DNA from: Aceticella autotrophica | GTDB lineage: Bacteria; Bacillota; Thermoanaerobacteria; Thermoanaerobacterales; Thermoanaerobacteraceae | Direction of reading: 5' to 3' | DNA length: 64,000 bases | Assembly: GCF_017357865.1 (NCBI RefSeq) | Contig: NZ_CP060096.1 | Location: forward strand, 62,001-126,000 | Shown here: positions 1 to 64,000 of the stretch, piece by piece | Layout: every line of letters begins with the position of its first letter | Numbering within the stretch: position 1 is the stretch's first letter | Program-made: the position numbers and the translations under genes | Notes under the pieces: generated by a model | The model's database searches: none | The model's input: only the letters and a program-made list of their open reading frames with translations | What the model was told of the DNA's origin: nothing

Positions 1-1
1 A

Positions 2-907
2 GGGAAGATAGCAAATGCATATCTGTATTTAGGCGAGGAGGGTTTAGGGAAAGAGTTCATGGCAAAATATTTTGCTATGATGGTAAATTGTCGTGGAAAT
101 AGGAAAAAACCATGTTATGAATGTTCCTCCTGTATTCAGATGCTGTCAGGGAATCAGCCTGATATATTTATTATTAAGCCTGTTGGAAATTCTATAAAAG
201 TTGAAGAAATCAGGAGCAAAGTTATTGATAAAATCTATATAAAACCTTATGAATCAAATAAAAAGATTTTTATTATCATAGAAGCAGAGAAGATGACACA
301 GCAGGCACAAAATTGTATTTTAAAAACCTTAGAAGAACCATCTTCATATGGGCTTTTCATATTGACTGCATCAAAAATGGAAGGATTATTACCGACTGTT
401 ATTTCCAGATGTTCGGTAATAAGGTTTAATAGGGTTGATGATGTTATAATAAAGAAATATCTTGAGGAAGAAAAGAAATTTTTGAAGGAAAAAGCAAAAG
501 AATTTATACCGGTTATTCAGGGGAATTTTGGTATGGCAGATAAATTTTCCGATTTGGAATATATAAAAATGAGGGAAGATTTGTTTAAGCTTTTGTGTCA
601 AATAATAACACAAAACAAATTGGAGGCATTGGATAGTTATCAATTTTTTGAAGAAAATAAAAACCGTATAAATGATATACTGGCAATAATGATGTCGTAT
701 TTTAGAGATATTATGGTTTATAAATTTACAAAAGAACAGGAATTAATTAGAAATAAGGATATAATAAGTGATATAGAAGTTATGTCGCAAAAATTGACGG
801 GATTTAGACTTAATAATATAATAAATGGGATAGAAAATATTAATGATAATTTAAAATCAAATATTAATTTTCAGCTGACTATAGAAGATTTTCTTTTAAA
901 TCTTTAG
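2..907 (+). CDS. holB: DNA polymerase III delta' subunit, 5' end missing
   Basis: Clamp-loader subunit of the replisome. The reading frame is open from base 2, so the gene starts before the window; the ATG at 59 is internal. Visible are a Walker-A-like GEEGLGKEF just inside the window, a zinc-knuckle type cysteine group (CYECSSC), the stretch NCILKTLEEPS and the clamp-loader SRC motif in VISRCSVIRF. It is followed after 11 bases by ricT, the same order as in Bacillus (holB-ricT), which supports the call. The C-terminal half is poorly conserved, as is usual for delta'. Confidence is high for the family. Confidence 0.9.
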   Translation, partial: GKIANAYLYLGEEGLGKEFMAKYFAMMVNCRGNRKKPCYECSSCIQMLSGNQPDIFIIKPVGNSIKVEEIRSKVIDKIYIKPYESNKKIFIIIEAEKMTQQAQNCILKTLEEPSSYGLFILTASKMEGLLPTVISRCSVIRFNRVDDVIIKKYLEEEKKFLKEKAKEFIPVIQGNFGMADKFSDLEYIKMREDLFKLLCQIITQNKLEALDSYQFFEENKNRINDILAIMMSYFRDIMVYKFTKEQELIRNKDIISDIEVMSQKLTGFRLNNIINGIENINDNLKSNINFQLTIEDFLLNL

Positions 908-918
908 GAGGAATTATT

Positions 919-1794
919 TTGTATACTGTTGTAGGTATTCGTTTTAAAAAAGCCGGTAAAATCTATTATTTTGAGCCAAATGACCTTTCTATAAAGGTTG
1001 GCGATAATGTTATTGTGGAAACGGCAAGAGGCATTGAATTTGGAGAAGTTGTAGTAGGCGAAAGGGAAGTAAAAGAAGAAGAAATTGTATTACCTTTAAA
1101 GAAGGTTTTGAGAATCGCATCAGATGAGGATACGGAACATTATAATAATAATAAGGCTTGTGAGATAGAGGCGTATAATATATGCTTGAAAAAAATCCAT
1201 GAACATGACCTTAATATGAAATTAATAGATGTTGAATACACTTTTGATAATAATAAGATTATATTTTACTTTATAGCAGATGGACGCATAGATTTTAGAG
1301 ACCTTGTTAAGGATTTAGCTTCAATATTTAAAACAAGGATTGAATTAAGACAAATAGGAGTACGTGATGAAGCCAAGATTATTGGAGGGCTTGGACCATG
1401 TGGCAGACCTCTTTGCTGTTCAACGTTTCTTGGTGATTTTGAGCCTGTTTCGATTAAGATGGCAAAGGACCAGAACCTGTCTTTAAACCCAACAAAAATT
1501 TCAGGTATTTGTGGAAGACTTATGTGCTGTTTGAAATATGAACAAGAAGTATATGAAGAAATAAGAGCCCAGCTTCCAGCTGTAGGCAGTATGATAAAAG
1601 TTAATGATAAGGAAATGAGAGTTGCAGAAGTCGATGTTGTAAGAAGAAAACTTAAGGTAAAGATGAAAAACGCCGAAGGCATAGAAATATTAAAAGAGTG
1701 TTCTCCGGAAGAAGTGGTTCTTATTGAAGATAAAAAAGATGACTATGCTGATATATATGAGGAAATATTAGGGAATGATTTAAAAACCGAATAA
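919..1794 (+). CDS. ricT: RicT/YaaT, PSP1-domain protein
   Basis: A 291-residue PSP1 C-terminal domain protein. In Bacillus RicT works with RicA and RicF, carries Fe-S clusters, and affects Spo0A phosphorelay and RNase Y mRNA processing. The hallmark cysteine segments are present: GGLGPCGRPLCCSTFL and ICGRLMCCLKYEQ, about residues 155-215. The start is TTG, chosen because AGGAGG lies 8 bases upstream and no ATG is near. It is coupled closely to holB. The stop codon lies inside the left arm of a bidirectional terminator. Confidence 0.93.
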   Translation: MYTVVGIRFKKAGKIYYFEPNDLSIKVGDNVIVETARGIEFGEVVVGEREVKEEEIVLPLKKVLRIASDEDTEHYNNNKACEIEAYNICLKKIHEHDLNMKLIDVEYTFDNNKIIFYFIADGRIDFRDLVKDLASIFKTRIELRQIGVRDEAKIIGGLGPCGRPLCCSTFLGDFEPVSIKMAKDQNLSLNPTKISGICGRLMCCLKYEQEVYEEIRAQLPAVGSMIKVNDKEMRVAEVDVVRRKLKVKMKNAEGIEILKECSPEEVVLIEDKKDDYADIYEEILGNDLKTE

Positions 1795-1829
1795 CAAAGA
1801 GTAATTCCTTCTTTTTATTCGGTTTTTTT
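1782..1829. terminator. Bidirectional terminator between ricT and the convergent membrane phosphatase-like gene
   Basis: AAAAACCGAATAA at 1782-1794 pairs with TTATTCGGTTTTTTT at 1815-1829. The A-rich left arm and T-rich right arm let it act in both directions, which fits the convergent genes on either side. Confidence 0.85.
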
Positions 1830-1850
1830 AAACAGGTTCTTTGCATATTT

Positions 1851-4043
1851 TTATTTGTACATTTCATTTTGTAAAAGTATTAATATCGGTGGTATAGCAT
1901 ATATGCTTAATGTTGCTGCGGCAACAATACCTGCGTCATTGAAAGCTAATGCAAAAAGCATTCCTATTGTACTTCCAAAAAATCCGTAATAAATATATTC
2001 ATATTTTTTGAATATATTTTTTAATATACCTGTTGGTTTATATGAAAATATAAACAGACTGATAATTGAAATAATCAGTACCCATGACCATATGGTATAT
2101 CTAATTAAGGTTAGTTCCATATTTAATTTTCTATTAAATATATCAAATAAAGATTGTATGCCACCGTATTTTACTATTATTGCTGTTTGTGCCATATGTG
2201 TTTCTGTCCCAATAAACATAGAGGCAATAAACATCAAAAATAGGAGGACTGTCATTGAAATAAAAAGCAAGGTCAAATTTTTATGGTTTATCTTGACACC
2301 TAACATCATAAGAATCGTTACTCCAAATGCCATAAATCCTGTTATAAAGCCGCCAATTTTTGCGCCATATCCCGGCAGTATCATTAGCATGAAAACCGCA
2401 ATAAATACGGCAATACTTAGTACCTTTACATATTTAGAATCATATTTTTGAATTAATGTCATTATACCCATTATTGTTGAGCCGATTAATACACCCATAT
2501 ATTCATTTCCAATTCCATAAAATCTTGCCCCTGCAATTGCATCATAACCTAAAATAGAGTCTTTCATTAAATGCGAACCCGTAAAAATATCAAGTGCAAT
2601 AGCAAAAGAAGTTAGTAAGCTTATTATCATAAAAATGTCCAATTCATTTTTAACGGATATTTTTAGTAGAGATACAAAGGCAATTGTAATTGAAATTATT
2701 AAAATAAAATCAACGTATATTGACTGTGTCCCAAATAAAGGCAGTATAAGCAGTATAAGTGGTACTGACATAATTCCGAGGATGATAGGTTTAATAAACC
2801 TTAAAATCTCTATTTTCAGGAAAAACATTGTAAGGTATAGTATTAAAACTATGATTAAAAAGATTACATAACTTTTTAAAACTATAGGTCTTGCATTATG
2901 TGTTGAGACTATCGTAGTATCCAAATTATTCAAGTAGTTCAATTTGTTGGAAGAATTTATGCTGCTAATTGGATGACCTAACATTTCTACGGGTAGTTTC
3001 AAATTGAAATAAGACAATATTGTAGGCGCAATGTCTGTATTTACAATTATACCCTCCCGTTTTGTTGTTTTGGATATTGTAAGCCCATGATAATTTGGAC
3101 CATCAATAATTAATGGGGTAATAAGGTTATTTGAGGTTATGTCATTTCTTGATGGAAACGGTGTAGCTATAATAAGGATATCCTTTGATAGGTCTAAACT
3201 TTTGACAATATTTCCGATGAAGTTATCTGCATCAATTATGGCATTTTTTTTCAAGCGTGATGTAACATCGGAAGATGTATATCTTGAAAAGTCATTGACC
3301 CTTGATGTATCTCCTGTATCAAATATGAAAAGCCCGCCGGATTTTTCAATTTTTTTATAATTTTCATACAATTTATCATAATCGGTTTTAATGAAAAATG
3401 GGCTGTTATTATCTTTTTTTAAGATATCGCCGCTTACATCTCCATGAGAAACACCGTTTTTATCCATAGCAATTAAGGCGGCATATCTTTTGTAAACAGT
3501 ACCATTTTCATCTTTGGAGTCGGCGTTTCCAAAGACATATACAGGTATATTATTTTCTTTGAGAATTTGCCCTAAAAGTCCGGGTGTTATTTGATAATTT
3601 TCCTTTTTAGAAGCTTCGATTAATTTAGATATTCCTATATTTAAGATATCATTATTTCCAGGTGTTAAACCTGTATTAAGCCTGTATAAGGATTCGGCAT
3701 TTCCATATAAATAATTTTCAAAACTATTTAATGATATCGAACTAAAATCACCTGATGTTGAAGCCCTTGTCCCGGTTCCAATGGTGAGATATGCTGAAGA
3801 CTGAATATAATCGTTTGCTGTTTGGGTATTCATAAGTCCAATTGCGCCGTCATTTATTAATTTCTGTATATTTTTTGCATTATTTTTTAAATAATCATTT
3901 AAATTTACTCTGTCTATTATAACTAAGACAGCTTTTTTATTGTTTTGTGGTATTGATGCTGAATATGCTGAATTTGATGAAAGAGAAAAAAATATTACAA
4001 GCATCAAAAATGAAATAATTAATTTTTTCAAAGCTAAACACAT
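1851..4043 (-). CDS. Membrane protein with alkaline-phosphatase-like extracellular domain
   Basis: A 730-residue protein with an N-terminal hydrophobic signal/anchor (about residues 7-28). A large extracytoplasmic domain of about 350 residues follows, beginning VLVIIDRVNLND, with later DIAPTIL and HPISS segments typical of the alkaline phosphatase/phosphopentomutase-like superfamily. The C-terminal half has about ten membrane helices. Substrate and role are not known from sequence; lipid or envelope polymer modification is an inference. The ATG at 4043 has its AAAGG directly abutting it, so the TTG at 4031 (LKKLIISFL) may be the true start. It is transcribed against both neighbours. Confidence 0.7.
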   Translation of the reverse strand: MCLALKKLIISFLMLVIFFSLSSNSAYSASIPQNNKKAVLVIIDRVNLNDYLKNNAKNIQKLINDGAIGLMNTQTANDYIQSSAYLTIGTGTRASTSGDFSSISLNSFENYLYGNAESLYRLNTGLTPGNNDILNIGISKLIEASKKENYQITPGLLGQILKENNIPVYVFGNADSKDENGTVYKRYAALIAMDKNGVSHGDVSGDILKKDNNSPFFIKTDYDKLYENYKKIEKSGGLFIFDTGDTSRVNDFSRYTSSDVTSRLKKNAIIDADNFIGNIVKSLDLSKDILIIATPFPSRNDITSNNLITPLIIDGPNYHGLTISKTTKREGIIVNTDIAPTILSYFNLKLPVEMLGHPISSINSSNKLNYLNNLDTTIVSTHNARPIVLKSYVIFLIIVLILYLTMFFLKIEILRFIKPIILGIMSVPLILLILPLFGTQSIYVDFILIISITIAFVSLLKISVKNELDIFMIISLLTSFAIALDIFTGSHLMKDSILGYDAIAGARFYGIGNEYMGVLIGSTIMGIMTLIQKYDSKYVKVLSIAVFIAVFMLMILPGYGAKIGGFITGFMAFGVTILMMLGVKINHKNLTLLFISMTVLLFLMFIASMFIGTETHMAQTAIIVKYGGIQSLFDIFNRKLNMELTLIRYTIWSWVLIISIISLFIFSYKPTGILKNIFKKYEYIYYGFFGSTIGMLFALAFNDAGIVAAATLSIYAIPPILILLQNEMYK

Positions 4044-4189
4044 CCTTTTGCTAAAGTAGACTTTTTATTATAACATAAAGTATTATTGCATATATAAAGC
4101 TATTATATAGTATACTTTGCTTTAATTTATTTTTCAATACAATTTATAAAGAAACGTTTATATGATAAAATATTAAAGAGGTGTTTATC

Positions 4190-4936
4190 GTGATAAAGAA
4201 TGGAGAAAGAATTGATGATTTAAACCTAAAAGGGCTTTTAATTATCCAGCATGAGGCAAAATTTAAATTTGGAATGGATGCTGTATTGTTAGCTAACTTT
4301 GTGCATGCTAAAAAGGGAGATAAAATAATTGACCTTGGTTGTGGAACAGGAATAATACCGATTTTGATAGCTGGAAAAACCTCAGACACATATATTTATG
4401 GTGTAGAAATACAGAAGGATATTTCTGATATGGCATCAAGAAGCGTGAAACTAAACAAATTTTCAGACAGGATACAGATAATAAATGAAGATATACGAAA
4501 GATACCGGAGATTTTGGGATATGAAAAATTTGATATTGTGACATCAAATCCTCCATATTTGCCAATTAAAACAGGATTTGATAAAAAAAATGAGCATGAG
4601 AACATTTCGAGATATGAGATAAACGGCGATCTTGAAGATTTTATAAAGTCGGCATTTCGGCTTTTGAAATTCGGTGGCAAATTCTTTATGGTTCATCGCG
4701 CAGACAGGATTGTAGATATTGTGTACAATTTAAGAAAATATAATCTTGAACCTAAGAAAATAAGATTTGTTCATCCTTATGTTAATGATAAACCTAATAT
4801 TGTCCTGATAGAGTCTAAAAAAGGTGCAAAAAAGGGAACGGATATTATGAAGCCTTTATTTGTATACAAGGAAAATGGTGAATATACTCAGGAATTATTA
4901 GATATTTACGGGAAGAATACAATTATGGAGGTTTGA
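4190..4936 (+). CDS. tRNA1(Val) adenine-N6 methyltransferase-like protein (YabB/TrmN6 family)
   Basis: A SAM-dependent methyltransferase of about 248 residues. Motif I is IIDLGCGTGIIPIL and the catalytic NPPY motif is in VTSNPPYLPIK, the signature of N6-adenine methyltransferases that act on tRNA. The start is GTG at 4190: AAAGAGGTG lies 6 bases upstream, whereas the GTG at 4181 is part of that ribosome site. It is followed after 3 bases by rsmI, as yabB precedes yabC (rsmI) in Bacillus. The exact tRNA target is inferred from the family. Confidence 0.85.
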   Translation: MIKNGERIDDLNLKGLLIIQHEAKFKFGMDAVLLANFVHAKKGDKIIDLGCGTGIIPILIAGKTSDTYIYGVEIQKDISDMASRSVKLNKFSDRIQIINEDIRKIPEILGYEKFDIVTSNPPYLPIKTGFDKKNEHENISRYEINGDLEDFIKSAFRLLKFGGKFFMVHRADRIVDIVYNLRKYNLEPKKIRFVHPYVNDKPNIVLIESKKGAKKGTDIMKPLFVYKENGEYTQELLDIYGKNTIMEV

Positions 4937-4939
4937 CAT

Positions 4940-5749
4940 ATGTATAGCTCAGGTGTTTTATATTTGTGCCCGACACCAATAGGAAATCTTGAAGATATAA
5001 CCTTAAGAGTACTTAGGATATTGAAAGAGGTTGATTTAATTGCTGCTGAGGATACAAGGCAGACTCTTAAACTTTTGAATCATTTTGATATAAGAAAACC
5101 TTTAATAAGTTATCATGAGCATAATAAGGCATCATGCGGCGCAAAATTAATTGATGAATTGAAAACAGGGAAAAATATAGCCTTGGTATCTGATGCGGGT
5201 ACACCGGGTATATCTGACCCCGGTGAAGATATAGTAAAACTGTGTATAAAAAATGACATAAAGGTTATTCCGCTTCCCGGTGCTTCTGCATTAATCACAG
5301 CCCTTATTGCATCAGGGCTTGATACGCGGGAATTTGTTTTTGAGGGATTTTTGCCGTTAAAAAAGAAGGATAGATATGAAAAACTCAGAGGGCTTTCGGA
5401 GGAAAAGAGAACCGTTATTATTTATGAGGCACCTCACAGATTAGTTGATACGTTAATAGAGTTGAAAAATTATATAAAAAATAGAAATATCGTTATTGCA
5501 AGGGAACTTACTAAAATTCATGAAGAATTTATCAGAGGACATATCGATGATGTTATAAAAAAGGTGGAAAATGGTGTAAAAGGTGAAATCATAATATTAA
5601 TAGAAGGATATAAAGAAGTTATAAAGATGAGTCCGGAAGAATTATTGAGTAAATATATTGAAGAGGGAATGGATAAGAAAACAGCAATAAAATTAACAGC
5701 TCAAAAGCTTAATATTCCAAAGAGGGAAGTTTATAAGCTTACTATTTAA
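4940..5749 (+). CDS. rsmI: 16S rRNA 2'-O-ribose C1402 methyltransferase
   Basis: A 269-residue SPOUT-unrelated tetrapyrrole-methylase-fold enzyme that methylates C1402 in the ribosomal P site. Family landmarks are present: LYLCPTPIGNLEDIT at the N terminus, AAEDTRQT, LVSDAGTPGISDPG and PLPGASA, then a lysine-rich C-terminal domain. The gap to the upstream methyltransferase is only 3 bases, indicating one transcript for two RNA modification genes. Confidence 0.95.
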   Translation: MYSSGVLYLCPTPIGNLEDITLRVLRILKEVDLIAAEDTRQTLKLLNHFDIRKPLISYHEHNKASCGAKLIDELKTGKNIALVSDAGTPGISDPGEDIVKLCIKNDIKVIPLPGASALITALIASGLDTREFVFEGFLPLKKKDRYEKLRGLSEEKRTVIIYEAPHRLVDTLIELKNYIKNRNIVIARELTKIHEEFIRGHIDDVIKKVENGVKGEIIILIEGYKEVIKMSPEELLSKYIEEGMDKKTAIKLTAQKLNIPKREVYKLTI

Positions 5750-5776
5750 ATTAATTGCATATTGATTTTATAAGGC

Positions 5777-5801
5777 ATATAATGTTTAATAAACATTATA
5801 T
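5777..5801. promoter_or_regulatory. Perfect 25-nt palindrome upstream of the cation exporter
   Basis: ATATAATGTTTA, one central A, then TAAACATTATAT: arms of 12 bases, all matched. It lies 26 bases before the exporter start. There is no T run after it, so an operator is more likely than a terminator. The binding protein is unknown; a metal-responsive dimeric repressor is an inference from the downstream gene. Confidence 0.5.
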
Positions 5802-5827
5802 CAATATAGTTTCAGGGTGGTTTTATA

Positions 5828-6712
5828 ATGGAGTCTTTTAAAAGAATTAAGCAGGTACTTATTTTGATTTTGTTTTTAAATTTGCTTGTTGCATTTTTAA
5901 AAATGTTTTATGGTTTTTATATAAATAGTACAAGTTTGATTGCAGATGGTTATCATTCATTTTCAGATAGTTCGGGGAATATTATCGGGCTTATTGGAAT
6001 TTGTTTTGCATCAAAGCCGGAGGATGAGGACCATCCATACGGGCATAAAAAATTTGAAACCTTTGCTTCTATTTTTATATCTGTGATGTTATTTGTTGTA
6101 AGTTTCGATATACTTAAAAATGCTTATGCAAGGTTTTTAAATCCAATAGAACCAAGAATTACGATTGACAGCCTTTTAATAATGATTTTGACACTAACAA
6201 TAAATGTATTTGTCTTTATATATGAGTACAAGCAAGGGATAAAATTAAAAAGCGATATACTTATTTCAGATTCACTGCACACAAAAAGCGATATTTTTGT
6301 ATCTGTATCTGTATTAATAACATTGCTTGCTTTGAGGTTTGGGATTACACCATACATTGATCCGGTTATGTCAATTTTTATATCAATTTTTATTATAAGA
6401 GCGGGTATTAAAATAATAAAACACAGTTCAGATATTTTATGTGACAGGATTGTTGTTGATTCAAAAAAAATACATGATATAGCGGTAGGCATTGAAGGGG
6501 TTTTGGCTTGCCATCAGATAAGAAGCCGAGGAAGGGAAGATGACATTAATATTGACCTTCATATAATGGTAGCTCCTGATAATGATATAAAAACAGCTCA
6601 TGATATATCCACTGAATTAGAAGAAAAACTGAAAAAAGAAATTCCCGGGGTCGGAAAGGTTTTAATACACATAGAACCATATGAAAACAATGAGTTTCAT
6701 ATAGACAAATAA
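5828..6712 (+). CDS. Cation diffusion facilitator family divalent metal exporter
   Basis: A 294-residue inner-membrane CDF antiporter exporting Zn, Fe, Mn or a similar divalent ion in exchange for protons. Motifs: DGYHSFSD in helix 2 (metal-binding D..H/D pairs), HPYGHKKFE in the cytoplasmic loop, and SDSLHTKSD in helix 5, then a C-terminal cytoplasmic domain with DLHIMV and HIEPY. Six helices are visible. The metal cannot be fixed from sequence. The palindrome just upstream may control it. Confidence 0.9.
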   Translation: MESFKRIKQVLILILFLNLLVAFLKMFYGFYINSTSLIADGYHSFSDSSGNIIGLIGICFASKPEDEDHPYGHKKFETFASIFISVMLFVVSFDILKNAYARFLNPIEPRITIDSLLIMILTLTINVFVFIYEYKQGIKLKSDILISDSLHTKSDIFVSVSVLITLLALRFGITPYIDPVMSIFISIFIIRAGIKIIKHSSDILCDRIVVDSKKIHDIAVGIEGVLACHQIRSRGREDDINIDLHIMVAPDNDIKTAHDISTELEEKLKKEIPGVGKVLIHIEPYENNEFHIDK

Positions 6713-6745
6713 AAATAATAGAAGGATAAACCTTCTATTATTTTT
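6711..6745. terminator. Bidirectional terminator between the cation exporter and abrB
   Basis: AAAAATAATAGAAGG at 6711-6725 pairs with CCTTCTATTATTTTT at 6731-6745, loop ATAAA. It overlaps the last codons of the convergent abrB gene. Confidence 0.85.
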
Positions 6746-6986
6746 CACCTTTTAAATCTTCAAGGCATTTTTTGCAAACATTTTTCCCTTTATAATTTAC
6801 TACATCTTCTGCATTACCGCAAAAAATACATGCAGGCGCATACTTTTTCAGTACGATTTGCTCGCCGTCAACATAAATCTCAAGAGAATCCCTTTCAGCT
6901 ATGCCTAAGGTCCTTCTCAGTTCTATTGGGATGACGACTCTTCCTAATTCATCAACCTTACGTACAATTCCTGTGGATTTTAACAT
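6738..6986 (-). CDS. abrB: AbrB/SpoVT-family transition-state regulator with zinc ribbon
   Basis: An 82-residue DNA-binding protein. The N-terminal swapped-hairpin AbrB domain reads KSTGIVRKVDELGRVVIPIELR, followed by the usual LGI...D.LEIYVDG. The C-terminal 30 residues carry CIFCG and CKKC, a short zinc ribbon seen in clostridial AbrB forms and absent from B. subtilis AbrB. AbrB proteins repress stationary-phase and sporulation genes. A good ribosome site (GGAGGGG) precedes the ATG. Confidence 0.93.
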   Translation of the reverse strand: MLKSTGIVRKVDELGRVVIPIELRRTLGIAERDSLEIYVDGEQIVLKKYAPACIFCGNAEDVVNYKGKNVCKKCLEDLKGEK

Positions 6987-7128
6987 TTTCTCCCCTCCTA
7001 AATTTTACAAAATCCGACAAATTTTTTTCATATAATATAATACCAACATTTGAAAAAAAAGTCAATACTTTTTTATCATTTTTTTAAAAATTTAACATAA
7101 AGTTTTACAGAACAGGGAGGGATATAAT

Positions 7129-7713
7129 TTGATAAATTATATTTGGTTTTTTATGATAGGCGTGGGTATTATAATTGCAATAATAAATGGCAGGATGGAA
7201 GAGGTTTCAAAGGCTATAATCGATTCTGCACAATCTGCAGTGACAATATCAATAGGGCTTATCGGCATAATGACATTATGGCTTGGTATAATGGAGATTG
7301 CAAATAAAGCAGGTTTAATGGCATTATTATCTCGCATCTTAAAACCTTTTATATTGAAATTATTTCCTGAGGTTCCTGAAGACCATCCGGCTATTGGGGC
7401 AATAATCATGAATATTTCTGCAAATATGCTGGGACTTGGTAATGCTGCAACACCTTTCGGTATAAAAGCAATGGAATATTTACAACAGTTGAATCAAAAA
7501 GACAGCGCCTCTAATTCAATGTGTACATTTCTTGTGATAAATACAGCATCAGTACAATTAATACCAGCCATGATGGTGGGAATACGCGCTTCACTGGGAG
7601 CAAAGAATCCTGCTGATTTTGTACCTGTTGTGCTTTTATCAAGTACAACTACCTTGATTTGTGGTATCATAGCAGTAAAATTCCTGGAAAAGCAGGATAT
7701 CTTTAGGCAATAG
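7129..7713 (+). CDS. spmA: Spore maturation protein A
   Basis: A 194-residue membrane protein of the nucleoside-recognition (Gate) domain family. SpmA and SpmB are needed for full dehydration of the spore core in Bacillus. Features: a long glycine-rich gate segment, MNISANMLGLGNAATPFGIKAM, typical of SpmA. The start is TTG, with GGGAGG 8 bases upstream. It is followed by spmB after 40 bases. The pair is good evidence for an endospore-forming host. Confidence 0.92.
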   Translation: MINYIWFFMIGVGIIIAIINGRMEEVSKAIIDSAQSAVTISIGLIGIMTLWLGIMEIANKAGLMALLSRILKPFILKLFPEVPEDHPAIGAIIMNISANMLGLGNAATPFGIKAMEYLQQLNQKDSASNSMCTFLVINTASVQLIPAMMVGIRASLGAKNPADFVPVVLLSSTTTLICGIIAVKFLEKQDIFRQ

Positions 7714-7753
7714 CAAATATGTAGGTTTAAAATTATGAAGGAGTTATTTTGTT

Positions 7754-8275
7754 ATGATAAAGATAATATCCGATTGGCTTATACCTCTGATTATATTTTT
7801 AATTCCTTTATTTGGCATCATCAAGAAGGTAGAGATATATGAAGTTTTTGTTGACGGGGCTAAAGATGGTATAAATATAGTAATAAAGATTTTTCCTGCC
7901 CTTCTTGCCATGTTGGTGGCAATAGGCGTATTAAGAGCATCAGGGGCATTTGATTTACTTGCAAAGGTTTTAATGCCTATAACCGTAAAACTTGGTATAC
8001 CTGCAGAAGTATTACCATTAGCAATCGTACGTCCATTATCAGGAAGCGGAGCACTGGGAATTACAACAGAACTAATAAAATCTCATGGAGCAGATTCTTT
8101 TATATCAAGGCTTGCATCTGTTATGTACGGTTCTACTGAAACAACATTTTATGTTCTTGCCGTTTATTTTAGTTCTGTTGGGATAAAAAAAATGAGACAC
8201 TCTGTTATAGCGGGAATTTTTGCAGATATAGTTGCAGTACTTGCATCTGTTTTTTACAGTAGACTATTTTTTTAA
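7754..8275 (+). CDS. spmB: Spore maturation protein B
   Basis: A 173-residue gate-domain membrane protein, partner of SpmA. It ends with VMYGSTETTFYVLAVYFSSVGIKK, the conserved SpmB block, and has LPLAIVRPLSGSGALG in the middle. Ribosome site AAGGAG precedes the ATG. Confidence 0.92.
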   Translation: MIKIISDWLIPLIIFLIPLFGIIKKVEIYEVFVDGAKDGINIVIKIFPALLAMLVAIGVLRASGAFDLLAKVLMPITVKLGIPAEVLPLAIVRPLSGSGALGITTELIKSHGADSFISRLASVMYGSTETTFYVLAVYFSSVGIKKMRHSVIAGIFADIVAVLASVFYSRLFF

Positions 8276-8378
8276 ACTAATATTTGTTATAATATAATCA
8301 TAATCAAATTGATTTGTTTAATAAATGGTTGATGGATATGAATGTTTAAAGATTTTTAATGAATAAGTAGGTGTTTGT

Positions 8379-9779
8379 ATGTCAATAATTTGCAAGCTCA
8401 TTGATAAACTTGATATATATGCCAATAAGGTATATATCGTCGGTGGTACATTAAGGGATAAGATATTAAAAAAAGAAATAAATGATTATGATTTTGCTGT
8501 TGAAGGAGATGCTTCTCAGGTTGCAAAGATTGCGGCGGAAAAACTTGGAGGCACATATGTTCCGTATGGGCAAGACAAGGGTACATATAGGGTAGTTGTT
8601 AAAGATATTATAATGGATTTTTCCAGTTTAAAGGGTAATGACATTTACGAGGACCTTTTACATAGGGATTTTACGATAAATGCTATGGCTTTGAGATTAA
8701 ATGATTATTTTGAAGTAAAATGTATAATAGACCCTTTTGGTGGAATGAGGGATTTATGGGATAAAAAAATAAGATGTGTCGGGATAAGAACCTTTCCAGA
8801 GGATCCTTTAAGAATGCTTAGGGCTATCAGATTTTCAGCTGTTTTAAGATTCAATATAGATGAAAAAACAAAGCTTAGAATTAAAGAAAATGCAAAATTA
8901 ATAAGTAATATATCTTCAGAAAGAATAATGTATGAAATATATACAATCTTAAAGGTAAAAAATTCTTATCAATATTTAAGAATGATAGATGATTTAACTC
9001 TTATGGATTATATCTTCCCCGAAGTTAAAGAGATGAAAGAGATGGGCAAATGTTATTATCATCTTCTTAATGCATGGCACAATTCAATAAAAACAGTTGA
9101 AGAATATGAAATAATTATAGAATATCTTAAATTCCCTAAAGGGATTTTAGAAACGATAAGTGAATATTTAAATAGAGAATTATCAGCAGGGAATAAAATT
9201 AAAGATGTTTTAAAGCTGGCAGCTTTATTTCATGAGATTGGAAAAACAAAATCCATTTATATAGATACCAAAAATCGTATTCATTTCTATCATCATGATA
9301 AAAGAGGTGGAGAAATTTTATCCAGTCTAACAAAAAGAATGAAGATGGGGAAGAAGGAGGCACTTCTCATAAAGAAGATGGTATTATACCATGTACAGCC
9401 ATTTATAATCTATACAAAAGGGTTTTCTAACAAGCAAATTTTTAAATTGTTTTCAGACCTTGAGGATAATTCTATTGGATGTCTTTTGCTGTCACAGGCA
9501 GATGTTGCCGCATGTAAGAACTCAATAAACAGAACAAAAGATGCGGAACGTTATAGAAATTTTATATTGCAGATGTTTAGAAAATATATGATTTTTAAAG
9601 AAACAGAAGAGCCTTTGCTTTCCGCTCTTGATATTATAGGCAATTTTGATTTAAAGGATAACAAAATATTGGGGCAGATTTTATATGAAATAAGAAAAAA
9701 CAGGTTTTATGGTGAAATAGAGGATAAAAATGATGCTATAAGGTTTGTTGAAGAAAGAATGAAAATAGAGAAAATATGA
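8379..9779 (+). CDS. cca: CCA tRNA nucleotidyltransferase / poly(A) polymerase family protein with HD domain
   Basis: A 466-residue class II nucleotidyltransferase that adds or repairs the 3' CCA of tRNAs. N-terminal head: YIVGGTLRDKIL and the catalytic DYDFAVEGD carboxylates; then RDFTINAMAL, and DPLRMLRAIRFSA for nucleotide recognition. The C-terminal half has an HD-type segment (ALFHEIGKTKS, residues about 285-295). HD-bearing members can be full CCA enzymes or A-adding enzymes, so the exact specificity is open. Confidence 0.87.
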   Translation: MSIICKLIDKLDIYANKVYIVGGTLRDKILKKEINDYDFAVEGDASQVAKIAAEKLGGTYVPYGQDKGTYRVVVKDIIMDFSSLKGNDIYEDLLHRDFTINAMALRLNDYFEVKCIIDPFGGMRDLWDKKIRCVGIRTFPEDPLRMLRAIRFSAVLRFNIDEKTKLRIKENAKLISNISSERIMYEIYTILKVKNSYQYLRMIDDLTLMDYIFPEVKEMKEMGKCYYHLLNAWHNSIKTVEEYEIIIEYLKFPKGILETISEYLNRELSAGNKIKDVLKLAALFHEIGKTKSIYIDTKNRIHFYHHDKRGGEILSSLTKRMKMGKKEALLIKKMVLYHVQPFIIYTKGFSNKQIFKLFSDLEDNSIGCLLLSQADVAACKNSINRTKDAERYRNFILQMFRKYMIFKETEEPLLSALDIIGNFDLKDNKILGQILYEIRKNRFYGEIEDKNDAIRFVEERMKIEKI

Positions 9780-9780
9780 G

Positions 9781-9891
9781 ATGCTGCTTGATGACATATA
9801 CAGTTTGATGTATATTAAATTAAACAATACAAATAATATTAAAAAAGCAATACAAGATAAAATAAGTAGATTATATCAGGATTTCCCGTGA
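9781..9891 (+). CDS. Possible 36-residue small protein after cca
   Basis: An ATG two bases after the cca stop opens a 36-codon frame (MLLDDIYSLMYIK... ending RLYQDFP). The tight spacing suggests translational coupling. There is no clear ribosome site of its own and I recognise no family, so this may be chance. Confidence 0.3.
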   Translation: MLLDDIYSLMYIKLNNTNNIKKAIQDKISRLYQDFP

Positions 9892-9945
9892 AAGAGTATG
9901 CCTGCATTTTTAAAAAATATAAATTTTAAAAAATACTATTAATTA

Positions 9946-9974
9946 TTGACTTTATTAATACATTATTATATACT
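9946..9974 (+). promoter_or_regulatory. Sigma-A-type promoter for the pre-metG RNA
   Basis: TTGACT at 9946-9951 and TATACT at 9969-9974, with exactly 17 bases between them. The expected start of transcription is near 9981, matching the 5' edge of the structured region. Confidence 0.75.
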
Positions 9975-9980
9975 TCATGT

Positions 9981-10168
9981 ATGAAGAGGTATCTGCAAAG
10001 GATGGGGAAACCCTTGACGGCAGTAGTGGGGTTGGCACCCCGGTTGTGTACCGTTGGAACTTTCATCAAGGTTTCATGGGTAGCACGAAGCTCGCCAATT
10101 TATTGGCGATGTAGTTTATGGTGTAAGGTAGTCAGATTCGCCCCTATTATGGGAGGCGGTTTTTTTTA
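9981..10168 (+). ncRNA. Structured non-coding RNA or leader upstream of metG
   Basis: This stretch of about 190 bases is far richer in G+C than its surroundings and full of short hairpins: GGG-GAAA-CCC, GGGGT-TGGC-ACCCC, CGGT-TGTGT-ACCG and CGCCAAT-TT-ATTGGCG. It ends in CGCC..GGAGGCG (10139-10158) followed by eight T. It starts right after a 17-bp-spaced promoter. I find no T-box (GGGTGGNACC), SAM, tmRNA, RNase P, SRP or 6S hallmark. It may be a free-standing sRNA (a raiA-type RNA is one idea, not tested) or a metG attenuator. In-frame translation into metG is possible on paper, but the composition argues against coding. Confidence 0.7.
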
Positions 10169-10223
10169 TAAAAGGAAACTTAAAAGCTCGTTTTTAATTT
10201 TAGGACAAAGGGAGGAAATATTT

Positions 10224-12104
10224 ATGGAAAAAACATTTTATATAACAACACCAATTTATTATCCAAGTGACAAACTTCATGTAGGACATTCATATACAAC
10301 CGTAGCCGCAGATGCGATGGCACGCTTCAAAAGGCTTACAGGTTATGATGTAAAGTTTTTAACAGGCACCGATGAACATGGTCAAAAGATACAAAGGAAA
10401 GCCAAGGAAAAGGGTGTGACACCAAAGCAGTATGTAGATGATATCGTGACAGGCATCAAAGATTTGTGGAATACAATGGATATAAGCAATGACCTTTTTA
10501 TTCGCACAACGGATAAGCAGCATGAGGAGATTGTACAAAAAATCTTTACTAAGCTATATGAAAAAGGCGATATTTATAAAAGTGAATATGAAGGCTGGTA
10601 CTGTACACCATGCGAAGCGTTCTGGACGGAAAGACAGCTTGTAAATGGCAATTGTCCTGATTGTGGGAGACCTGTTGAACTTGTGAAGGAAGAAAGCTAT
10701 TTCTTCAAGCTTTCAAATTATGCTGACAGGCTTTTAAAATATTATGAGGAGCATCCGGATTTTATCCAGCCGGAATCAAGGCTTAATGAGATGGTAAGCT
10801 TTATCAAATCAGGTCTTGAGGATTTATGTGTAACAAGAACCTCCTTTGATTGGGGTATAAAGGTTCCTTTTGATCAAAAACATGTAATATATGTATGGAT
10901 AGATGCATTATCAAATTATATAACCGCATTGGGTTATTCAACAGACCATGACGAGGATTTTAAAAAATATTGGCCTGCCGATGTGCATCTTGTTGGAAAA
11001 GAAATTGTAAGATTTCATACAATAATATGGCCGGCAATGCTTATGGCATTGGATCTACCGCTTCCCAAAAAAGTTTTCGGACATGGATGGCTTATACTTG
11101 AAGGCGGCAAGATGTCAAAATCAAAAGGGAATGTAGTAGACCCCAAAGAACTTGTAACAAAATACGGTGTTGATGCTATCAGATATTTCCTTTTAAGAGA
11201 AGTTCCCTTTGGAGCAGACGGGGTTTTCTCAAATGAAGCACTGATTAACAGGATAAATTCTGACCTTGCAAACGACCTTGGAAATCTTTTAAGCAGAACG
11301 GTAACTATGATTGAAAAATATAATTGCGGGATAATACCAGAGAATAAAGTTTATGATGCAATAGATGAGGAGCTTAAATCAATGGCTCAGCAATTGCCTG
11401 CTGATGTTGAAATCTATATGGATAAACTTCAATTTTCAAATGCCTTAATTGAAATATGGAAGCTTGTAAACAGGGCGAATAAGTATATTGATGAAACAAT
11501 GCCGTGGATTCTTGCAAAAGATGAAAATAAGAAGGACAGGCTTGGGACAGTGCTTTATAATTTAGCAGAGGTACTGAGATTTATAAGTATATTGATAATG
11601 CCATTTATGCCTAATACCCCCAATGAAATATTTGAGCAGATGGGCTTTGATGAAACCATGAAGACGTGGGGGAGCTTGAAATTCGGTTTATTAAAACCGG
11701 GCATTAAGGTTAAGAGAGGTAAAAATATATTTCCAAGAATAGAAGTTAAAAAAGAGGTTTCAGTGAAGGAAATTAAAGAAAATTATATAAAAATAGATGA
11801 TTTTGCGAAGGTAGAATTAAGAGTAGCCGAAGTTATGAAGGCTGAAAAGTTAAAAGGAACAGATAAGCTCATAAAAATGCAGTTAAAAGTCGGTGAAGAA
11901 ACAAGGCAGGTTGTATCAGGTATAGCCTCTTATTATTCACCAGAGGAGCTTATCGGCAAAAAACTTGTACTTGTGTATAACTTAGAACCCAAGAAATTAA
12001 GAGGAATTGATTCTCATGGGATGATACTTGCAGCCTCAAATGAAAACAAGCTTACACTTTTAACAGTTGATAAAGATATAGAAAGTGGTGCAAAAATAAA
12101 GTAG
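10224..12104 (+). CDS. metG: Methionyl-tRNA synthetase
   Basis: A 626-residue class I aminoacyl-tRNA synthetase charging tRNA-Met. HIGH-type motif [10 protein letters not shown] near the N terminus, zinc-knuckle pairs CTPC and CPDC, and KMSKS in [14 protein letters not shown]-terminal EMAP/Trbp-like tRNA-binding domain of about 110 residues begins [11 protein letters not shown]. The start is ATG at 10224, with GGGAGG 8 bases upstream; the longer open frame to 9981 runs through the structured RNA and is not taken. Followed by tatD after 12 bases. Confidence 0.96.
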
Positions 12105-12116
12105 GAGGAAGATAAA

Positions 12117-12881
12117 ATGCTTGTTGATTCACATGCGCATCTTGAAGATGAAAAATTTAATGATGACAGGGAAGAAATTATAAAGAGGTGTCAAAAGGAG
12201 CTTACATTTTTGATAAATGTAGGTTCTAATATTGATACATCAAAGAAATCCATTGAACTTTCAAAAAAATATGATTTCATATATGCATCTGTCGGTATAC
12301 ATCCACAGTATTCTCAACAAGAAATAAACAAAATAAACATGATAGAAGAACTTGCAAAAAATAAGAAGGTTGTTGCCATAGGGGAAATAGGTCTTGATTA
12401 TCATTATGAAGAACCAGCAAAAGAATTTCAAAAACAGGTATTTACAGAACACATAAGGCTTGCTAAGAAATTAAAGCTGCCTGTTATTATACATGACAGG
12501 GAAGCACATAAAGATGTACTGGAGATTATAAAAAAAGAGTGGGATAAAGAACTAAAAGGTGTTTTTCACAGCTATTCGGGAAGTGTTGAAATGGCTTTTC
12601 AATGTATTGAGATGAATTTTTACATTTCACTTGCCGGACCTGTTACATTTAAAAATGCAAGAAAGACAGTTGAAGTTGCCGAAAAAATTCCAATAGATAA
12701 ATTACTAATAGAAACAGATAGTCCATACCTTACACCGGAGCCTTTACGCGGAAAAAGAAACGACCCTACAAATGTAAAATATGTGGCTAAAAAAATAGCT
12801 GAAATCAGAAATAAAAACTTTGAAGAAATATCTGAAAAAACCGCAGAAAATGCTCAAAAATTATTTAATATCAAAATATAG
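12117..12881 (+). CDS. tatD: TatD family metal-dependent deoxyribonuclease
   Basis: A 254-residue TIM-barrel hydrolase with two-metal site: DSHAHLE at the N terminus, AIGEIGLDYH, VIIHDREAH, GVFHSYSG and ETDSPYL. TatD enzymes are 3'-5' exonucleases in DNA repair. The metG-tatD-yabE-rsmA order matches Bacillus. Confidence 0.95.
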   Translation: MLVDSHAHLEDEKFNDDREEIIKRCQKELTFLINVGSNIDTSKKSIELSKKYDFIYASVGIHPQYSQQEINKINMIEELAKNKKVVAIGEIGLDYHYEEPAKEFQKQVFTEHIRLAKKLKLPVIIHDREAHKDVLEIIKKEWDKELKGVFHSYSGSVEMAFQCIEMNFYISLAGPVTFKNARKTVEVAEKIPIDKLLIETDSPYLTPEPLRGKRNDPTNVKYVAKKIAEIRNKNFEEISEKTAENAQKLFNIKI

Positions 12882-13013
12882 CCAAAAAACAATGTGAAAC
12901 ATATACTAATATTATGGTGAGTAAAATATTTTATAATGCATATAATAAAATATAAAGTAAACAATGAAATAAATAGGACAATATATCAAAAAAGTTAAAT
13001 ATCGGCAAAATAT

Positions 13014-13042
13014 TTGACAAATACAATAAAGTACTTTAAAAT
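13014..13042 (+). promoter_or_regulatory. Sigma-A-type promoter for the 3D-domain gene
   Basis: TTGACA at 13014-13019, 17-base spacer, TAAAAT at 13037-13042. The next gene starts at 13083 with AGGAGG. Confidence 0.65.
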
Positions 13043-13082
13043 TATTAAAGACTCCCCAATAAAAATATTAGGAGGTTTTGCA

Positions 13083-14090
13083 ATGAACAAAAGCAACCTT
13101 AGAAAGTGGCTGGTCGAATCAAAAAATATAATAAAAAAACCGGCTGCTGTTCTAACATTGGCTGCATTGCTGATTTTAATAATAAGTATTGCTGTATACG
13201 TTAACTTGAAGAAACAGGTTACAGTAGTAGATGATGGCAAATCAACGGTTGTTACAACATTTCAAAATACAGTAAAAGACTTGTTAAATGACAGACATAT
13301 AGCTCTAAGGAGGGAGGATTTAGTATTACCCTCATTGGATTCTAAATTAAGGCAGGGCATGAAGATTACCATTAAAAGGGCATTTCCAATTACAGTTCAT
13401 GTGGATGGGAAAAATCGAATATTATATACAGCTGCACCAAAACTTAAAGACGTTTTAAAAGAGAATAAAATTGTATTGGGTTCATATGATAAAATCAGTA
13501 TGCCTATTGATAGCAGCACATACAAAGGAATGGATGTAGTAATAACGCGGGTAAAGGAAAAATTACTAACACAGGAGGAAGATATACCATTTTCAACAGA
13601 AACCAAGACAAATGATGATATGCTGAGAGGACAAACAAATGTTATTCAGGAGGGACAGACAGGTAAAAAACAAATAACATTAAAATTAATTTATGAAGAT
13701 GGTAAAGAAGTTGCCAGAAATGTGGTAAATGAAACCATATTACAAAATCCTGTAACAAAAATAGTTCAGGTTGGTACACTTGGTTTGATTACGACATCAA
13801 GGGGAGAAAGTTTTAGATATCGTGAAATGAAAACCATGGTTGCAACCGCTTATGACTATAGTGCAGGAAGTATCACAGCTACGGGAGCATGGGTGCGTAG
13901 AGGGATAGTTGCAGTAGATCCAAACGTTATACCTTTAGGGACCAGATTATATATTGAGGGTTATGGACCTGCCGTTGCTGCAGATACAGGAGGTGCGATT
14001 AGGGGGAATATAATTGATGTGTTCTTTCCCTCAAGCGAGGAGTCATCTAACTGGGGAAGACGTACTGTAAATGTATATATATTAAAATAG
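13083..14090 (+). CDS. yabE: YabE-like secreted cell-wall protein: DUF348, G5 and 3D domains
   Basis: A 335-residue protein with an N-terminal membrane anchor (about residues 20-40), then two DUF348 repeats (VTVVDDGKS.. and ITVHVDGKN..), a G5 domain, and a C-terminal 3D domain with its three aspartates in AVDPNVIPLG, AADTGGAI and IIDVFFP. The 3D fold is that of resuscitation-promoting/lytic transglycosylases, so peptidoglycan turnover at growth or spore outgrowth is likely. The start is taken at 13083 because TTAGGAGG lies 7 bases upstream. Confidence 0.9.
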   Translation: MNKSNLRKWLVESKNIIKKPAAVLTLAALLILIISIAVYVNLKKQVTVVDDGKSTVVTTFQNTVKDLLNDRHIALRREDLVLPSLDSKLRQGMKITIKRAFPITVHVDGKNRILYTAAPKLKDVLKENKIVLGSYDKISMPIDSSTYKGMDVVITRVKEKLLTQEEDIPFSTETKTNDDMLRGQTNVIQEGQTGKKQITLKLIYEDGKEVARNVVNETILQNPVTKIVQVGTLGLITTSRGESFRYREMKTMVATAYDYSAGSITATGAWVRRGIVAVDPNVIPLGTRLYIEGYGPAVAADTGGAIRGNIIDVFFPSSEESSNWGRRTVNVYILK

Positions 14091-14117
14091 ACAGGTTTAA
14101 AGCCTGTCTTGTTTTTT
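14088..14117 (+). terminator. Terminator after the 3D-domain gene
   Basis: AGACAGG pairs with CCTGTCT, then TGTTTTTT. It sits directly before rsmA, whose ribosome site GAGGTGAT begins right after it, so rsmA may depend on read-through or its own promoter. Confidence 0.75.
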
Positions 14118-14129
14118 GAGGTGATGAAA

Positions 14130-14951
14130 GTGAGAGTAAGAGGATTTGATACTAAAAAAAGTCTGGGGCAAAATTTTATAATGGATAAAAATATATTGGC
14201 TAAGATTGTTGATTACTCAGGTGTAAATTTGGATGATAATGTAATAGAAATCGGAGCCGGACTTGGTACGCTTACGATTGAATTGGCTAAAAGGGTGAAA
14301 AAGGTTGTAACATTTGAAATTGATAAAGAGGCTGTTCTAAAGTTAAATGAGAATGTAAAAGGCTTTAATAATATAATAATCATTAATAAAGATATAAGAG
14401 AAGCAAATTTAAAAGATATAATTAATACATATTTTGAAGGGAATAAATGCAAAGTAGTAGCAAATTTACCTTATTATATTACTTCTTTTATAATTATGTA
14501 TTTATTACAATCTCAATTAATTGAGGAAATAACAATACTGATACAAAAAGAGGTGGCTGATAGGATATGTGCACTTCCGGGCAGTAAAGAATATGGTGTA
14601 TTAACTATTGCAGTTAATTATTACGCAAAGCCTGAAATATTATTTAGTTTACCGCCGGAGGTTTTTATTCCAAGACCTAAAGTCAGTTCAACACTTATAA
14701 AGCTCAACCTGCTAAAAAACCCTTCTGTTTCTGTAAAAGATGAGAAACTATTTTTCAGGATTGTAAAAGCAGCATTTGGGCAGAGAAGGAAAATTATAAG
14801 CAATTCTTTAAATTCAATTGGACTTGGGAAAAATACAATTTTAGAAGCCCTTAGAAGATGTGGAATTAATGAAAAACAAAGAGGAGAAACAGTTTCAATA
14901 GAGAAATTTGCCGATCTTACAAATATAATTTTTGATATAATGAATATGTAA
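14130..14951 (+). CDS. rsmA: 16S rRNA dimethyladenosine transferase (KsgA)
   Basis: Dimethylates A1518 and A1519 in helix 45 of 16S rRNA. KKSLGQNFIMD at the N terminus, motif I IEIGAGLGTLT, and the catalytic NLPYYIT. The usual rnmV (RNase M5) gene that precedes it in Bacillus is missing. The start is set at GTG 14130 (8 bases after GAGG); ATG 14124 (MKVRVRGFD) is an alternative. Confidence 0.95.
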   Translation: MRVRGFDTKKSLGQNFIMDKNILAKIVDYSGVNLDDNVIEIGAGLGTLTIELAKRVKKVVTFEIDKEAVLKLNENVKGFNNIIIINKDIREANLKDIINTYFEGNKCKVVANLPYYITSFIIMYLLQSQLIEEITILIQKEVADRICALPGSKEYGVLTIAVNYYAKPEILFSLPPEVFIPRPKVSSTLIKLNLLKNPSVSVKDEKLFFRIVKAAFGQRRKIISNSLNSIGLGKNTILEALRRCGINEKQRGETVSIEKFADLTNIIFDIMNM

Positions 14952-15019
14952 TATTAATCCCCAAATTTTCATAATATATATTGCTAAAAGTATATTTGAA
15001 ATAAGGGGGATATTATAAA

Positions 15020-16042
15020 ATGCCGTTAAAAAGGAATATATACAGAAGAACCTATGTAATGTTTCAGGAGGAAGAAAAAGGGTGCGCATTTGATGAAGAT
15101 AAAGAATTATCGGGTTATCTTAAAATAGAAACAAGGGGCAATAAGGGAAGAATAACGGCTTCTTTTCAAAATCTCAATCCTGAATTTACGTATAATATCA
15201 AAGCTTTCAAGGATTATGATATACCTGCAGTAGTGGATTTTGGGGCGATAAGGATAGACAGTAAAGGAAGGGGAGGTGCAGAATGGACATTTGATGCGGA
15301 TAATATTCAAAATACAGGCACAAAGTTAGAGGAGTTGTCGGTGATGTTTGTCGAAGCTGATATTGGAAAAGAAAAAATAATTCCACTCTCAAGTATATTG
15401 GATAAAAGAAGATTTAATTGGAAAACATTATATAAGAAATTACAGATAAAAAATGATAATAATATTAATGAACCAAAGGAGTTGTCATTTGAAGAGGTTG
15501 AAGAATTTAAGGATTCGAAAGATGAAGTTGAAGAAAATAATTTTAACGAAGAAACAGAAACACAATTTATTGTAACTGATAAAATTCCAGATGAGTCTAC
15601 AAAAGTTGAAAATACCGTCAAGAAAAGCAAAGGTTTTGAAATTGGAGACGAGGGAGGTAATAACGGATATATAAAATACTTGAGAGAGTATGTTAACAAT
15701 ATCATAAACTATCTTGATGAGGTTCATCCGTTTGAAAAAGATTTTAAAGGATATAGATGGTGGAGAGTAAATACGAGTTACAGAGATGGTAATTATGACC
15801 ATTATCTTGTAGGATTTGCAAATGACGATAGGGGAAAGTTGAAATATATTATATATGGGATGCCTGGTTTTTTTACCCTGTCAGATCAACCTTTCAACGG
15901 CATGACAGGATTTGTCTACTGGAAACCTATAAAAGAAAATATGAGAGGCAGCCATGATGAAGGATATTGGTTATTGCATATTGATGCTAAAACGGGGCAA
16001 ATTGCAGTACCGAATGGACCTACACCCCCACCTATGATATAA
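15020..16042 (+). CDS. Hypothetical protein with basic, acidic-linker and aromatic-rich C-terminal segments
   Basis: A 340-residue protein with no signal peptide or membrane helix and no family I can name. The N-terminal 125 residues are beta-rich with repeated glycine (SGYLKIETRG..., YNIKAFKDYD...GRGGAEWTF) and resemble a binding module. A strongly acidic, low-complexity linker follows (about 150-195). The C-terminal 130 residues are rich in W, Y and F (FKGYRWWRVN, YDHYLVGF, GMTGFVYWKP), ending PTPPPMI. In related genomes such proteins are often taken for spore or envelope proteins; that is inference. It has AAGGGGG ahead of the ATG. Confidence 0.6.
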   Translation: MPLKRNIYRRTYVMFQEEEKGCAFDEDKELSGYLKIETRGNKGRITASFQNLNPEFTYNIKAFKDYDIPAVVDFGAIRIDSKGRGGAEWTFDADNIQNTGTKLEELSVMFVEADIGKEKIIPLSSILDKRRFNWKTLYKKLQIKNDNNINEPKELSFEEVEEFKDSKDEVEENNFNEETETQFIVTDKIPDESTKVENTVKKSKGFEIGDEGGNNGYIKYLREYVNNIINYLDEVHPFEKDFKGYRWWRVNTSYRDGNYDHYLVGFANDDRGKLKYIIYGMPGFFTLSDQPFNGMTGFVYWKPIKENMRGSHDEGYWLLHIDAKTGQIAVPNGPTPPPMI

Positions 16043-16070
16043 AAGCGTAGTAGCACACGCTTTTATATCA
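16035..16070. terminator. 13-bp hairpin at the end of the hypothetical gene
   Basis: TGATATAAAAGCG at 16035-16047 pairs exactly with CGCTTTTATATCA at 16058-16070. It covers the stop codon. There is no long T run, so it may stabilise the 3' end rather than terminate. Confidence 0.55.
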
Positions 16071-16193
16071 TAAGGTTTTAATAACCAAGAAGGAAGATTA
16101 GTTTTGACAAATTTAATCTTTAAAGAGGCTTTTATTTAATATCATAATGTATTATAATAAAAAGCAAATGATAAAAATAAGGAGGCTTATATT

Positions 16194-17249
16194 GTGATTA
16201 CAAAAGAACAGGTTTTAAATGCACTAAAAGAAGTAAATGACCCGGAAATCGGGAAAAATATTGTCGATTTAAATATGGTTGATAAAATTGACATACAAGG
16301 TGAAAAGGTTATAGTTGATATTAAGCTAACAATTAAAGGATGTCCGTTAAAAAGCAAGATAAAAGAAGATGTTACAAAGAAACTTTCTGCTTTAGAAGGT
16401 GTATCTGAGGTAGTTGTCAATATGGGAGCAATGACAGAAGAAGAAAGGCAAAGACTTGCGCAAAATATGGAGAAAGAGAAAAAGCCGTTATTTGAAAATA
16501 CTCATGTAATTGTTGTTGGAAGCGGCAAAGGTGGTGTTGGTAAATCTACCGTTTCAGCGAATTTAGCTGTTGCTCTTGGAAAGCTTGGATATAAAGTAGG
16601 TCTTATTGATGCAGATGTATTGGGATTTAGTATTCCAAGATTAATGGGTATTGTAGGACAAAAATCCTATGCATTGAATGAACATATGATAATTCCAATT
16701 GAAAAATATGGAATAAAAGTAATTTCAATGGGTAACTTTGCTGATGAAGATACCCCTCTTATATGGAGAGGACCACTGCTTGGCAATGTATTAGAACAGT
16801 TTATGAATGATGTGTATTGGGGCGACCTTGATTATATGGTTCTTGACCTTCCGCCCGGGACAGGCGATGTTCCGCTTACTATAATGCAAAAGATACCGGA
16901 ACAAAATTTCATCCTTGTAACAACACCGCAATCTTCCGCTTCCCACGTTGCCGGGAGAATTGCACACATGGCAAAAAAAGTGAATATTGATATAATAGGA
17001 ATTGTTGAGAATATGTCATATTTTGAATGCCCTGATTGCCATAAAAGATATAATATATTCGGTGAAGGTGAAACAGAAAAATTATCAAAGGAATTATCGA
17101 CAGATATACTTGTAAAAATTCCGATTGATATACAGGTAAGGGAAAAAAGTGATACAGGAATGCCTGTGGCATTTGAAGACAGCAAACAGTCGAAATATTA
17201 TACCGACCTTGCCAAAAAGGTGGTTGAAAGGGTAAAGCCGATTAAATAG
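16194..17249 (+). CDS. mrp: Mrp/ApbC-type Fe-S cluster carrier ATPase
   Basis: A 351-residue ParA-superfamily ATPase that carries and delivers [4Fe-4S] clusters in the cytosol. The N-terminal 80 residues form a DUF59/MIP18 domain (LNALKEVNDPEIGKNIVDLN). Then comes the deviant P-loop GSGKGGVGKSTVSANLA, with DLPPGTGD further on. The bridging cluster ligands of the dimer are in YFECPDCHKRY. The start is GTG with AAGGAGG. This is the last backbone gene before the accessory island. Confidence 0.94.
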   Translation: MITKEQVLNALKEVNDPEIGKNIVDLNMVDKIDIQGEKVIVDIKLTIKGCPLKSKIKEDVTKKLSALEGVSEVVVNMGAMTEEERQRLAQNMEKEKKPLFENTHVIVVGSGKGGVGKSTVSANLAVALGKLGYKVGLIDADVLGFSIPRLMGIVGQKSYALNEHMIIPIEKYGIKVISMGNFADEDTPLIWRGPLLGNVLEQFMNDVYWGDLDYMVLDLPPGTGDVPLTIMQKIPEQNFILVTTPQSSASHVAGRIAHMAKKVNIDIIGIVENMSYFECPDCHKRYNIFGEGETEKLSKELSTDILVKIPIDIQVREKSDTGMPVAFEDSKQSKYYTDLAKKVVERVKPIK

Positions 17250-17295
17250 GAAAAAAGAAGGATGAATATTTAATATTCATCCTTCTTTTTTCCTA
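17247..17295 (+). terminator. Exceptionally long perfect terminator hairpin after mrp
   Basis: Arms 17247-17269 and 17273-17295 are perfect inverted copies (23 bp, loop of 3). The hairpin begins in the stop codon of mrp and contains a TTCTTTTTT run. It marks the left boundary of the island: the duplicated methyltransferase remnant begins 8 bases later. Confidence 0.85.
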
Positions 17296-17302
17296 TTTTC
17301 CT

Positions 17303-17533
17303 TATTGTAATACTGATTCTGATGCGAAGTTTGAATTTATCCAAGACGAAAAACTAAGGATGAATTTTAAGGAAGAAATAGAAAAACTTCCATATATATT
17401 TAAAGATCCGATAAAATTTGATACAGTAAAATATGACAAAGATAATAATTTGTTATGTTATTTATACTTAAAAAATAAAACTTTTATAAATGGACACCTT
17501 ATAAAAAGCAATTTAGTTGATGTAGATATATCT
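17303..17533 (+). pseudogene. Truncated duplicate of the 3' part of the methyltransferase gene at 32788-34128
   Basis: These 231 bases match 33565-34026 nearly base for base (a handful of substitutions), except that 231 bases (33685-33915) are missing. The deletion lies exactly between two copies of TAAAATTTGAT and keeps the frame, leaving a 63-codon open frame at 17360-17551. No start of the gene and no catalytic part are present. It is a remnant, and with the intact gene it brackets the island as a direct repeat. Confidence 0.9.
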
Positions 17534-17581
17534 GAAACAATTATTCTATAAAATTTTAATTTGTTTAATTCCATAATATAT

Positions 17582-18358
17582 TTAATACCTCCCCTCCCAT
17601 CTATTAAACCATATTATACCGCCAACCAACATGATTATAAAAAAGATCCCTGCAGGTATTAAACCCTTCATGGTCGTAAGCCAGAAGACCTGTGAAAGTG
17701 TGAATTTTGATAATTCTGATGGAACTTTGATACCAGGTAAATAAATAGCCAGAAGCCCGGATAAACGTGCCGGCCATGCCCACGGCACAAATTGCCAGAT
17801 TTTATCTCCGAGACCTGTAATCATTAAAGATGATATCAAAGCGCCACCACATCCGAATCCAATAGATGCTCCCATTCCCCAAGCAAAACTTATCCATAGA
17901 TGTAAAGCTAATAATGGCAAAGTTCCTATCACAGCCATCAATGCCGCTGATAAGAAGATTGGCCATGAAACAGGTATATTCAAAATATAATTTGTACCTG
18001 CCACAATTATTATTGTTTCAAGTAATGTACTACACAAAGAAAATAATACAAGTATTGTAAGTTTCCCAAGATAAAGACTACTTTTGGACACTTTACTTCC
18101 CAGAAACCCATTGAAGCTCCCTGCCACTTCTTCCTGATGCACTATGAGTCCAGAAATCAAACCGGCTTCTACTGGAATAATTAGTCCTGTCCATGTTAAA
18201 AAATTGCCCATGTAAATTGCTACCTGAATATCTGGTGTGATTGCTCTCAAGGAAAAATACCATAAAATGAGTACTGCAAACCCTATAGGTGTTAAAAATG
18301 CAAACCAGCGTATAAATGTACGCTTTGTCTTAAGCCACTCTGCAGACAATATTTTCAT
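17582..18358 (-). CDS. lanG: Lantibiotic immunity ABC transporter permease, LanG-like
   Basis: A 258-residue membrane protein with six hydrophobic segments and the start MKILSAEWLKTKRTFIRW, typical of LanE/LanG/MutE-type ABC-2 permeases that expel lantibiotic from the membrane. The opening codons overlap the stop of lanE (..TAATG). Third gene of an F-E-G operon. Subunit identity (G rather than E) is assigned by order only. Confidence 0.85.
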   Translation of the reverse strand: MKILSAEWLKTKRTFIRWFAFLTPIGFAVLILWYFSLRAITPDIQVAIYMGNFLTWTGLIIPVEAGLISGLIVHQEEVAGSFNGFLGSKVSKSSLYLGKLTILVLFSLCSTLLETIIIVAGTNYILNIPVSWPIFLSAALMAVIGTLPLLALHLWISFAWGMGASIGFGCGGALISSLMITGLGDKIWQFVPWAWPARLSGLLAIYLPGIKVPSELSKFTLSQVFWLTTMKGLIPAGIFFIIMLVGGIIWFNRWEGRY

Positions 18359-19125
18359 TATTTCACCTCCTCTTTATTAAACCATATGGCTGTTAGAAAA
18401 GTAAAGACTACTAAAGTTATAATTGAAACAGCTATCCCAACTGGTATTACAGATGAATCGAGCAATGGATCACCAGGGCTTAAAGGTATACCATTGGGGT
18501 GTACCCCTGTTATCGGGCTCAGGAGTCGCATTGGCCAGCTCCATGGTACATATATCCAATACGGTTTTGGTGCTTCTTCTGCTCCTATAATAAGACCAAA
18601 AATGCCTAATGCAATGCTAACAGCAGTACCCTTCCATGTAGCTGCCCACAACTGCAATGGTATTAATGGAAGTGAGGTAAGCCATATAGTAAAACCACCG
18701 GCAAAAATCTTTAACCATGGAATATCTTTACCAACCGTAATTACCCCTGAAATAATTATTACAACAATAAGAACCAGTGTGGTAAGAAAAGTGTGAATTG
18801 CCATTACAGCTATTTTTCCCGTCCATATAGCAGATGGTGATATATTATGTAAAAGTAAACCTCTATAATTGCCAGCTTTTTTCTCTTGCGACTGTACCAA
18901 TGCAGCAAAAAGTGCTATACCCATTGGGGTAAATAGAACAGACCACCAATTATAACCATTACCAAGAAGGAGTTGCCATGGCTTTAAATGCTTTAAAAAA
19001 TCAGGCGGCATCAAAAATTTCGTCGGAAGTGCTATTAATATAAAAAACAGTGGTGCAAGCAAAATAAGTTTTCTCTTAAATGTTCGTTTATATTTAAGAT
19101 ACTCCGATTGTATAATATTAATCAT
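18358..19125 (-). CDS. lanE: Lantibiotic immunity ABC transporter permease, LanE-like
   Basis: A 255-residue ABC-2 permease with six membrane segments. It begins MINIIQSEYLKYKRTFKRK, the same K-R-rich amphipathic start as its neighbour, and has PWSWPMRLL, shared in form with PWAWPARLS of LanG. The start codon overlaps the end of lanF by 4 bases, so the two are translationally coupled. Confidence 0.87.
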   Translation of the reverse strand: MINIIQSEYLKYKRTFKRKLILLAPLFFILIALPTKFLMPPDFLKHLKPWQLLLGNGYNWWSVLFTPMGIALFAALVQSQEKKAGNYRGLLLHNISPSAIWTGKIAVMAIHTFLTTLVLIVVIIISGVITVGKDIPWLKIFAGGFTIWLTSLPLIPLQLWAATWKGTAVSIALGIFGLIIGAEEAPKPYWIYVPWSWPMRLLSPITGVHPNGIPLSPGDPLLDSSVIPVGIAVSIITLVVFTFLTAIWFNKEEVK

Positions 19126-19823
19126 TTTTTTATTTCCCCCTTTATAACCTTCATAAATAATCCTTCAAGGTCTTCATCATAACTGATTTCACCCTGATAT
19201 TTCAGTTCGCCATTGCTTATTATACCGATATGATCAACAAGTTGTGATACTTCCGACAAAATGTGACTTGATAGAATAACTGTAACCCCTTTTTCAGGAA
19301 ACGAGCGAATCAAATCCCTTAGCTCCTGTATGCCTATCGGGTCAAGTCCATTTGTTGGTTCATCAAGTATCAATAATTCAGGATTGCCAAGGAGTGCTAT
19401 GGCAATTCCCAGCCTCTGCTTCATACCCAATGAAAACTGTGATGCAAGTTTCTTGCCGGTGTTTTTCAGGTCAACTGTTTCAAGAACTTCTTTAATACTA
19501 TCTTTCGACAGTCCCATCAACTTTGTATGAATCAGAAGATTCTCCTCTGCTGTCAAATTCTCATACAATGCTGGTGACTCTATAAGTGCTCCTATCTTCT
19601 CAAGGTGTTTTCGGTTCCACTTTTCACCAAAAGCAATAATTTCACCACTGCTTGGATGTAATATCCCTGTAAGCATCTTTAAGGTAGTTGTTTTACCTGC
19701 ACCATTAGGCCCTACAAAACCATATATTGAACCCTTTGGTATTTTTAGAGAAACATCATTTACTGCTAACTGCTTCCTATAGTATTTTTTTAAGTTTTTC
19801 GTTTCGAGAATATACTCTACCAT
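19122..19823 (-). CDS. lanF: Lantibiotic immunity ABC transporter ATPase, LanF-like
   Basis: A 233-residue ATPase. Walker A GPNGAGKTT, signature FSLGMKQRLG, Walker B LLILDEPTNGLDP, switch histidine in ILSSHIL. At the Q-loop it reads GALIESPALYENL, with Glu where most ABC ATPases have Gln; this E-loop is a known mark of the LanF/BcrA immunity group. Ribosome site GAGAGGATG precedes the ATG. With lanE and lanG it should protect the cell from the cognate lantibiotic; all three genes are intact. Confidence 0.92.
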   Translation of the reverse strand: MVEYILETKNLKKYYRKQLAVNDVSLKIPKGSIYGFVGPNGAGKTTTLKMLTGILHPSSGEIIAFGEKWNRKHLEKIGALIESPALYENLTAEENLLIHTKLMGLSKDSIKEVLETVDLKNTGKKLASQFSLGMKQRLGIAIALLGNPELLILDEPTNGLDPIGIQELRDLIRSFPEKGVTVILSSHILSEVSQLVDHIGIISNGELKYQGEISYDEDLEGLFMKVIKGEIKK

Positions 19824-20373
19824 ATTATCTCATCCTCTCAATAAATCTTTAATCTCATTGACATTTATTAATTTAACAAATAATAATAAGTAATTTATAA
19901 GGAAGTACAAAAGGTAATCCAATAAAAAGCCTTTCATTTCCCTTAAAATCTTGATTTCGATATTTCTACATTTTCGGGTAATATCTCTTTTTATTCAAAA
20001 AGGTTAAAATGGTAGTCTATTATCTCTTTTCAATTTGATCTAATTTAACCAATATATAATGGTTTAAAGAAGCAGAGATTTCGCATCTAAAAAAAATTAA
20101 AGGCTTCAAGGCTTAATATCTAAAGGATTATAAGGATACTGTAGTTTATATGAAAAATCCGATTTTTGGCGGAAAAAATCTAATTTCCTGTTTGTAAAAT
20201 GAAAATATCCTTTTATAATGAAATTTATCACAATACCCAAAAAAAGGATGGTTTAAGCCCGAGTTCGACGGTAAATAGGCATATTTAGACTTATTTTTGA
20301 GTAAAAATCCTGATATATCAACATTTTTCATTTTAAGTGGTAATATTAATTACCTCCCCAAGAAAGGTATCAC
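19824..20373. other. Gene-free stretch between lanF and insertion sequence debris
   Basis: About 550 bases of AT-rich DNA with no open frame I can support. It includes the upstream region of lanF. I see no clear promoter or hairpin, and the right part is probably decayed insertion sequence DNA. Confidence 0.4.
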
Positions 20374-20774
20374 AATGATAATTATAGCCTTTCCAATTAA
20401 AAATATAGATGAATATATCGAAAATAAATCATATTTATACATAGATACACCATCTGGATGCCCTAATTGCAATTACAACGGTAAACGGTAAATTGTACAG
20501 GCATGGCTATTACTGCAGGGGTGTCTTTATCGACAATAATTGCATAGATATTACCATAGCAAGAGTTATTTGTCCTGTATGCCATAAAACACATGCTTTA
20601 ATACCGGACTTTTTAGTGCCATATTTCATCTATCCTTTATCTGTTATTCTAACTTCCTTGAAAAAAATATTAATCGATGGACATGACACTACATATGTTG
20701 CTGATGAAATCATTAAAGAGTTTAATTTGCATTATTTTGATTTGATGAAAGTACATTTTTTCAAAAAAGTTTAA
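20374..20774 (+). pseudogene. DUF6431-like zinc-finger protein gene, frameshifted by a 7-bp tandem duplication
   Basis: ATG at 20374 opens MIIIAFPIKNIDEYIEN..., with CPNC; the frame then stops at 20491. The rest (KLYRHGYYCRG.., CPVCHKTHALIPDF..) continues in the next frame to 20774. The break is an exact repeat ACGGTAA-ACGGTAA (20478-20484, 20485-20491); with one copy the frame reads NGKLYRHGYYC without a gap. Two CxxC pairs suggest a zinc fold. Proteins of this type travel with transposases in clostridia, as here. Confidence 0.75.
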
Positions 20775-21004
20775 ACTTAATTCTTGGTAGATTTTTTTGC
20801 TTTTTTACAAAAGTCATATTTTATCATAATTTAATTGCTATTTTTGACTGTATAATTATTTTAATTCGATTAAAAATGTTTAATCTGAATTTGTCTATGT
20901 AAATTTATCTAATTCGCATTTTATTTCTCCACATAAAGATTTGTGAATGCACCATCATTATCCAGTTAATAATACTTTCAAAGATAATTGAGGAGGCTTT
21001 TAGA

Positions 21005-21331
21005 ATGGATAATGATGTTAAACAAAAAATTGCTTATTTTAAATTTTCTTTGATAGCACCGCTTATCAATGAAAATTACACTCAGTAAACAGCAAAAGAA
21101 TATATGGAGGTTATTACTTCTAAAGTTTATGATGTGCCTTCATTAGGTAAAAGAGAATTCTCGCCTAATACAATTAAGACACGGCTTTACTGTTACAGAA
21201 AATATGGATTTGAAGGTCTATATCCTAAAAGTAGATGCGACAAAGGTGCTTCAAGAGTTTTAATTGATGACATTAAAGCCTATATTAACATTCAAAAAGA
21301 GAAGTTTAGGACGATACAGATTGTTAGATAA
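21005..21331 (+). pseudogene. Transposase N-terminal part with an in-frame stop
   Basis: A GAGGAGG-led ATG at 21005 begins MDNDVKQKIAYFKFSLIAP. After 27 codons a TAA (21086-21088) interrupts, and the same frame goes on with TAKEYMEVITSKVYDVPSLGK to 21331. The second half resembles the helix-turn-helix domain of Mu/IS481-like transposases (FSPNTIKTRLYCYRKYGFEGLYPK). The catalytic domain is replaced at about 21300 by an unrelated transposase. Non-functional. Confidence 0.75.
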
Positions 21332-21900
21332 ATACTGGGTCATAGCTGTAGATGGAACTGGAGTAGCATCTTTTTCAGAAAGACATTGTAAGCATTGCTT
21401 AAAAAAAGAATATAAAAATAAAGAAACAGGAGAAGTAGAAAAAACAATATACTTTCACTATGTTTTAGAAGCAAAATTAATAATAGGAGATATGGCATTT
21501 AGTATAGATACTGAATTCATAGAAAATGAAGGAGAAATTTAAGATAAACAGGATTGCAAGATAAAAGCATTTAAGAGGATGGCAGAAAGATTAAAGAAAA
21601 AGTACAAGAGGTTACTTATATGTATCTTAGGGGATAGCCTTTATGCTGTAGAACCAATATTTCAATTATGTAAAAAATATAATTGAAAATTCATATTTAG
21701 ATTCAAAGAAGGCAGGACAAAGAGTATTTGGACTGAGTATCAAAAATTAAAACGCATAGAAATCAATAAAATAGATGGATTCACATGGATAAACAAAAGT
21801 TATAGGATAGAGTACAGGCAATCATTTTTGAATGAAAATGAATAAGTAGAAAAAATTCAAGGAAATTATTTTCCGAAATTTATTGAAAAGTACTTGCCGT
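21300..21900 (+). pseudogene. DDE transposase fragment with several breaks
   Basis: Frames carrying RYRLLDKYWVIAVDGTG, RHCKHCLKKEYKNK, YFHYVLEAKLI and IDTEFIENEGEI (to 21542) belong to a DDE transposase. Further pieces follow in broken frames (ILGDSLYAVEPIFQLCKKY, FIFRFKEGRTKSIWTEYQ, to about 21900). Stops at 21541 and 21843 and frame changes make it inactive. It is fused head-on to the preceding transposase remnant. Confidence 0.7.
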
Positions 21901-21940
21901 TTACAGTTTTCTTTAGGGATATGCGTCAGCGCTGAATAAA

Positions 21941-21981
21941 GGGGAATTTTCGTTGCAATAGTGGGGAATTTCTTTTGCAAC
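21941..21981. repeat. Tandem GGGGAATTT units resembling an IS21-family end
   Basis: GGGGAATTTTCGTTGCAATA at 21941-21960 is followed by GGGGAATTTCTTTTGCAAC at 21963-21981. Repeated units of this kind form the ends of IS21-family elements. No istA or istB is nearby, so only an end fragment would remain. Confidence 0.4.
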
Positions 21982-22038
21982 TTCGTCCTATTTTATTTTA
22001 CACTAAACATCACATATCAAGGAAAATTTATTTGTGTC

Positions 22039-23718
22039 TTAAATTGATTGTTCTTCCTCTGATAATCTATCTTTATATGAACCCATTTCGTTTTTAACTT
22101 CTAAATTATAATCAATATCTATATATGGTATATCTTCATGTGAGATTATTATAATTATTTTGCTATTTTTAATACTATTTAAACATTTGCAAAAATTATT
22201 TTTTGATTCATCATCTAAAAATGTTAGCGCTTCATCTAATATTATAACTTGTGGATCATGTACAAGTCCTCTTAGTATTGTTATTTTTCGTTTTTGACCC
22301 CCTGATAAATTTCCCCCATTATTTGAAATCATACTATCAAGGTTTAACCTTTCACCATTTAGCAAATCATTGAAATTAAGTTTATAGATCAGACTTATAA
22401 TTTTATCATCTTCAATATCTCTGCCCATTTTTATATTATTTCTCACAGTATCGTTAAATAAATATGTATTTTGAGATACTACCCCTATTAGTTTCTTCAT
22501 TGAAGTCATTTTTATGTTATCTACATCTATACCATCATATTGTACAGCCCCTGATTGTGGTTTTAAAAGCCCACAAATAATATCTATTAATGTTGTTTTG
22601 CCCCTCCCGTTAGCTCCAGTTATTCTTACTACTTTACCTCTATTAAATTCAAAAGATAGATTATTGATTATATTTATTTTGCCATTATATTTAAATGACA
22701 CGTTTTCTAAGTTAACTTTTTCTAATGTTTTCTTCTTTACCTTATTCCCTTCATCTATTTTAGAATCGTCATCTGCAATTTCTCTAAACCTTCTAAAGGC
22801 TACCAAAGATTTTTGTAAGTCTAAATTTATATTTGATAATGATTTTATTGGCTGGAACAACTGATTTAAATATGATGACAATGCCACGATACTGCCAATT
22901 GTTAATGTACCTTTTATCACTCGTATACCACCATATAATAATAGTACTAATGATGGTACAAAAAACAGGAAAGAAAGTAATGAATTGCTTATGCTTGTCA
23001 AGTAAAGATTATCAAAAGTTTTGTTTATATATTCATGCAATGCAATTGAGAATCTTCTTTGAGCATATTTATATGACTTCATGTACTTTAATATTTTTAT
23101 GTTGGCAATATTTTCCTGAAGCATATTGTTAATTTTTGAATATATCTGCATAAAATCTAAATTTATATTCCTGAATATGGGGTTATAATATTTTAACAAT
23201 AGAAAAATAAATGGTGTTACTAATAGCGAAATTAATGTTATTTGCTTATTTAATATAAACATAATAACAAATGTTACAACCAACGTTGCAACCTGAGTAA
23301 TAACATTTATAAGTGTTCCTGTAAATAAATCTACAACATCAGGAAGTTCATTTAATACCCTTGACATTATTTCACCAGTTTGTTTTTCATTAAAAAAAGT
23401 AATTCTTTGATTCATTATAATTTTATCTAAGTTCATTCTTAAGTTATACAATAATTTTTGTCTTATATATGTAAAAATATATTTTTGGAATACATCCAAT
23501 AATGTTACTAATAAAAATATAACAAAATATATAGCGCTAAATCTTATTAAACTCTGAATGTCCTTGTTTGCTATAGCAATATCTATAATTAACTTAATTA
23601 CATATGGATTTACCAGCGACAAAATAGTTGAAATTATTATTACAAAAAAGCCTAATACTTCCTTACCTATATATGGTTTTAAAACTTTATATATGTACTT
23701 AAAATCTCTCTTTTTCAT
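22039..23718 (-). CDS. lanT: ABC exporter with fused membrane and ATPase domains, probable lantibiotic exporter LanT
   Basis: A 559-residue half-transporter. Six-helix type-1 exporter domain (residues 1-310), then an ATPase with Walker A TGANGRGKTT, signature NLSGGQKRK, Walker B VIILDEAL. No C39 peptidase domain precedes it, which fits class I LanT exporters that leave the leader on the peptide. It lies downstream of lanK rather than between lanB and lanC as in nisin. The role is inferred from the neighbourhood; a general multidrug exporter is the alternative. Start ATG after AGGTGAT. Confidence 0.75.
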   Translation of the reverse strand: MKKRDFKYIYKVLKPYIGKEVLGFFVIIISTILSLVNPYVIKLIIDIAIANKDIQSLIRFSAIYFVIFLLVTLLDVFQKYIFTYIRQKLLYNLRMNLDKIIMNQRITFFNEKQTGEIMSRVLNELPDVVDLFTGTLINVITQVATLVVTFVIMFILNKQITLISLLVTPFIFLLLKYYNPIFRNINLDFMQIYSKINNMLQENIANIKILKYMKSYKYAQRRFSIALHEYINKTFDNLYLTSISNSLLSFLFFVPSLVLLLYGGIRVIKGTLTIGSIVALSSYLNQLFQPIKSLSNINLDLQKSLVAFRRFREIADDDSKIDEGNKVKKKTLEKVNLENVSFKYNGKINIINNLSFEFNRGKVVRITGANGRGKTTLIDIICGLLKPQSGAVQYDGIDVDNIKMTSMKKLIGVVSQNTYLFNDTVRNNIKMGRDIEDDKIISLIYKLNFNDLLNGERLNLDSMISNNGGNLSGGQKRKITILRGLVHDPQVIILDEALTFLDDESKNNFCKCLNSIKNSKIIIIISHEDIPYIDIDYNLEVKNEMGSYKDRLSEEEQSI

Positions 23719-23883
23719 TATATCACCTATATTCTTTAAACTATTAAAGATATAATTATAATTTTAAATAATTCATTAAAATTGCAATATAAGTGTAAAA
23801 TTCATTATTTACTTTTGTAAGTGCTTTTATAATTTTAGTTTAGATCGTGTTTGTCAAAATAAAAAGCATTATTCTATCTTAAG

Positions 23884-25326
23884 TTATAATAAACTGCTGG
23901 GAGCCATTGCAACATTTTTCGAATTTTTATTTTTCAGTTCTCTTATATAAAATTCAACAATTGCACCACCATCTTTTCTATTATAAGCCCAAATATCTCC
24001 TTTAAAATTCTCTACAATTCTTTTTGCAATATAAAGTCCTAAACCAAAATGATCTTTATAATTTTCTTCTTGATAAAAAGCATCAAATAATTTAGAAGTA
24101 TCCTTCACATTAAAACCTTTTCCAGTATCCATACATTTAAAATAAATTTTATCACTATTATTTTCATCATGTACCATAAGTCGAATCTCCCCATTGCTTG
24201 TAAAACGAAAACTGTTATATAAAATATTGTCAAGAACACTTAGCAGCATTGTTTCATCTAATAGATAATAACTTTTATTCAGATTTATATCAAAATAAAT
24301 TTGTAGTTTTTTAGTCATTGTCATTATCTTAAACTCTTTTTCCTTTTCCTTTAAAATTTTATATAAATCTACTTTATGTACGCGTAATAAAAAATCTATT
24401 TTTTCAACTTTATATAATAATGATAAATTATTTGTTAAATTTATTATCCGATTACAATTGTTATTTATTATTTGTATAAATGATTCTATTGGAAAATCTT
24501 CTTTATTTTTTAAAGCCATCATTATTTCTGTCTGTCCCTTTATGATCGTAATCGGAGTTCTTATATCATGTGTAATTGAAGATAATATTTTTTTCCTTTC
24601 TTCATCCATTTTCCACAAATTTTTTAAAGTTTCTTTTATTGTATAAACCATTGCATTAAAGGCTTCCTGAATTTTATTAAATTCTTTGCCATTTAATCTA
24701 TCAATTTTGAAACCAAAGTTTTTATTAGATACATTATCTGCTCCTTCCAACAATATGTTAAGATTACTTGATATATCTAAATAAAGTTTTCTAGTGAAAA
24801 TAAATAGATAAAGCATAAAAAATATCATCGGAGAAAAAATCATTGGTATATATGTAATAGCAAAAAACGGATGCTCTTTTATATTATTGATTATAAAACC
24901 AAAAGGAGCTCTGAGTACATATATACCCTCTAGTTTATTATCCTTTATTAAAGGAATATATCTATACACGTGATAATTTTTCACAAAATCTCTATTAAAG
25001 CTTCTCCAATAATCAATATTCTGCTTTGCAAGTCCTATTTCTCCATAAATGTGTTTGCCATGTACGTCAACTACCTCACCTTGAATCTTATCTCCAAAAA
25101 CTGATAAGTCTAATATTTCACCGTTTAATATTTTATCAGGATTTGCTCTTATATTGACTTCTAAATTGTCAAGATAACGAAGATAATAATTAGTTGGTTT
25201 CATACTACCATTATATATTGGTAATAAAAAAAGAGAATATATAATTATCGATGATACTATAGTAAAAAAGACTACTTTGATGACCAACAAATAAAAATCC
25301 ATTTTCAATGATTTATTTTCCCTCAT
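23884..25326 (-). CDS. lanK: Sensor histidine kinase of the lantibiotic locus, LanK-like
   Basis: A 480-residue membrane kinase. Two transmembrane segments (about 12-34 and 150-175) flank an extracellular domain of about 115 residues, followed by a HAMP-like linker. H-box SSITHDIRTPITIIKG carries the phosphorylated His; the ATP site has DNILYNSFRFT, DTGKGFNV and GLGLYIAKRIV. It overlaps the regulator gene by 14 bases. By analogy with NisK, the mature lantibiotic may be its signal. Confidence 0.85.
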   Translation of the reverse strand: MRENKSLKMDFYLLVIKVVFFTIVSSIIIYSLFLLPIYNGSMKPTNYYLRYLDNLEVNIRANPDKILNGEILDLSVFGDKIQGEVVDVHGKHIYGEIGLAKQNIDYWRSFNRDFVKNYHVYRYIPLIKDNKLEGIYVLRAPFGFIINNIKEHPFFAITYIPMIFSPMIFFMLYLFIFTRKLYLDISSNLNILLEGADNVSNKNFGFKIDRLNGKEFNKIQEAFNAMVYTIKETLKNLWKMDEERKKILSSITHDIRTPITIIKGQTEIMMALKNKEDFPIESFIQIINNNCNRIINLTNNLSLLYKVEKIDFLLRVHKVDLYKILKEKEKEFKIMTMTKKLQIYFDINLNKSYYLLDETMLLSVLDNILYNSFRFTSNGEIRLMVHDENNSDKIYFKCMDTGKGFNVKDTSKLFDAFYQEENYKDHFGLGLYIAKRIVENFKGDIWAYNRKDGGAIVEFYIRELKNKNSKNVAMAPSSLL

Positions 25327-26017
25327 GCTTTACCTCCCACTTATATCCTATACCATAAACTGTAGTTATATAAGAATTTTCTTTATCAATTTCTTTAATC
25401 TTTTTTCGAATATTTTTTATGATTTCTGTCACTACATCTAAATTGCTATCTGAATCAAAACCCCATATTTTCTCAAAAATTTGATTTCTTGAGAAAATGG
25501 TATTTTTATTTAGCATAACAAATTCAATAATTTCATATTCCTTTTTCGTTAACTGTAACTGTTTGCCCATACAAAATACTTGTTTTGCATAAATGTCAAT
25601 TATAATATTTCCAGAACTAAACATATAAGCTTCACTACTTCGTATTCTGTTTTCCCTTCTTAGATGAGATTCGATTCTAGCTTTTAACTCTTTAAAACTG
25701 AATGGTTTCGTAATGTAATCATCACCGCCTATAGACAGAGCAGCAACTTTATCCTCTTCCAAATTTTTAGCACTTAAAAATAATATCGGACAGTTAATTT
25801 TTTCACGAATTATCTTACAAAATCTAATCCCATCCAAGCCTGGCATCATTATATCAAGTATAATTAAATCAACCCTGTTTTTATTACAAATAGCTTTCAA
25901 CGCCTCTTCCCCATTTTTAGCAGTTACAACAATGTAATTGTAAAGTTCTAAATACTGCTTAAGCATATTACAAATATCCTCTTCGTCATCTACCACTAAT
26001 ATCTTTTTTTGATTCAC
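25313..26017 (-). CDS. lanR: OmpR-family response regulator of the lantibiotic locus, LanR-like
   Basis: A 234-residue regulator. Receiver domain with VVDDEED, phosphoacceptor Asp in LIILDIMMPGLDG and the Lys of DDYITKPFSFKEL; winged-helix domain with NQIFEKIWGFDSDSNLDVVTEIIKNIRKKI. Start GTG at 26017 with AGGAGGG 8 bases upstream. A likely target is the inverted repeat in front of lanA. Confidence 0.87.
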   Translation of the reverse strand: MNQKKILVVDDEEDICNMLKQYLELYNYIVVTAKNGEEALKAICNKNRVDLIILDIMMPGLDGIRFCKIIREKINCPILFLSAKNLEEDKVAALSIGGDDYITKPFSFKELKARIESHLRRENRIRSSEAYMFSSGNIIIDIYAKQVFCMGKQLQLTKKEYEIIEFVMLNKNTIFSRNQIFEKIWGFDSDSNLDVVTEIIKNIRKKIKEIDKENSYITTVYGIGYKWEVKHEGK

Positions 26018-26082
26018 AATATAGTCCCTCCTATACTAAAATAAACTGTCAAAATAAGACTTTGCTCATTAAAACTTTGAAA

Positions 26083-27409
26083 TTATATATCATGCAATAA
26101 AAATGCATGATCCCAAGGAGTTCTTTTCCCCTTTTGTATCGATAGCAAGGTTAGTAATACCCCTACGGTTCCATCTATTAATCCAATAGAATTATAGCTT
26201 TTTTGTTTTCCATTAGAATTCTCTATATTATAAAAACCAAATGGAGCATTTTCATCATAAAAAGTCATTATTTTTCTAAATAAATCCATATACGCTTGTT
26301 TAAATTCATATAAACCAGTAATTTCATAAAATCTATAAGATATGTAAGCTATTCCTGCAAATCCATGGCAGAATGTTGGAGAATATAATTTTCTAAGTTG
26401 CTTGACAGAATTTCTCATACCTTCAATAGCATATTTTACGTATTGTTCATTTTTTAAAATTTTTCCTGCTAAAATTAAAGAATAAGCAACACCAGGAGTA
26501 CCATAACACCATGCATCTCTTGTATATGTATTAAAAATAGTATTTTTTCTATATTCTTCTAAAGAAATATGCGTCCCCCAAAAACATTGATCATTACTTT
26601 TAATGCAAAATTTAATAAGAAAATCTGCTATTTTCTTTGCACATTCTTCCAATCCATCTACACAGATTCCTATTTTTTTTGCGTTGCATAAAACTACTAA
26701 AGGTCCTGGGATACCATGAGACAATCCAATATTAAAACAACCCTTCGGCCATAGTTTTTTATCCCTTTCTGAAAATTGATGTTCAGGTGGAATATACCAA
26801 GCTGGAACTGTCATATTATCGACTTTCTTATCTTGACACATTTCAATAATATAGAGTACAATTTTTTTTAAAACATCTATCATCTCTATATTGTCTGGAA
26901 ATAACATACAATAACTGGCTATACCAGATATCCCTGAAATAACGTCATAATCATACATTTTTACATAAATATCCTTCGTAATTTGGAATATCAGTTGTTC
27001 TATTTGTGTTACTATGAAATGATTAATATTAAAAATAAATGAAGAGTACCTCTGTTTTTCTTTTGATATGCAATTCGCTGAAAGAGCAATTCCTGAAGCA
27101 CCACTAAACATCGATAACGATCCAATTCCCTTTTCTTGAATTAATTTTCCCAATTAATTTTCCCATTTGTCGCATATATTTATGACCTATAATATCCCAT
27201 CCTTCCATAGGATACTGTTCATTTAATTCACCATACAAAACACATAATGAAGGCAAACCATTACTTAACATTAATTCATTAAAAGGATTAATTACATTTC
27301 TCTCTATCTTTATATAATTATTTCTATTATAAACTATTCTTTTTAAATATTGGTAATCTGACAACTTATCAGCAATATTTTTTACTATTTTATCTAATTT
27401 ATTATTCAC
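26083..27409 (-). pseudogene. lanC: Lanthionine cyclase LanC, disrupted by a 13-bp tandem duplication
   Basis: Zinc enzyme that joins Cys thiols to dehydrated Ser/Thr in the lantibiotic precursor. The C-terminal frame (to 26083) has all zinc-site motifs: SHGIPGP, DAWCYGTPG and TFCHGFAGIAY. The N-terminal frame starts at GTG 27409 (AAAGGAGAGG upstream) and ends NPFNELMLSNGLPSLCVLYGEL...YMRQMGKLI. The frames are split by an exact 13-base repeat at 27139-27151 and 27152-27164. With one copy the protein reads on as MGKLIQEKGIGSLSMFSG, as in NisC. As written the gene cannot make full-length enzyme; re-initiation inside is conceivable. Confidence 0.92.
27139..27164. repeat. 13-bp perfect tandem duplication inside lanC
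   Basis: AATTAATTTTCCC occurs twice without a gap (27139-27151, 27152-27164). Its length is not a multiple of three, so it shifts the lanC frame. Confidence 0.97.
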
Positions 27410-27561
27410 CGATATTCCTCTCCTTTGTAACATGAATTTTTGCCAGTACACGATTAAATTGATTCCCTCTATTCTCTGATTAGAACAAGCATTAATCTCA
27501 AGGCAAAGATCTTTTTTATTATAATGTTAACTAATCAACATAAGTTTTCTAAAAAACTAAA

Positions 27562-28440
27562 TATAACACATATTCCGCATAATACAACATAAAAATTTTA
27601 TGGTTACATATTTACATTTTTAAATATTTAAACATCAGGCGCTTTGCTATCTCCATTCCAGGCAAAACAATTTTCACTGAGTCCTAAAAAGCCAATTATT
27701 TTCTTGCAACTATCATCTAAATTAAGAATTTGTCGCCGTATTTTACCATCAGTTTTATATGTAATAATTCTAACTCTGTCTATAATTTGTAATATTGCTG
27801 TTAATGTAGGCCGTTTTAGTTTTCTGTTATCAATGCCATAAACCAGATCATCTGTTTTTTTAAGGTCATCACGAACAACTTTTTCTGCAATAGTCAGTAT
27901 CATAAGTGCTATTAACAACAAATATACGACTGCTAAATTAGTATTATCAGGCATTTGGATTATTAAACGTATATCATTTTGGTTAGCTTTTTCTATATTT
28001 GTTTCTGAAAATAAAGCACTATCTGCAATATAATAGAATAATTCGTTACGATTAACATCCATCTGTGTTAACAATCGGTCAAGATCCTCCAGGTTTTGGT
28101 TATTATAAGTTTTATCATCCATATTACCTGAAAGAACTTTGGCATCGGCTACATACCGTTGGCCGTACCTATATCTATTTTTTATCATTTCTTTTATCTT
28201 TACTATGGCCAAAGTCAATAGAGAAATAGCTGGTATCTCTGCCATCGCCTTCTATATGATTTGTTGTTTCATATTTGCTCCACATTACTTTGGAGGTGGT
28301 ATCATAGTTTATATTTATAATCTAAAAACCATACTCCGCAAAGGCAAGACTGCTGGCTTCCATAAATATTTGACGGTATCCTGTTTTGATTATTTTAATT
28401 ATCCAATTAAAAAAATTAGTTATGCGGAATATGAGATATA
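27562..28440 (-). mobile_element. Internally deleted insertion sequence between lanB and lanC (IS1634-like)
   Basis: Terminal inverted repeats lie at 27562-27581 and 28421-28440 (18 of 20 bases match; core CATATTCCGCATA). Inside, on the minus strand, a short frame encodes MWSKYETTNHIEGDGRDTSY..FGHSKDKRND, the mid part of an IS1634-type transposase, then after a deletion the frame at 27628-28245. At about 880 bp it is roughly half the size of a full element and cannot move by itself. Confidence 0.75.
27628..28245 (-). pseudogene. C-terminal fragment of an IS1634-like DDE transposase
   Basis: The 205-codon frame lacks a natural start. RYGQRYVADAKVLSGN and SALFSETNIEKANQ match the mid/late part of these transposases, and RQILNLDDSCKKIIGFLGLSENCFAW the end. 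The N-terminal half and first catalytic Asp are gone. It belongs to the element at 27562-28440. Confidence 0.7.
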
Positions 28441-28497
28441 AATAAGTTAATACCCAATAAATATTATAATATATTATATTATTTAATTTAATAAGTA

Positions 28498-31400
28498 CTA
28501 TTTAAAAAATTTTAATGCATATAGAGTATGACAGCATAATGCCTTAATCTTCTTTTCAAACACTCTATTTATACCAAAAAGGCGATTACAATGCAAATGA
28601 ATTACACTATCAACAATCGTCCATTCATTTGATGTAATCGAATTGCTCTCTCCCCTAATTTTATCTCCATAAATTTTTACAATTTCTGCTCTTTTATTTA
28701 AAATATATAGTAATAATCTCCCTTGAATATTCTCTCTCAGTCCCTCCCAATTATTATTACTATTACATAATTTCATAAAGTAGGTACGTTCTTTCTTAAA
28801 ATCTTCTCTATAATCTAAGTGATTTACTTGGGACTCTAAGAATTTTAGTTGAGTTTTATAGTCCCAATCGAACTGTTCCATATAATTTATTATTGTAATC
28901 ATCCCTATAATTTCATCGCTAAATTCAATGTTATGAAGTCTTTTCTCTCTTAATATATCCTCAGTTACCATACTATCAATATAGAATACACTTTCTGCTA
29001 TATCAATTAAATCCTTTCCACCATATCGTTCTATTTCTCTTTCATAGCAGTCAATTGTAAAGCAAGTCATTAGACCTTTTTTTATCAAACTTTGTAGCCA
29101 ATTTTGTAGCTCAGGATATATTTTAATAAGTTTATACTGACTGGCATTAAGCCTTAACCTTATGTGAGGCTCTGGATCCGCATACCTTATAAAAAAGTAC
29201 TTATTAATTTTCTCTTCAGATACCAAGTTACGGCAAAACTCTGAAATATAAAAACAAATCAATTCTTCCTCCATAGAACTTGTGCCATATAATTTAAGAT
29301 AAAGCCACTCATTAAAAGGTATTTTTAGCCTTGTAGGAGACTTACTTGATATATAAGTTGAATTCTCTTTTATCATTATAGATTTTGGCTGCTGGGTTTT
29401 AATTTTCACTAAAGGTATAACTAATTCGGAAACATAACTTCCTCTCTCACTTTTAATTATATTAAAATTTTCATCTTCATAGGAAGTCAAGGTAACTCCT
29501 ATAGGATTATTTATAAACTCATGATATAGTATATCCAAACATTTATCATCATCTATATTTAAAAGTATTCTATTGTCACCTGAGGTTATATACACATAAT
29601 TAGGAACTTTATAATATTTACAATATTGCATAAATAACTCTTTAAATTCTGAGAAACTTGACTTTTTATTTGCTTTAATATTTAAAAAGTTAATTTTCCA
29701 TTCTTCTGGAGTTAGGGTAAAATTTTTATATATAACTTTTGGTACATATGGGAACTTATTAAATACGATTTCCCATGGAAACATATACCATATCCTTGTA
29801 CCATCCAAACTTATATCATATAAGAATCTAACTGCATTAGGAGCTATCTGGGGATTTAACATATTATTTATTGTTATTATTAATCGTTTATTCAATTTTT
29901 TACTTTTCGCATAAAATATATTATTTTCTATACCAATCAAAATATCATCTAAAGTTAGTGTATGTTCCTCATCCCTAGAACTATTTGTAAATAAAGCCAA
30001 CTCATATTCACTGCAATGAATATTTTTAGATACATTTGCACTTCTTAATTCACTTGCAAGATAAGTAATTTCACAAGTTATATAATTGATACTATCGACA
30101 ACTTCTTTATTATAATTTATTTAATTTATTGAAAAAATCAACTGAATTTTCCATAACGTGTGAGAATCTGCCAAAACTTTTTCCTGCATGTGTTGATCCT
30201 CTAAAAGGTCCAATAAAATAATGCAAATTTTGATCTTTAATTTCGTTCTGTGAATCTGACTTTACAATTAAATCAAGTTCTATAGAATTAGGAATCTCAT
30301 CATAACTATATTTTGGTAAATTTAAATTTTCTATTTCATCATCTTTTAACTCGATATAATTAAAATTATGCCGTAATGCATAAACATGCTTTTGCAAGAA
30401 ATATTCCCTAACTTTTTCATCAATAATTTCATTTTCATCATAATATACTAATCTATTATTTCTTGGATGTATATATGATGCTGGAGGTCCTATACCTAAA
30501 TCGTTATCTATCATTTCCAATAATGGAATTTCTCTGTCTAAACCATATTTTTCTATAAAATCTTCTTTATATTTAGTTAAACTATTATTTTTTTTCGATA
30601 ATGAAAGTAATAGATTCATTAGTTCATTTATTTTATTTACTATATTTTTTTGTAGTTTTTTTTCTTTTAAATTTATTCTCATATCTACTTGTAAAGGTGT
30701 TTTAGCTCCTGTTATATCATTCATTTTTTTAGTTAAACCTAAATATAATTTTTCTGCATTACCACCCACTGTATTATTGTAAATATCAATACCCCTCTGA
30801 ATACTAACTAAATTTTCCAATAGTTTTTCATTTATATTGCTCTTTCTTATTTCTTTTATAAGATATTCGAATTGGTCTGGAACAGTAAGTGGAGGTCGCA
30901 AATTTGATATCAAAAATTCACTTTCAATTAATTGTTTTAGAAAATTATTAATTTTTTCTTCATTTTCTAATGGATATTTTTCTAATAAATTTGCTTTTAA
31001 ATCACTATATTTAATTCTTTGCTTTGTCAATTCATACGTAGTTTTAAATGCACTTGTCGCTCTGATACTGATTTCATCAATATTATCCTTCTCATTTTTC
31101 ACTGTTGAATAAACTAATACAGCTCGATCTCCTTTAATAAAAATACCAGCATTATTCTTAAACCACAAATTTTGATAATATTTTATTTCTATTTCTTTAA
31201 CTAATTTCATAATCCATTCAAAATCAGGTCTTGCAAATTTATGAAATCGACTCTCATTATAAAAAATAGAAGTTTCATTATCTGAATATTGTCTAAAATC
31301 AATACCTGCTAACAATCCAAAGGGAGTTGAACGTGTCGTCATTCTTATCAAATATTTGTAGATTGACCGAAAGAAATAATCAGATTTACTGATTTTTCCT

Positions 31401-31612
31401 CCCTTAGCAAATTTAATCATTTTATCATATAAATCCTTGCTAGACACTAATATGCTCTCTCTAAATATAGTATCATTGCAAAGTACTCTTATATATTCGT
31501 TTGATTGTTCTTTGTTAATAGATTTTGAAAACAATTTGTAATAATTCTCAATTGGTAATGCTGGATTTCTAATCATAAATGTATTTATATTTTGATATAT
31601 ATCACATTTCAT
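28498..31612 (-). pseudogene. lanB: Lantibiotic dehydratase LanB, frameshifted in the middle
   Basis: Enzyme that glutamylates and then dehydrates Ser/Thr of the precursor, using glutamyl-tRNA. The first frame (31612 to 30110, 500 codons) has the N-terminal domain, including RMTTRSTPFGLLAG. The second frame can be read upstream to 30120 and runs to 28498; it holds the end of that domain and the elimination domain with EPHIRLRLN and IHLHCNRLFG. Together about 1000 residues, the normal LanB length. The break lies at 30112-30120 in AATAAATTA repeats; one base too many or two too few. The annotated-looking TTG at 30000 is not a plausible natural start because conserved sequence continues before it. 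Confidence 0.9.
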
Positions 31613-31687
31613 GACTACATCTCCTTGCTATCTGTGATATAATTTTATTGAAAAACAATAATATAAATCACTATTGAAATAAAAAGA

Positions 31688-31736
31688 GGGTAACAAAGAG
31701 TTTAAACATAAATATATACTTTGTACTTTGTTACCC
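31688..31736 (-). terminator. Hairpin with T run between lanA and lanB
   Basis: On the minus strand GGGTAACAAAG (31736-31726) pairs with CTTTGTTACCC (31698-31688) and is followed by TCTTTTTATTT. A leaky terminator here is standard in lantibiotic operons: it makes lanA mRNA more abundant than lanB mRNA. Confidence 0.8.
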
Positions 31737-31769
31737 TTTTGTGTTACCATTTCCCATCAACAATGTATA

Positions 31770-31946
31770 TTAGTCGCGGCAAGCTATGCATGAATGATTT
31801 GAAAAACATCCCTGGGTAAAGCACATCAAGATACCGGTAATACAACCTGGCGTGCAAAGGCTTTTGCTTGTAATATCTGGTTCAATCTTTTGATTATTTT
31901 TCTTAATTTGAACATCAAGATCAAAATCATTGAAATCCTTCATCAT
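31770..31946 (-). CDS. lanA: Nisin/geobacillin-like class I lantibiotic precursor peptide
   Basis: A 58-residue precursor. The leader (about 24 residues, ending KIEPD) contains the class I FDLD motif (residues 8-11). The core begins ITSKSLCTPGCITGILMCF and ends SCIACRD: 34 residues with 6 Cys and 8 Ser/Thr, so up to six thioether rings. The first 18 residues copy the lipid II-binding part of nisin (SLCTPGC.TG.LM), and from memory are closest to geobacillin I of Geobacillus. The residue before the core is Asp, not the Arg of nisin-type cleavage sites. AGGAGGGT lies 8 bases before ATG 31946 (31943 is possible too). It is too short for most ORF callers and stands 157 bases before lanB. Confidence 0.95.
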   Translation of the reverse strand: MMKDFNDFDLDVQIKKNNQKIEPDITSKSLCTPGCITGILMCFTQGCFSNHSCIACRD

Positions 31947-31965
31947 TTTTATACCCTCCTTTCGA

Positions 31966-32030
31966 ATTATAATATTTTATCATTGGACTCATCTTTATTA
32001 TAGAAAATCATATAAAGATTTTGTCCAATG
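31966..32030 (-). promoter_or_regulatory. lanA promoter and interrupted inverted repeat, candidate LanR operator
   Basis: TATAAT at 31971-31966 (minus strand) lies 20 bases before lanA. No good -35 is present, which fits an activated promoter. Directly upstream, CATTGGAC at 31981-31988 mirrors GTCCAATG at 32023-32030, and inside it ATCTTTA (31991-31997) mirrors TAAAGAT (32013-32019). The dyad could bind a regulator or form a structure; assignment to lanR is inference. Confidence 0.55.
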
Positions 32031-32787
32031 AAAAAATCCAAATAATCTTACACATGAACATGATTTTTTATAGAAAACTCAACCACAAACTGCTTGAAGT
32101 AGGCGAGTCTGATCTGTTGCTAAAAGTAGCTTTAAATTCGCCTAAAGTTAAATTATCATTCTTTTGATTTTCTGCTATATCTTGATTATATCTTAATTTT
32201 GTATATATCCCGTATATTTCGTAATAACTTTTTTAATAAAAAATATGTACAAAGCAAAAACAATAAGCATCGTATAATCTTAACTACAAAAATTATGATA
32301 TTATAAAATTCTAATAATTTTATAATGTTTTTTATTCTTTTGCAAAAATTTTTTTATTCATTTCAAAATAATAGAACTTTATTATCGACTAACAGATCTT
32401 TATCAATTCTTGTTAAGTTTATTTTATCATTCACGCCACAAAGGAACTGCTTCAGCTTCCATTTCTTTAATCTCCTTAGATAGCTTCTTCTGTTCATCTT
32501 TACCATGTAATAATTCATGGGCTAATTCATGACATCTATTCAATAGACTTGTATGAAATGGTAACAGAAATTTTAATTTTTATTGGTTATTTAGATAAAA
32601 TAGCCCAAAATGGAACAAATGTATAATATAGGAGGAATTATTGGAAAATTAAGAGCAATTATTTTGATAAGTCGTTTAAAATAAGCAGTATATTTTTTGA
32701 ATTTGTTTTTATCATATTATGTTATAATTAATTTAAATAAACGCTTTTTTTACCTACGGTAAGTTTTTGATCAGGGAGGAAGAATTG
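32031..32787. other. Gene-poor stretch between lanA and the methyltransferase
   Basis: It holds the metallopeptidase fragment at 32427-32560. About 55 codons open on the minus strand near 32210-32065 (reading NQDIAENQKNDNLTLG and ending SSSLWLSFL) have no start codon and no family I know. Otherwise it is AT-rich DNA without supported genes. The end nearest 32787 contains the methyltransferase promoter region (ATAATT-rich) and GGGAGG. Confidence 0.4.
32427..32560 (-). pseudogene. Fragment of a HELAH-type zinc metallopeptidase (ArdC/ImmA-like)
   Basis: On the minus strand a 40-odd codon frame without start reads LLNRCHELAHELLHGKDEQ... and ends EMEAEAVPLWRE-stop. HELAHxLLH followed by a ExEAEA segment is the zinc site and helix of ArdC- and ImmA/IrrE-type peptidases, genes common on plasmids and conjugative elements. 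Both ends are lost upstream. It hints that mobile DNA once occupied this side of the island. Confidence 0.6.
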
Positions 32788-34128
32788 ATGAATACTTTAC
32801 ATAAGATAATAATTGGTGATGCACGTAAAATGTACAAAATACCGGATGAATCTGTACATTTAGTTGTTACATCGCCACCATACTGGCAGTTAAAAGATTA
32901 TGGCAGCAATGGACAAATAGGTTATGATGATACATATGAGGAATATATAAATAATTTAAATTTAGTTTGGAAAGAAGCTTACAGAGTTCTGCACAATGGT
33001 TGCAGATTATGTATCAACATTGGAGATCAATTTGCACGGTCTGTTTATTATGGAAGGTATAAAATTATTCCGATAAGAACTGAAATAATTAAATTTTGTG
33101 AGACAATTGGTTTTGATTATATGGGGGCAATTATCTGGCAAAAAGTTACTACATGCAATACATCTGGTGGTGCCACTGTTATGGGATCGTATCCTTATCC
33201 GAGGAATGGAATTTTAAAACTTGATTATGAATTTATTTTAATTTTTAAAAAGTATGGGAATGCACCAAAAGTTACAAAAGACATAAAAGAAAAATCCAAA
33301 TTAACAAAAGAAGAATGGAACCAATATTTTGCAGGACATTGGAATTTTCCTGGCGAGAAGCAGGATAAACACTTGGCTATGTTTCCTCTTGAATTGCCAT
33401 ATAGATTAATAAAAATGTTTAGCTTTGTAGGCGATATGGTATTAGACCCGTTTCTTGGCAGCGGAACGACATCTTTAGCGGCTAAATTATTACATAGAAA
33501 TTCTATCGGATATGAAATCAATCATAATTTTTTGCCGGTAATAAAAGAAAAATTAAATATTCAATATTATAATACTGATTCTGATGCGAAGTTTGAATTT
33601 ATCCAAGACGAAAAACTAAGGATGAATTTTAAGGAAGAAATAGAAAAACTTCCATATATATTTAAAGATCCGATAAAATTTGATAAAAAAATTGATCCGA
33701 AAAAATTAAATTTTGGCTCGAAAATAGATGATAGTTCGGGGAAAAATATAAAACTGTTATCTGTTAAGAAAATTACAAGCCCCGAAATATTAATATTAGA
33801 AAATGATTTAAAAGTTAAATTATTGGGTGTAAAGGAAAATGGCAAAAGTAAACTGGAGGCAATCGAGTTTTTAAAAAATATGATAAAGGGTAAAAAAGTG
33901 TTTTTAAAATTTGATACAGTAAAGTATGACAAAGATAATAATTTGTTATGTTATTTATACTTAAAAAATAAAACTTTTATAAATGGACACCTTATAAAAA
34001 GCAATTTAGTTGATGTAGATACATCTCTTGAGTATAAATACAGGGATAAGTTTATAAAATATTGGAGGATTCATAATGGCGAAAGAATGGATACTGAATC
34101 AGGCGATGAACAGGTGGGGGTTAAATAA
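32788..34128 (+). CDS. Type II DNA methyltransferase (probably N4-cytosine, CTAG type) with C-terminal staphylococcal-nuclease-like domain
   Basis: A 446-residue protein. Motif IV TSPPYW lies near residue 28-33 and the SAM motif DPFLGSGTT near 220, the beta-class order; SPPYW is usual in N4-cytosine enzymes. Partnership with an MjaI-like endonuclease suggests the site CTAG. From about residue 320 it continues with a nuclease-fold domain (LKVKLLGVKENG, EAIEFLKNMIKGKKV, LLCYLYLKNKTFINGHLI). The catalytic Arg and Glu positions of staphylococcal nuclease seem to be changed (K, N), so binding rather than cutting is likely. Start ATG 32788 after GGGAGG. It overlaps the endonuclease by 53 bases. Its 3' part is duplicated at 17303-17533. 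Confidence 0.85.
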   Translation: MNTLHKIIIGDARKMYKIPDESVHLVVTSPPYWQLKDYGSNGQIGYDDTYEEYINNLNLVWKEAYRVLHNGCRLCINIGDQFARSVYYGRYKIIPIRTEIIKFCETIGFDYMGAIIWQKVTTCNTSGGATVMGSYPYPRNGILKLDYEFILIFKKYGNAPKVTKDIKEKSKLTKEEWNQYFAGHWNFPGEKQDKHLAMFPLELPYRLIKMFSFVGDMVLDPFLGSGTTSLAAKLLHRNSIGYEINHNFLPVIKEKLNIQYYNTDSDAKFEFIQDEKLRMNFKEEIEKLPYIFKDPIKFDKKIDPKKLNFGSKIDDSSGKNIKLLSVKKITSPEILILENDLKVKLLGVKENGKSKLEAIEFLKNMIKGKKVFLKFDTVKYDKDNNLLCYLYLKNKTFINGHLIKSNLVDVDTSLEYKYRDKFIKYWRIHNGERMDTESGDEQVGVK

Positions 34129-34716
34129 AAAGAAGTCTGTCGGTGTTGTTTCCGAATTAATAAGAAGGTGCTCTCCTAAATCAGTAGACGAATGGAAAAT
34201 TATTACTATAATAATGTATATCCGGAATCCTATTTAGAAGATCTTGGAAAAAAACTACATACTAAAATAACGGAAGTAATACAATTTGAAATAAGCGAAG
34301 TTACCGAAGAGGATTGTATAAAATATATTAAAGACGTTGTAATAAACAGGACGTTTGAAGGATATCAGACTGAAATTCAAACTATATACGGACAACTCCA
34401 AAATATTCTGGGCTGTTCTATTGAACCTGCACAAGATAAGTGGGATAGATTATACAATGTTGATTTTTACATAAAGATTAATAATTCTTTATATATAGGT
34501 CTTCAGATTAAACCAGTATCATTTGAACATACATTTGAAGACTATAAATGGAAAGATATGCAAGAAAAAACGCATACAAAATTTCAAGAGAAATACGGTG
34601 GAAGAGTATTTACCATATTTTCAATAAAAAATGGCAATAAGAAAGAGATATATAATAAAGATATAATAGATGAGATAAATAAGGAAATCATTAGGTTGGG
34701 ATCAATATCAAATTAA
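34076..34716 (+). pseudogene. MjaI-family type II restriction endonuclease, frameshifted
   Basis: ATG 34076 (GGAGG 8 bases before) starts MAKEWILNQAMNRWGLNKKK and SELIRRCSPKSVDEW, the conserved N terminus of MjaI-type endonucleases (CTAG). The frame ends at 34237. The rest, YYYNNVYPESYLEDLGKKL to the end at 34716, is in the +1 frame from 34192. One missing A in GGAAAATT (34194-34201) explains the break: with AAAAA the protein reads DEWKNYYYNN. Later NRTFEGYQTEIQTIYGQL is the best conserved block. A shorter protein from ATG 34192 would lack the first 39 residues. Confidence 0.85.
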
Positions 34717-34733
34717 GTTGTGAAAATATATAT

Positions 34734-34761
34734 AATATGATATAATTCAGTATATCATATT
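34734..34761 (+). promoter_or_regulatory. Inverted repeat over the -10 region of the FtsH-like operon
   Basis: AATATGATATA at 34734-34744 pairs with TATATCATATT at 34751-34761, loop ATTCAG. TATAAT lies inside (34741-34746) and the ribosome site follows at once. It may act as an operator or a 5' hairpin. Confidence 0.45.
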
Positions 34762-34777
34762 ACTGGAGGGAAGAATT

Positions 34778-35305
34778 TTGCTTAAGGGAATTAAGTGGCA
34801 TGTTGTGTTATTTACTTTTGCAATAGTATTTGGAATCTTGCTTGGAACATTTCAGTTATACCAAAGCAAGCTGCTTCCGGATAAAATTTCCAAGGATATT
34901 TCCGGAGTAAAACATGTTAGGTCAGTGATAGTTCAAAATGCTGCACAGGGATATGCCGCAAATATAAAACTCGATAGAGTAAATGATTTGATGAAAACTT
35001 ACAAGGAAATCGAGAAAAAAACGGAAAAATATTCTGTTAAAATAGATATACGAATCATTGACAATACAGATGGAAAGTTGAATAATATTTATTATAACAG
35101 CCAATTTGCAATTTATGAAGCTTTACAAAAGGGTGACTATATAAAAATGAACGAGGTAATAAAAAATGATGCAGAGAAAGTTGGCGCTTTATCACACATA
35201 TATATTGACAGGGAAAATATATATGTGGATTTAAGAGATGGTTCAAATTATTTATACAGAATTATTCCACGTGAGATAGCAAAGGGGGATAATAAAAATG
35301 GTTAA
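34778..35305 (+). CDS. Hypothetical membrane-anchored protein paired with the FtsH-like protease
   Basis: A 175-residue protein with one N-terminal membrane segment (about 9-28) and a mostly charged outer domain. No family is recognised. Its end overlaps the start of the FtsH-like gene by 8 bases, so the two are translated together; it may take the place of the periplasmic domain that the protease lacks (inference). Confidence 0.6.
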   Translation: MLKGIKWHVVLFTFAIVFGILLGTFQLYQSKLLPDKISKDISGVKHVRSVIVQNAAQGYAANIKLDRVNDLMKTYKEIEKKTEKYSVKIDIRIIDNTDGKLNNIYYNSQFAIYEALQKGDYIKMNEVIKNDAEKVGALSHIYIDRENIYVDLRDGSNYLYRIIPREIAKGDNKNG

Positions 35306-36782
35306 AGAAGTTATAATCGGCATAACCATTGCACTTATTATATTTATTTCGCTTCTGGGCATTAATATGACTCCAATACTCTTTATCGGAGGTATGATTT
35401 TCCTATTGGGATATCTTTTAGAGAACAAAGGATTAGTCAGTGGGTCTTCCAATATTGTAAAACCAGAATTTCAAATCAGTTTTGAAGATATAGGCGGTCA
35501 AAATATGGCTATTTCTGAATTAAAAGAAGCACTGGATTTTATTATAAATAAAGATAGCATATGTAAAATGGGGATAAGACCATTAAAAGGGATACTTTTG
35601 AGTGGACCTCCCGGAACAGGGAAAACACTCTTGGCAAAAGCGGCGGCAAAATATACAGATTCAAGTTATATTGCAACATCCGGAAGTGAATTTATTGAGA
35701 TGTACGCAGGGGTTGGAGCACAAAGGGTAAGAAAGCTTTTTGATACCGCCAAAAACCTTGCTAAGAAAGAAAATAAAAAAAGTGCAATAATTTTTATTGA
35801 CGAAATAGATATTCTTGGTGCAAAGAGAGGAACAAACGATAGTCATCACGAGTATGACCAAACATTGAATCAATTGCTTGTCGAAATGGACGGTATTAAA
35901 AGTAACAATGATATAAGCATTCTTGTTATTGCGGCGACAAATAGACCTGACATGCTGGATTCTGCACTATTGCGCCCGGGAAGATTTGATAGACAAGTTA
36001 GCGTAGACCTTCCAGATAAAAGCGGAAGACTTCAAATATTAAAGATTCATACAAAGAATAAACCTCTTGATGAAGGTACAAATCTTGAAGCAATTGCTGA
36101 AGATACTTTTGGCTTTTCCGGGGCACATCTTGAGAGCCTTTGCAATGAAGCGGCTATTCTTGCAATGAGAGATGGTTATGATAAAATAATGCAAGAGCAC
36201 CTATTAGAGGCTGTTGACAAGGTAATTCTTGGAGAAAAAACCGACAGGAAACCCTCGGAAGAAGAGATTTATAGGGTATCTGTACATGAAGCGGGACATG
36301 CGGTAGTTGGTGAGATAGTAAACCCAAAATCTGTTGCAACGGTAACTATCATACCTCGTGGAAAAGCATTGGGTTTTGTAAGACAAACCGAGAAAGAGGA
36401 TATGCTTATTTATACAAAACAGCAGTTAGAACATGAAATAATGGTTGCATTAGGAGGTACTGTTGCGGAACTTTTAATCCTAAATAACAGAAGTACCGGT
36501 TCAGCTAATGATTTTGAGCAGGCTGTAGATATTGCAAAAAAAATTGTTTTTACAGGACTTTCAAGCCTTGGGGTGATAAGTAAAGATGATATTTCAAAAG
36601 AAAAGATAAATAAAGAAGTCAATAGGATAATTGAAAAACAGGAAAAAAAGGTCAGGGAAATATTAGAAGGAAAGATACAAGAGTTAAACAAAATATCAGA
36701 TATATTAGTCAAAGAAGAGACCATATCAGGTTCTCAATTGAGAGAAATATTGAATATTGAAGAAGATGCAAAAGCATGCTGA
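35298..36782 (+). CDS. FtsH-like AAA+ zinc metalloprotease lacking the periplasmic domain
   Basis: A 494-residue protein. Two close membrane segments (residues 3-45), then an AAA module: Walker A SGPPGTGKT, pore loop EMYAGVGAQ, Walker B IIFIDEIDIL, SRH ATNRPDMLDSALLRPGRFDR. The M41 protease domain has HEAGHA and the third zinc ligand in STGSANDFEQA. True FtsH is over 600 residues with a periplasmic domain of about 70 residues, absent here, so this is a shorter paralogue. It should degrade membrane or regulatory proteins; substrates unknown. Confidence 0.85.
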   Translation: MVKEVIIGITIALIIFISLLGINMTPILFIGGMIFLLGYLLENKGLVSGSSNIVKPEFQISFEDIGGQNMAISELKEALDFIINKDSICKMGIRPLKGILLSGPPGTGKTLLAKAAAKYTDSSYIATSGSEFIEMYAGVGAQRVRKLFDTAKNLAKKENKKSAIIFIDEIDILGAKRGTNDSHHEYDQTLNQLLVEMDGIKSNNDISILVIAATNRPDMLDSALLRPGRFDRQVSVDLPDKSGRLQILKIHTKNKPLDEGTNLEAIAEDTFGFSGAHLESLCNEAAILAMRDGYDKIMQEHLLEAVDKVILGEKTDRKPSEEEIYRVSVHEAGHAVVGEIVNPKSVATVTIIPRGKALGFVRQTEKEDMLIYTKQQLEHEIMVALGGTVAELLILNNRSTGSANDFEQAVDIAKKIVFTGLSSLGVISKDDISKEKINKEVNRIIEKQEKKVREILEGKIQELNKISDILVKEETISGSQLREILNIEEDAKAC

Positions 36783-36783
36783 T

Positions 36784-36824
36784 AAAAAACGGGGGAAGAA
36801 TTATAATTCCTCCCCCGTTTTTTT
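36784..36824 (+). terminator. Strong terminator after the FtsH-like gene
   Basis: AAAACGGGGGAAGAATT pairs with AATTCCTCCCCCGTTTTTTT with one wobble pair; seven T follow the GC-rich stem. It is the landing site of the intron fragment that begins two bases later. Confidence 0.9.
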
Positions 36825-36825
36825 A

Positions 36826-37002
36826 GTGGGCCCGACATGGGCGACAGCTTGGCGGTGAAAGTCTGCTATGGGCCTGGTAGTGGGAACCATTAGCCAATGA
36901 TAAGGGTGTCCATCGTGAGGTGGAATCCGAAAGAAGTCTAAGGTAAAGTCCTGGCTCGATGAACAAGAACCACATAAAAGGCTGATTTGAGGAGGATGAG
37001 TT
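36826..37002 (+). mobile_element. 5' part of a class C group II intron (truncated)
   Basis: The intron 5' end GTGGGCCCGACATGGGCGAC begins just after the terminator T run. Domain I landmarks follow in order: AAGGGTGTCC, GGAATCCGAAAGAAG, and GATGAACAAGAACCACATAAAAGGCTG broken off after GGATGAGTTT. This agrees with my memory of class C introns such as those of Bacillus and Oceanobacillus. Class C introns insert behind terminator hairpins, exactly as here. No reverse transcriptase frame, domain V or VI is seen downstream, so it is dead. Confidence 0.8.
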
Positions 37003-37364
37003 TATAATTAGTGTTATATTTATAATTTTAATTTCAAATTTAACTGTAAATATCTCAGTATTTGATATAATTTCATAATGCATGTTAGGAGTGAGTAGAT
37101 ATATTAACATTCTCCAAGATAAACAACTTCAAAACAAAATGGCAGAAGTGCATACAGTGAGTTTTGTTGTGACAAATTTTTCTTATTATTCATATTAATA
37201 ATGTTGATATTTAACGTAAGTTATGAAATTTTTAAAGCTATGTTTTGCATTATTTTTGCTTTAATTTCTATTATAGATTCGTACTTATGTATTCCATTGG
37301 TTGTTTTTTATTATGGTTTGAGGGATTATAATTTGTATAAATTTTGCATAAACGGAGGATGAAA
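37003..37364. other. Gene-free region before the ABC exporter genes
   Basis: About 360 very AT-rich bases between the intron remnant and the next gene. No open frame and no clear hairpin; the promoter for the ABC exporter must lie in the right half. Confidence 0.4.
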
Positions 37365-38078
37365 ATGGATCGTATACTTTCTGTAAAAAATCTAAAAAAG
37401 TATTATGGCAAGGTAAAAGCCATTGATGGGATCTCTTTCGATATGTATCCAGGTGAAGTTGTAGGGCTTATAGGTCCAAATGGTGCGGGTAAAAGTACTA
37501 CTTTAAAAACAATAATGGGACTTTTAAGAAAAACAGAAGGAGAAATAAAAGTTTGTGGTTATGACTATAAAGATAAAGAAGCAAAATTTAAGCTCGCTTA
37601 TATACCTGAAACTCCGGATATATACCCTATGCTTACAGTTTGGGAGCACATGAAATTTATTGCTCTTTCATATAAGCTTGAAAATTGGGAAGAAGAGGCT
37701 TTAGAATACCTCAAAGCTTATGACCTTATGGATAAAAAGGATGAATTGGGAACTAATCTATCTAAAGGCATGAGGCAGAAGGTTATGGTAATATGCGGAC
37801 TTTTACACAAACCAGAGGTTATGCTTTTTGATGAGCCTTTTGTAGGACTTGATCCAAAAGCTATAAGAGAACTTAAAGATACTATAAAAGAGCTTAAAAA
37901 AGAGGGAAAGTCTGTACTTTTGAGTACACATATGTTAGATTCTGTGCAAAATCTTGGAGACAGGGTGCTTATCTTAAAAACAGGGAAACTCATATATGAG
38001 GGCACACTTGAAGAAGTAATGAAAAAGGCAGGGCCGGGAGGCTCGTTAGAAGATTTGTTTTTGGAGGTAACAAAATGA
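37365..38078 (+). CDS. ABC-2 type exporter ATPase
   Basis: A 237-residue ATPase: Walker A GPNGAGKST, Q-loop Glu/Pro segment IPETPDIYPML, signature NLSKGMRQKV, Walker B VMLFDEPFVGLDP, and LLSTHML. The start is ATG 37365 behind CGGAGG rather than the in-frame TTG 37344. The last 4 bases overlap the permease gene. The substrate is unknown; the pair resembles YtrB/EcsA-type exporters. Confidence 0.88.
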   Translation: MDRILSVKNLKKYYGKVKAIDGISFDMYPGEVVGLIGPNGAGKSTTLKTIMGLLRKTEGEIKVCGYDYKDKEAKFKLAYIPETPDIYPMLTVWEHMKFIALSYKLENWEEEALEYLKAYDLMDKKDELGTNLSKGMRQKVMVICGLLHKPEVMLFDEPFVGLDPKAIRELKDTIKELKKEGKSVLLSTHMLDSVQNLGDRVLILKTGKLIYEGTLEEVMKKAGPGGSLEDLFLEVTK

Positions 38079-39685
38079 GTGAAATAAATGCACTTTTTAT
38101 ATTTGAATTGAAGAAGTTAAAAAATTCGATAAAAGACATTATTAGAAATCCAAAAAGAATATTTGTTTATATTTTCATGTTTTTAGGATATTTTCTGATG
38201 CTTATTTCTCTTATTCTTGGAAATATGGATAATAAAACAAAATTTTCTCAAATAAGTGATATAAAGTTATCCTATTTAGAGGCTATTTTAGTCATGATAA
38301 TACTTTTTGAAATAATATTTTCAATATATAGTTCTTTAAAACAGCCTGGAATAATAGTTGAAGAAGGGGATATGACTTTTCTTTTTTCGTCACCTATGAA
38401 TGAAAAAAAGCTATTTTTATGGTATATGATAAAAAGCGTTTTTAAGACTTTATTTATTTCTATATTTTTTTTGATATATTTGCCTTTTATGGCAAATATG
38501 ATGTCAACTACTAAATATTCATCAAATATAATATATGTGTACATAGGTATTTTTACAAATATATTTGCTTTAGTGTTATTAAATTTTTTTATTTACTCAA
38601 TTTCAATGAAATTTAAAGCAAAAAAATTAATACAATATATTTTATCGGGTATTTTAATTTTAATTGTAGGTTTTGCATTTTATTTTATATATAAAGAGGG
38701 GAGTTTTTTTGGTGCTATTAGTTATTTAACTTTAAATATATGGAATTATGTGCCTGTATTAGGTCCAACTAAACTTCTTATTCTTACATATTTTACTGGA
38801 GAGTCTGCCCACTGTTTAGAACTTATTCTTATACAGTTATTAACAATAATTATTTTTACATTATTGGCTTTATACTTTGCAACAGACTACTATGAGGATG
38901 TTATTACGTACAGTGAAAGAGTCAGAGAAATAAGGAATAAAGTTAAAAAAGGAGGATTTGTAAGTTCTACTGAGCAATCTGCAAAAAAAATGAAAAAGAA
39001 AAAAGAAGTAGTAATTAATCTACAGCCCAAAGGTCCATGGGCTTATATATGGCTTAAAATGGTTGAAAATAAAAGAAGCTTGGGTTCTATATATTTTAAC
39101 TGGTATAATCTATTTTTATTATTAGCATCAATTGCTTTCGGGTATTTTTTGCCAAAGAATGAACCCACTGTTATATTTTCGTTATCCTTCTTGTATGCAT
39201 ACTTGGGGTGGATTTTAAGCTTTGCTTCTACAGTTAGTACAGAATTAAATAAAATGTATATATACACAATTCCAGGTGAAGGGATTGAAAAATTATTAGC
39301 TGTTAATTTTGTACCTTTACTTAAAGCTTTTATAGCGGCAATACTTATTATTGTTCCGGCATCGATTTTTATAAAACCTGGTATTTTAAATACCATTGCT
39401 GCAATAGTATTTATTATAAGTTTTTCAACCTTGGACAGTTTTTCTGCCGCATTTATGCAGCTTTTACTTCCTTCAAAACAAGACCTTAAAGTAACAATGC
39501 CTTTATTTAAGATTTTTGGTTTTTTGTTTATACTTTTGCCAGTAGGAGCAATAGCAATTCCCTTAGGTGTTATAACAAAGAATATGTCAATAGGAGTTTT
39601 AACAGCGGCTTTGATGATGCTTTTGGAATCTGGAGTGTTTTTACTTTTTGCAAACTATATATTTGAGAGGCTGGAGTTAAAGTGA
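38075..39685 (+). CDS. ABC exporter permease (two-times-six-helix type)
   Basis: A 536-residue integral membrane protein with about 12 helices in two halves, separated by a charged, lysine-rich loop (residues 285-325: KKMKKKKEVVI). It belongs to the putative ABC exporter group with MEEGDMTFLFSSPM-like segment (VEEGDMTFLFSSPMNEKK) near residue 95. The start overlaps the ATPase stop. Substrate unknown. Confidence 0.82.
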   Translation: MSEINALFIFELKKLKNSIKDIIRNPKRIFVYIFMFLGYFLMLISLILGNMDNKTKFSQISDIKLSYLEAILVMIILFEIIFSIYSSLKQPGIIVEEGDMTFLFSSPMNEKKLFLWYMIKSVFKTLFISIFFLIYLPFMANMMSTTKYSSNIIYVYIGIFTNIFALVLLNFFIYSISMKFKAKKLIQYILSGILILIVGFAFYFIYKEGSFFGAISYLTLNIWNYVPVLGPTKLLILTYFTGESAHCLELILIQLLTIIIFTLLALYFATDYYEDVITYSERVREIRNKVKKGGFVSSTEQSAKKMKKKKEVVINLQPKGPWAYIWLKMVENKRSLGSIYFNWYNLFLLLASIAFGYFLPKNEPTVIFSLSFLYAYLGWILSFASTVSTELNKMYIYTIPGEGIEKLLAVNFVPLLKAFIAAILIIVPASIFIKPGILNTIAAIVFIISFSTLDSFSAAFMQLLLPSKQDLKVTMPLFKIFGFLFILLPVGAIAIPLGVITKNMSIGVLTAALMMLLESGVFLLFANYIFERLELK

Positions 39686-39694
39686 GGTGAGATC

Positions 39695-39883
39695 TTGGTA
39701 GAGGATATAAAGTCCAATGAAATACTTTTTTCTTATAAAAAGTGCTTGGAAATAGGGCTTACAAAATCGATAGTTGCTCCATTAATATCTTTAGAAGAAG
39801 AGGAAATGAAAAGGAAATTACAAGAGAATAAAAAACTCATAGAAGTTTTCAGGAGACAAGAGGGGACGGTTCCTTCTGTCTGA
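39695..39883 (+). CDS. Small protein of 62 residues ending in a palindromic repeat
   Basis: The frame starts (TTG, after GAGGTGAGATC) 10 bases after the permease stop. It encodes an amphipathic charged protein (KSNEILFSYKKCLEIGLTK..., EEEEMKRKLQENKKLIE). The last residues (EGTVPSV) are coded by the GGGGACGGTTC repeat, so the original C terminus was probably different. No family recognised; it could be a truncated regulator. Confidence 0.5.
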   Translation: MVEDIKSNEILFSYKKCLEIGLTKSIVAPLISLEEEEMKRKLQENKKLIEVFRRQEGTVPSV

Positions 39884-39917
39884 TTTTTTTTCGGACAAAA
39901 GGAACCGTCCCCTCTGA
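39861..39917. repeat. GGGGACGGTTC palindromic repeat, copy 1
   Basis: AGAGGGGACGGTTCCTT ... AAGGAACCGTCCCCTCT with a loop that contains a run of eight T. Long imperfect palindromes of this kind are widely dispersed in clostridial genomes. This copy ends the 62-residue frame and breaks a transposase gene on the other strand. Confidence 0.8.
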
Positions 39918-40010
39918 TTGATAACTCTAAGACGACTTATTTCTTTTTGAGTCATATTGAATATCTCCTCTCTCATACAAGACATTTTATCAGAATAAAT
40001 TCAATATGAC
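39914..40010 (-). mobile_element. 5' stub of an insertion sequence transposase gene
   Basis: On the minus strand GGAGATATTCAATATG leads into MTQKEISRLRVINQ, the usual N terminus of a family of clostridial transposases (ISNCY-like). After 14 codons it runs into the palindromic repeat. Upstream, GTCATATTGAAT (39951-39962) and ATTCAATATGAC (39999-40010) are inverted copies. Only the promoter end of the element remains. Confidence 0.55.
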
Positions 40011-40466
40011 ATTATCACAGAATAATTACACTAAAATCAGAGTATATATTGACTTTTAAATAAGATAATAATAAAATTCATATGAGATATAATAGATATT
40101 TTGCAATTTAAGACTTTTCAGCCTTAAAAAATGTACCTGTATAGAGTAATGATGATTATGTTGGGATAGAATATTTAAAAACAGGATTTGAAGTAATCTT
40201 AGTTCGGAGGCAAAACAATATTAGAAGTCGACATAATTTATAAAAATCCGGAACCTGCTTCGATTGTATAATAAGTATTTACAAATACTTATTATATTAA
40301 GAGTTTTACTTTTAATGGAGAGATATCTGAAATTCGATCAAAAATCTCCAAGCTTTTTAAATAAATTTTAATTTAAACCCCATTAAGGGGATTTCTTTTT
40401 AAATTATTCCTTAGCGGGCAAAGAATATCTTTTAAAAAAGGGTGTACCACTATTTGGAGGTAATAT
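40011..40466. other. Intergenic region with a 13-bp hairpin
   Basis: About 450 bases without a gene. ATAATAAGTATTT-ACA-AATACTTATTAT (about 40269-40297) is a perfect hairpin without a T run, and AAACCCC-ATTA-GGGGATTT lies near 40376-40394. Both may be remains of element ends or 5' structures of the MATE gene. Confidence 0.45.
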
Positions 40467-41825
40467 ATGTCTATTAAGAAAGAAATAAAAGAAATACTAA
40501 TATTAGCATTACCTGCTGTTGGAGAAATGTTTTTATATATGATTGTATGGATTATTGACACAATGATGGTAGGACAGTATGGCGGGAAAGATTGTGTTAG
40601 TGCCGTGGGACTTTCATCAGAAATAGTGTATACATTTTCAAATATTTTTATCTCTATGGGGCTTGCTGTTAGTATAACTTCCTTTATTGCTCGAAAACTT
40701 GGAGCAGAAGATTGCGATGCTGCTAAGGCATATTCCATAAATGGTATTTTCATAGGTATATTTATTGCAATACCTGTTGCAGTTTTGCTTTTTATTTTTC
40801 CGCATAGGATTCTTTTAATTGCCGGAGCACAAGGAAATGTTTTATCAATGGGTACAGATTTTATAAGAATCGTATCAATTGGTATAGTTTTCAGCATTAT
40901 AATGAATATTTTAAATGCTATTTTAAGAGCCCATGAAAATACAAAAACACCTATGATAGTTGCTGCCATAGTTATATTTGTCAATATTTTATTGGATTGG
41001 ATTTTAATATTTGGTAAATTAGGTTTTCCTCCTCTTGGAGTAAAAGGTTCTGCAATAGCAACAATGATAGCTCAAATAACCGGTTTTATCTTCATATTAT
41101 TTTACTATAAAAGATTTAAAGTGCTTTCTATTAAAATAACAGATATTTTTAAGATAAAAATGAAAATAATTGCAGATATAATTAAGCTTGCAATACCGGC
41201 TTCTCTTCAAGAGGCTGCCTTTGATATAAGCAGGCTTATTTCGATATTTATGATAATGCGTCTTGGAACAGTTTCTTTTGCAGCAAATCAAATTACAACT
41301 ACCATTGAATCTACATCTATTATGCCGGGGTGGGGTTTTGCAATTGCAGCAACGATAATGGCAGGACGAATGGTAGGGGCTAAAAGCTATAAAAGTGCAA
41401 AAAGATATACTAATATCGCTGCAATATTCGCCGTAGCTATTATGAGTACAATGTCTATATTGTTTCTGACAATACCTCACTTGTTAATGAGAGCTTTTAT
41501 AAAGGATGCTGATGTTATCGCAGTTGGGATCCTCTGTCTTATGATAGCCTCTATTGAACAGCCTTTTATGGCTATAGGAATAGTTTATGGAGGAGGTCTT
41601 AAAGGAAGTGGTAATACAATAACTCCATTTATTATTTCTACAATTTCCAGTTGGTTTATAAGGCTTCCTTTAATGTACCTTGTTATATATGTTTTAAAAT
41701 TAGGAGTTGTAGCTGTATGGCTTGTAACAGCTATACAATGGTCTTTTGAAGGTTGTATGATGTATATATATTTTAGAAAAGAAATAAATAAATTAGCAAT
41801 CAAAGGGGACGGTTCTTTTGTTTGA
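40467..41825 (+). CDS. MATE family multidrug/cation antiporter
   Basis: A 452-residue protein with 12 membrane helices in two related halves. Family blocks: ALPAVGEMFLYMIVWIIDTMMVGQYG in helix 1, and ARKLGAEDCDAA / GRMVGAKSYKSA in the loops of the two halves. It should export drugs or organic cations with Na+ or H+. TTTGGAGG precedes the ATG. The final residues (KGDGSFV) are coded by the second palindromic repeat. Confidence 0.9.
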   Translation: MSIKKEIKEILILALPAVGEMFLYMIVWIIDTMMVGQYGGKDCVSAVGLSSEIVYTFSNIFISMGLAVSITSFIARKLGAEDCDAAKAYSINGIFIGIFIAIPVAVLLFIFPHRILLIAGAQGNVLSMGTDFIRIVSIGIVFSIIMNILNAILRAHENTKTPMIVAAIVIFVNILLDWILIFGKLGFPPLGVKGSAIATMIAQITGFIFILFYYKRFKVLSIKITDIFKIKMKIIADIIKLAIPASLQEAAFDISRLISIFMIMRLGTVSFAANQITTTIESTSIMPGWGFAIAATIMAGRMVGAKSYKSAKRYTNIAAIFAVAIMSTMSILFLTIPHLLMRAFIKDADVIAVGILCLMIASIEQPFMAIGIVYGGGLKGSGNTITPFIISTISSWFIRLPLMYLVIYVLKLGVVAVWLVTAIQWSFEGCMMYIYFRKEINKLAIKGDGSFV

Positions 41826-41847
41826 GACAAATGACCTGTCCCCTTGT
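41801..41847. repeat. GGGGACGGTTC palindromic repeat, copy 2
   Basis: AAAGGGGACGGTTCTTTTGT and ACAAATGACCTGTCCCCTT form an imperfect palindrome of the same type as copy 1. It lies in the convergent gap of the MATE gene and the rRNA methyltransferase gene and supplies the stop region of the first. Confidence 0.75.
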
Positions 41848-41848
41848 C

Positions 41849-43207
41849 CTATTTTCTTTGCAGATTTACTACCGTCTCGATGTGATATGTATATGGGAAC
41901 ATGTCAACAGGTTGTACTTCTATCGTTTTGTAGCTATTGTCTTCAAGATATTTTAAATCCCTTGCAAGTGTTGAAGGATTGCAAGAAACATATACAATTT
42001 TTTTGGGATTCATTTTTACAACTGCTGCAAGGACGGAGATGTTGCAGCCTTTCCTCGGGGGATCCATTATAATCACATCTGCTTTGATTCCTTTACCTGC
42101 TAATTCAGGCATTATTTTTTCTGCCTCTCCTGAGATGAATTCTACATTTTTGATGCCGTTTATTCTGGCATTTCTTTTAGCATCTTCTACTGCTTGTTGG
42201 ATAGCCTCTATGCCGTAAACAAATGATGCCTTTTGTGCTGCAAAGAGCGATATGGTACCTATCCCGCAATAAACATCAATTACCGTTTCATTTCTGCTTA
42301 AATCGGCATATTCAAGCGCTTTTTCGTATAAAACTTCTGTTTGAACAGGATTTACTTGAAAAAAAGATAAAGGTGATATTTCAAATTTTATATCATTTAT
42401 ATAATCAATGATATTGTCGCTTCCGTAAATGGTTATATTTTTTTCTCCCATAATGACATTTGTTCTTTTGGTATTTATATTTAGCACTACACTTTTAAGC
42501 CCTTTTATATCTTTCTTTAAAGCATGAATTAATTGTTTTTTGCAAGGAATATTTTTTCCGTTAATTACGATAACAACCATGACTTCACCTGTTTTAAATG
42601 CAACTCTTGTAACTATATGCCTAATCAATCCTTTTCCTGTTTTTTCATCATATACATATATACCATATTCTTTAATCCAATTTCTTATAATTCTTGCAAT
42701 GTTATCGCTAATCTCATGCTGTATCATGCAGCTTTCTATAGGAATTATATCATGAGAGCGGGGAGTATAAAAACCGGTTACAGTTTTTCCCTCAACCATT
42801 CCAACCGGAAACTGCGCCTTATTTCGATACCTTTGAGGCTTTTCCATTCCTATGGTTTCATGGACTTTAGCCTGTATTTTTCCTATCTTTTCCAAATTAT
42901 CTTTAATCTTTTGCTTTTTGTATTTTAACTGCCCTTTATAACTTAAATGCTGCAAAGAACAACCCCCGCATTTTTCTGCATAAGGACACAAAGGTTGTAT
43001 TCTATCAGGAGATTTATCTAATATTTGATTTATATGACCTATTACGTAATTTTTAGAAACCTTATCTATTTCAGCAATTATTTTTTCACCTGTTAAAGCT
43101 CCTTCTACAAAGACAGCAACTCCTTCAATCCTGCCGACTCCCTGTCCTTCGTGAGCCATATTATCAATGCATACCTCGTATTTTTTTCCTGTTTTTATAT
43201 CCTGCAA
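41849..43207 (-). CDS. rlmD: 23S rRNA (uracil-5-)-methyltransferase, RumA/RlmD type
   Basis: A 452-residue enzyme making m5U in 23S rRNA. N-terminal TRAM domain (about 1-60), Fe-S cluster ligands CPYAEKCGGCSLQH (with a fourth Cys later), SAM motif DVYCGIGTISLF and catalytic Cys in VYVSCNPSTLARD. The start is TTG 43207, with GGGAGGT upstream. It is not possible to say whether U1939, U747 or both are modified. Confidence 0.9.
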   Translation of the reverse strand: MQDIKTGKKYEVCIDNMAHEGQGVGRIEGVAVFVEGALTGEKIIAEIDKVSKNYVIGHINQILDKSPDRIQPLCPYAEKCGGCSLQHLSYKGQLKYKKQKIKDNLEKIGKIQAKVHETIGMEKPQRYRNKAQFPVGMVEGKTVTGFYTPRSHDIIPIESCMIQHEISDNIARIIRNWIKEYGIYVYDEKTGKGLIRHIVTRVAFKTGEVMVVIVINGKNIPCKKQLIHALKKDIKGLKSVVLNINTKRTNVIMGEKNITIYGSDNIIDYINDIKFEISPLSFFQVNPVQTEVLYEKALEYADLSRNETVIDVYCGIGTISLFAAQKASFVYGIEAIQQAVEDAKRNARINGIKNVEFISGEAEKIMPELAGKGIKADVIIMDPPRKGCNISVLAAVVKMNPKKIVYVSCNPSTLARDLKYLEDNSYKTIEVQPVDMFPYTYHIETVVNLQRK

Positions 43208-43497
43208 TTCAAATACCTCCCTCTTTACACAATTATTATACTGTTATACAGCAAAAAAATATAGAGATATTTTTGAAATGCTGTTTGTGTATTTCATAGA
43301 GGCAAGGGTGGTGAATAAGCTTAAAGGAACAATAAATTTTTGTTAAAATTCTTACAATAAAGGAGGATTACAATAAATGATGTAGAATTTATAATATCAT
43401 GTAAAGTAATTTTATTTTAATCAAAGGAGATGTTTTCACAGTTAAAGTAAGGGTGACTAACATGGATTTGAAAGCATTATTGATAAGGGGGAGAAAA

Positions 43498-44256
43498 ATG
43501 AGAATATATTCATGGAATGTTAATGGGCTAAGGGCTGCTTTAAAAAAAGGAATGAAAGAATGGATGGAGGAGTGTAAACCAGATATTTTATGTGTTCAAG
43601 AAACAAAATTGCAGGAGGCGCAACTAAATGACGCTATTAGGAAAATAGATGAATACCATTCATATTGGAGTCATGCCGCTAAAAAGGGATATAGCGGTGT
43701 TGGATTATATACTAAAGAAAAGCTTAAATCGGTAAAATACGGATTTGGCATTGACCGTTTTGACAGGGAAGGAAGGATTATTATAGCAGAATACATGGAT
43801 TTCACGCTTTTAAATATATATTTTCCAAATGGGAAAATGAGTGATGAGAGATTAAAATACAAAATGGATTTTTATGATGCAACACTCGATTATTGTGACA
43901 GGCTCAAGGCGGAAGGGAAGAAATTAATTATTTGTGGTGATTTTAATACCGCCCATAAGGAAATAGATTTAAAAAATCCAAAGTCAAATGAAAGGTATTC
44001 AGGATTTCTTCCGATAGAAAGGGAATGGATAGACAAGTTTATTTCACACGGGTATATTGATACATTTCGATATTTTCATCCTAATGAAATTAAGTATTCA
44101 TGGTGGAGCTATAGATTTAATGCAAGGGAGAAAAATATCGGATGGAGGGTTGATTATATTTTTGTTTCTGATAATCTTATAAATGATATAAAGTATGCAG
44201 ATATACTTACAGATGTTTATGGTTCGGACCATTGTCCTATAGTATTGCATATATAA
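43498..44256 (+). CDS. exoA: Exodeoxyribonuclease III / AP endonuclease
   Basis: A 252-residue base-excision repair enzyme. MRIYSWNVNGLRAALKKG start, VQETKLQ with the metal-binding Glu, GDFNTAH, and the terminal YGSDHCPIVL with the catalytic His. The start is ATG 43498 after GGGGGAG; the longer upstream frame has no ribosome site. Confidence 0.95.
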   Translation: MRIYSWNVNGLRAALKKGMKEWMEECKPDILCVQETKLQEAQLNDAIRKIDEYHSYWSHAAKKGYSGVGLYTKEKLKSVKYGFGIDRFDREGRIIIAEYMDFTLLNIYFPNGKMSDERLKYKMDFYDATLDYCDRLKAEGKKLIICGDFNTAHKEIDLKNPKSNERYSGFLPIEREWIDKFISHGYIDTFRYFHPNEIKYSWWSYRFNAREKNIGWRVDYIFVSDNLINDIKYADILTDVYGSDHCPIVLHI

Positions 44257-44335
44257 ATTAAACTCTTGTCTTTATAAAGGGGAAGAAGAGTTTCTTCAAT
44301 TCAGATCATACAATTATTAAAGGAGGGTTTTCTAT

Positions 44336-45139
44336 ATGAATAAAATAATAACAGCAGGAATTGATAGTGGTTCATTGTCTACTGATGTTGTTATACTTGA
44401 TGAAAATGTTGAAATTCTATCATATAGTATTGTACCAACAGGTGCATCTATACTGAACAGTGCTAATAAAGCCTTTTTGCAAGCTATGGATAGTGCGGGT
44501 ATAGCAGAAAAAGAAATCTCATATATTGTTTCAACAGGATACGGACGTATAAACATATCTTTTGCAAACAAACAGATTACTGAAATAACTTGTCATGCAA
44601 AAGGGGCTTTTTATCTAAATAATAACATAAGAACAGTAATAGATATAGGTGGTCAGGACAGTAAGGTAATAAGGATTAATGAAAAAGGCAATGTTGAGGA
44701 TTTTGTTATGAATGATAGATGTTCAGCGGGAACAGGACGATTTCTTGAAGTTATGGCAAGAGCTTTAGAAATTCCCATAGATTTGATGGGAGAGGAAGCT
44801 AAGAAAGCAACTGAGAAAATAAACATTACTAGTTTTTGTACAGTATTTGCGGAATCAGAGGTAATCTCTCTTATTTCTCAAAATAAAAAAAAGGCTGATA
44901 TAATTAAAGCATTACATGATTCAATTGCAAATAAAACAATTTCCTTACTTGACAAAATTGGCAGAAAATCAACTTATATGATGACAGGAGGCGTTGCAAA
45001 AAATAAAGGAGTTGTTAAGGCTATTGAACATAGATTAAAAGAGAACATATATATACCTCAAGAGCCTCAGATAATAGGGGCTTTAGGTGGGGCAATTCTT
45101 GCCTTAGAAGAAATTAAAAAAAAGATAAAAAAAATCTAA
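44336..45139 (+). CDS. ASKHA ATPase activase of the 2-hydroxyacyl-CoA dehydratase / double-cubane type
   Basis: A 267-residue homologue of HgdC/BadFG/YjiL. AGIDSGSLSTDVVIL is the phosphate-1 loop and DIGGQDSKVI the second ATP segment. The [4Fe-4S] cluster that bridges the dimer is held by the Cys of NDRCSAGTGRFLE and of TSFCTVFAESEVIS. It injects low-potential electrons into a partner at the cost of ATP. The likely partner is the HgdB-like protein at 50675, now 5.5 kb away because other genes lie between. AAAGGAGG precedes ATG. Confidence 0.9.
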   Translation: MNKIITAGIDSGSLSTDVVILDENVEILSYSIVPTGASILNSANKAFLQAMDSAGIAEKEISYIVSTGYGRINISFANKQITEITCHAKGAFYLNNNIRTVIDIGGQDSKVIRINEKGNVEDFVMNDRCSAGTGRFLEVMARALEIPIDLMGEEAKKATEKINITSFCTVFAESEVISLISQNKKKADIIKALHDSIANKTISLLDKIGRKSTYMMTGGVAKNKGVVKAIEHRLKENIYIPQEPQIIGALGGAILALEEIKKKIKKI

Positions 45140-45142
45140 GAT

Positions 45143-45266
45143 TTTGAAAAGATTTTTCATTCTATAGAAAAAAACTATGGATTAATTATTTCTGATAAAA
45201 TTAATTAATATTCAAATAATTTTATCAAAGATTGTGGTATAATCGTATAAAAATGAGAAAGGAGGT
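45143..45266 (+). promoter_or_regulatory. Promoter region, copy 1 of a 124-bp direct repeat
   Basis: It differs from 48296-48419 at only 5 of 124 positions. It contains an inverted repeat GATAAAATT (45194-45202) / AATTTTATC (45218-45226), TATAAT at about 45238-45243 with no clear -35, and the ribosome site AAAGGAGGT. It drives yedE. Confidence 0.88.
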
Positions 45267-45272
45267 GTAAAA

Positions 45273-46382
45273 ATGGTCCAGATTCATACTGGAGGTTTTT
45301 GGAAGAAATATGGTTTCATCACCATAGCCGGTTTTATCATGGGTGTCCTGGCTGCCTTTTTGGTCTATCTGGGTAACCCGAAAAATATGGGCATATGTGT
45401 GGTCTGCTTTTATAGGGATATAGCTGGGGCTTTGGGCCTGCATCGGGCCGTGGTGGTCCAGTATATCCGGCCTGAAATACTGGGTTTCCTGTTTGGTGCC
45501 CTCATCTCCAGCCTTATATTCCGGGAGTTCCGGCCTCGAGGCGGATCTGCTCCCTTGGTGCGTTTCTTTTTGGGGGTATTTGCCGCCATAGGTTCCTTGG
45601 TCTTTCTGGGCTGCCCCATAAGGATGCTCCTGCGCCTGGCGGGAGGAGACCTGAACGCGGTGGTTGGTCTGCTGGGGCTGCTTACAGGTATACTTGTTGC
45701 TGTCTACTTCTTGAGGAAGGGTTTTAATCTTGGTGCAGCTAGGTCCGTGTATTCTTCTGCGGGCTGGATCATGTGCCTTTTCATGTTGCTCTTGTTATTT
45801 TTCGTTATAGCTAAGCCCCCTTTTATTTTCTTCAGCCAAAAGGGTCCTGGATCCCAACATGCGGTCATAGCTGTCTCCCTTATAGCAGGCATCATAGTAG
45901 GCATTTTAGCTCAGCGTACTCGCTTCTGCTCCTGCGGTGCCTGGAGGGATCTCTTCTTGGTAAGGGATGCTTATCTCTTCAGCGGTGTGGCTGCCTTCTT
46001 CCTGGGAGCTTTGATAACCAACTTAATTTTAAACGCCACTGTAGGCGGATTCATCAAGGTGGGGATTTTAAACCAGCCTGTGGCTCAGGCCAATCAGCTA
46101 TGGAATTTCTTGGGCATGGCGCTGGCCGGCCTATGCTTTATCCTGGCTGGTGGATGTCCCCTGCGCCAGACTATCATGGCAGGTGAGGGGGACATTGACT
46201 CCGGGGTGTTCGTCCTGGGAATAATAATGGGAGCAGCCTTTGCCCATGATTTCATGCTGGCTTCTTCTGGAGCCACTGCCCAGAACCCGGCAGGGACCTT
46301 GGGGGTCTATGGTCCCTTAGCCGTTATAATAGGTTTCATCTTTGTCCTCTGGGTAGCTTTTACCATGAGGGAGAGGGCATAA
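45273..46382 (+). CDS. yedE: YedE-family sulfur/selenium-compound transporter
   Basis: A 369-residue membrane protein with about ten helices. Two internal repeats carry conserved Cys-Gly motifs: FLGCPIRMLLRL and LAGGCPLRQTI, plus RTRFCSCGAWRDLFLV. These are the substrate-channel cysteines of the YeeE/YedE family; the YedE subgroup occurs in selenium-using organisms. The gene is clearly GC-rich (33 of 60 bases in the line at 45541; 22 of 60 in the activase line at 44941), so it was acquired from another lineage. It uses the low-GC promoter and ribosome site of the host. Confidence 0.87.
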   Translation: MVQIHTGGFWKKYGFITIAGFIMGVLAAFLVYLGNPKNMGICVVCFYRDIAGALGLHRAVVVQYIRPEILGFLFGALISSLIFREFRPRGGSAPLVRFFLGVFAAIGSLVFLGCPIRMLLRLAGGDLNAVVGLLGLLTGILVAVYFLRKGFNLGAARSVYSSAGWIMCLFMLLLLFFVIAKPPFIFFSQKGPGSQHAVIAVSLIAGIIVGILAQRTRFCSCGAWRDLFLVRDAYLFSGVAAFFLGALITNLILNATVGGFIKVGILNQPVAQANQLWNFLGMALAGLCFILAGGCPLRQTIMAGEGDIDSGVFVLGIIMGAAFAHDFMLASSGATAQNPAGTLGVYGPLAVIIGFIFVLWVAFTMRERA

Positions 46383-46406
46383 GTCAAAAGAGCGGAGGTG
46401 TCTTTT

Positions 46407-46967
46407 ATGGTTATAGGATGGTTTTGGAAAAAAAGACATGAATTATCTGAAGAGGTTTTGGAGAGGGGGCTGGTGCTGTTCCATACTGTGGAGCAGGCCA
46501 TAGCCGGGGAAAAGGCCTTAAAAAAGGCTGGGATAACTTGCCGCCTGGTGGCACCACCACCCCATCTACGCAAAGGCTGCGACGTGGGGGTGGAGATTGT
46601 TCTGATGGAGCAGACGGCGGTGGAAAAGGTCTTGAAGGAGGCAGGGACACCCTTTATTGAGGTGGTTCACCCTAAAGGTGAAAGGGAACTTCTAAATATA
46701 GAGAAGGTTACAAGATTGGACAACTATGTGATGGTAAAGGCGGGGAATATGAAACTAACTTTTGATAAGAATACGGGAATTATCGTCAATATTTCTGGGG
46801 GTGGCTGCCCGGATATACCTTATCTTTATAGCCAGCTGGTGGACAAGCACCTGGAAGAAGTGACCCGTCCCAAGGAGTTGGGCCGAACCCTTTGTGCCTT
46901 GATGTTGGACCGGGGTTGGGAAAGGGCCTTGGCTTTATGGAAGGGGGAAGAACTATGCTCCTCATAG
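46407..46967 (+). CDS. DUF3343-type putative Se/S carrier protein with C-terminal extension
   Basis: A 186-residue soluble protein. Residues about 15-85 have the DUF3343 pattern: LVLFHTVEQAIAGEKALKKAGI, RLVAPPPHLRKGCDVGVEIV. DUF3343 proteins cluster with YedE/YedF in selenium-using bacteria and may carry Se or S on the conserved Cys of KGCDVG. The second half (LNIEKVTRLDNYVMVKAGN.., ISGGGCPDIPYL..) has another Cys-Pro motif. The start is ATG 46407 with GGAGG 8 bases before. The end overlaps the next gene by 13 bases. Confidence 0.75.
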   Translation: MVIGWFWKKRHELSEEVLERGLVLFHTVEQAIAGEKALKKAGITCRLVAPPPHLRKGCDVGVEIVLMEQTAVEKVLKEAGTPFIEVVHPKGERELLNIEKVTRLDNYVMVKAGNMKLTFDKNTGIIVNISGGGCPDIPYLYSQLVDKHLEEVTRPKELGRTLCALMLDRGWERALALWKGEELCSS

Positions 46968-47836
46968 CGGGTACTGTACCTGTTCCCGAGATGCCCCTGG
47001 TTTTATCTCCGGCTCATTGGGAAGGAGATTGCCTCCGCTTAGCCGAATATGATTTGCCTTACACCCAAGGCACTATGGCCATGGTTAGTGCCGCTCTGGC
47101 TACCACTTCCTATCTGGGACTCCCCCCGCCCCATGTTTTAACAGCTGGAGATATAGGGACGGGGTCGGGGACCCGGCTCATTTATGATTATCTGGCGGAG
47201 CACATAGAGGAATTGCACCCGGAGGTTCTGGCCCTGCACTATTGCCAGCCCATCATAGCTCTTATGAAAAAGCTGTATGAGGCCGTAAGCCAGCTTTCCT
47301 CGCCGCCTCGGCTGGTAGCGGATGCGGGGTCCATGTATGCAGCCAAGGCTGCCAATCTTTCGCCCCACTTCGACATTTTTACCCCCGATCCAAGCGAAAT
47401 AGCCTTTCTGGCCGATTTTGAGGCTTCCCATCCCGCCTACATCAGCCGTTATCTGTTCGAGAATATGGAAGAAAAAGTGACGGACCTGATAGAAAAAGCT
47501 TATGCCTGTCAAGGGGCTTCCAAAGTTCTCCTAGTAAAGGGCAAAGTAGACTATGTGGCCAAAGAAGGGAAGATACTCCATGAGATTCAAGAGCCCAACA
47601 TCCCGGCTATGGAATGTATCGGAGGTACTGGGGATACCATAACCGGGATGGTGGCCGCCTTCTTATCAGGCGAACTGGACCCCGAAGAGGCGGCAGTATT
47701 GGCTGCCAAGGCCAATAGGGCCGCAGCGGAAATTGTGAAGCCCACTCCGGCCACCCGAGTGTCTGCCATAATAGACGCCTTTCCCCAAGTGTTTAAAGAG
47801 AACCTCTGTGCCTGGAGTGGCATTTGCATCCGATAA
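46955..47836 (+). CDS. Ribokinase-superfamily protein related to NAD(P)HX dehydratase / sugar kinases
   Basis: A 293-residue protein. The anion-hole motif of ribokinase-fold enzymes is seen in ECIGGTGDTITGMVAAFLSG, with the catalytic Asp; DAGSMYAAKAA and TPDPSEIAFL precede it, as in NnrD-like members. The substrate is unknown. The start ATG 46955 overlaps the DUF3343 gene, and the codon usage is the same GC-rich type, so it is part of the transferred cassette. A role in sulfur/selenium handling is inferred only from position. Confidence 0.65.
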   Translation: MLLIAGTVPVPEMPLVLSPAHWEGDCLRLAEYDLPYTQGTMAMVSAALATTSYLGLPPPHVLTAGDIGTGSGTRLIYDYLAEHIEELHPEVLALHYCQPIIALMKKLYEAVSQLSSPPRLVADAGSMYAAKAANLSPHFDIFTPDPSEIAFLADFEASHPAYISRYLFENMEEKVTDLIEKAYACQGASKVLLVKGKVDYVAKEGKILHEIQEPNIPAMECIGGTGDTITGMVAAFLSGELDPEEAAVLAAKANRAAAEIVKPTPATRVSAIIDAFPQVFKENLCAWSGICIR

Positions 47837-47865
47837 ATAATTTTAAGTGTGAGGAGGGCTTAAAT

Positions 47866-48075
47866 ATGATAGAGCGTGATGTGAGGGGGCTGTCCTGCCC
47901 TCTGCCTGTTGTAAAAACCAAGAAGGCCATGGATGAGAATCCTGGCAAGCCCATAGCAATATTGACCGACAGCGAAACCTCCAAGGGCAACGTAACTCGC
48001 CTGGCTCAAAGTCGGGGCTACAAGGTGGAAGTGGAAAAGGTGGGGGACTACTACCGGCTAACTTTGACTCCTTAA
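47866..48075 (+). CDS. TusA/SirA-like sulfur carrier
   Basis: A 69-residue protein with the CPxP signature in GLSCPLPVVKTKKAM; the Cys carries persulfide sulfur (or selenium). TusA proteins pass sulfur to tRNA thiolation and molybdenum-cofactor sulfuration. It lacks the second domain of YedF. GAGGAGGGC precedes ATG. It closes the GC-rich cassette; base composition drops right after its stop. Confidence 0.88.
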   Translation: MIERDVRGLSCPLPVVKTKKAMDENPGKPIAILTDSETSKGNVTRLAQSRGYKVEVEKVGDYYRLTLTP

Positions 48076-48137
48076 AACGCTAATCAGCCAAATTTTATTT
48101 TGTCTTTACCGTGAGTTCAGTTTGTTGACAAAGCAAA

Positions 48138-48179
48138 ATTTAGCCCCTGTTTTTATAGTACTGAAAGCAGGGGCTAAAT
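48138..48179 (+). terminator. Hairpin after the sulfur/selenium cassette
   Basis: ATTTAGCCCCTG at 48138-48149 pairs perfectly with CAGGGGCTAAAT at 48168-48179. There is no strong T run after it. The rest of the gap to fdhA (48076-48425) holds only this and the promoter copy. Confidence 0.65.
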
Positions 48180-48295
48180 ATATCTGAATAAAATTTACTT
48201 TAAAATTATAAATAAGGGATAAAATATTGAAATGTCAAAAGACTCTTTGCCCTTCTTCCATAACCATAAGGTCATTTTCTTTTGAAATTTTAAAA

Positions 48296-48419
48296 TTTGA
48301 AAAGATTTTTCATTCTATAGAAAAAAACTATAGATTAATCATTTCTGATAAAATTAATTAATATTCAAATAATTTTATCAGAGCTTGTGGTATAATCGTA
48401 TAAAAATAAGAAAGGAGGT
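48296..48419 (+). promoter_or_regulatory. Promoter region, copy 2 of the 124-bp direct repeat
   Basis: Near-identical to 45143-45266. Contains GATAAAATT (48347-48355) / AATTTTATC (48371-48379), TATAAT near 48391-48396 and the ribosome site AAAGGAGGT. It drives fdhA and is likely the original copy because the gene behind it has the local base composition. Confidence 0.88.
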
Positions 48420-48425
48420 ATTGTT

Positions 48426-50648
48426 ATGAAGAAAGATAAAATAGAAAAAGTTTTGACAACATGTCCTTACTGTGGTTGTGGTTGTAACTTTTATCTGAAT
48501 ATCGAAAATGGAAAAATTGTTGGTGTTGAGCCAGATAATCTTCACCCTGTTAATAAAGGGGAATTATGTATCAAAGGATACTTTGGCTATGATTATGTTC
48601 ACGATCCTCGCCGTTTAACATCTCCCTTGGTTAAAAAAGATGGCACGCTTGTCCCGGTTTCATGGGATGAGGCACTGGATTACGTTGCCGGTCGTCTTAA
48701 ACAAATCAAACAGGAATCCGGACCTGATGCATTTGCGCTTTTTTCTTCAGCAAGGTCCATCAATGAGGATAATTATATGGCTCAAAAGTTTACAAGGGCG
48801 GTGATGGGTACCAATAACGTAGACCACTGTGCCCGCCTGTGTCATGCATCCACAGTCGCCGGGCTGGCGATGACACTGGGCAGCGGGGCAATGACGAATT
48901 CAATTCCTGAAATAAGTGCTTATTCAGATGTTATCTTTATAATCGGTTCAAACACGTCTGAATGCCATCCATTAATAGCCAGTTGTGTATTAAAGGCTAA
49001 GGAACGGGGCGCTAAGCTTATTGTGGCAGACCCCCGTATGACGGAGATAGCTAACAAAGCAGATATTTGGTTAAGGGTACCCAGTGGGTATAATATACCC
49101 CTTATAAATGGAATGATTAATGTAGTCATCAAGGAAGGTCTTGTTAAAACAGATTTTATAAAGGAGCATACCGTAGGTTTTGAAGAACTGGTTAAAGCGG
49201 TGGAGGGGTACACGCCGGAGTATGTTGAAAAGCTTACAGGGATTCCTCAAAAAGATTTGGTAAAGGCAGCACGCATATATGGAAAGGCGGGAGCTGCGGT
49301 TATCCTGTATACAATGGGTATCACACAGTTCAGCCATGGAACAGGTAATGTAGCTGATTGTGCAAACTTAGCGTTAATCACCGGTAATATAGGTCGTCCC
49401 GGAACCGGTGTAGACCCTTTAAGAGGTCAGAACAATGTTCAAGGAGCTTGTGACATGGGTGCGTTACCTACTGATTTGCCGGGGTATTTAAAGGTCAACG
49501 TAGAGGAGAACCGTGCACGTTTTGAGAAGATATGGGGTGTCAAGTTACCGTCGATTCCCGGGCTTAAAGTGACAGAGGTTCCAGATGCTATTTTAAATCA
49601 TTGTGTCCGTGCGCTGTATGTCTTTGGGGAAAATCCTGTTATGAGCGACCCGGATTCAGACCATCTGCGCCATGCTTTTGAACATCTTGACCTCTTGGTA
49701 GTACAGGATATCTTTCTGACGGAAACCGCCCGATTGGCAGATGTGGTACTTCCTGCCGCCTGCTGGGGAGAAAAAGATGGTACCTTTACCAATACCGAGC
49801 GTCGTGTACAGCGTGTCAGAAAAGCTGTTGATCCGCCTGGCAATGCAAAGTTTGACTGGTGGATATTCAGTAAATTAGCTGAAAAAATGGGTTATACAGG
49901 GATGAGTTATAATAATGTTGAAGAGATATGGGATGAAATACGCAGATTGGTTCCGGAAAAATTCGGAGGCATGAGTTATGAGCGGTTGGATAATAATAGA
50001 GGGCTTCAATGGCCTTGTCCGACAGAGGACCATCCGGGTACACCTTTCCTTTATAAAGGAGGAAAATTTTCAACCCCTACAGGCAAGGCACAGATATACT
50101 CGATATTGTTTAATACGGGGAATCCTGATACAAAACTGGATTTTGAAGTTAAAGAGAATGGGAAGGTTATTATAGGAAGTATAGCCGAATTACCTGATGA
50201 GGAATATCCGCTTGTTTTAACTACCGGAAGGAGGGTATACCATTATCATACAGGTACTATGACACGCAAATCTCCGATTTTGAATCAAATGGGTCCTCAG
50301 GAACAGGTGGAGGTTAATCCTCTGGATGCTGCAAGACTTGGAATTAATGATGGGGATTTTATAAAAATATCCACAAGGCGTGGTTATGTAGCTGCAAGGG
50401 CTTGGAAAACAGAAAGGGTACCAAAAGGTACAATCTTTATGACCTTTCATTACTGGGAGGCTTGTTGTAATGAACTGACTAATACAGCTATTGATCCTAT
50501 TTGCTGTATACCTGAGTTTAAAGTAGGAGCTGCAAAAATTGAAAAAATAACTCCGTCTGAGGCACAAGCTATTTTGGAAGAGAAAAAAGAAAAATATAAG
50601 GTTGAATTAGGAAAAGATATTATTTTAAAGATACCTACAGTGAAATAA
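48426..50648 (+). CDS. fdhA: Formate dehydrogenase catalytic subunit, cysteine form
   Basis: A 740-residue molybdopterin enzyme. The N-terminal [4Fe-4S] site is C13-x2-C16-x3-C20 (PYCGCGC) with C48. Cys139-His140 in CARLCHASTVAG takes the place of Sec140-His141 of E. coli FDH-H, and the active-site Arg lies in DPLRGQNNVQGACDMGALP, so it is a true formate dehydrogenase that uses Cys and not selenocysteine. No electron-transfer subunit, hydrogenase or fdhD gene is near, so its electron partner must be elsewhere. Its promoter is the 124-bp repeat shared with yedE. Confidence 0.92.
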   Translation: MKKDKIEKVLTTCPYCGCGCNFYLNIENGKIVGVEPDNLHPVNKGELCIKGYFGYDYVHDPRRLTSPLVKKDGTLVPVSWDEALDYVAGRLKQIKQESGPDAFALFSSARSINEDNYMAQKFTRAVMGTNNVDHCARLCHASTVAGLAMTLGSGAMTNSIPEISAYSDVIFIIGSNTSECHPLIASCVLKAKERGAKLIVADPRMTEIANKADIWLRVPSGYNIPLINGMINVVIKEGLVKTDFIKEHTVGFEELVKAVEGYTPEYVEKLTGIPQKDLVKAARIYGKAGAAVILYTMGITQFSHGTGNVADCANLALITGNIGRPGTGVDPLRGQNNVQGACDMGALPTDLPGYLKVNVEENRARFEKIWGVKLPSIPGLKVTEVPDAILNHCVRALYVFGENPVMSDPDSDHLRHAFEHLDLLVVQDIFLTETARLADVVLPAACWGEKDGTFTNTERRVQRVRKAVDPPGNAKFDWWIFSKLAEKMGYTGMSYNNVEEIWDEIRRLVPEKFGGMSYERLDNNRGLQWPCPTEDHPGTPFLYKGGKFSTPTGKAQIYSILFNTGNPDTKLDFEVKENGKVIIGSIAELPDEEYPLVLTTGRRVYHYHTGTMTRKSPILNQMGPQEQVEVNPLDAARLGINDGDFIKISTRRGYVAARAWKTERVPKGTIFMTFHYWEACCNELTNTAIDPICCIPEFKVGAAKIEKITPSEAQAILEEKKEKYKVELGKDIILKIPTVK

Positions 50649-50674
50649 AATAAATAGAAAGGGGAAGTATTATA

Positions 50675-51946
50675 ATGTCAAATTATTATGAACTTTGGAA
50701 ATATCTTGACATAGATATAGACAGACATGATGAATTAATGGCGATTCTTCCGGATTTTTTTAAAGATGTATATCTGTCGCAAAAAAATAGACCGGAAGGG
50801 ATGAATTATTTTAATTTAGTTGTTTCCTCGATACATGGATTACGTCCTAAGGAGCTTGTCGAGTTAAGAAATAAAGGCAAAAAGGTTGTTGGCACCTTCT
50901 GTGTCTATGTGCCTGATGAATTGGTTTTTGCTGCTAATGCCGTAAGTATAGGTCTTTGTGGAGGTTCTCAATTTTGGGTTCCAGATGGAGAAAAGGTTTT
51001 ACCAAAAAATTTGTGTCCGTTGATTAAATCCTTTACAGGTGCAAAACTTTCAAAGACTTGTCCATTTTTCCAATGCAGTGATATACTAATAGGTGAAACA
51101 ACCTGTGATGGTAAGAAAAAAGTATGGGAGATATTAAATAAATCAATTGAGATATATGTTATGAATTTACCGCAAATGAAAAGAGAGCAGGAATACAAAG
51201 AATGGGAAAATGAGCTTAATCTTTTGAAAAATAAGTTAGAAAGCTTGACAGGAATCAAGGTTTCAAATGATATGCTTGCAAGTTCAATTAAAATGATAAA
51301 CAATAAAAGGAAGGCTTTAAAAAGGCTTTATGAACTAAGGAAACAAAATCCTGTACCTATTAGCGGCAAAGATGTCCTTTTGATTAGTCAAATAGCTTTT
51401 TATGATGACCCTGAACGGTTTACCCAAAAAGTGAATGTATTATGTGATGAATTGGATGAAAGAATAAAGAAAGGGGAAGGGGTCTTTGAAAAAGATGCAA
51501 AAAGGATTCTGATTACTGGAACTCCAATGGCACTTCCTAATTGGAAACTTCATCATATTGTGGAAACAAGTGGGGCAGCAGTGGTATGCGAAGAAACATG
51601 TACGGGTACAAGGTATTTTGAAAATCTTGTTAATGAAAATGGTACTACATTAGATGAGATGATAAAAAATTTAGCAGAAAGGTATCTTGAAACAAATTGT
51701 GCTTGTTTTACTCCAAACACTAAAAGAATTGAAGATATACTGAGGTTAATTAATGAATATAAAGTTGACGGGGTAATTGGATATAATTTACAATTTTGCA
51801 CTCCTTATGCAGTTGAATATTATAATGTTAAAAAAGCTTTGGAGGAAAAAAATATTCCAATCCTTTTGATTGAATCTGATTACACCGAAAATGATACTCA
51901 GCAGATAAAGACAAGGGTTGAAGCTTTTATCGAAATGCTTAAGTAG
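50675..51946 (+). CDS. HgdB/FldC-like double-cubane-cluster-type protein (YjiM-like)
   Basis: A 423-residue member of the 2-hydroxyacyl-CoA dehydratase D-component family. Cysteines: C76 in GTFCVYVPDELVFA, C95, C114, C129 and C134 in KTCPFFQC, C144 in ETTCDGKKK, then CEETCTG, NCACF and QFCTPYA. The GTFCVYVP start and single-gene form fit the double-cubane proteins (DCCP), which take electrons from an activase and reduce small molecules, rather than the two-subunit dehydratases. The activase at 44336 is the likely partner. Follows fdhA by 26 bases, probably in one operon. Confidence 0.83.
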   Translation: MSNYYELWKYLDIDIDRHDELMAILPDFFKDVYLSQKNRPEGMNYFNLVVSSIHGLRPKELVELRNKGKKVVGTFCVYVPDELVFAANAVSIGLCGGSQFWVPDGEKVLPKNLCPLIKSFTGAKLSKTCPFFQCSDILIGETTCDGKKKVWEILNKSIEIYVMNLPQMKREQEYKEWENELNLLKNKLESLTGIKVSNDMLASSIKMINNKRKALKRLYELRKQNPVPISGKDVLLISQIAFYDDPERFTQKVNVLCDELDERIKKGEGVFEKDAKRILITGTPMALPNWKLHHIVETSGAAVVCEETCTGTRYFENLVNENGTTLDEMIKNLAERYLETNCACFTPNTKRIEDILRLINEYKVDGVIGYNLQFCTPYAVEYYNVKKALEEKNIPILLIESDYTENDTQQIKTRVEAFIEMLK

Positions 51947-51955
51947 GTGGAGGTT

Positions 51956-52840
51956 ATGGATTTTCATCAGCTAAAAATATTTACAAAAGTAGCTGAAACA
52001 AAAAGTTTTTCAAAAGCAGCAAGGTTAATTTTTTTAAGTCAGCCGACAGTAAGCTCTCATATTATAGCATTAGAGAAGGAATTAGGTGTTAAGCTGTTTG
52101 ATAGAATTGGCAGGGAAACGATATTAACACCTTTTGGAGAGATACTTTATGAGGGTGCTATTAAAATTTTAAGTGCGAAGGAAGAAACGCAGTTAAAATT
52201 ATTAAGATATATGAAAAAAATTGAAGGGGAACTTAACATATATTCGAGTTCAATACCGGCAGTATATTTTCTTCCTAAAATAGTAAGAGAATATCTAAAT
52301 TCTTATCCAAAGGTTAAAACAAATATTATACAAAAAGATTCAATGGAAGTAATTGATATTATAAGCGAAAATGGTGGAATAGGAATTGTTGGCATGTATG
52401 AAGAAAAAAGATGTTTAGATTATGTACCACTTTGGGAGGATGAATTAGTAATAATATCAAGATATGATTCAGTATCACAAAACAAAAAAGAAATCTCGTT
52501 ATCGGAAATCCTTGACAAACCCTTTATTTTACGTGAAAAAACATCGGGTACACGAAAAACTTTTGAAAAATATCTATATCAAGTAGGTTTATCAGTGAGT
52601 CATTTAAGAACAGTTGCTGAATTTTGCAGTTCTGAAGCAATAATTAATGCTGTTAGAGAAGGAATGGGGGTTTCTGTTGTTTCTTATAAGGCTGTATCAG
52701 ATTATAAAAAATTAAACCTTATAAACTGTTATACGATAAAAGATATAAGAATGTTAAGAAAATTTTATATGATACTTAAAAAAGGAATAACCTTATCACC
52801 AAATGCTGAAACATTTTCAAAATTTATACAAGAACGTTAA
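51956..52840 (+). CDS. LysR-family transcriptional regulator
   Basis: A 294-residue regulator: N-terminal winged helix HQLKIFTKVAETKSFSKAARLIFLSQPTVSSHI, then a periplasmic-binding-like effector domain (DFVPLW-type segment DYVPLWEDELVIIS). It follows the double-cubane gene after 9 bases and probably governs the locus; the inverted repeat in the two promoter copies is a candidate site. CysL/CbbR-like members sense metabolic intermediates; the effector is unknown. ATG 51956 is preferred to GTG 51947. Confidence 0.87.
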   Translation: MDFHQLKIFTKVAETKSFSKAARLIFLSQPTVSSHIIALEKELGVKLFDRIGRETILTPFGEILYEGAIKILSAKEETQLKLLRYMKKIEGELNIYSSSIPAVYFLPKIVREYLNSYPKVKTNIIQKDSMEVIDIISENGGIGIVGMYEEKRCLDYVPLWEDELVIISRYDSVSQNKKEISLSEILDKPFILREKTSGTRKTFEKYLYQVGLSVSHLRTVAEFCSSEAIINAVREGMGVSVVSYKAVSDYKKLNLINCYTIKDIRMLRKFYMILKKGITLSPNAETFSKFIQER

Positions 52841-52886
52841 ATAAAGATATAAATCTTTGAAAGATTTATATCTTTATTTATTTTTT
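52838..52886 (+). terminator. 20-bp perfect terminator hairpin after the LysR gene
   Basis: Arms 52838-52857 and 52861-52880 are perfect inverted copies, loop TGA, then TTTTTT. The left arm includes the stop codon. Confidence 0.85.
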
Positions 52887-52957
52887 ATATTTATAATATT
52901 GTTTTTTTAAGAATTATGATAAAATCTATATTAGATTTTAAATAAAGGAGTTTTTAT

Positions 52958-53875
52958 ATGAGACCCAGTGAAAAAGATGCTAATAAAGTATATTTTATCG
53001 TATTGATTCTGTTGATAACGATAGGTGCTTATGTGCAAAGGAAGTCCTTGTATTCAGGACTTGTAATTACGGAATTTATGATTGTGCTTTTGCCTGTTCT
53101 TTTATATTTATGTTTTAATAGATTTGATATAAAATATGTTTTGAGGTTTAATACGATAAAAATGAAACATGTTATTTTGATTGTCGGTATAACTTTATGT
53201 GGTTGGTTTATATCTACTTTCTTTGCTTTATTGACAAACTTAATTTTAAGCAAAGTCGGGCATCTTCCTTTATCGCCAATACCAATCGCTGAAAGTCCTT
53301 ATCAGCTTATGTTGCAGATATTCATTATATCAGGTATAGCAGCATTTTGTGAAGAAATATTGATGAGGGGATTAATTATGAGAAGTTATGAAATGCGTGG
53401 ATCATTAAAAGCTATAATAATATCAGCATTGTTATTTTCTATGCTGCATTTAAATATACAAAATTTTTTAAGTATATTGTTTCTTGGATTTTTGTTAGGA
53501 TATGTCGTACATAGGACAGATTCGATATTTGCAGGAATGATAGGACATTTTACAAATAATACCTTTACTTTGGTTATGTCATATATTATGGCGCATTATC
53601 CAAAAACGGCTTCTGCACCGCATGTTGCAAATATAGCATTTGCAGTTATTTTATTTTATGGGATACTGGTATTTGGTTCTGCCATATGTTTATATTTTTT
53701 ATTAAAGTTATTTATTAAATCTACAAATCCGTATATTATTTACAGTACAACACCTGTTAAAGAAGATTTAGAGATTTTATTTCATTGGCCTTTATCAGCA
53801 TCAATATTGATTTTTATATTTATGATTACATTAGAAATTATGAAAATTGCCGGTATTACTGTAAAATTATTTTAG
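52958..53875 (+). CDS. CPBP family intramembrane glutamic endopeptidase (CAAX protease-like)
   Basis: A 305-residue membrane protein with about eight helices. Catalytic motifs in order: FCEEILMRGLIMR (EExxxR), FSMLHLNIQNF (FxxxH) and IGHFTNNTF (HxxxN). Members process prenylated proteins in eukaryotes; in bacteria they act in bacteriocin immunity and envelope control. Here the role is unknown. AAAGGAG precedes ATG. Confidence 0.88.
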   Translation: MRPSEKDANKVYFIVLILLITIGAYVQRKSLYSGLVITEFMIVLLPVLLYLCFNRFDIKYVLRFNTIKMKHVILIVGITLCGWFISTFFALLTNLILSKVGHLPLSPIPIAESPYQLMLQIFIISGIAAFCEEILMRGLIMRSYEMRGSLKAIIISALLFSMLHLNIQNFLSILFLGFLLGYVVHRTDSIFAGMIGHFTNNTFTLVMSYIMAHYPKTASAPHVANIAFAVILFYGILVFGSAICLYFLLKLFIKSTNPYIIYSTTPVKEDLEILFHWPLSASILIFIFMITLEIMKIAGITVKLF

Positions 53876-53908
53876 ATATAAAGTAAGTTTTTGACTTACT
53901 TTATATCT
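53874..53908. terminator. Bidirectional terminator between the CPBP protease gene and murC
   Basis: AGATATAAAGTAAG at 53874-53887 pairs with CTTACTTTATATCT at 53895-53908. Confidence 0.75.
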
Positions 53909-55301
53909 ATGCACCAACTACTGCTTTACTCAGATTCAAATACATATCGCCAACCTCATAAATGTTGCCTGCTCCTATTGTCATTATTACATCTCCAGGG
54001 ATAGCAGTATTTCTTAAGTAGTTAACAATATCAGTGAAAGACTCTATATAAATTACATTTTTACCTCTTTTAGCAATTAATTCAGATAAATCTTTAGAAT
54101 TAACAAGTCCGGTATCTTTTTCTCTTGCTGCATATATATCTGTTATTATTATGATATCTGCATCATCAAATGATTCAGCAAAGCCATTTAAAAGTGATTT
54201 TGTTCTTGAATAAGTATGCGGTTGGAATACACATATTAATCTCTCATGTGGGTAATTTTTAGCTGATAATAATGTGGCTTTTATCTCAGTTGGATGGTGT
54301 GCGTAATCATCGATTACTGTGATACCATTGATTTTCCCTTTTTCTTCAAATCTTCTATGGGTCCCCTTGAATTTTTTTATAAATTCAGAGGTTTTGCTCA
54401 TATCGGCACATAGCAAATTGCATACCGCCAATGATGCTAATGCATTGTATATATTGTGCTTACCGACGATTGAGAGTTCATATCTGCCCATGTTTTTTCC
54501 TTTATAAAATGCATTAAAAGAAGGGCAGCCTTTTTTATTGAAAGATATATCTTTAGCATTCCAGTCGCATCTATTTTCAATTCCAAATGTTATTATATTA
54601 CGATTAATATGTTGCAGGACATTCATGGTATTCTTATCGTCACCACATGCAACCACAAAACCGTTATCTGGAACAAGGTTTGCAAATTGGGTAAAGGATT
54701 GTTTTATATTTTCTATATTTTTGAAATAATCAAGATGGTCAGAATCGACATTAAGTATGACAGCTATGTAGGGGTAAAATTTCAAAAAGCTGTCGGTATA
54801 CTCGCAGGCTTCTGTTATAAAATAATCAGAATTGCCTACTCTTACATTTCCGCCTAGTATATCGACTTCTCCACCTATTAATACAGTAGGGTCGTAATTC
54901 ATTTCTTTCAATAGAATTGAAACCAAAGAGGTAGCGGTTGTTTTACCATGGCTTCCGGCTACAGCAACACCATACTTAAATTTTTTCATTATCTGACCTA
55001 ATAATGTAGCTCTGTCTATTAAAGGGATAGCAAGTTCTTTAGCTCTTATTATTTCAGGATTATCTTGTTTAACTGCGGCGGTATATACAACCAAATTTGC
55101 ACCATCAACATTTTTTGCTTCATGAGGTATATTTATAACTGCACCCTCAGTTTTGAGTTTTTTTATAATATGTGAATCTTTTAAGTCAGAACCCGTAACA
55201 GTATGTCCTGCATTTATAAGTATATGAGCAAGACCGCTCATGCTGATTCCACCAATACCTATGAAATGTACTCTTTTAAAATCTTCAATATTTATATCCA
55301 T
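53907..55301 (-). CDS. murC: UDP-N-acetylmuramate-L-alanine ligase
   Basis: A 464-residue Mur ligase that adds L-Ala to UDP-MurNAc in peptidoglycan synthesis. HFIGIGGISMSGLAHIL is the UDP-binding start, AGSHGKTTATSLV the ATP loop, then EACEYTDSFL, NVDSDHLDYF and DDYAHHPTEI. The start is ATG 55301 with AGAGGTG 8 bases ahead. It stands alone, transcribed against purR. Confidence 0.95.
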   Translation of the reverse strand: MDINIEDFKRVHFIGIGGISMSGLAHILINAGHTVTGSDLKDSHIIKKLKTEGAVINIPHEAKNVDGANLVVYTAAVKQDNPEIIRAKELAIPLIDRATLLGQIMKKFKYGVAVAGSHGKTTATSLVSILLKEMNYDPTVLIGGEVDILGGNVRVGNSDYFITEACEYTDSFLKFYPYIAVILNVDSDHLDYFKNIENIKQSFTQFANLVPDNGFVVACGDDKNTMNVLQHINRNIITFGIENRCDWNAKDISFNKKGCPSFNAFYKGKNMGRYELSIVGKHNIYNALASLAVCNLLCADMSKTSEFIKKFKGTHRRFEEKGKINGITVIDDYAHHPTEIKATLLSAKNYPHERLICVFQPHTYSRTKSLLNGFAESFDDADIIIITDIYAAREKDTGLVNSKDLSELIAKRGKNVIYIESFTDIVNYLRNTAIPGDVIMTIGAGNIYEVGDMYLNLSKAVVGA

Positions 55302-55460
55302 TAATTTTACACCTCTTTTAGAATATGTTATTATTATTAGCAAATACTAAATAAAATATAATGACTAAAACATCATACAAAAAAATTATATCACATATTG
55401 CATAATAATAAACTTTAAAATATAATTTGATATAAAGGCTTATCTTTTGGAGGTTTTTTA

Positions 55461-56279
55461 ATGAATGTTTACAAAAGGTATGAAAGGGTTAGCGCAATGT
55501 TGAAAATATTATCAGATAACCCCAATACCCTATATAATCTTAATTATTTCATGAACATGTTTAATACTGCTAAATCTACTGCTTCTGAGGATGTAGAAAT
55601 AATTAACAGTGTTATAGAAAAATTCGGCTTTGGTAAAATTATTACTGTTTCAGGTGCAGGAGGCGGGATAAAATATATTCCTATTAATAGTCTATATAAT
55701 TATCGTTCTTTTGTGAAAGAAGTTTGCAAAAGTTTAGAGGATAAGTCAAGAATAATACCGGGAGGATTTTTGTATACAACAGATTTAATTTACTCCCCAA
55801 ATATTGCAACAAAGATAGGAGAACTTCTTTCTTTTCCATTTCAGGAAAAGAGTGTGGATTTTGTTGTGACTGTTGAAACAAAAGGTATTCCCATAGCGTT
55901 AATGTGTGCAAGAGCATTAAATGTACCTCTTATAATAATAAGAAAGGATAGCAAAGTTACAGAAGGTTCATCTGTTTCGATAAATTATGTATCAGGTTCA
56001 CAAAAGCAGATAAGGTCTATGTCCCTTTCAAGAAGGTCACTAAAAAGATATTCAAAAGTAGTACTTATAGATGATTTTATGAAAGCTGGTGGTACTATAA
56101 AGGGAATGATGGAGCTTATGGAAGAATTTGATGCAGAAGTTGTTGGTATTGGTGTTATGATTTCTACAGCAATGCCGATGGTAAAACTTATCAGTGATTA
56201 TATATCATTATTTATATTAAAAGAAATGGATGAGTATAATGGCATTATAAAAATGGAAATAAGTGATTGGTTAAAGTAA
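55461..56279 (+). CDS. purR: PurR-type purine operon repressor
   Basis: A 272-residue regulator in the Bacillus PurR style: N-terminal winged helix (about 1-75), then a type I phosphoribosyltransferase-like domain with the PRPP loop VVLIDDFMKAGGT. PRPP relieves repression of purine genes. Starting the purR-spoVG-glmU-prs block, as in Bacillus. GGAGG precedes ATG. Confidence 0.93.
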   Translation: MNVYKRYERVSAMLKILSDNPNTLYNLNYFMNMFNTAKSTASEDVEIINSVIEKFGFGKIITVSGAGGGIKYIPINSLYNYRSFVKEVCKSLEDKSRIIPGGFLYTTDLIYSPNIATKIGELLSFPFQEKSVDFVVTVETKGIPIALMCARALNVPLIIIRKDSKVTEGSSVSINYVSGSQKQIRSMSLSRRSLKRYSKVVLIDDFMKAGGTIKGMMELMEEFDAEVVGIGVMISTAMPMVKLISDYISLFILKEMDEYNGIIKMEISDWLK

Positions 56280-56435
56280 TATGCAAAAAACAATTTTTTT
56301 TAGAAATTTATATTTTCATGAAGGAAATTTAGATTTTATGGCGAATATTATAAAGGTAAGGTAAAAGTAAAGGGTAAAGTAATTTTCAAATATTTCACCC
56401 GTTACAGTCTTATTTTGCAGGAAGGTGGTGAGCTT

Positions 56436-56717
56436 ATGGAAATTACAGATGTTAGGGTGAGAAAAATCAATGAAGAAGGAAAGATGCGAGCTGTGGTTTC
56501 TGTAACCTTTGATAATGAATTTGTTGTTCATGATATTAAGGTTATAGAAGGACAGAATGGCCTGTTTATTGCTATGCCAAGCCGTAAAACACTGGAAGGT
56601 GAGTTTAAGGATATAGCACACCCGATCAATTCTGAAACAAGGGCAAAAATACAGAATGCCATACTTACAGAATTTGAAAAAGTTAAGGAACAGGATGAAC
56701 CACAGAGCAAAGAATAA
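56436..56717 (+). CDS. spoVG: SpoVG, sporulation and RNA-binding regulator
   Basis: A 93-residue protein, start [11 protein letters not shown], middle [22 protein letters not shown], both highly conserved. It affects septation during sporulation and binds nucleic acid. ATG 56436 follows GGAAGGTGGTG. Confidence 0.96.
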
Positions 56718-56745
56718 AAAGGAGCTGCCTCCTTTTTATTTTTTT
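56713..56745 (+). terminator. Terminator after spoVG
   Basis: AATAAAAAGGAG at 56713-56724 pairs with CTCCTTTTTATT at 56729-56740, then TTTTT. Confidence 0.85.
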
Positions 56746-56817
56746 GGATTTTGTTGAATTTTGTCTTGAAAATAGTTAAAATAAAAAGGGAATAGAATTT
56801 GTGGAGGGCGGCGTATT

Positions 56818-58191
56818 ATGGAAAATTTCAGCACTCTTGTTCTTGCAGCAGGACTTGGTAAAAGAATGAAATCAAGACATCCTAAGGTAGTTCATAAGAT
56901 TTGTGGGAAAGCTATGATAGAATGGATTATTATGAATGTAAAAGCTTCAGGTTCAGATGATATCGTTGTGGTGGTTGGTCATGGTGCAGAGGAAGTGAAA
57001 GAGATTTTAAAAGATAGTGTGAAATATGCATTACAAGAAAAACAGCTTGGCACAGGACATGCTGCTATGCTTGCATTAAGTTTACTGCCAGATAAGGGAG
57101 ATATAATGATTCTAACAGGCGATACCCCTCTTATTACCGCAGATAATCTAAAGGAATTTATGAAATTTCATTCCAAAAAAAATAATGCTGTCACAATTTT
57201 ATCGGCTATTATTAATGACCCTGAAGGCTATGGAAGGATTATTAGAGATAAAGATGGAAATGTTATAAAAATAGTAGAACATAAAGATGCCACAGAAGAA
57301 CAAAGGAATATCCATGAAATAAATTCTGGTATATACATTATAAAAGCAGAATATTTAAAGAAATCCTTAGGGCTTATAAAAAATGATAATATACAGGGTG
57401 AATATTATTTAACTGATGCCGTTGAAATCATAAAAGAAATGGGAGGAAGAATTGGAGCATTTAATGTAAAACCTGAAGAAGTAATGGGAGTTAATTCAAG
57501 GATACAACTTTCACAAGCTGAAAAGATTATGCAGATGAGAATTAATTATAAACTCATGGATAAGGGTGTTACATTAATTAACCCTGAAAATACTATTATA
57601 GGACCAGATGTGGAAGTTGGAATTGATACAATTATTTTTCCAGGCACTTTAATTGAGGGAAAGACAGTAATAGGAGAGGATTGTGAAATAGGACCAAATT
57701 GTCATATCGTTTCTTCAAGGATAGGCAACGGATGTAAAATAGAATATTCAGAAATACTTGAATCACAGCTTGGTGAAAATATCAAGGTAGGTCCATATGC
57801 CCGGATAAGACCTGATAGCATTATACATGACAATGTAAAAATGGGGAATTTCGTAGAAATCAAAAAATCCGTTATTGGCAAAGGAACAAAGGTACCCCAT
57901 TTAACATATATCGGTGATGCAGAGGTTGGAAAAAATGTAAATATGGGATGTGGCTCTATTGTTGTAAATTATGATGGCAAGAAAAAACACAAGTCATTTA
58001 TCGGGGATAATGTTTTTGTAGGATGTAATGTAAATTTGGTTTCGCCTGTAAAAATTGGCAGTAATACATTTATAGCGGCTGGTTCAACGATAACCGATGA
58101 TGTTCCGGATGGAGCAATGGCGATAGCCAGAAGCCGCCAGATAATAAAAGAAGGTTGGATAGAAAAATATAATAAAAAAGGAGAGTTATAA
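56818..58191 (+). CDS. glmU: Bifunctional GlmU: GlcN-1-P acetyltransferase / GlcNAc-1-P uridyltransferase
   Basis: A 457-residue enzyme making UDP-GlcNAc for the cell wall. N-terminal Rossmann domain with [11 protein letters not shown] and GDTPLI; C-terminal left-handed beta helix of hexapeptide repeats ([15 protein letters not shown], ...), with the acetyltransferase block [14 protein letters not shown]. Followed by prs after 2 bases. Confidence 0.97.
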
Positions 58192-58193
58192 AA

Positions 58194-59144
58194 TTGGCAA
58201 GGTATGGAGGTACTATAAAAATATTTACCGGTAATTCTAATCCGGTACTGGCAAAAGAAATTGCCGAAAATTTAGGAATCACCCTTGGAAATGCGGAGGT
58301 AAGCACATTCAGTGATGGTGAGATAAGTGTAAAAATCGGTGAAAGCGTAAGGGGTACAAATGTCTTTGTAGTTCAATCGACATGTGCTCCTGTAAACAAT
58401 AATTTAATGGAACTTTTAATTATGATGGATGCATTTAAGAGGGCATCAGCGTATGAAATTACAGCCGTGATACCGTATTATGGTTATGCAAGGCAGGATA
58501 GAAAAGCCAAAGCAAGAGACCCTATTACCGCAAAGCTTGTGGCAGACCTCATAACTGTTGCTGGGGCTGACAGGGTTTTGACAATGGACCTTCATGCTGC
58601 ACAGATACAGGGTTATTTCAATATACCTGTCGATCATCTTCTTGGAGGTTCAATACTTGCGAAATATTTTATAGATAAAGAGCTTGGTGATGATATTGTA
58701 GTGGTATCCCCTGACCATGGAAGTGTTGTAAGGGCAAGATATTTTGCTGAGAAATTAAACGCTTCAATAGCTATTATTGATAAAAGGAGACCAAAAGCCA
58801 ATGTTGCGGAGATAATGAATATAATCGGTGATGTAAAAGGGAAAAAGGCGATTTTAGTTGACGACCTTATAGATACAGCAGGAACCCTTGTACAGGGAGC
58901 AGAGGCACTTATTGAAAAAGGTGCCAAAGAGGTATATGCATGTGCTACACATGGTGTATTATCAGATCATGCCGTTGATAAAATTGCAAATTCACCGATA
59001 AAAGAACTTATAATAACAGATACCATTCCATTGCCTGAGAGCAAGAAAATCAGCAATATTAAGGTGAAATCGACTGCACCGTTACTTGCAGAGGCGATAA
59101 AAAGAATATATGAGGGCATGTCGGTAAGCAAGTTATTTATATAG
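58194..59144 (+). CDS. prs: Ribose-phosphate pyrophosphokinase
   Basis: A 316-residue PRPP synthase feeding purine, pyrimidine, His and NAD pathways. [14 protein letters not shown] start, [36 protein letters not shown] and the PRPP loop [14 protein letters not shown] start with AAAGGAG upstream, coupled to glmU. Confidence 0.97.
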
Positions 59145-59168
59145 GCATTTATATGCCTTTTTTTTTAA
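59143..59168 (+). terminator. Terminator after prs
   Basis: TAGGCAT-TTA-TATGCCT followed by nine T. Confidence 0.8.
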
Positions 59169-59240
59169 AAGGAAAAAGAGTATATTTATGGTACAATTAT
59201 ATTGTGCAAAGATCTTTCAAATCTGAAAAAGGGTGATTTT

Positions 59241-59924
59241 ATGGGTGAGAATCGTAAAATATATATTATTGATGATGACAGAAATATATGTGAAATAGTA
59301 TCACTATACCTTGAAAAAGAAGGATTTCAAACGGTAAAGATAAGTAATGGAAAGGATGCTCTTGATAAATTACATGAAGAAATACCAAGACTTATAATTT
59401 TGGATTTAATGCTCCCAGGAATTGATGGGATGTCTCTTTGTAAAGAAATAAGGAAATTTTCCGATGTACCTGTTATAATACTTACTGCAAAAGGTGAAAC
59501 ATTCGATAAGGTTTTAGGTCTTGAAATAGGTGCGGATGATTATATTGTAAAACCTTTTGATAGTAAGGAACTGCTTGCAAGGGTAAAGGCTGTACTTAGA
59601 AGATATGAGCAAAACAAGGAAAAAGGTGATTATATTTCATTTCCTGAATTATCCGTAAGTTTAAGCGAATATAAAGTCTTGTATAAAGGTGAAACTATAG
59701 AATTAACACCAAAGGAATTAGAACTTTTATACTTTTTATGCTTACATCCAAATAAAGTTTTTACAAGGGATCAACTACTTGAAAATGTTTGGGGTTATGA
59801 TTTTATGGGTGACAGTAGGACAGTTGATGTTCATATTAAAAGGCTTAGAGAGAAAATAGGAGACGGTCCCAACTGGAAACTTTCGACGGTGTGGGGTGTT
59901 GGATATAAATTCGAGGTGAAATAG
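59241..59924 (+). CDS. OmpR-family response regulator
   Basis: A 227-residue regulator: receiver with IIDDDRN, phosphoacceptor in LIILDLMLPGIDG and DDYIVKPFDSKEL; winged-helix end VWGYDFMGDSRTVDVHIKRLREKIG. Forms an operon with the kinase behind it (1-base gap). The start is ATG 59241, with GGGTGAT ahead; a longer frame upstream has no ribosome site. PhoP/ResD-like. May act on the repeats before htrA. Confidence 0.92.
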   Translation: MGENRKIYIIDDDRNICEIVSLYLEKEGFQTVKISNGKDALDKLHEEIPRLIILDLMLPGIDGMSLCKEIRKFSDVPVIILTAKGETFDKVLGLEIGADDYIVKPFDSKELLARVKAVLRRYEQNKEKGDYISFPELSVSLSEYKVLYKGETIELTPKELELLYFLCLHPNKVFTRDQLLENVWGYDFMGDSRTVDVHIKRLREKIGDGPNWKLSTVWGVGYKFEVK

Positions 59925-59925
59925 T

Positions 59926-61341
59926 TTGGCAAAAAACAGACTCTTTAAAAAGCTTTTTATTACAAATATACTTATAATATTGATAACCATGATAATACTT
60001 TCGGGTTTTTTTTATTTAATGTTTCAGAATTATTATTTTGCGGAAAAAGAAAAAATAATGATCGAAGAAGGTCAACAGTTAAATATGATAATTAGTGGAT
60101 TTACGGTTGGAGATGTAGATGTGGATAAACTTAATCAGGAATTAAGTGTTGTTGATAGATTGATTAATGCCACTATATGGATTGTAAGCAGGGACGGGCT
60201 CATATACAGTCAGTCCAGTCATTTAGAAAAAAATTGGGTTGGCATAACATTAAGCAAGGATGAGATTGAAAATATTCTTAAAGGTCATACGATTATAAAA
60301 AGGGGATATTTTGGAGGCAGATTTTCGCAGCCGGTATTGACGGTAGGTTTGCCTTTGAAAATATCCGGAAGTATTAAAGGCGCAATATTTATGCATGCAC
60401 CCATTTTAGAGATGAATAAAACATTGATGAATATTTTTTTTATAATGATTATTTCAATGGTAATTGCTATATTCATTGGAGGTATACTCATATCATTTGC
60501 TTCAAAAAAGATATCAGAACCTTTAAAGGAAATGAGTTCAGCCGCATTAAAAATGGCTAAAGGAGACTTTTCCACAAAGATTCAGGTTGCAGGTGATGAT
60601 GAAATCACAGACCTTGCTATATCTTTTAATAAGATGTCAAGAGAACTTGAACAAATGGAGGATGTCAGGAAAGAGTTTGTGGCAAATGTATCCCATGAAC
60701 TGCGTTCTCCATTAACTACAATACAGGGGTATATAGATGGAATAATTGATGGGACAATACCACAGGATAGTTTAATAAAATATTTAAAGATTGTTCAGGA
60801 AGAAACCCGCAGGATGTCGAGGTTAATATCAGGTTTATTAGATATTACAAAGATGGAATCAGGAAAATTTCCACTTTATATCACAGATTTTGATATAAAT
60901 GAGTTGATAAGAATAACAATCATTAAAATGGAATCACGAATTAATGAGAAAAGGGTTCATGTAAAAGTTGATTTTGACTATGATAAGAATATTGTTCAAG
61001 GAGATAAAGATAAAATTGAACAGGTTTTAACAAATTTATTCGATAATGCTATTAAATTTTCTGAAGTAAATGGTTATATTCATGTTTATACTGAAAGAAA
61101 AGGAAGCAAACTTTATATAACAATACACAATATGGGGGAAATAATACCGGAAGAAGATATTGAGCATATATGGGATAAATTATACAAAGTTGATAAATCC
61201 AGAAGCGGTAATACAGGAGCAGGTCTTGGACTTTATATCGTAAAAAATATTATAAACAAGCATGATGAAGAAATTTGGGCGGAAAGCAAGGAAAATGAAG
61301 GTACAACCATTACATTTACAATGAAATTGAAAAATGATTAA
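59926..61341 (+). CDS. Sensor histidine kinase
   Basis: A 471-residue kinase: two membrane segments (about 10-30 and 165-190) around an extracellular sensor domain, then HAMP, H-box FVANVSHELRSPLTTIQGYIDG, N-box NLFDNAIKFSE, and GAGLGLYIVKNIINKH. Same operon as the regulator. Located before htrA, it may sense envelope stress (inference). TTG start. Confidence 0.92.
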   Translation: MAKNRLFKKLFITNILIILITMIILSGFFYLMFQNYYFAEKEKIMIEEGQQLNMIISGFTVGDVDVDKLNQELSVVDRLINATIWIVSRDGLIYSQSSHLEKNWVGITLSKDEIENILKGHTIIKRGYFGGRFSQPVLTVGLPLKISGSIKGAIFMHAPILEMNKTLMNIFFIMIISMVIAIFIGGILISFASKKISEPLKEMSSAALKMAKGDFSTKIQVAGDDEITDLAISFNKMSRELEQMEDVRKEFVANVSHELRSPLTTIQGYIDGIIDGTIPQDSLIKYLKIVQEETRRMSRLISGLLDITKMESGKFPLYITDFDINELIRITIIKMESRINEKRVHVKVDFDYDKNIVQGDKDKIEQVLTNLFDNAIKFSEVNGYIHVYTERKGSKLYITIHNMGEIIPEEDIEHIWDKLYKVDKSRSGNTGAGLGLYIVKNIINKHDEEIWAESKENEGTTITFTMKLKND

Positions 61342-61347
61342 AAAAAA

Positions 61348-61395
61348 TTTACATTTAGTTCATGATTTATTCATAAATTGAGTATATCATATAAT
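61348..61395 (+). promoter_or_regulatory. Promoter with OmpR-type direct repeats, copy 1
   Basis: TTTACAT (61348-61354), TTCATGA (61359-61365) and TTCATAA (61370-61376) recur every 11 bases, the spacing of OmpR/PhoB-family binding sites. TATAAT follows at 61390-61395. Confidence 0.5.
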
Positions 61396-61401
61396 GCGAG
61401 A

Positions 61402-61470
61402 GATAAAAAACTCTCCTTGACCTCCCTTATTATAGTAGCCCGGATTATTTTCGGGCTACATTTTAATTTT
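61402..61470 (+). ncRNA. Possible short RNA between the kinase gene and htrA
   Basis: Downstream of that promoter come a small hairpin (GAGAG...CTCTC) and GTAGCCCG (61435-61442) paired with CGGGCTAC (61452-61459), then an AT-rich tail. It could be a short transcript of about 70 nt, or simply the terminator of the kinase operon. Confidence 0.35.
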
Positions 61471-61478
61471 AAAAAATA

Positions 61479-61521
61479 TTTACATACCATTCATAATTTT
61501 TTTAAAAATTACTGTTATAAT
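61479..61521 (+). promoter_or_regulatory. htrA promoter with the same operator motif, copy 2
   Basis: TTTACAT at 61479-61485 and TTCATAA at 61490-61496, with the same 4-base gap as in copy 1, then TATAAT at 61516-61521, 38 bases before the htrA start. Confidence 0.5.
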
Positions 61522-61558
61522 GTAAGATGAGAATAAAAAAATAAAAGGGGTGTTGAAA

Positions 61559-62830
61559 ATGAATTTTGACAATGATATTAATAAAGACAATTCAACAGAA
61601 AATACTCAAGAGATATCCAGTGGTAACAATGATACACAACCTATTTCAAGAGTTGAATTTAGAAGCAATAAAAAAAGTGTTGGCAGAATGGTTAAAAGAT
61701 TTAGAAGAAAGATGTTTGTATATTTTGTAGTAGTAGCTTTGGTTTCAGCATTGGTTGGAGGAGGAGTAGTAGCCGGAGTTATGAAATATTCAGGGATTGG
61801 TTCGCAACAGGTAATAAACAGATATTTACCTCTTTCATCAAATGATAATAATCCCAGTCTTATTGCAAACATAGCAAAGATTGTAAGCCCTGCTGTAGTT
61901 GGTATTGATACAAGCGTAGCATATTCAAATGGATATAAGAGCGCACTCGTTCCTCAGGGTAGTGGTTCAGGAATAATATTTAATTCACAAGGATATATAG
62001 TTACAAATTATCATGTAATAAATGGGGCATCTAAAATAACAGTGAATTTAACTGATGGTAGAAAGTTACCTGCAAGGCTTATTGGCAAAGATAGTAAAAC
62101 AGATTTAGCAGTTCTTAAAATTGATGCTACTAATTTACCTGTTGCTAAATTTGGTGATTCATCTAAACTTCAAGTTGGTGATTTAGCAGTTGCAATAGGA
62201 AATCCACTTGGAGAAAGTTTTGCTGGAACCGTTACTGCTGGAATAATAAGCGGATTAAACAGAAATCTTCAAAGTGATTATGGTCCGGTCAAATTAATAC
62301 AGACAGATGCAGCCATAAATCCCGGAAACAGCGGTGGTCCACTTGTAAACAGCAAAGCTGAGGTAATCGGAATTACCAGTGTTAAACTTACATCAACAGG
62401 AGGGTCATCAGGAGCAGATCCCTTTGGAATATTCCAAAGTCAAGGAACACCGGTGGAAGGTATGGGGTTTGCCATACCAATAAATGAAGCAAAACCGATT
62501 ATAGACCAGCTGATAAGTCATGGATATGTTGAAAGACCTGCAATGGGTATAGCGGTGCAGTCGGTAACACAGCAGGATGCACAACAATATAATATTCCGG
62601 TAGGGGTATATGTTGTTGAAGTACAGCAGAATGGTGCTGCAGATAAAGCAGGATTCAAAGCAGGTGATATAATTACAGCTATTGACGGTACTCAGGTAAA
62701 AACCTTTGAAGAATTACAGAATATCTTATATAAGCACAAGGTTGGGGATAAGGTTAATGTTACATTGTGGAGAGATGGTAAAACATTGAATTTGCAGGTT
62801 CAGTTACAAAGCAGTGCAAATACACAATAA
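61559..62830 (+). CDS. htrA: HtrA/DegP-like membrane-anchored serine protease
   Basis: A 423-residue envelope quality-control protease. N-terminal cytoplasmic tail rich in N, D and T, one membrane anchor (about 50-72), trypsin-like domain with catalytic His in TNYHVING, Asp in KTDLAVLKI and Ser in NPGNSGGPL, and one C-terminal PDZ domain. The start is ATG 61559 with AAAAGGGG 8 bases before; GTG 61550 is in frame but overlaps that site. Confidence 0.94.
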   Translation: MNFDNDINKDNSTENTQEISSGNNDTQPISRVEFRSNKKSVGRMVKRFRRKMFVYFVVVALVSALVGGGVVAGVMKYSGIGSQQVINRYLPLSSNDNNPSLIANIAKIVSPAVVGIDTSVAYSNGYKSALVPQGSGSGIIFNSQGYIVTNYHVINGASKITVNLTDGRKLPARLIGKDSKTDLAVLKIDATNLPVAKFGDSSKLQVGDLAVAIGNPLGESFAGTVTAGIISGLNRNLQSDYGPVKLIQTDAAINPGNSGGPLVNSKAEVIGITSVKLTSTGGSSGADPFGIFQSQGTPVEGMGFAIPINEAKPIIDQLISHGYVERPAMGIAVQSVTQQDAQQYNIPVGVYVVEVQQNGAADKAGFKAGDIITAIDGTQVKTFEELQNILYKHKVGDKVNVTLWRDGKTLNLQVQLQSSANTQ

Positions 62831-62836
62831 AAAAGC

Positions 62837-62878
62837 AAAAAAACGGCTCTTTGATTAACCAAAGGAGCCGTTTTTTTG
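62837..62878 (+). terminator. Terminator after htrA
   Basis: AAAAAACGGCTC-TTTG pairs with CAAAGGAGCCGTTTTTTT (one unpaired base). Confidence 0.88.
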
Positions 62879-62948
62879 CACAAATTAAGCAGTATTTTTT
62901 TTCGCTGTTTTTATGATATAATAAAAAATAGTGCAAGGAGGTAAGAAC

Positions 62949-63506
62949 ATGTTTATAATAGCTGGGCTTGGGAATCCCGGTCGTGAATATGAAGGAACAA
63001 GGCATAACATGGGATTTGAAACGATAGATATTCTTTCACATGAATTAAATATAGATGTATCAATGCTAAAGTTTAAATCTTTGATGGGCATAGGAAGTTA
63101 TAAAGGAGAAAAAATAATCCTCTTAAAACCCCAAACTTTTATGAATTTAAGCGGTGAAGCAATATATGAAATCGTGAATTTCTATAAAATTCCCCTTTCA
63201 AATCTTATTGTAATATATGATGATATAAACCTTGATGTCGGTTATATAAGAATAAGGCAGAAAGGCAGTGCAGGCGGACATAATGGCATGAAATCGATTA
63301 TATATCTTTTGAATAGTGAGGATTTTCCTCGTATACGTATAGGAATAGGCAAACCAGAGAATGACCTTACAGGATATGTGCTGAGGAAATTTGATAAGGA
63401 AGATGAAAAATTAATAAAAGGAGCATTATTAAAAGCTTCAAAAGCTGTACTTGATATTATAGAAAACGGAGTTGAACATGCCATGAATATGTTTAACAGC
63501 AAATAA
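62949..63506 (+). CDS. pth: Peptidyl-tRNA hydrolase
   Basis: A 185-residue enzyme that frees tRNA from stalled peptidyl-tRNA. IIAGLGNPGREYEGTRHNMGF with the catalytic His, LKPQTFMNLSGEA, and GGHNGMKSI. The start is ATG 62949 with AAGGAGG upstream. Confidence 0.96.
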   Translation: MFIIAGLGNPGREYEGTRHNMGFETIDILSHELNIDVSMLKFKSLMGIGSYKGEKIILLKPQTFMNLSGEAIYEIVNFYKIPLSNLIVIYDDINLDVGYIRIRQKGSAGGHNGMKSIIYLLNSEDFPRIRIGIGKPENDLTGYVLRKFDKEDEKLIKGALLKASKAVLDIIENGVEHAMNMFNSK

Positions 63507-63571
63507 AAATGTATTTGTTGCAGCATTAATTCACGGATACCGGAATAGGATTATGTTGAGGTGATACAAAG

Positions 63572-64000
63572 TTGTTTATAAAGACCATAGGGAATTTAAG
63601 AGAAATAATCGATTTAAGAGAAGCTATAGCGGGCGGAAAAACACCGGTTTTAATTTATGGTCTGACTGATTCACAAAAATCCCATATTACACATTATATT
63701 ATGAAAGAATTCAAAAAAAAGGTATTATTTATTACATATAATGATGTACAGGCAAGGATGATATATGAAGACTTAGATTCATTCACACATGGGAATGCTT
63801 TTCTCTATCCTTCACGGGATGTGTTATTTTTCAAGATAGAAGCAGCAAGTCTTGATGTGATCGGAAGAAGGCTGATTACGATAAAAAATGTTCTTGATGA
63901 TGAGCCCCATGTATTTGTTGCATCAATAGATGCATTATTGAATAAGATGATACCACAGGAATTATTTAAAAAATACACATTTAATTATAAAACGGGTGAT
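63572..64000 (+). CDS. mfd: Transcription-repair coupling factor, 3' end beyond the window
   Basis: First 143 codons of Mfd, the ATPase that removes stalled RNA polymerase and recruits UvrA. The UvrB-like N-terminal domain is seen: PVLIYGLTDSQKSHIT, FLYPSRDVLFF, ASLDVIGRRLITI, VFVASIDALL. Start TTG with GAGGTGAT upstream. The pth-mfd order agrees with Bacillus. Confidence 0.93.
   Translation, partial: MFIKTIGNLREIIDLREAIAGGKTPVLIYGLTDSQKSHITHYIMKEFKKKVLFITYNDVQARMIYEDLDSFTHGNAFLYPSRDVLFFKIEAASLDVIGRRLITIKNVLDDEPHVFVASIDALLNKMIPQELFKKYTFNYKTGD

Follow-up and report, generated by a model that had tools for sequence, protein, structure and literature searches.

The peptide described here belongs among the class I lanthipeptides related to nisin, geobacillin I, and maddinglicin. 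Nisin itself contains five cysteines, a hinge, and a tail that is unlike that of the peptide analyzed below. Rings A and B of nisin are known to bind lipid II, and the same is assumed for maddinglicin, the lantibiotic of Clostridium maddingley (PMC9889658); structures of MadB and MadC of the maddinglicin system have been described (PMC9889658; PMC12241602). In the geobacillin I relatives the genes follow the order A-B-T-C-R-K. We compared these systems with a locus of Aceticella autotrophica 3443-3Ac. This acetogen is an obligate autotroph and a moderate thermophile, with an optimum of 46-50 C (PMC10213532). Its chromosome of 2,267,618 bp is available as one contig from a hybrid assembly of Illumina and nanopore reads; the genome was reported to contain 69 pseudogenes, and its share of IS-related genes to exceed that of all other genera compared (PMC10213532). 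The word "lantibiotic" does not occur in the main text of that paper (PMC10213532). Our analysis covers a stretch of 64,000 nucleotides, here called the window, and positions are counted from its first nucleotide. When 84,980 species genomes were scanned for relatives, 25 loci were obtained.

On the minus strand of the window, 58 codons at positions 31946-31770 encode the class I lanthipeptide precursor LanA, with the translation MMKDFNDFDLDVQIKKNNQKIEPDITSKSLCTPGCITGILMCFTQGCFSNHSCIACRD. The ATG is preceded by the ribosome binding site AAGGAGGG (31954-31961, minus strand) at a spacing of 7 nt. The product matches the NCBIfam model TIGR03731 (gallidermin/nisin) with 60 bits (E 1.6e-16), well above the curated cut-off of 29.3, and the Pfam model Gallidermin above its cut-off (E 1.2e-6). 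Because both family models match, a chance open reading frame could be ruled out. LanA carries an FxLx leader box (FDLD) and the core ITSKSLCTPGCITGILMCFTQGCFSNHSCIACRD, and we infer from an alignment with related precursors that the leader ends after EPD. The core contains eight Ser/Thr residues and six cysteines (positions 7, 11, 18, 23, 29, and 32), one less than the seven of geobacillin I. The initial annotation of a nisin-family gene with a strong ribosome site, which keeps the ring A/B sequence of nisin (SLCTPGC), has six cysteines, and lies upstream of lanB, is therefore confirmed by the reading frame, AAGGAGGG, and the TIGR03731 match; lanB follows directly downstream, although as two separate frames of 500 aa each.

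The regulatory signals around lanA are less clear. A hairpin with a U-rich tail in the gap between lanA and lanB (31688-31736, minus strand) may act as an attenuator or terminator, although its signal is modest (z -2.2) and the consensus terminator scan did not pick it up. The promoter scan gave no more matches than expected by chance, and an alignment of the upstream regions revealed no clear conserved motif 5' of lanA that could serve as a LanR box. A perfect 8-bp inverted repeat (CATTGGAC/GTCCAATG) is located 5' of lanA, at positions 31981-32028.

The nearest precursors are those of Paenibacillus pinihumi (26 of 32 core residues identical; gene at L002:10001-10165) and P. bouchesdurhonensis (25 of 32; L003:10001-10165). 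Their cysteines occupy the same six positions as in the Aceticella core, and the suggestion that the tail is unique to the Aceticella peptide was therefore not borne out. Both differ from it in carrying Ser at position 26 instead of 25, in lacking the C-terminal Arg-Asp, and in being accompanied by intact lanB, lanT, and lanC. We found no description of these two precursors in the literature searched. Judged by their gene clusters, they are more promising sources of a real product with six rings than the Aceticella locus. The geobacillin I group (Geobacillus, Parageobacillus, and Anoxybacillus; loci L006-L009 and L012-L014) also comes from thermophilic hosts, but has seven cysteines and intact lanB, lanT, and lanC. 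Core positions 1-18 are identical to those of the Parageobacillus peptide L006 and agree at 16 of 18 residues with L007. Over the same positions, the maddinglicin-type peptide L011 shares 17 of 18 residues. The leaders of L010 and L011 both carry the published maddinglicin stretch LDDFDLDVKVKA; this type again differs by its seven cysteines and by an intact cluster including lanT. Among solved structures, 8byk and 9g04, which we take to be the maddinglicin enzymes MadC and MadB, match the Aceticella enzymes best by far, and MadB and MadC would be the closest solved modification enzymes. The proposed closeness to geobacillin I thus holds as far as a close relationship is concerned, whereas the nearest precursors come from Paenibacillus and the closest solved enzymes from the maddinglicin system. 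With nisin, the peptide shares the SLCTPGC rings A and B and the FxLx box, but its predicted ring C is one residue smaller and a nisin-like hinge is not apparent.

Within the class of the host, no lanA was found in 36 other genomes, and PF04738 occurs elsewhere only as one broken fragment. In another genome of the host's family (G015, locus L051), a fragment of LanB is interrupted by an internal stop and may mark a second decayed cluster.

The genes for both modification enzymes are broken in the window. The dehydratase gene lanB (28498-31612, minus strand) consists of a 500-aa N-terminal frame (30110-31612) and a 500-aa C-terminal frame (28498-30000), with the frame change near 30110-30130, within the N-terminal (glutamylation) domain. 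The cyclase gene lanC (26083-27451, minus strand) is divided into the frames 27104-27451 and 26083-27153, and a perfect 13-bp tandem duplication (27139-27165, minus strand) is located at the break. In all nine close relatives checked, each of the two genes forms a single open frame. No second LanB or LanC was found in the complete one-contig chromosome, and the intact LanB and LanC of a functional class I cluster are both missing from the Aceticella locus. The conserved LanC motifs RDAWCYG and FCHG are still present in the broken gene. A distance comparison gave no clear speed-up for LanB and LanC, and therefore the decay is either recent or invisible in rates. The frame changes were read from the assembled sequence, and one or both might be assembly errors, although the combination of Illumina and nanopore reads makes this less likely (PMC10213532). 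In principle, the duplication in lanC could revert by slippage.

Programmed +1 frameshifting, or enzymes working as split subunits, might still express lanB and lanC from their broken frames, and such a mechanism would agree with the same shift being required at both lesions and with the small amount of sequence missing. We nevertheless regard it as extremely improbable, since the lanB break lies inside the N-terminal domain and away from a domain border, the lanC lesion is a duplication, and one frame runs throughout in nine of nine close relatives.

A LanT of 611-644 aa is encoded between lanB and lanC in every one of the nine close relatives checked. No trace of lanT was detected between these genes in the window; its position is taken by an IS1634-type relic (27567-28435, minus strand) with a partial transposase (27628-28245). 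This relic has near-identical inverted ends of ~16 bp and a TTATAT direct repeat on both sides. This arrangement suggests that the element inserted after lanT had already been lost, although the direct repeat is short and AT-only. A second copy of the relic was not found in the genome. The complete chromosome does not encode a lanT orthologue either: the best genome-wide match reaches 32% identity over part of the protein, compared to 55-67% between the LanTs of different close cluster types. The LanT exporter of a functional class I cluster is hence absent from both its place and the genome.

An ABC exporter is encoded at 22039-23718 (minus strand), but a relocated LanT could be ruled out, since its identity to LanTs is only 22-30%. 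It shares 64-68% identity with exporters of the host's family and with a second copy in the same genome. Homologues of this exporter (L048:3570-9171 and L049:6662-12556) are found near a CxxxCxxC radical-SAM-like protein, assigned by eye, and a second ABC system, perhaps as part of a peptide-maturation cluster; one of these two copies belongs to the Aceticella genome. The cluster could still work if the frameshifts were assembly artefacts and if this or another of the numerous ABC transporters of the genome exported the peptide, in which case a functional six-ring lantibiotic would be made. The intact lanA, lanR, and lanK and the identity of LanB and LanC, which is still at the level of the relatives, would be in line with this explanation. 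We consider it very unlikely, given that an assembly supported by Illumina reads shows two independent lesions, of which one is a clean 13-bp tandem duplication, that lanT is lacking, and that the 22039-23718 exporter belongs to a different family.

The regulatory genes are intact. LanR, an OmpR-type response regulator (25313-26017, minus strand), is 65-68% identical to the LanR proteins of geobacillin- and maddinglicin-type clusters, and the sensor kinase LanK (23884-25326, minus strand) is 48-52% identical to LanK of related clusters. Further downstream, a LanFEG-type resistance transporter is encoded (17582-19823, minus strand). Its three proteins show 83/63/54% identity to a FEG set with its own two-component system downstream in a genome of the same family, compared to 67-70/43/36-44% for FEG of maddinglicin/geobacillin-type clusters. 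A role as cognate immunity is therefore doubtful, and we do not firmly count LanFEG as part of the cluster because it is closer to the stand-alone FEG-RK loci found in the host's class. By protein identity, the transporters at 17582-19823 and 22039-23718 resemble stand-alone genes of the host lineage more than cognate parts. Stand-alone lanFEG genes followed by a two-component system are found in the host's class at L043:6375-10805, L044:920-5360, L045:7773-12134, and L046:3292-7671. The gap between exporter and FEG contains fragmentary transposon-like ORFs (20297-21542), which fits an IS-rich, rearranged region.

The remaining genes could form a module in which LanRK responds to a related peptide of foreign origin by turning on LanFEG, with production lost. 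This would be compatible with a decayed cluster, to which it adds a present-day role. The intact lanR, lanK, and FEG genes, the stand-alone FEG-RK loci in the host's class, and the absence of a two-component pair adjacent to the window FEG agree with such a function. Yet the window FEG is nearer to the stand-alone locus than to FEG of lantibiotic clusters of the same type, the link between LanRK and FEG is a prediction, and a conserved LanR site was not seen upstream of lanA. We therefore view this role as possible, but rather doubtful.

Taken together, our results indicate, with a probability of roughly 0.87, that the gene encodes a true class I precursor, that this precursor represents a six-Cys subtype within the nisin/geobacillin I/maddinglicin group, and that the biosynthetic cluster around it has decayed. 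Were the cluster functional, dehydration of core Ser/Thr residues by LanB would be followed by ring closure through LanC, with up to six thioether rings, presumably S3-C7 (ring A), T8-C11 (B), T13-C18 (C), T20-C23 (D), and an interleaved pair that joins S25/S28 to C29/C32. After export by LanT and removal of the leader by a protease, the peptide might bind lipid II through its rings A and B. Because lanB and lanC are frameshifted and lanT is gone, A. autotrophica 3443-3Ac probably no longer makes the mature compound, and any precursor that is expressed would remain inside the cell without modification. The intact LanRK could still sense a lantibiotic from neighbours. A heat-stable compound had been proposed from a thermophilic anaerobic host; the host is indeed an anaerobic thermophile, but only a moderate one (46-50 C; PMC10213532), and therefore says little about the heat stability of the peptide.

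As far as predicted cores can tell, the Aceticella peptide is not a lone type, but represents a six-Cys subtype common to Paenibacillus and a hot-spring acetogen. One may tentatively go further and place this uncharacterised subtype as a small group between nisin and geobacillin I that is still intact in Paenibacillus but a fossil in Aceticella, where the locus, its production lost, would now eavesdrop on such lantibiotics; we rate this scenario as unlikely. At the sequence level, the core extends the nisin/geobacillin group by one member, and the locus cautions against reading a precursor gene alone as a product. For A. autotrophica, three separate lesions point to an apparent loss of lantibiotic production in an obligate autotroph.
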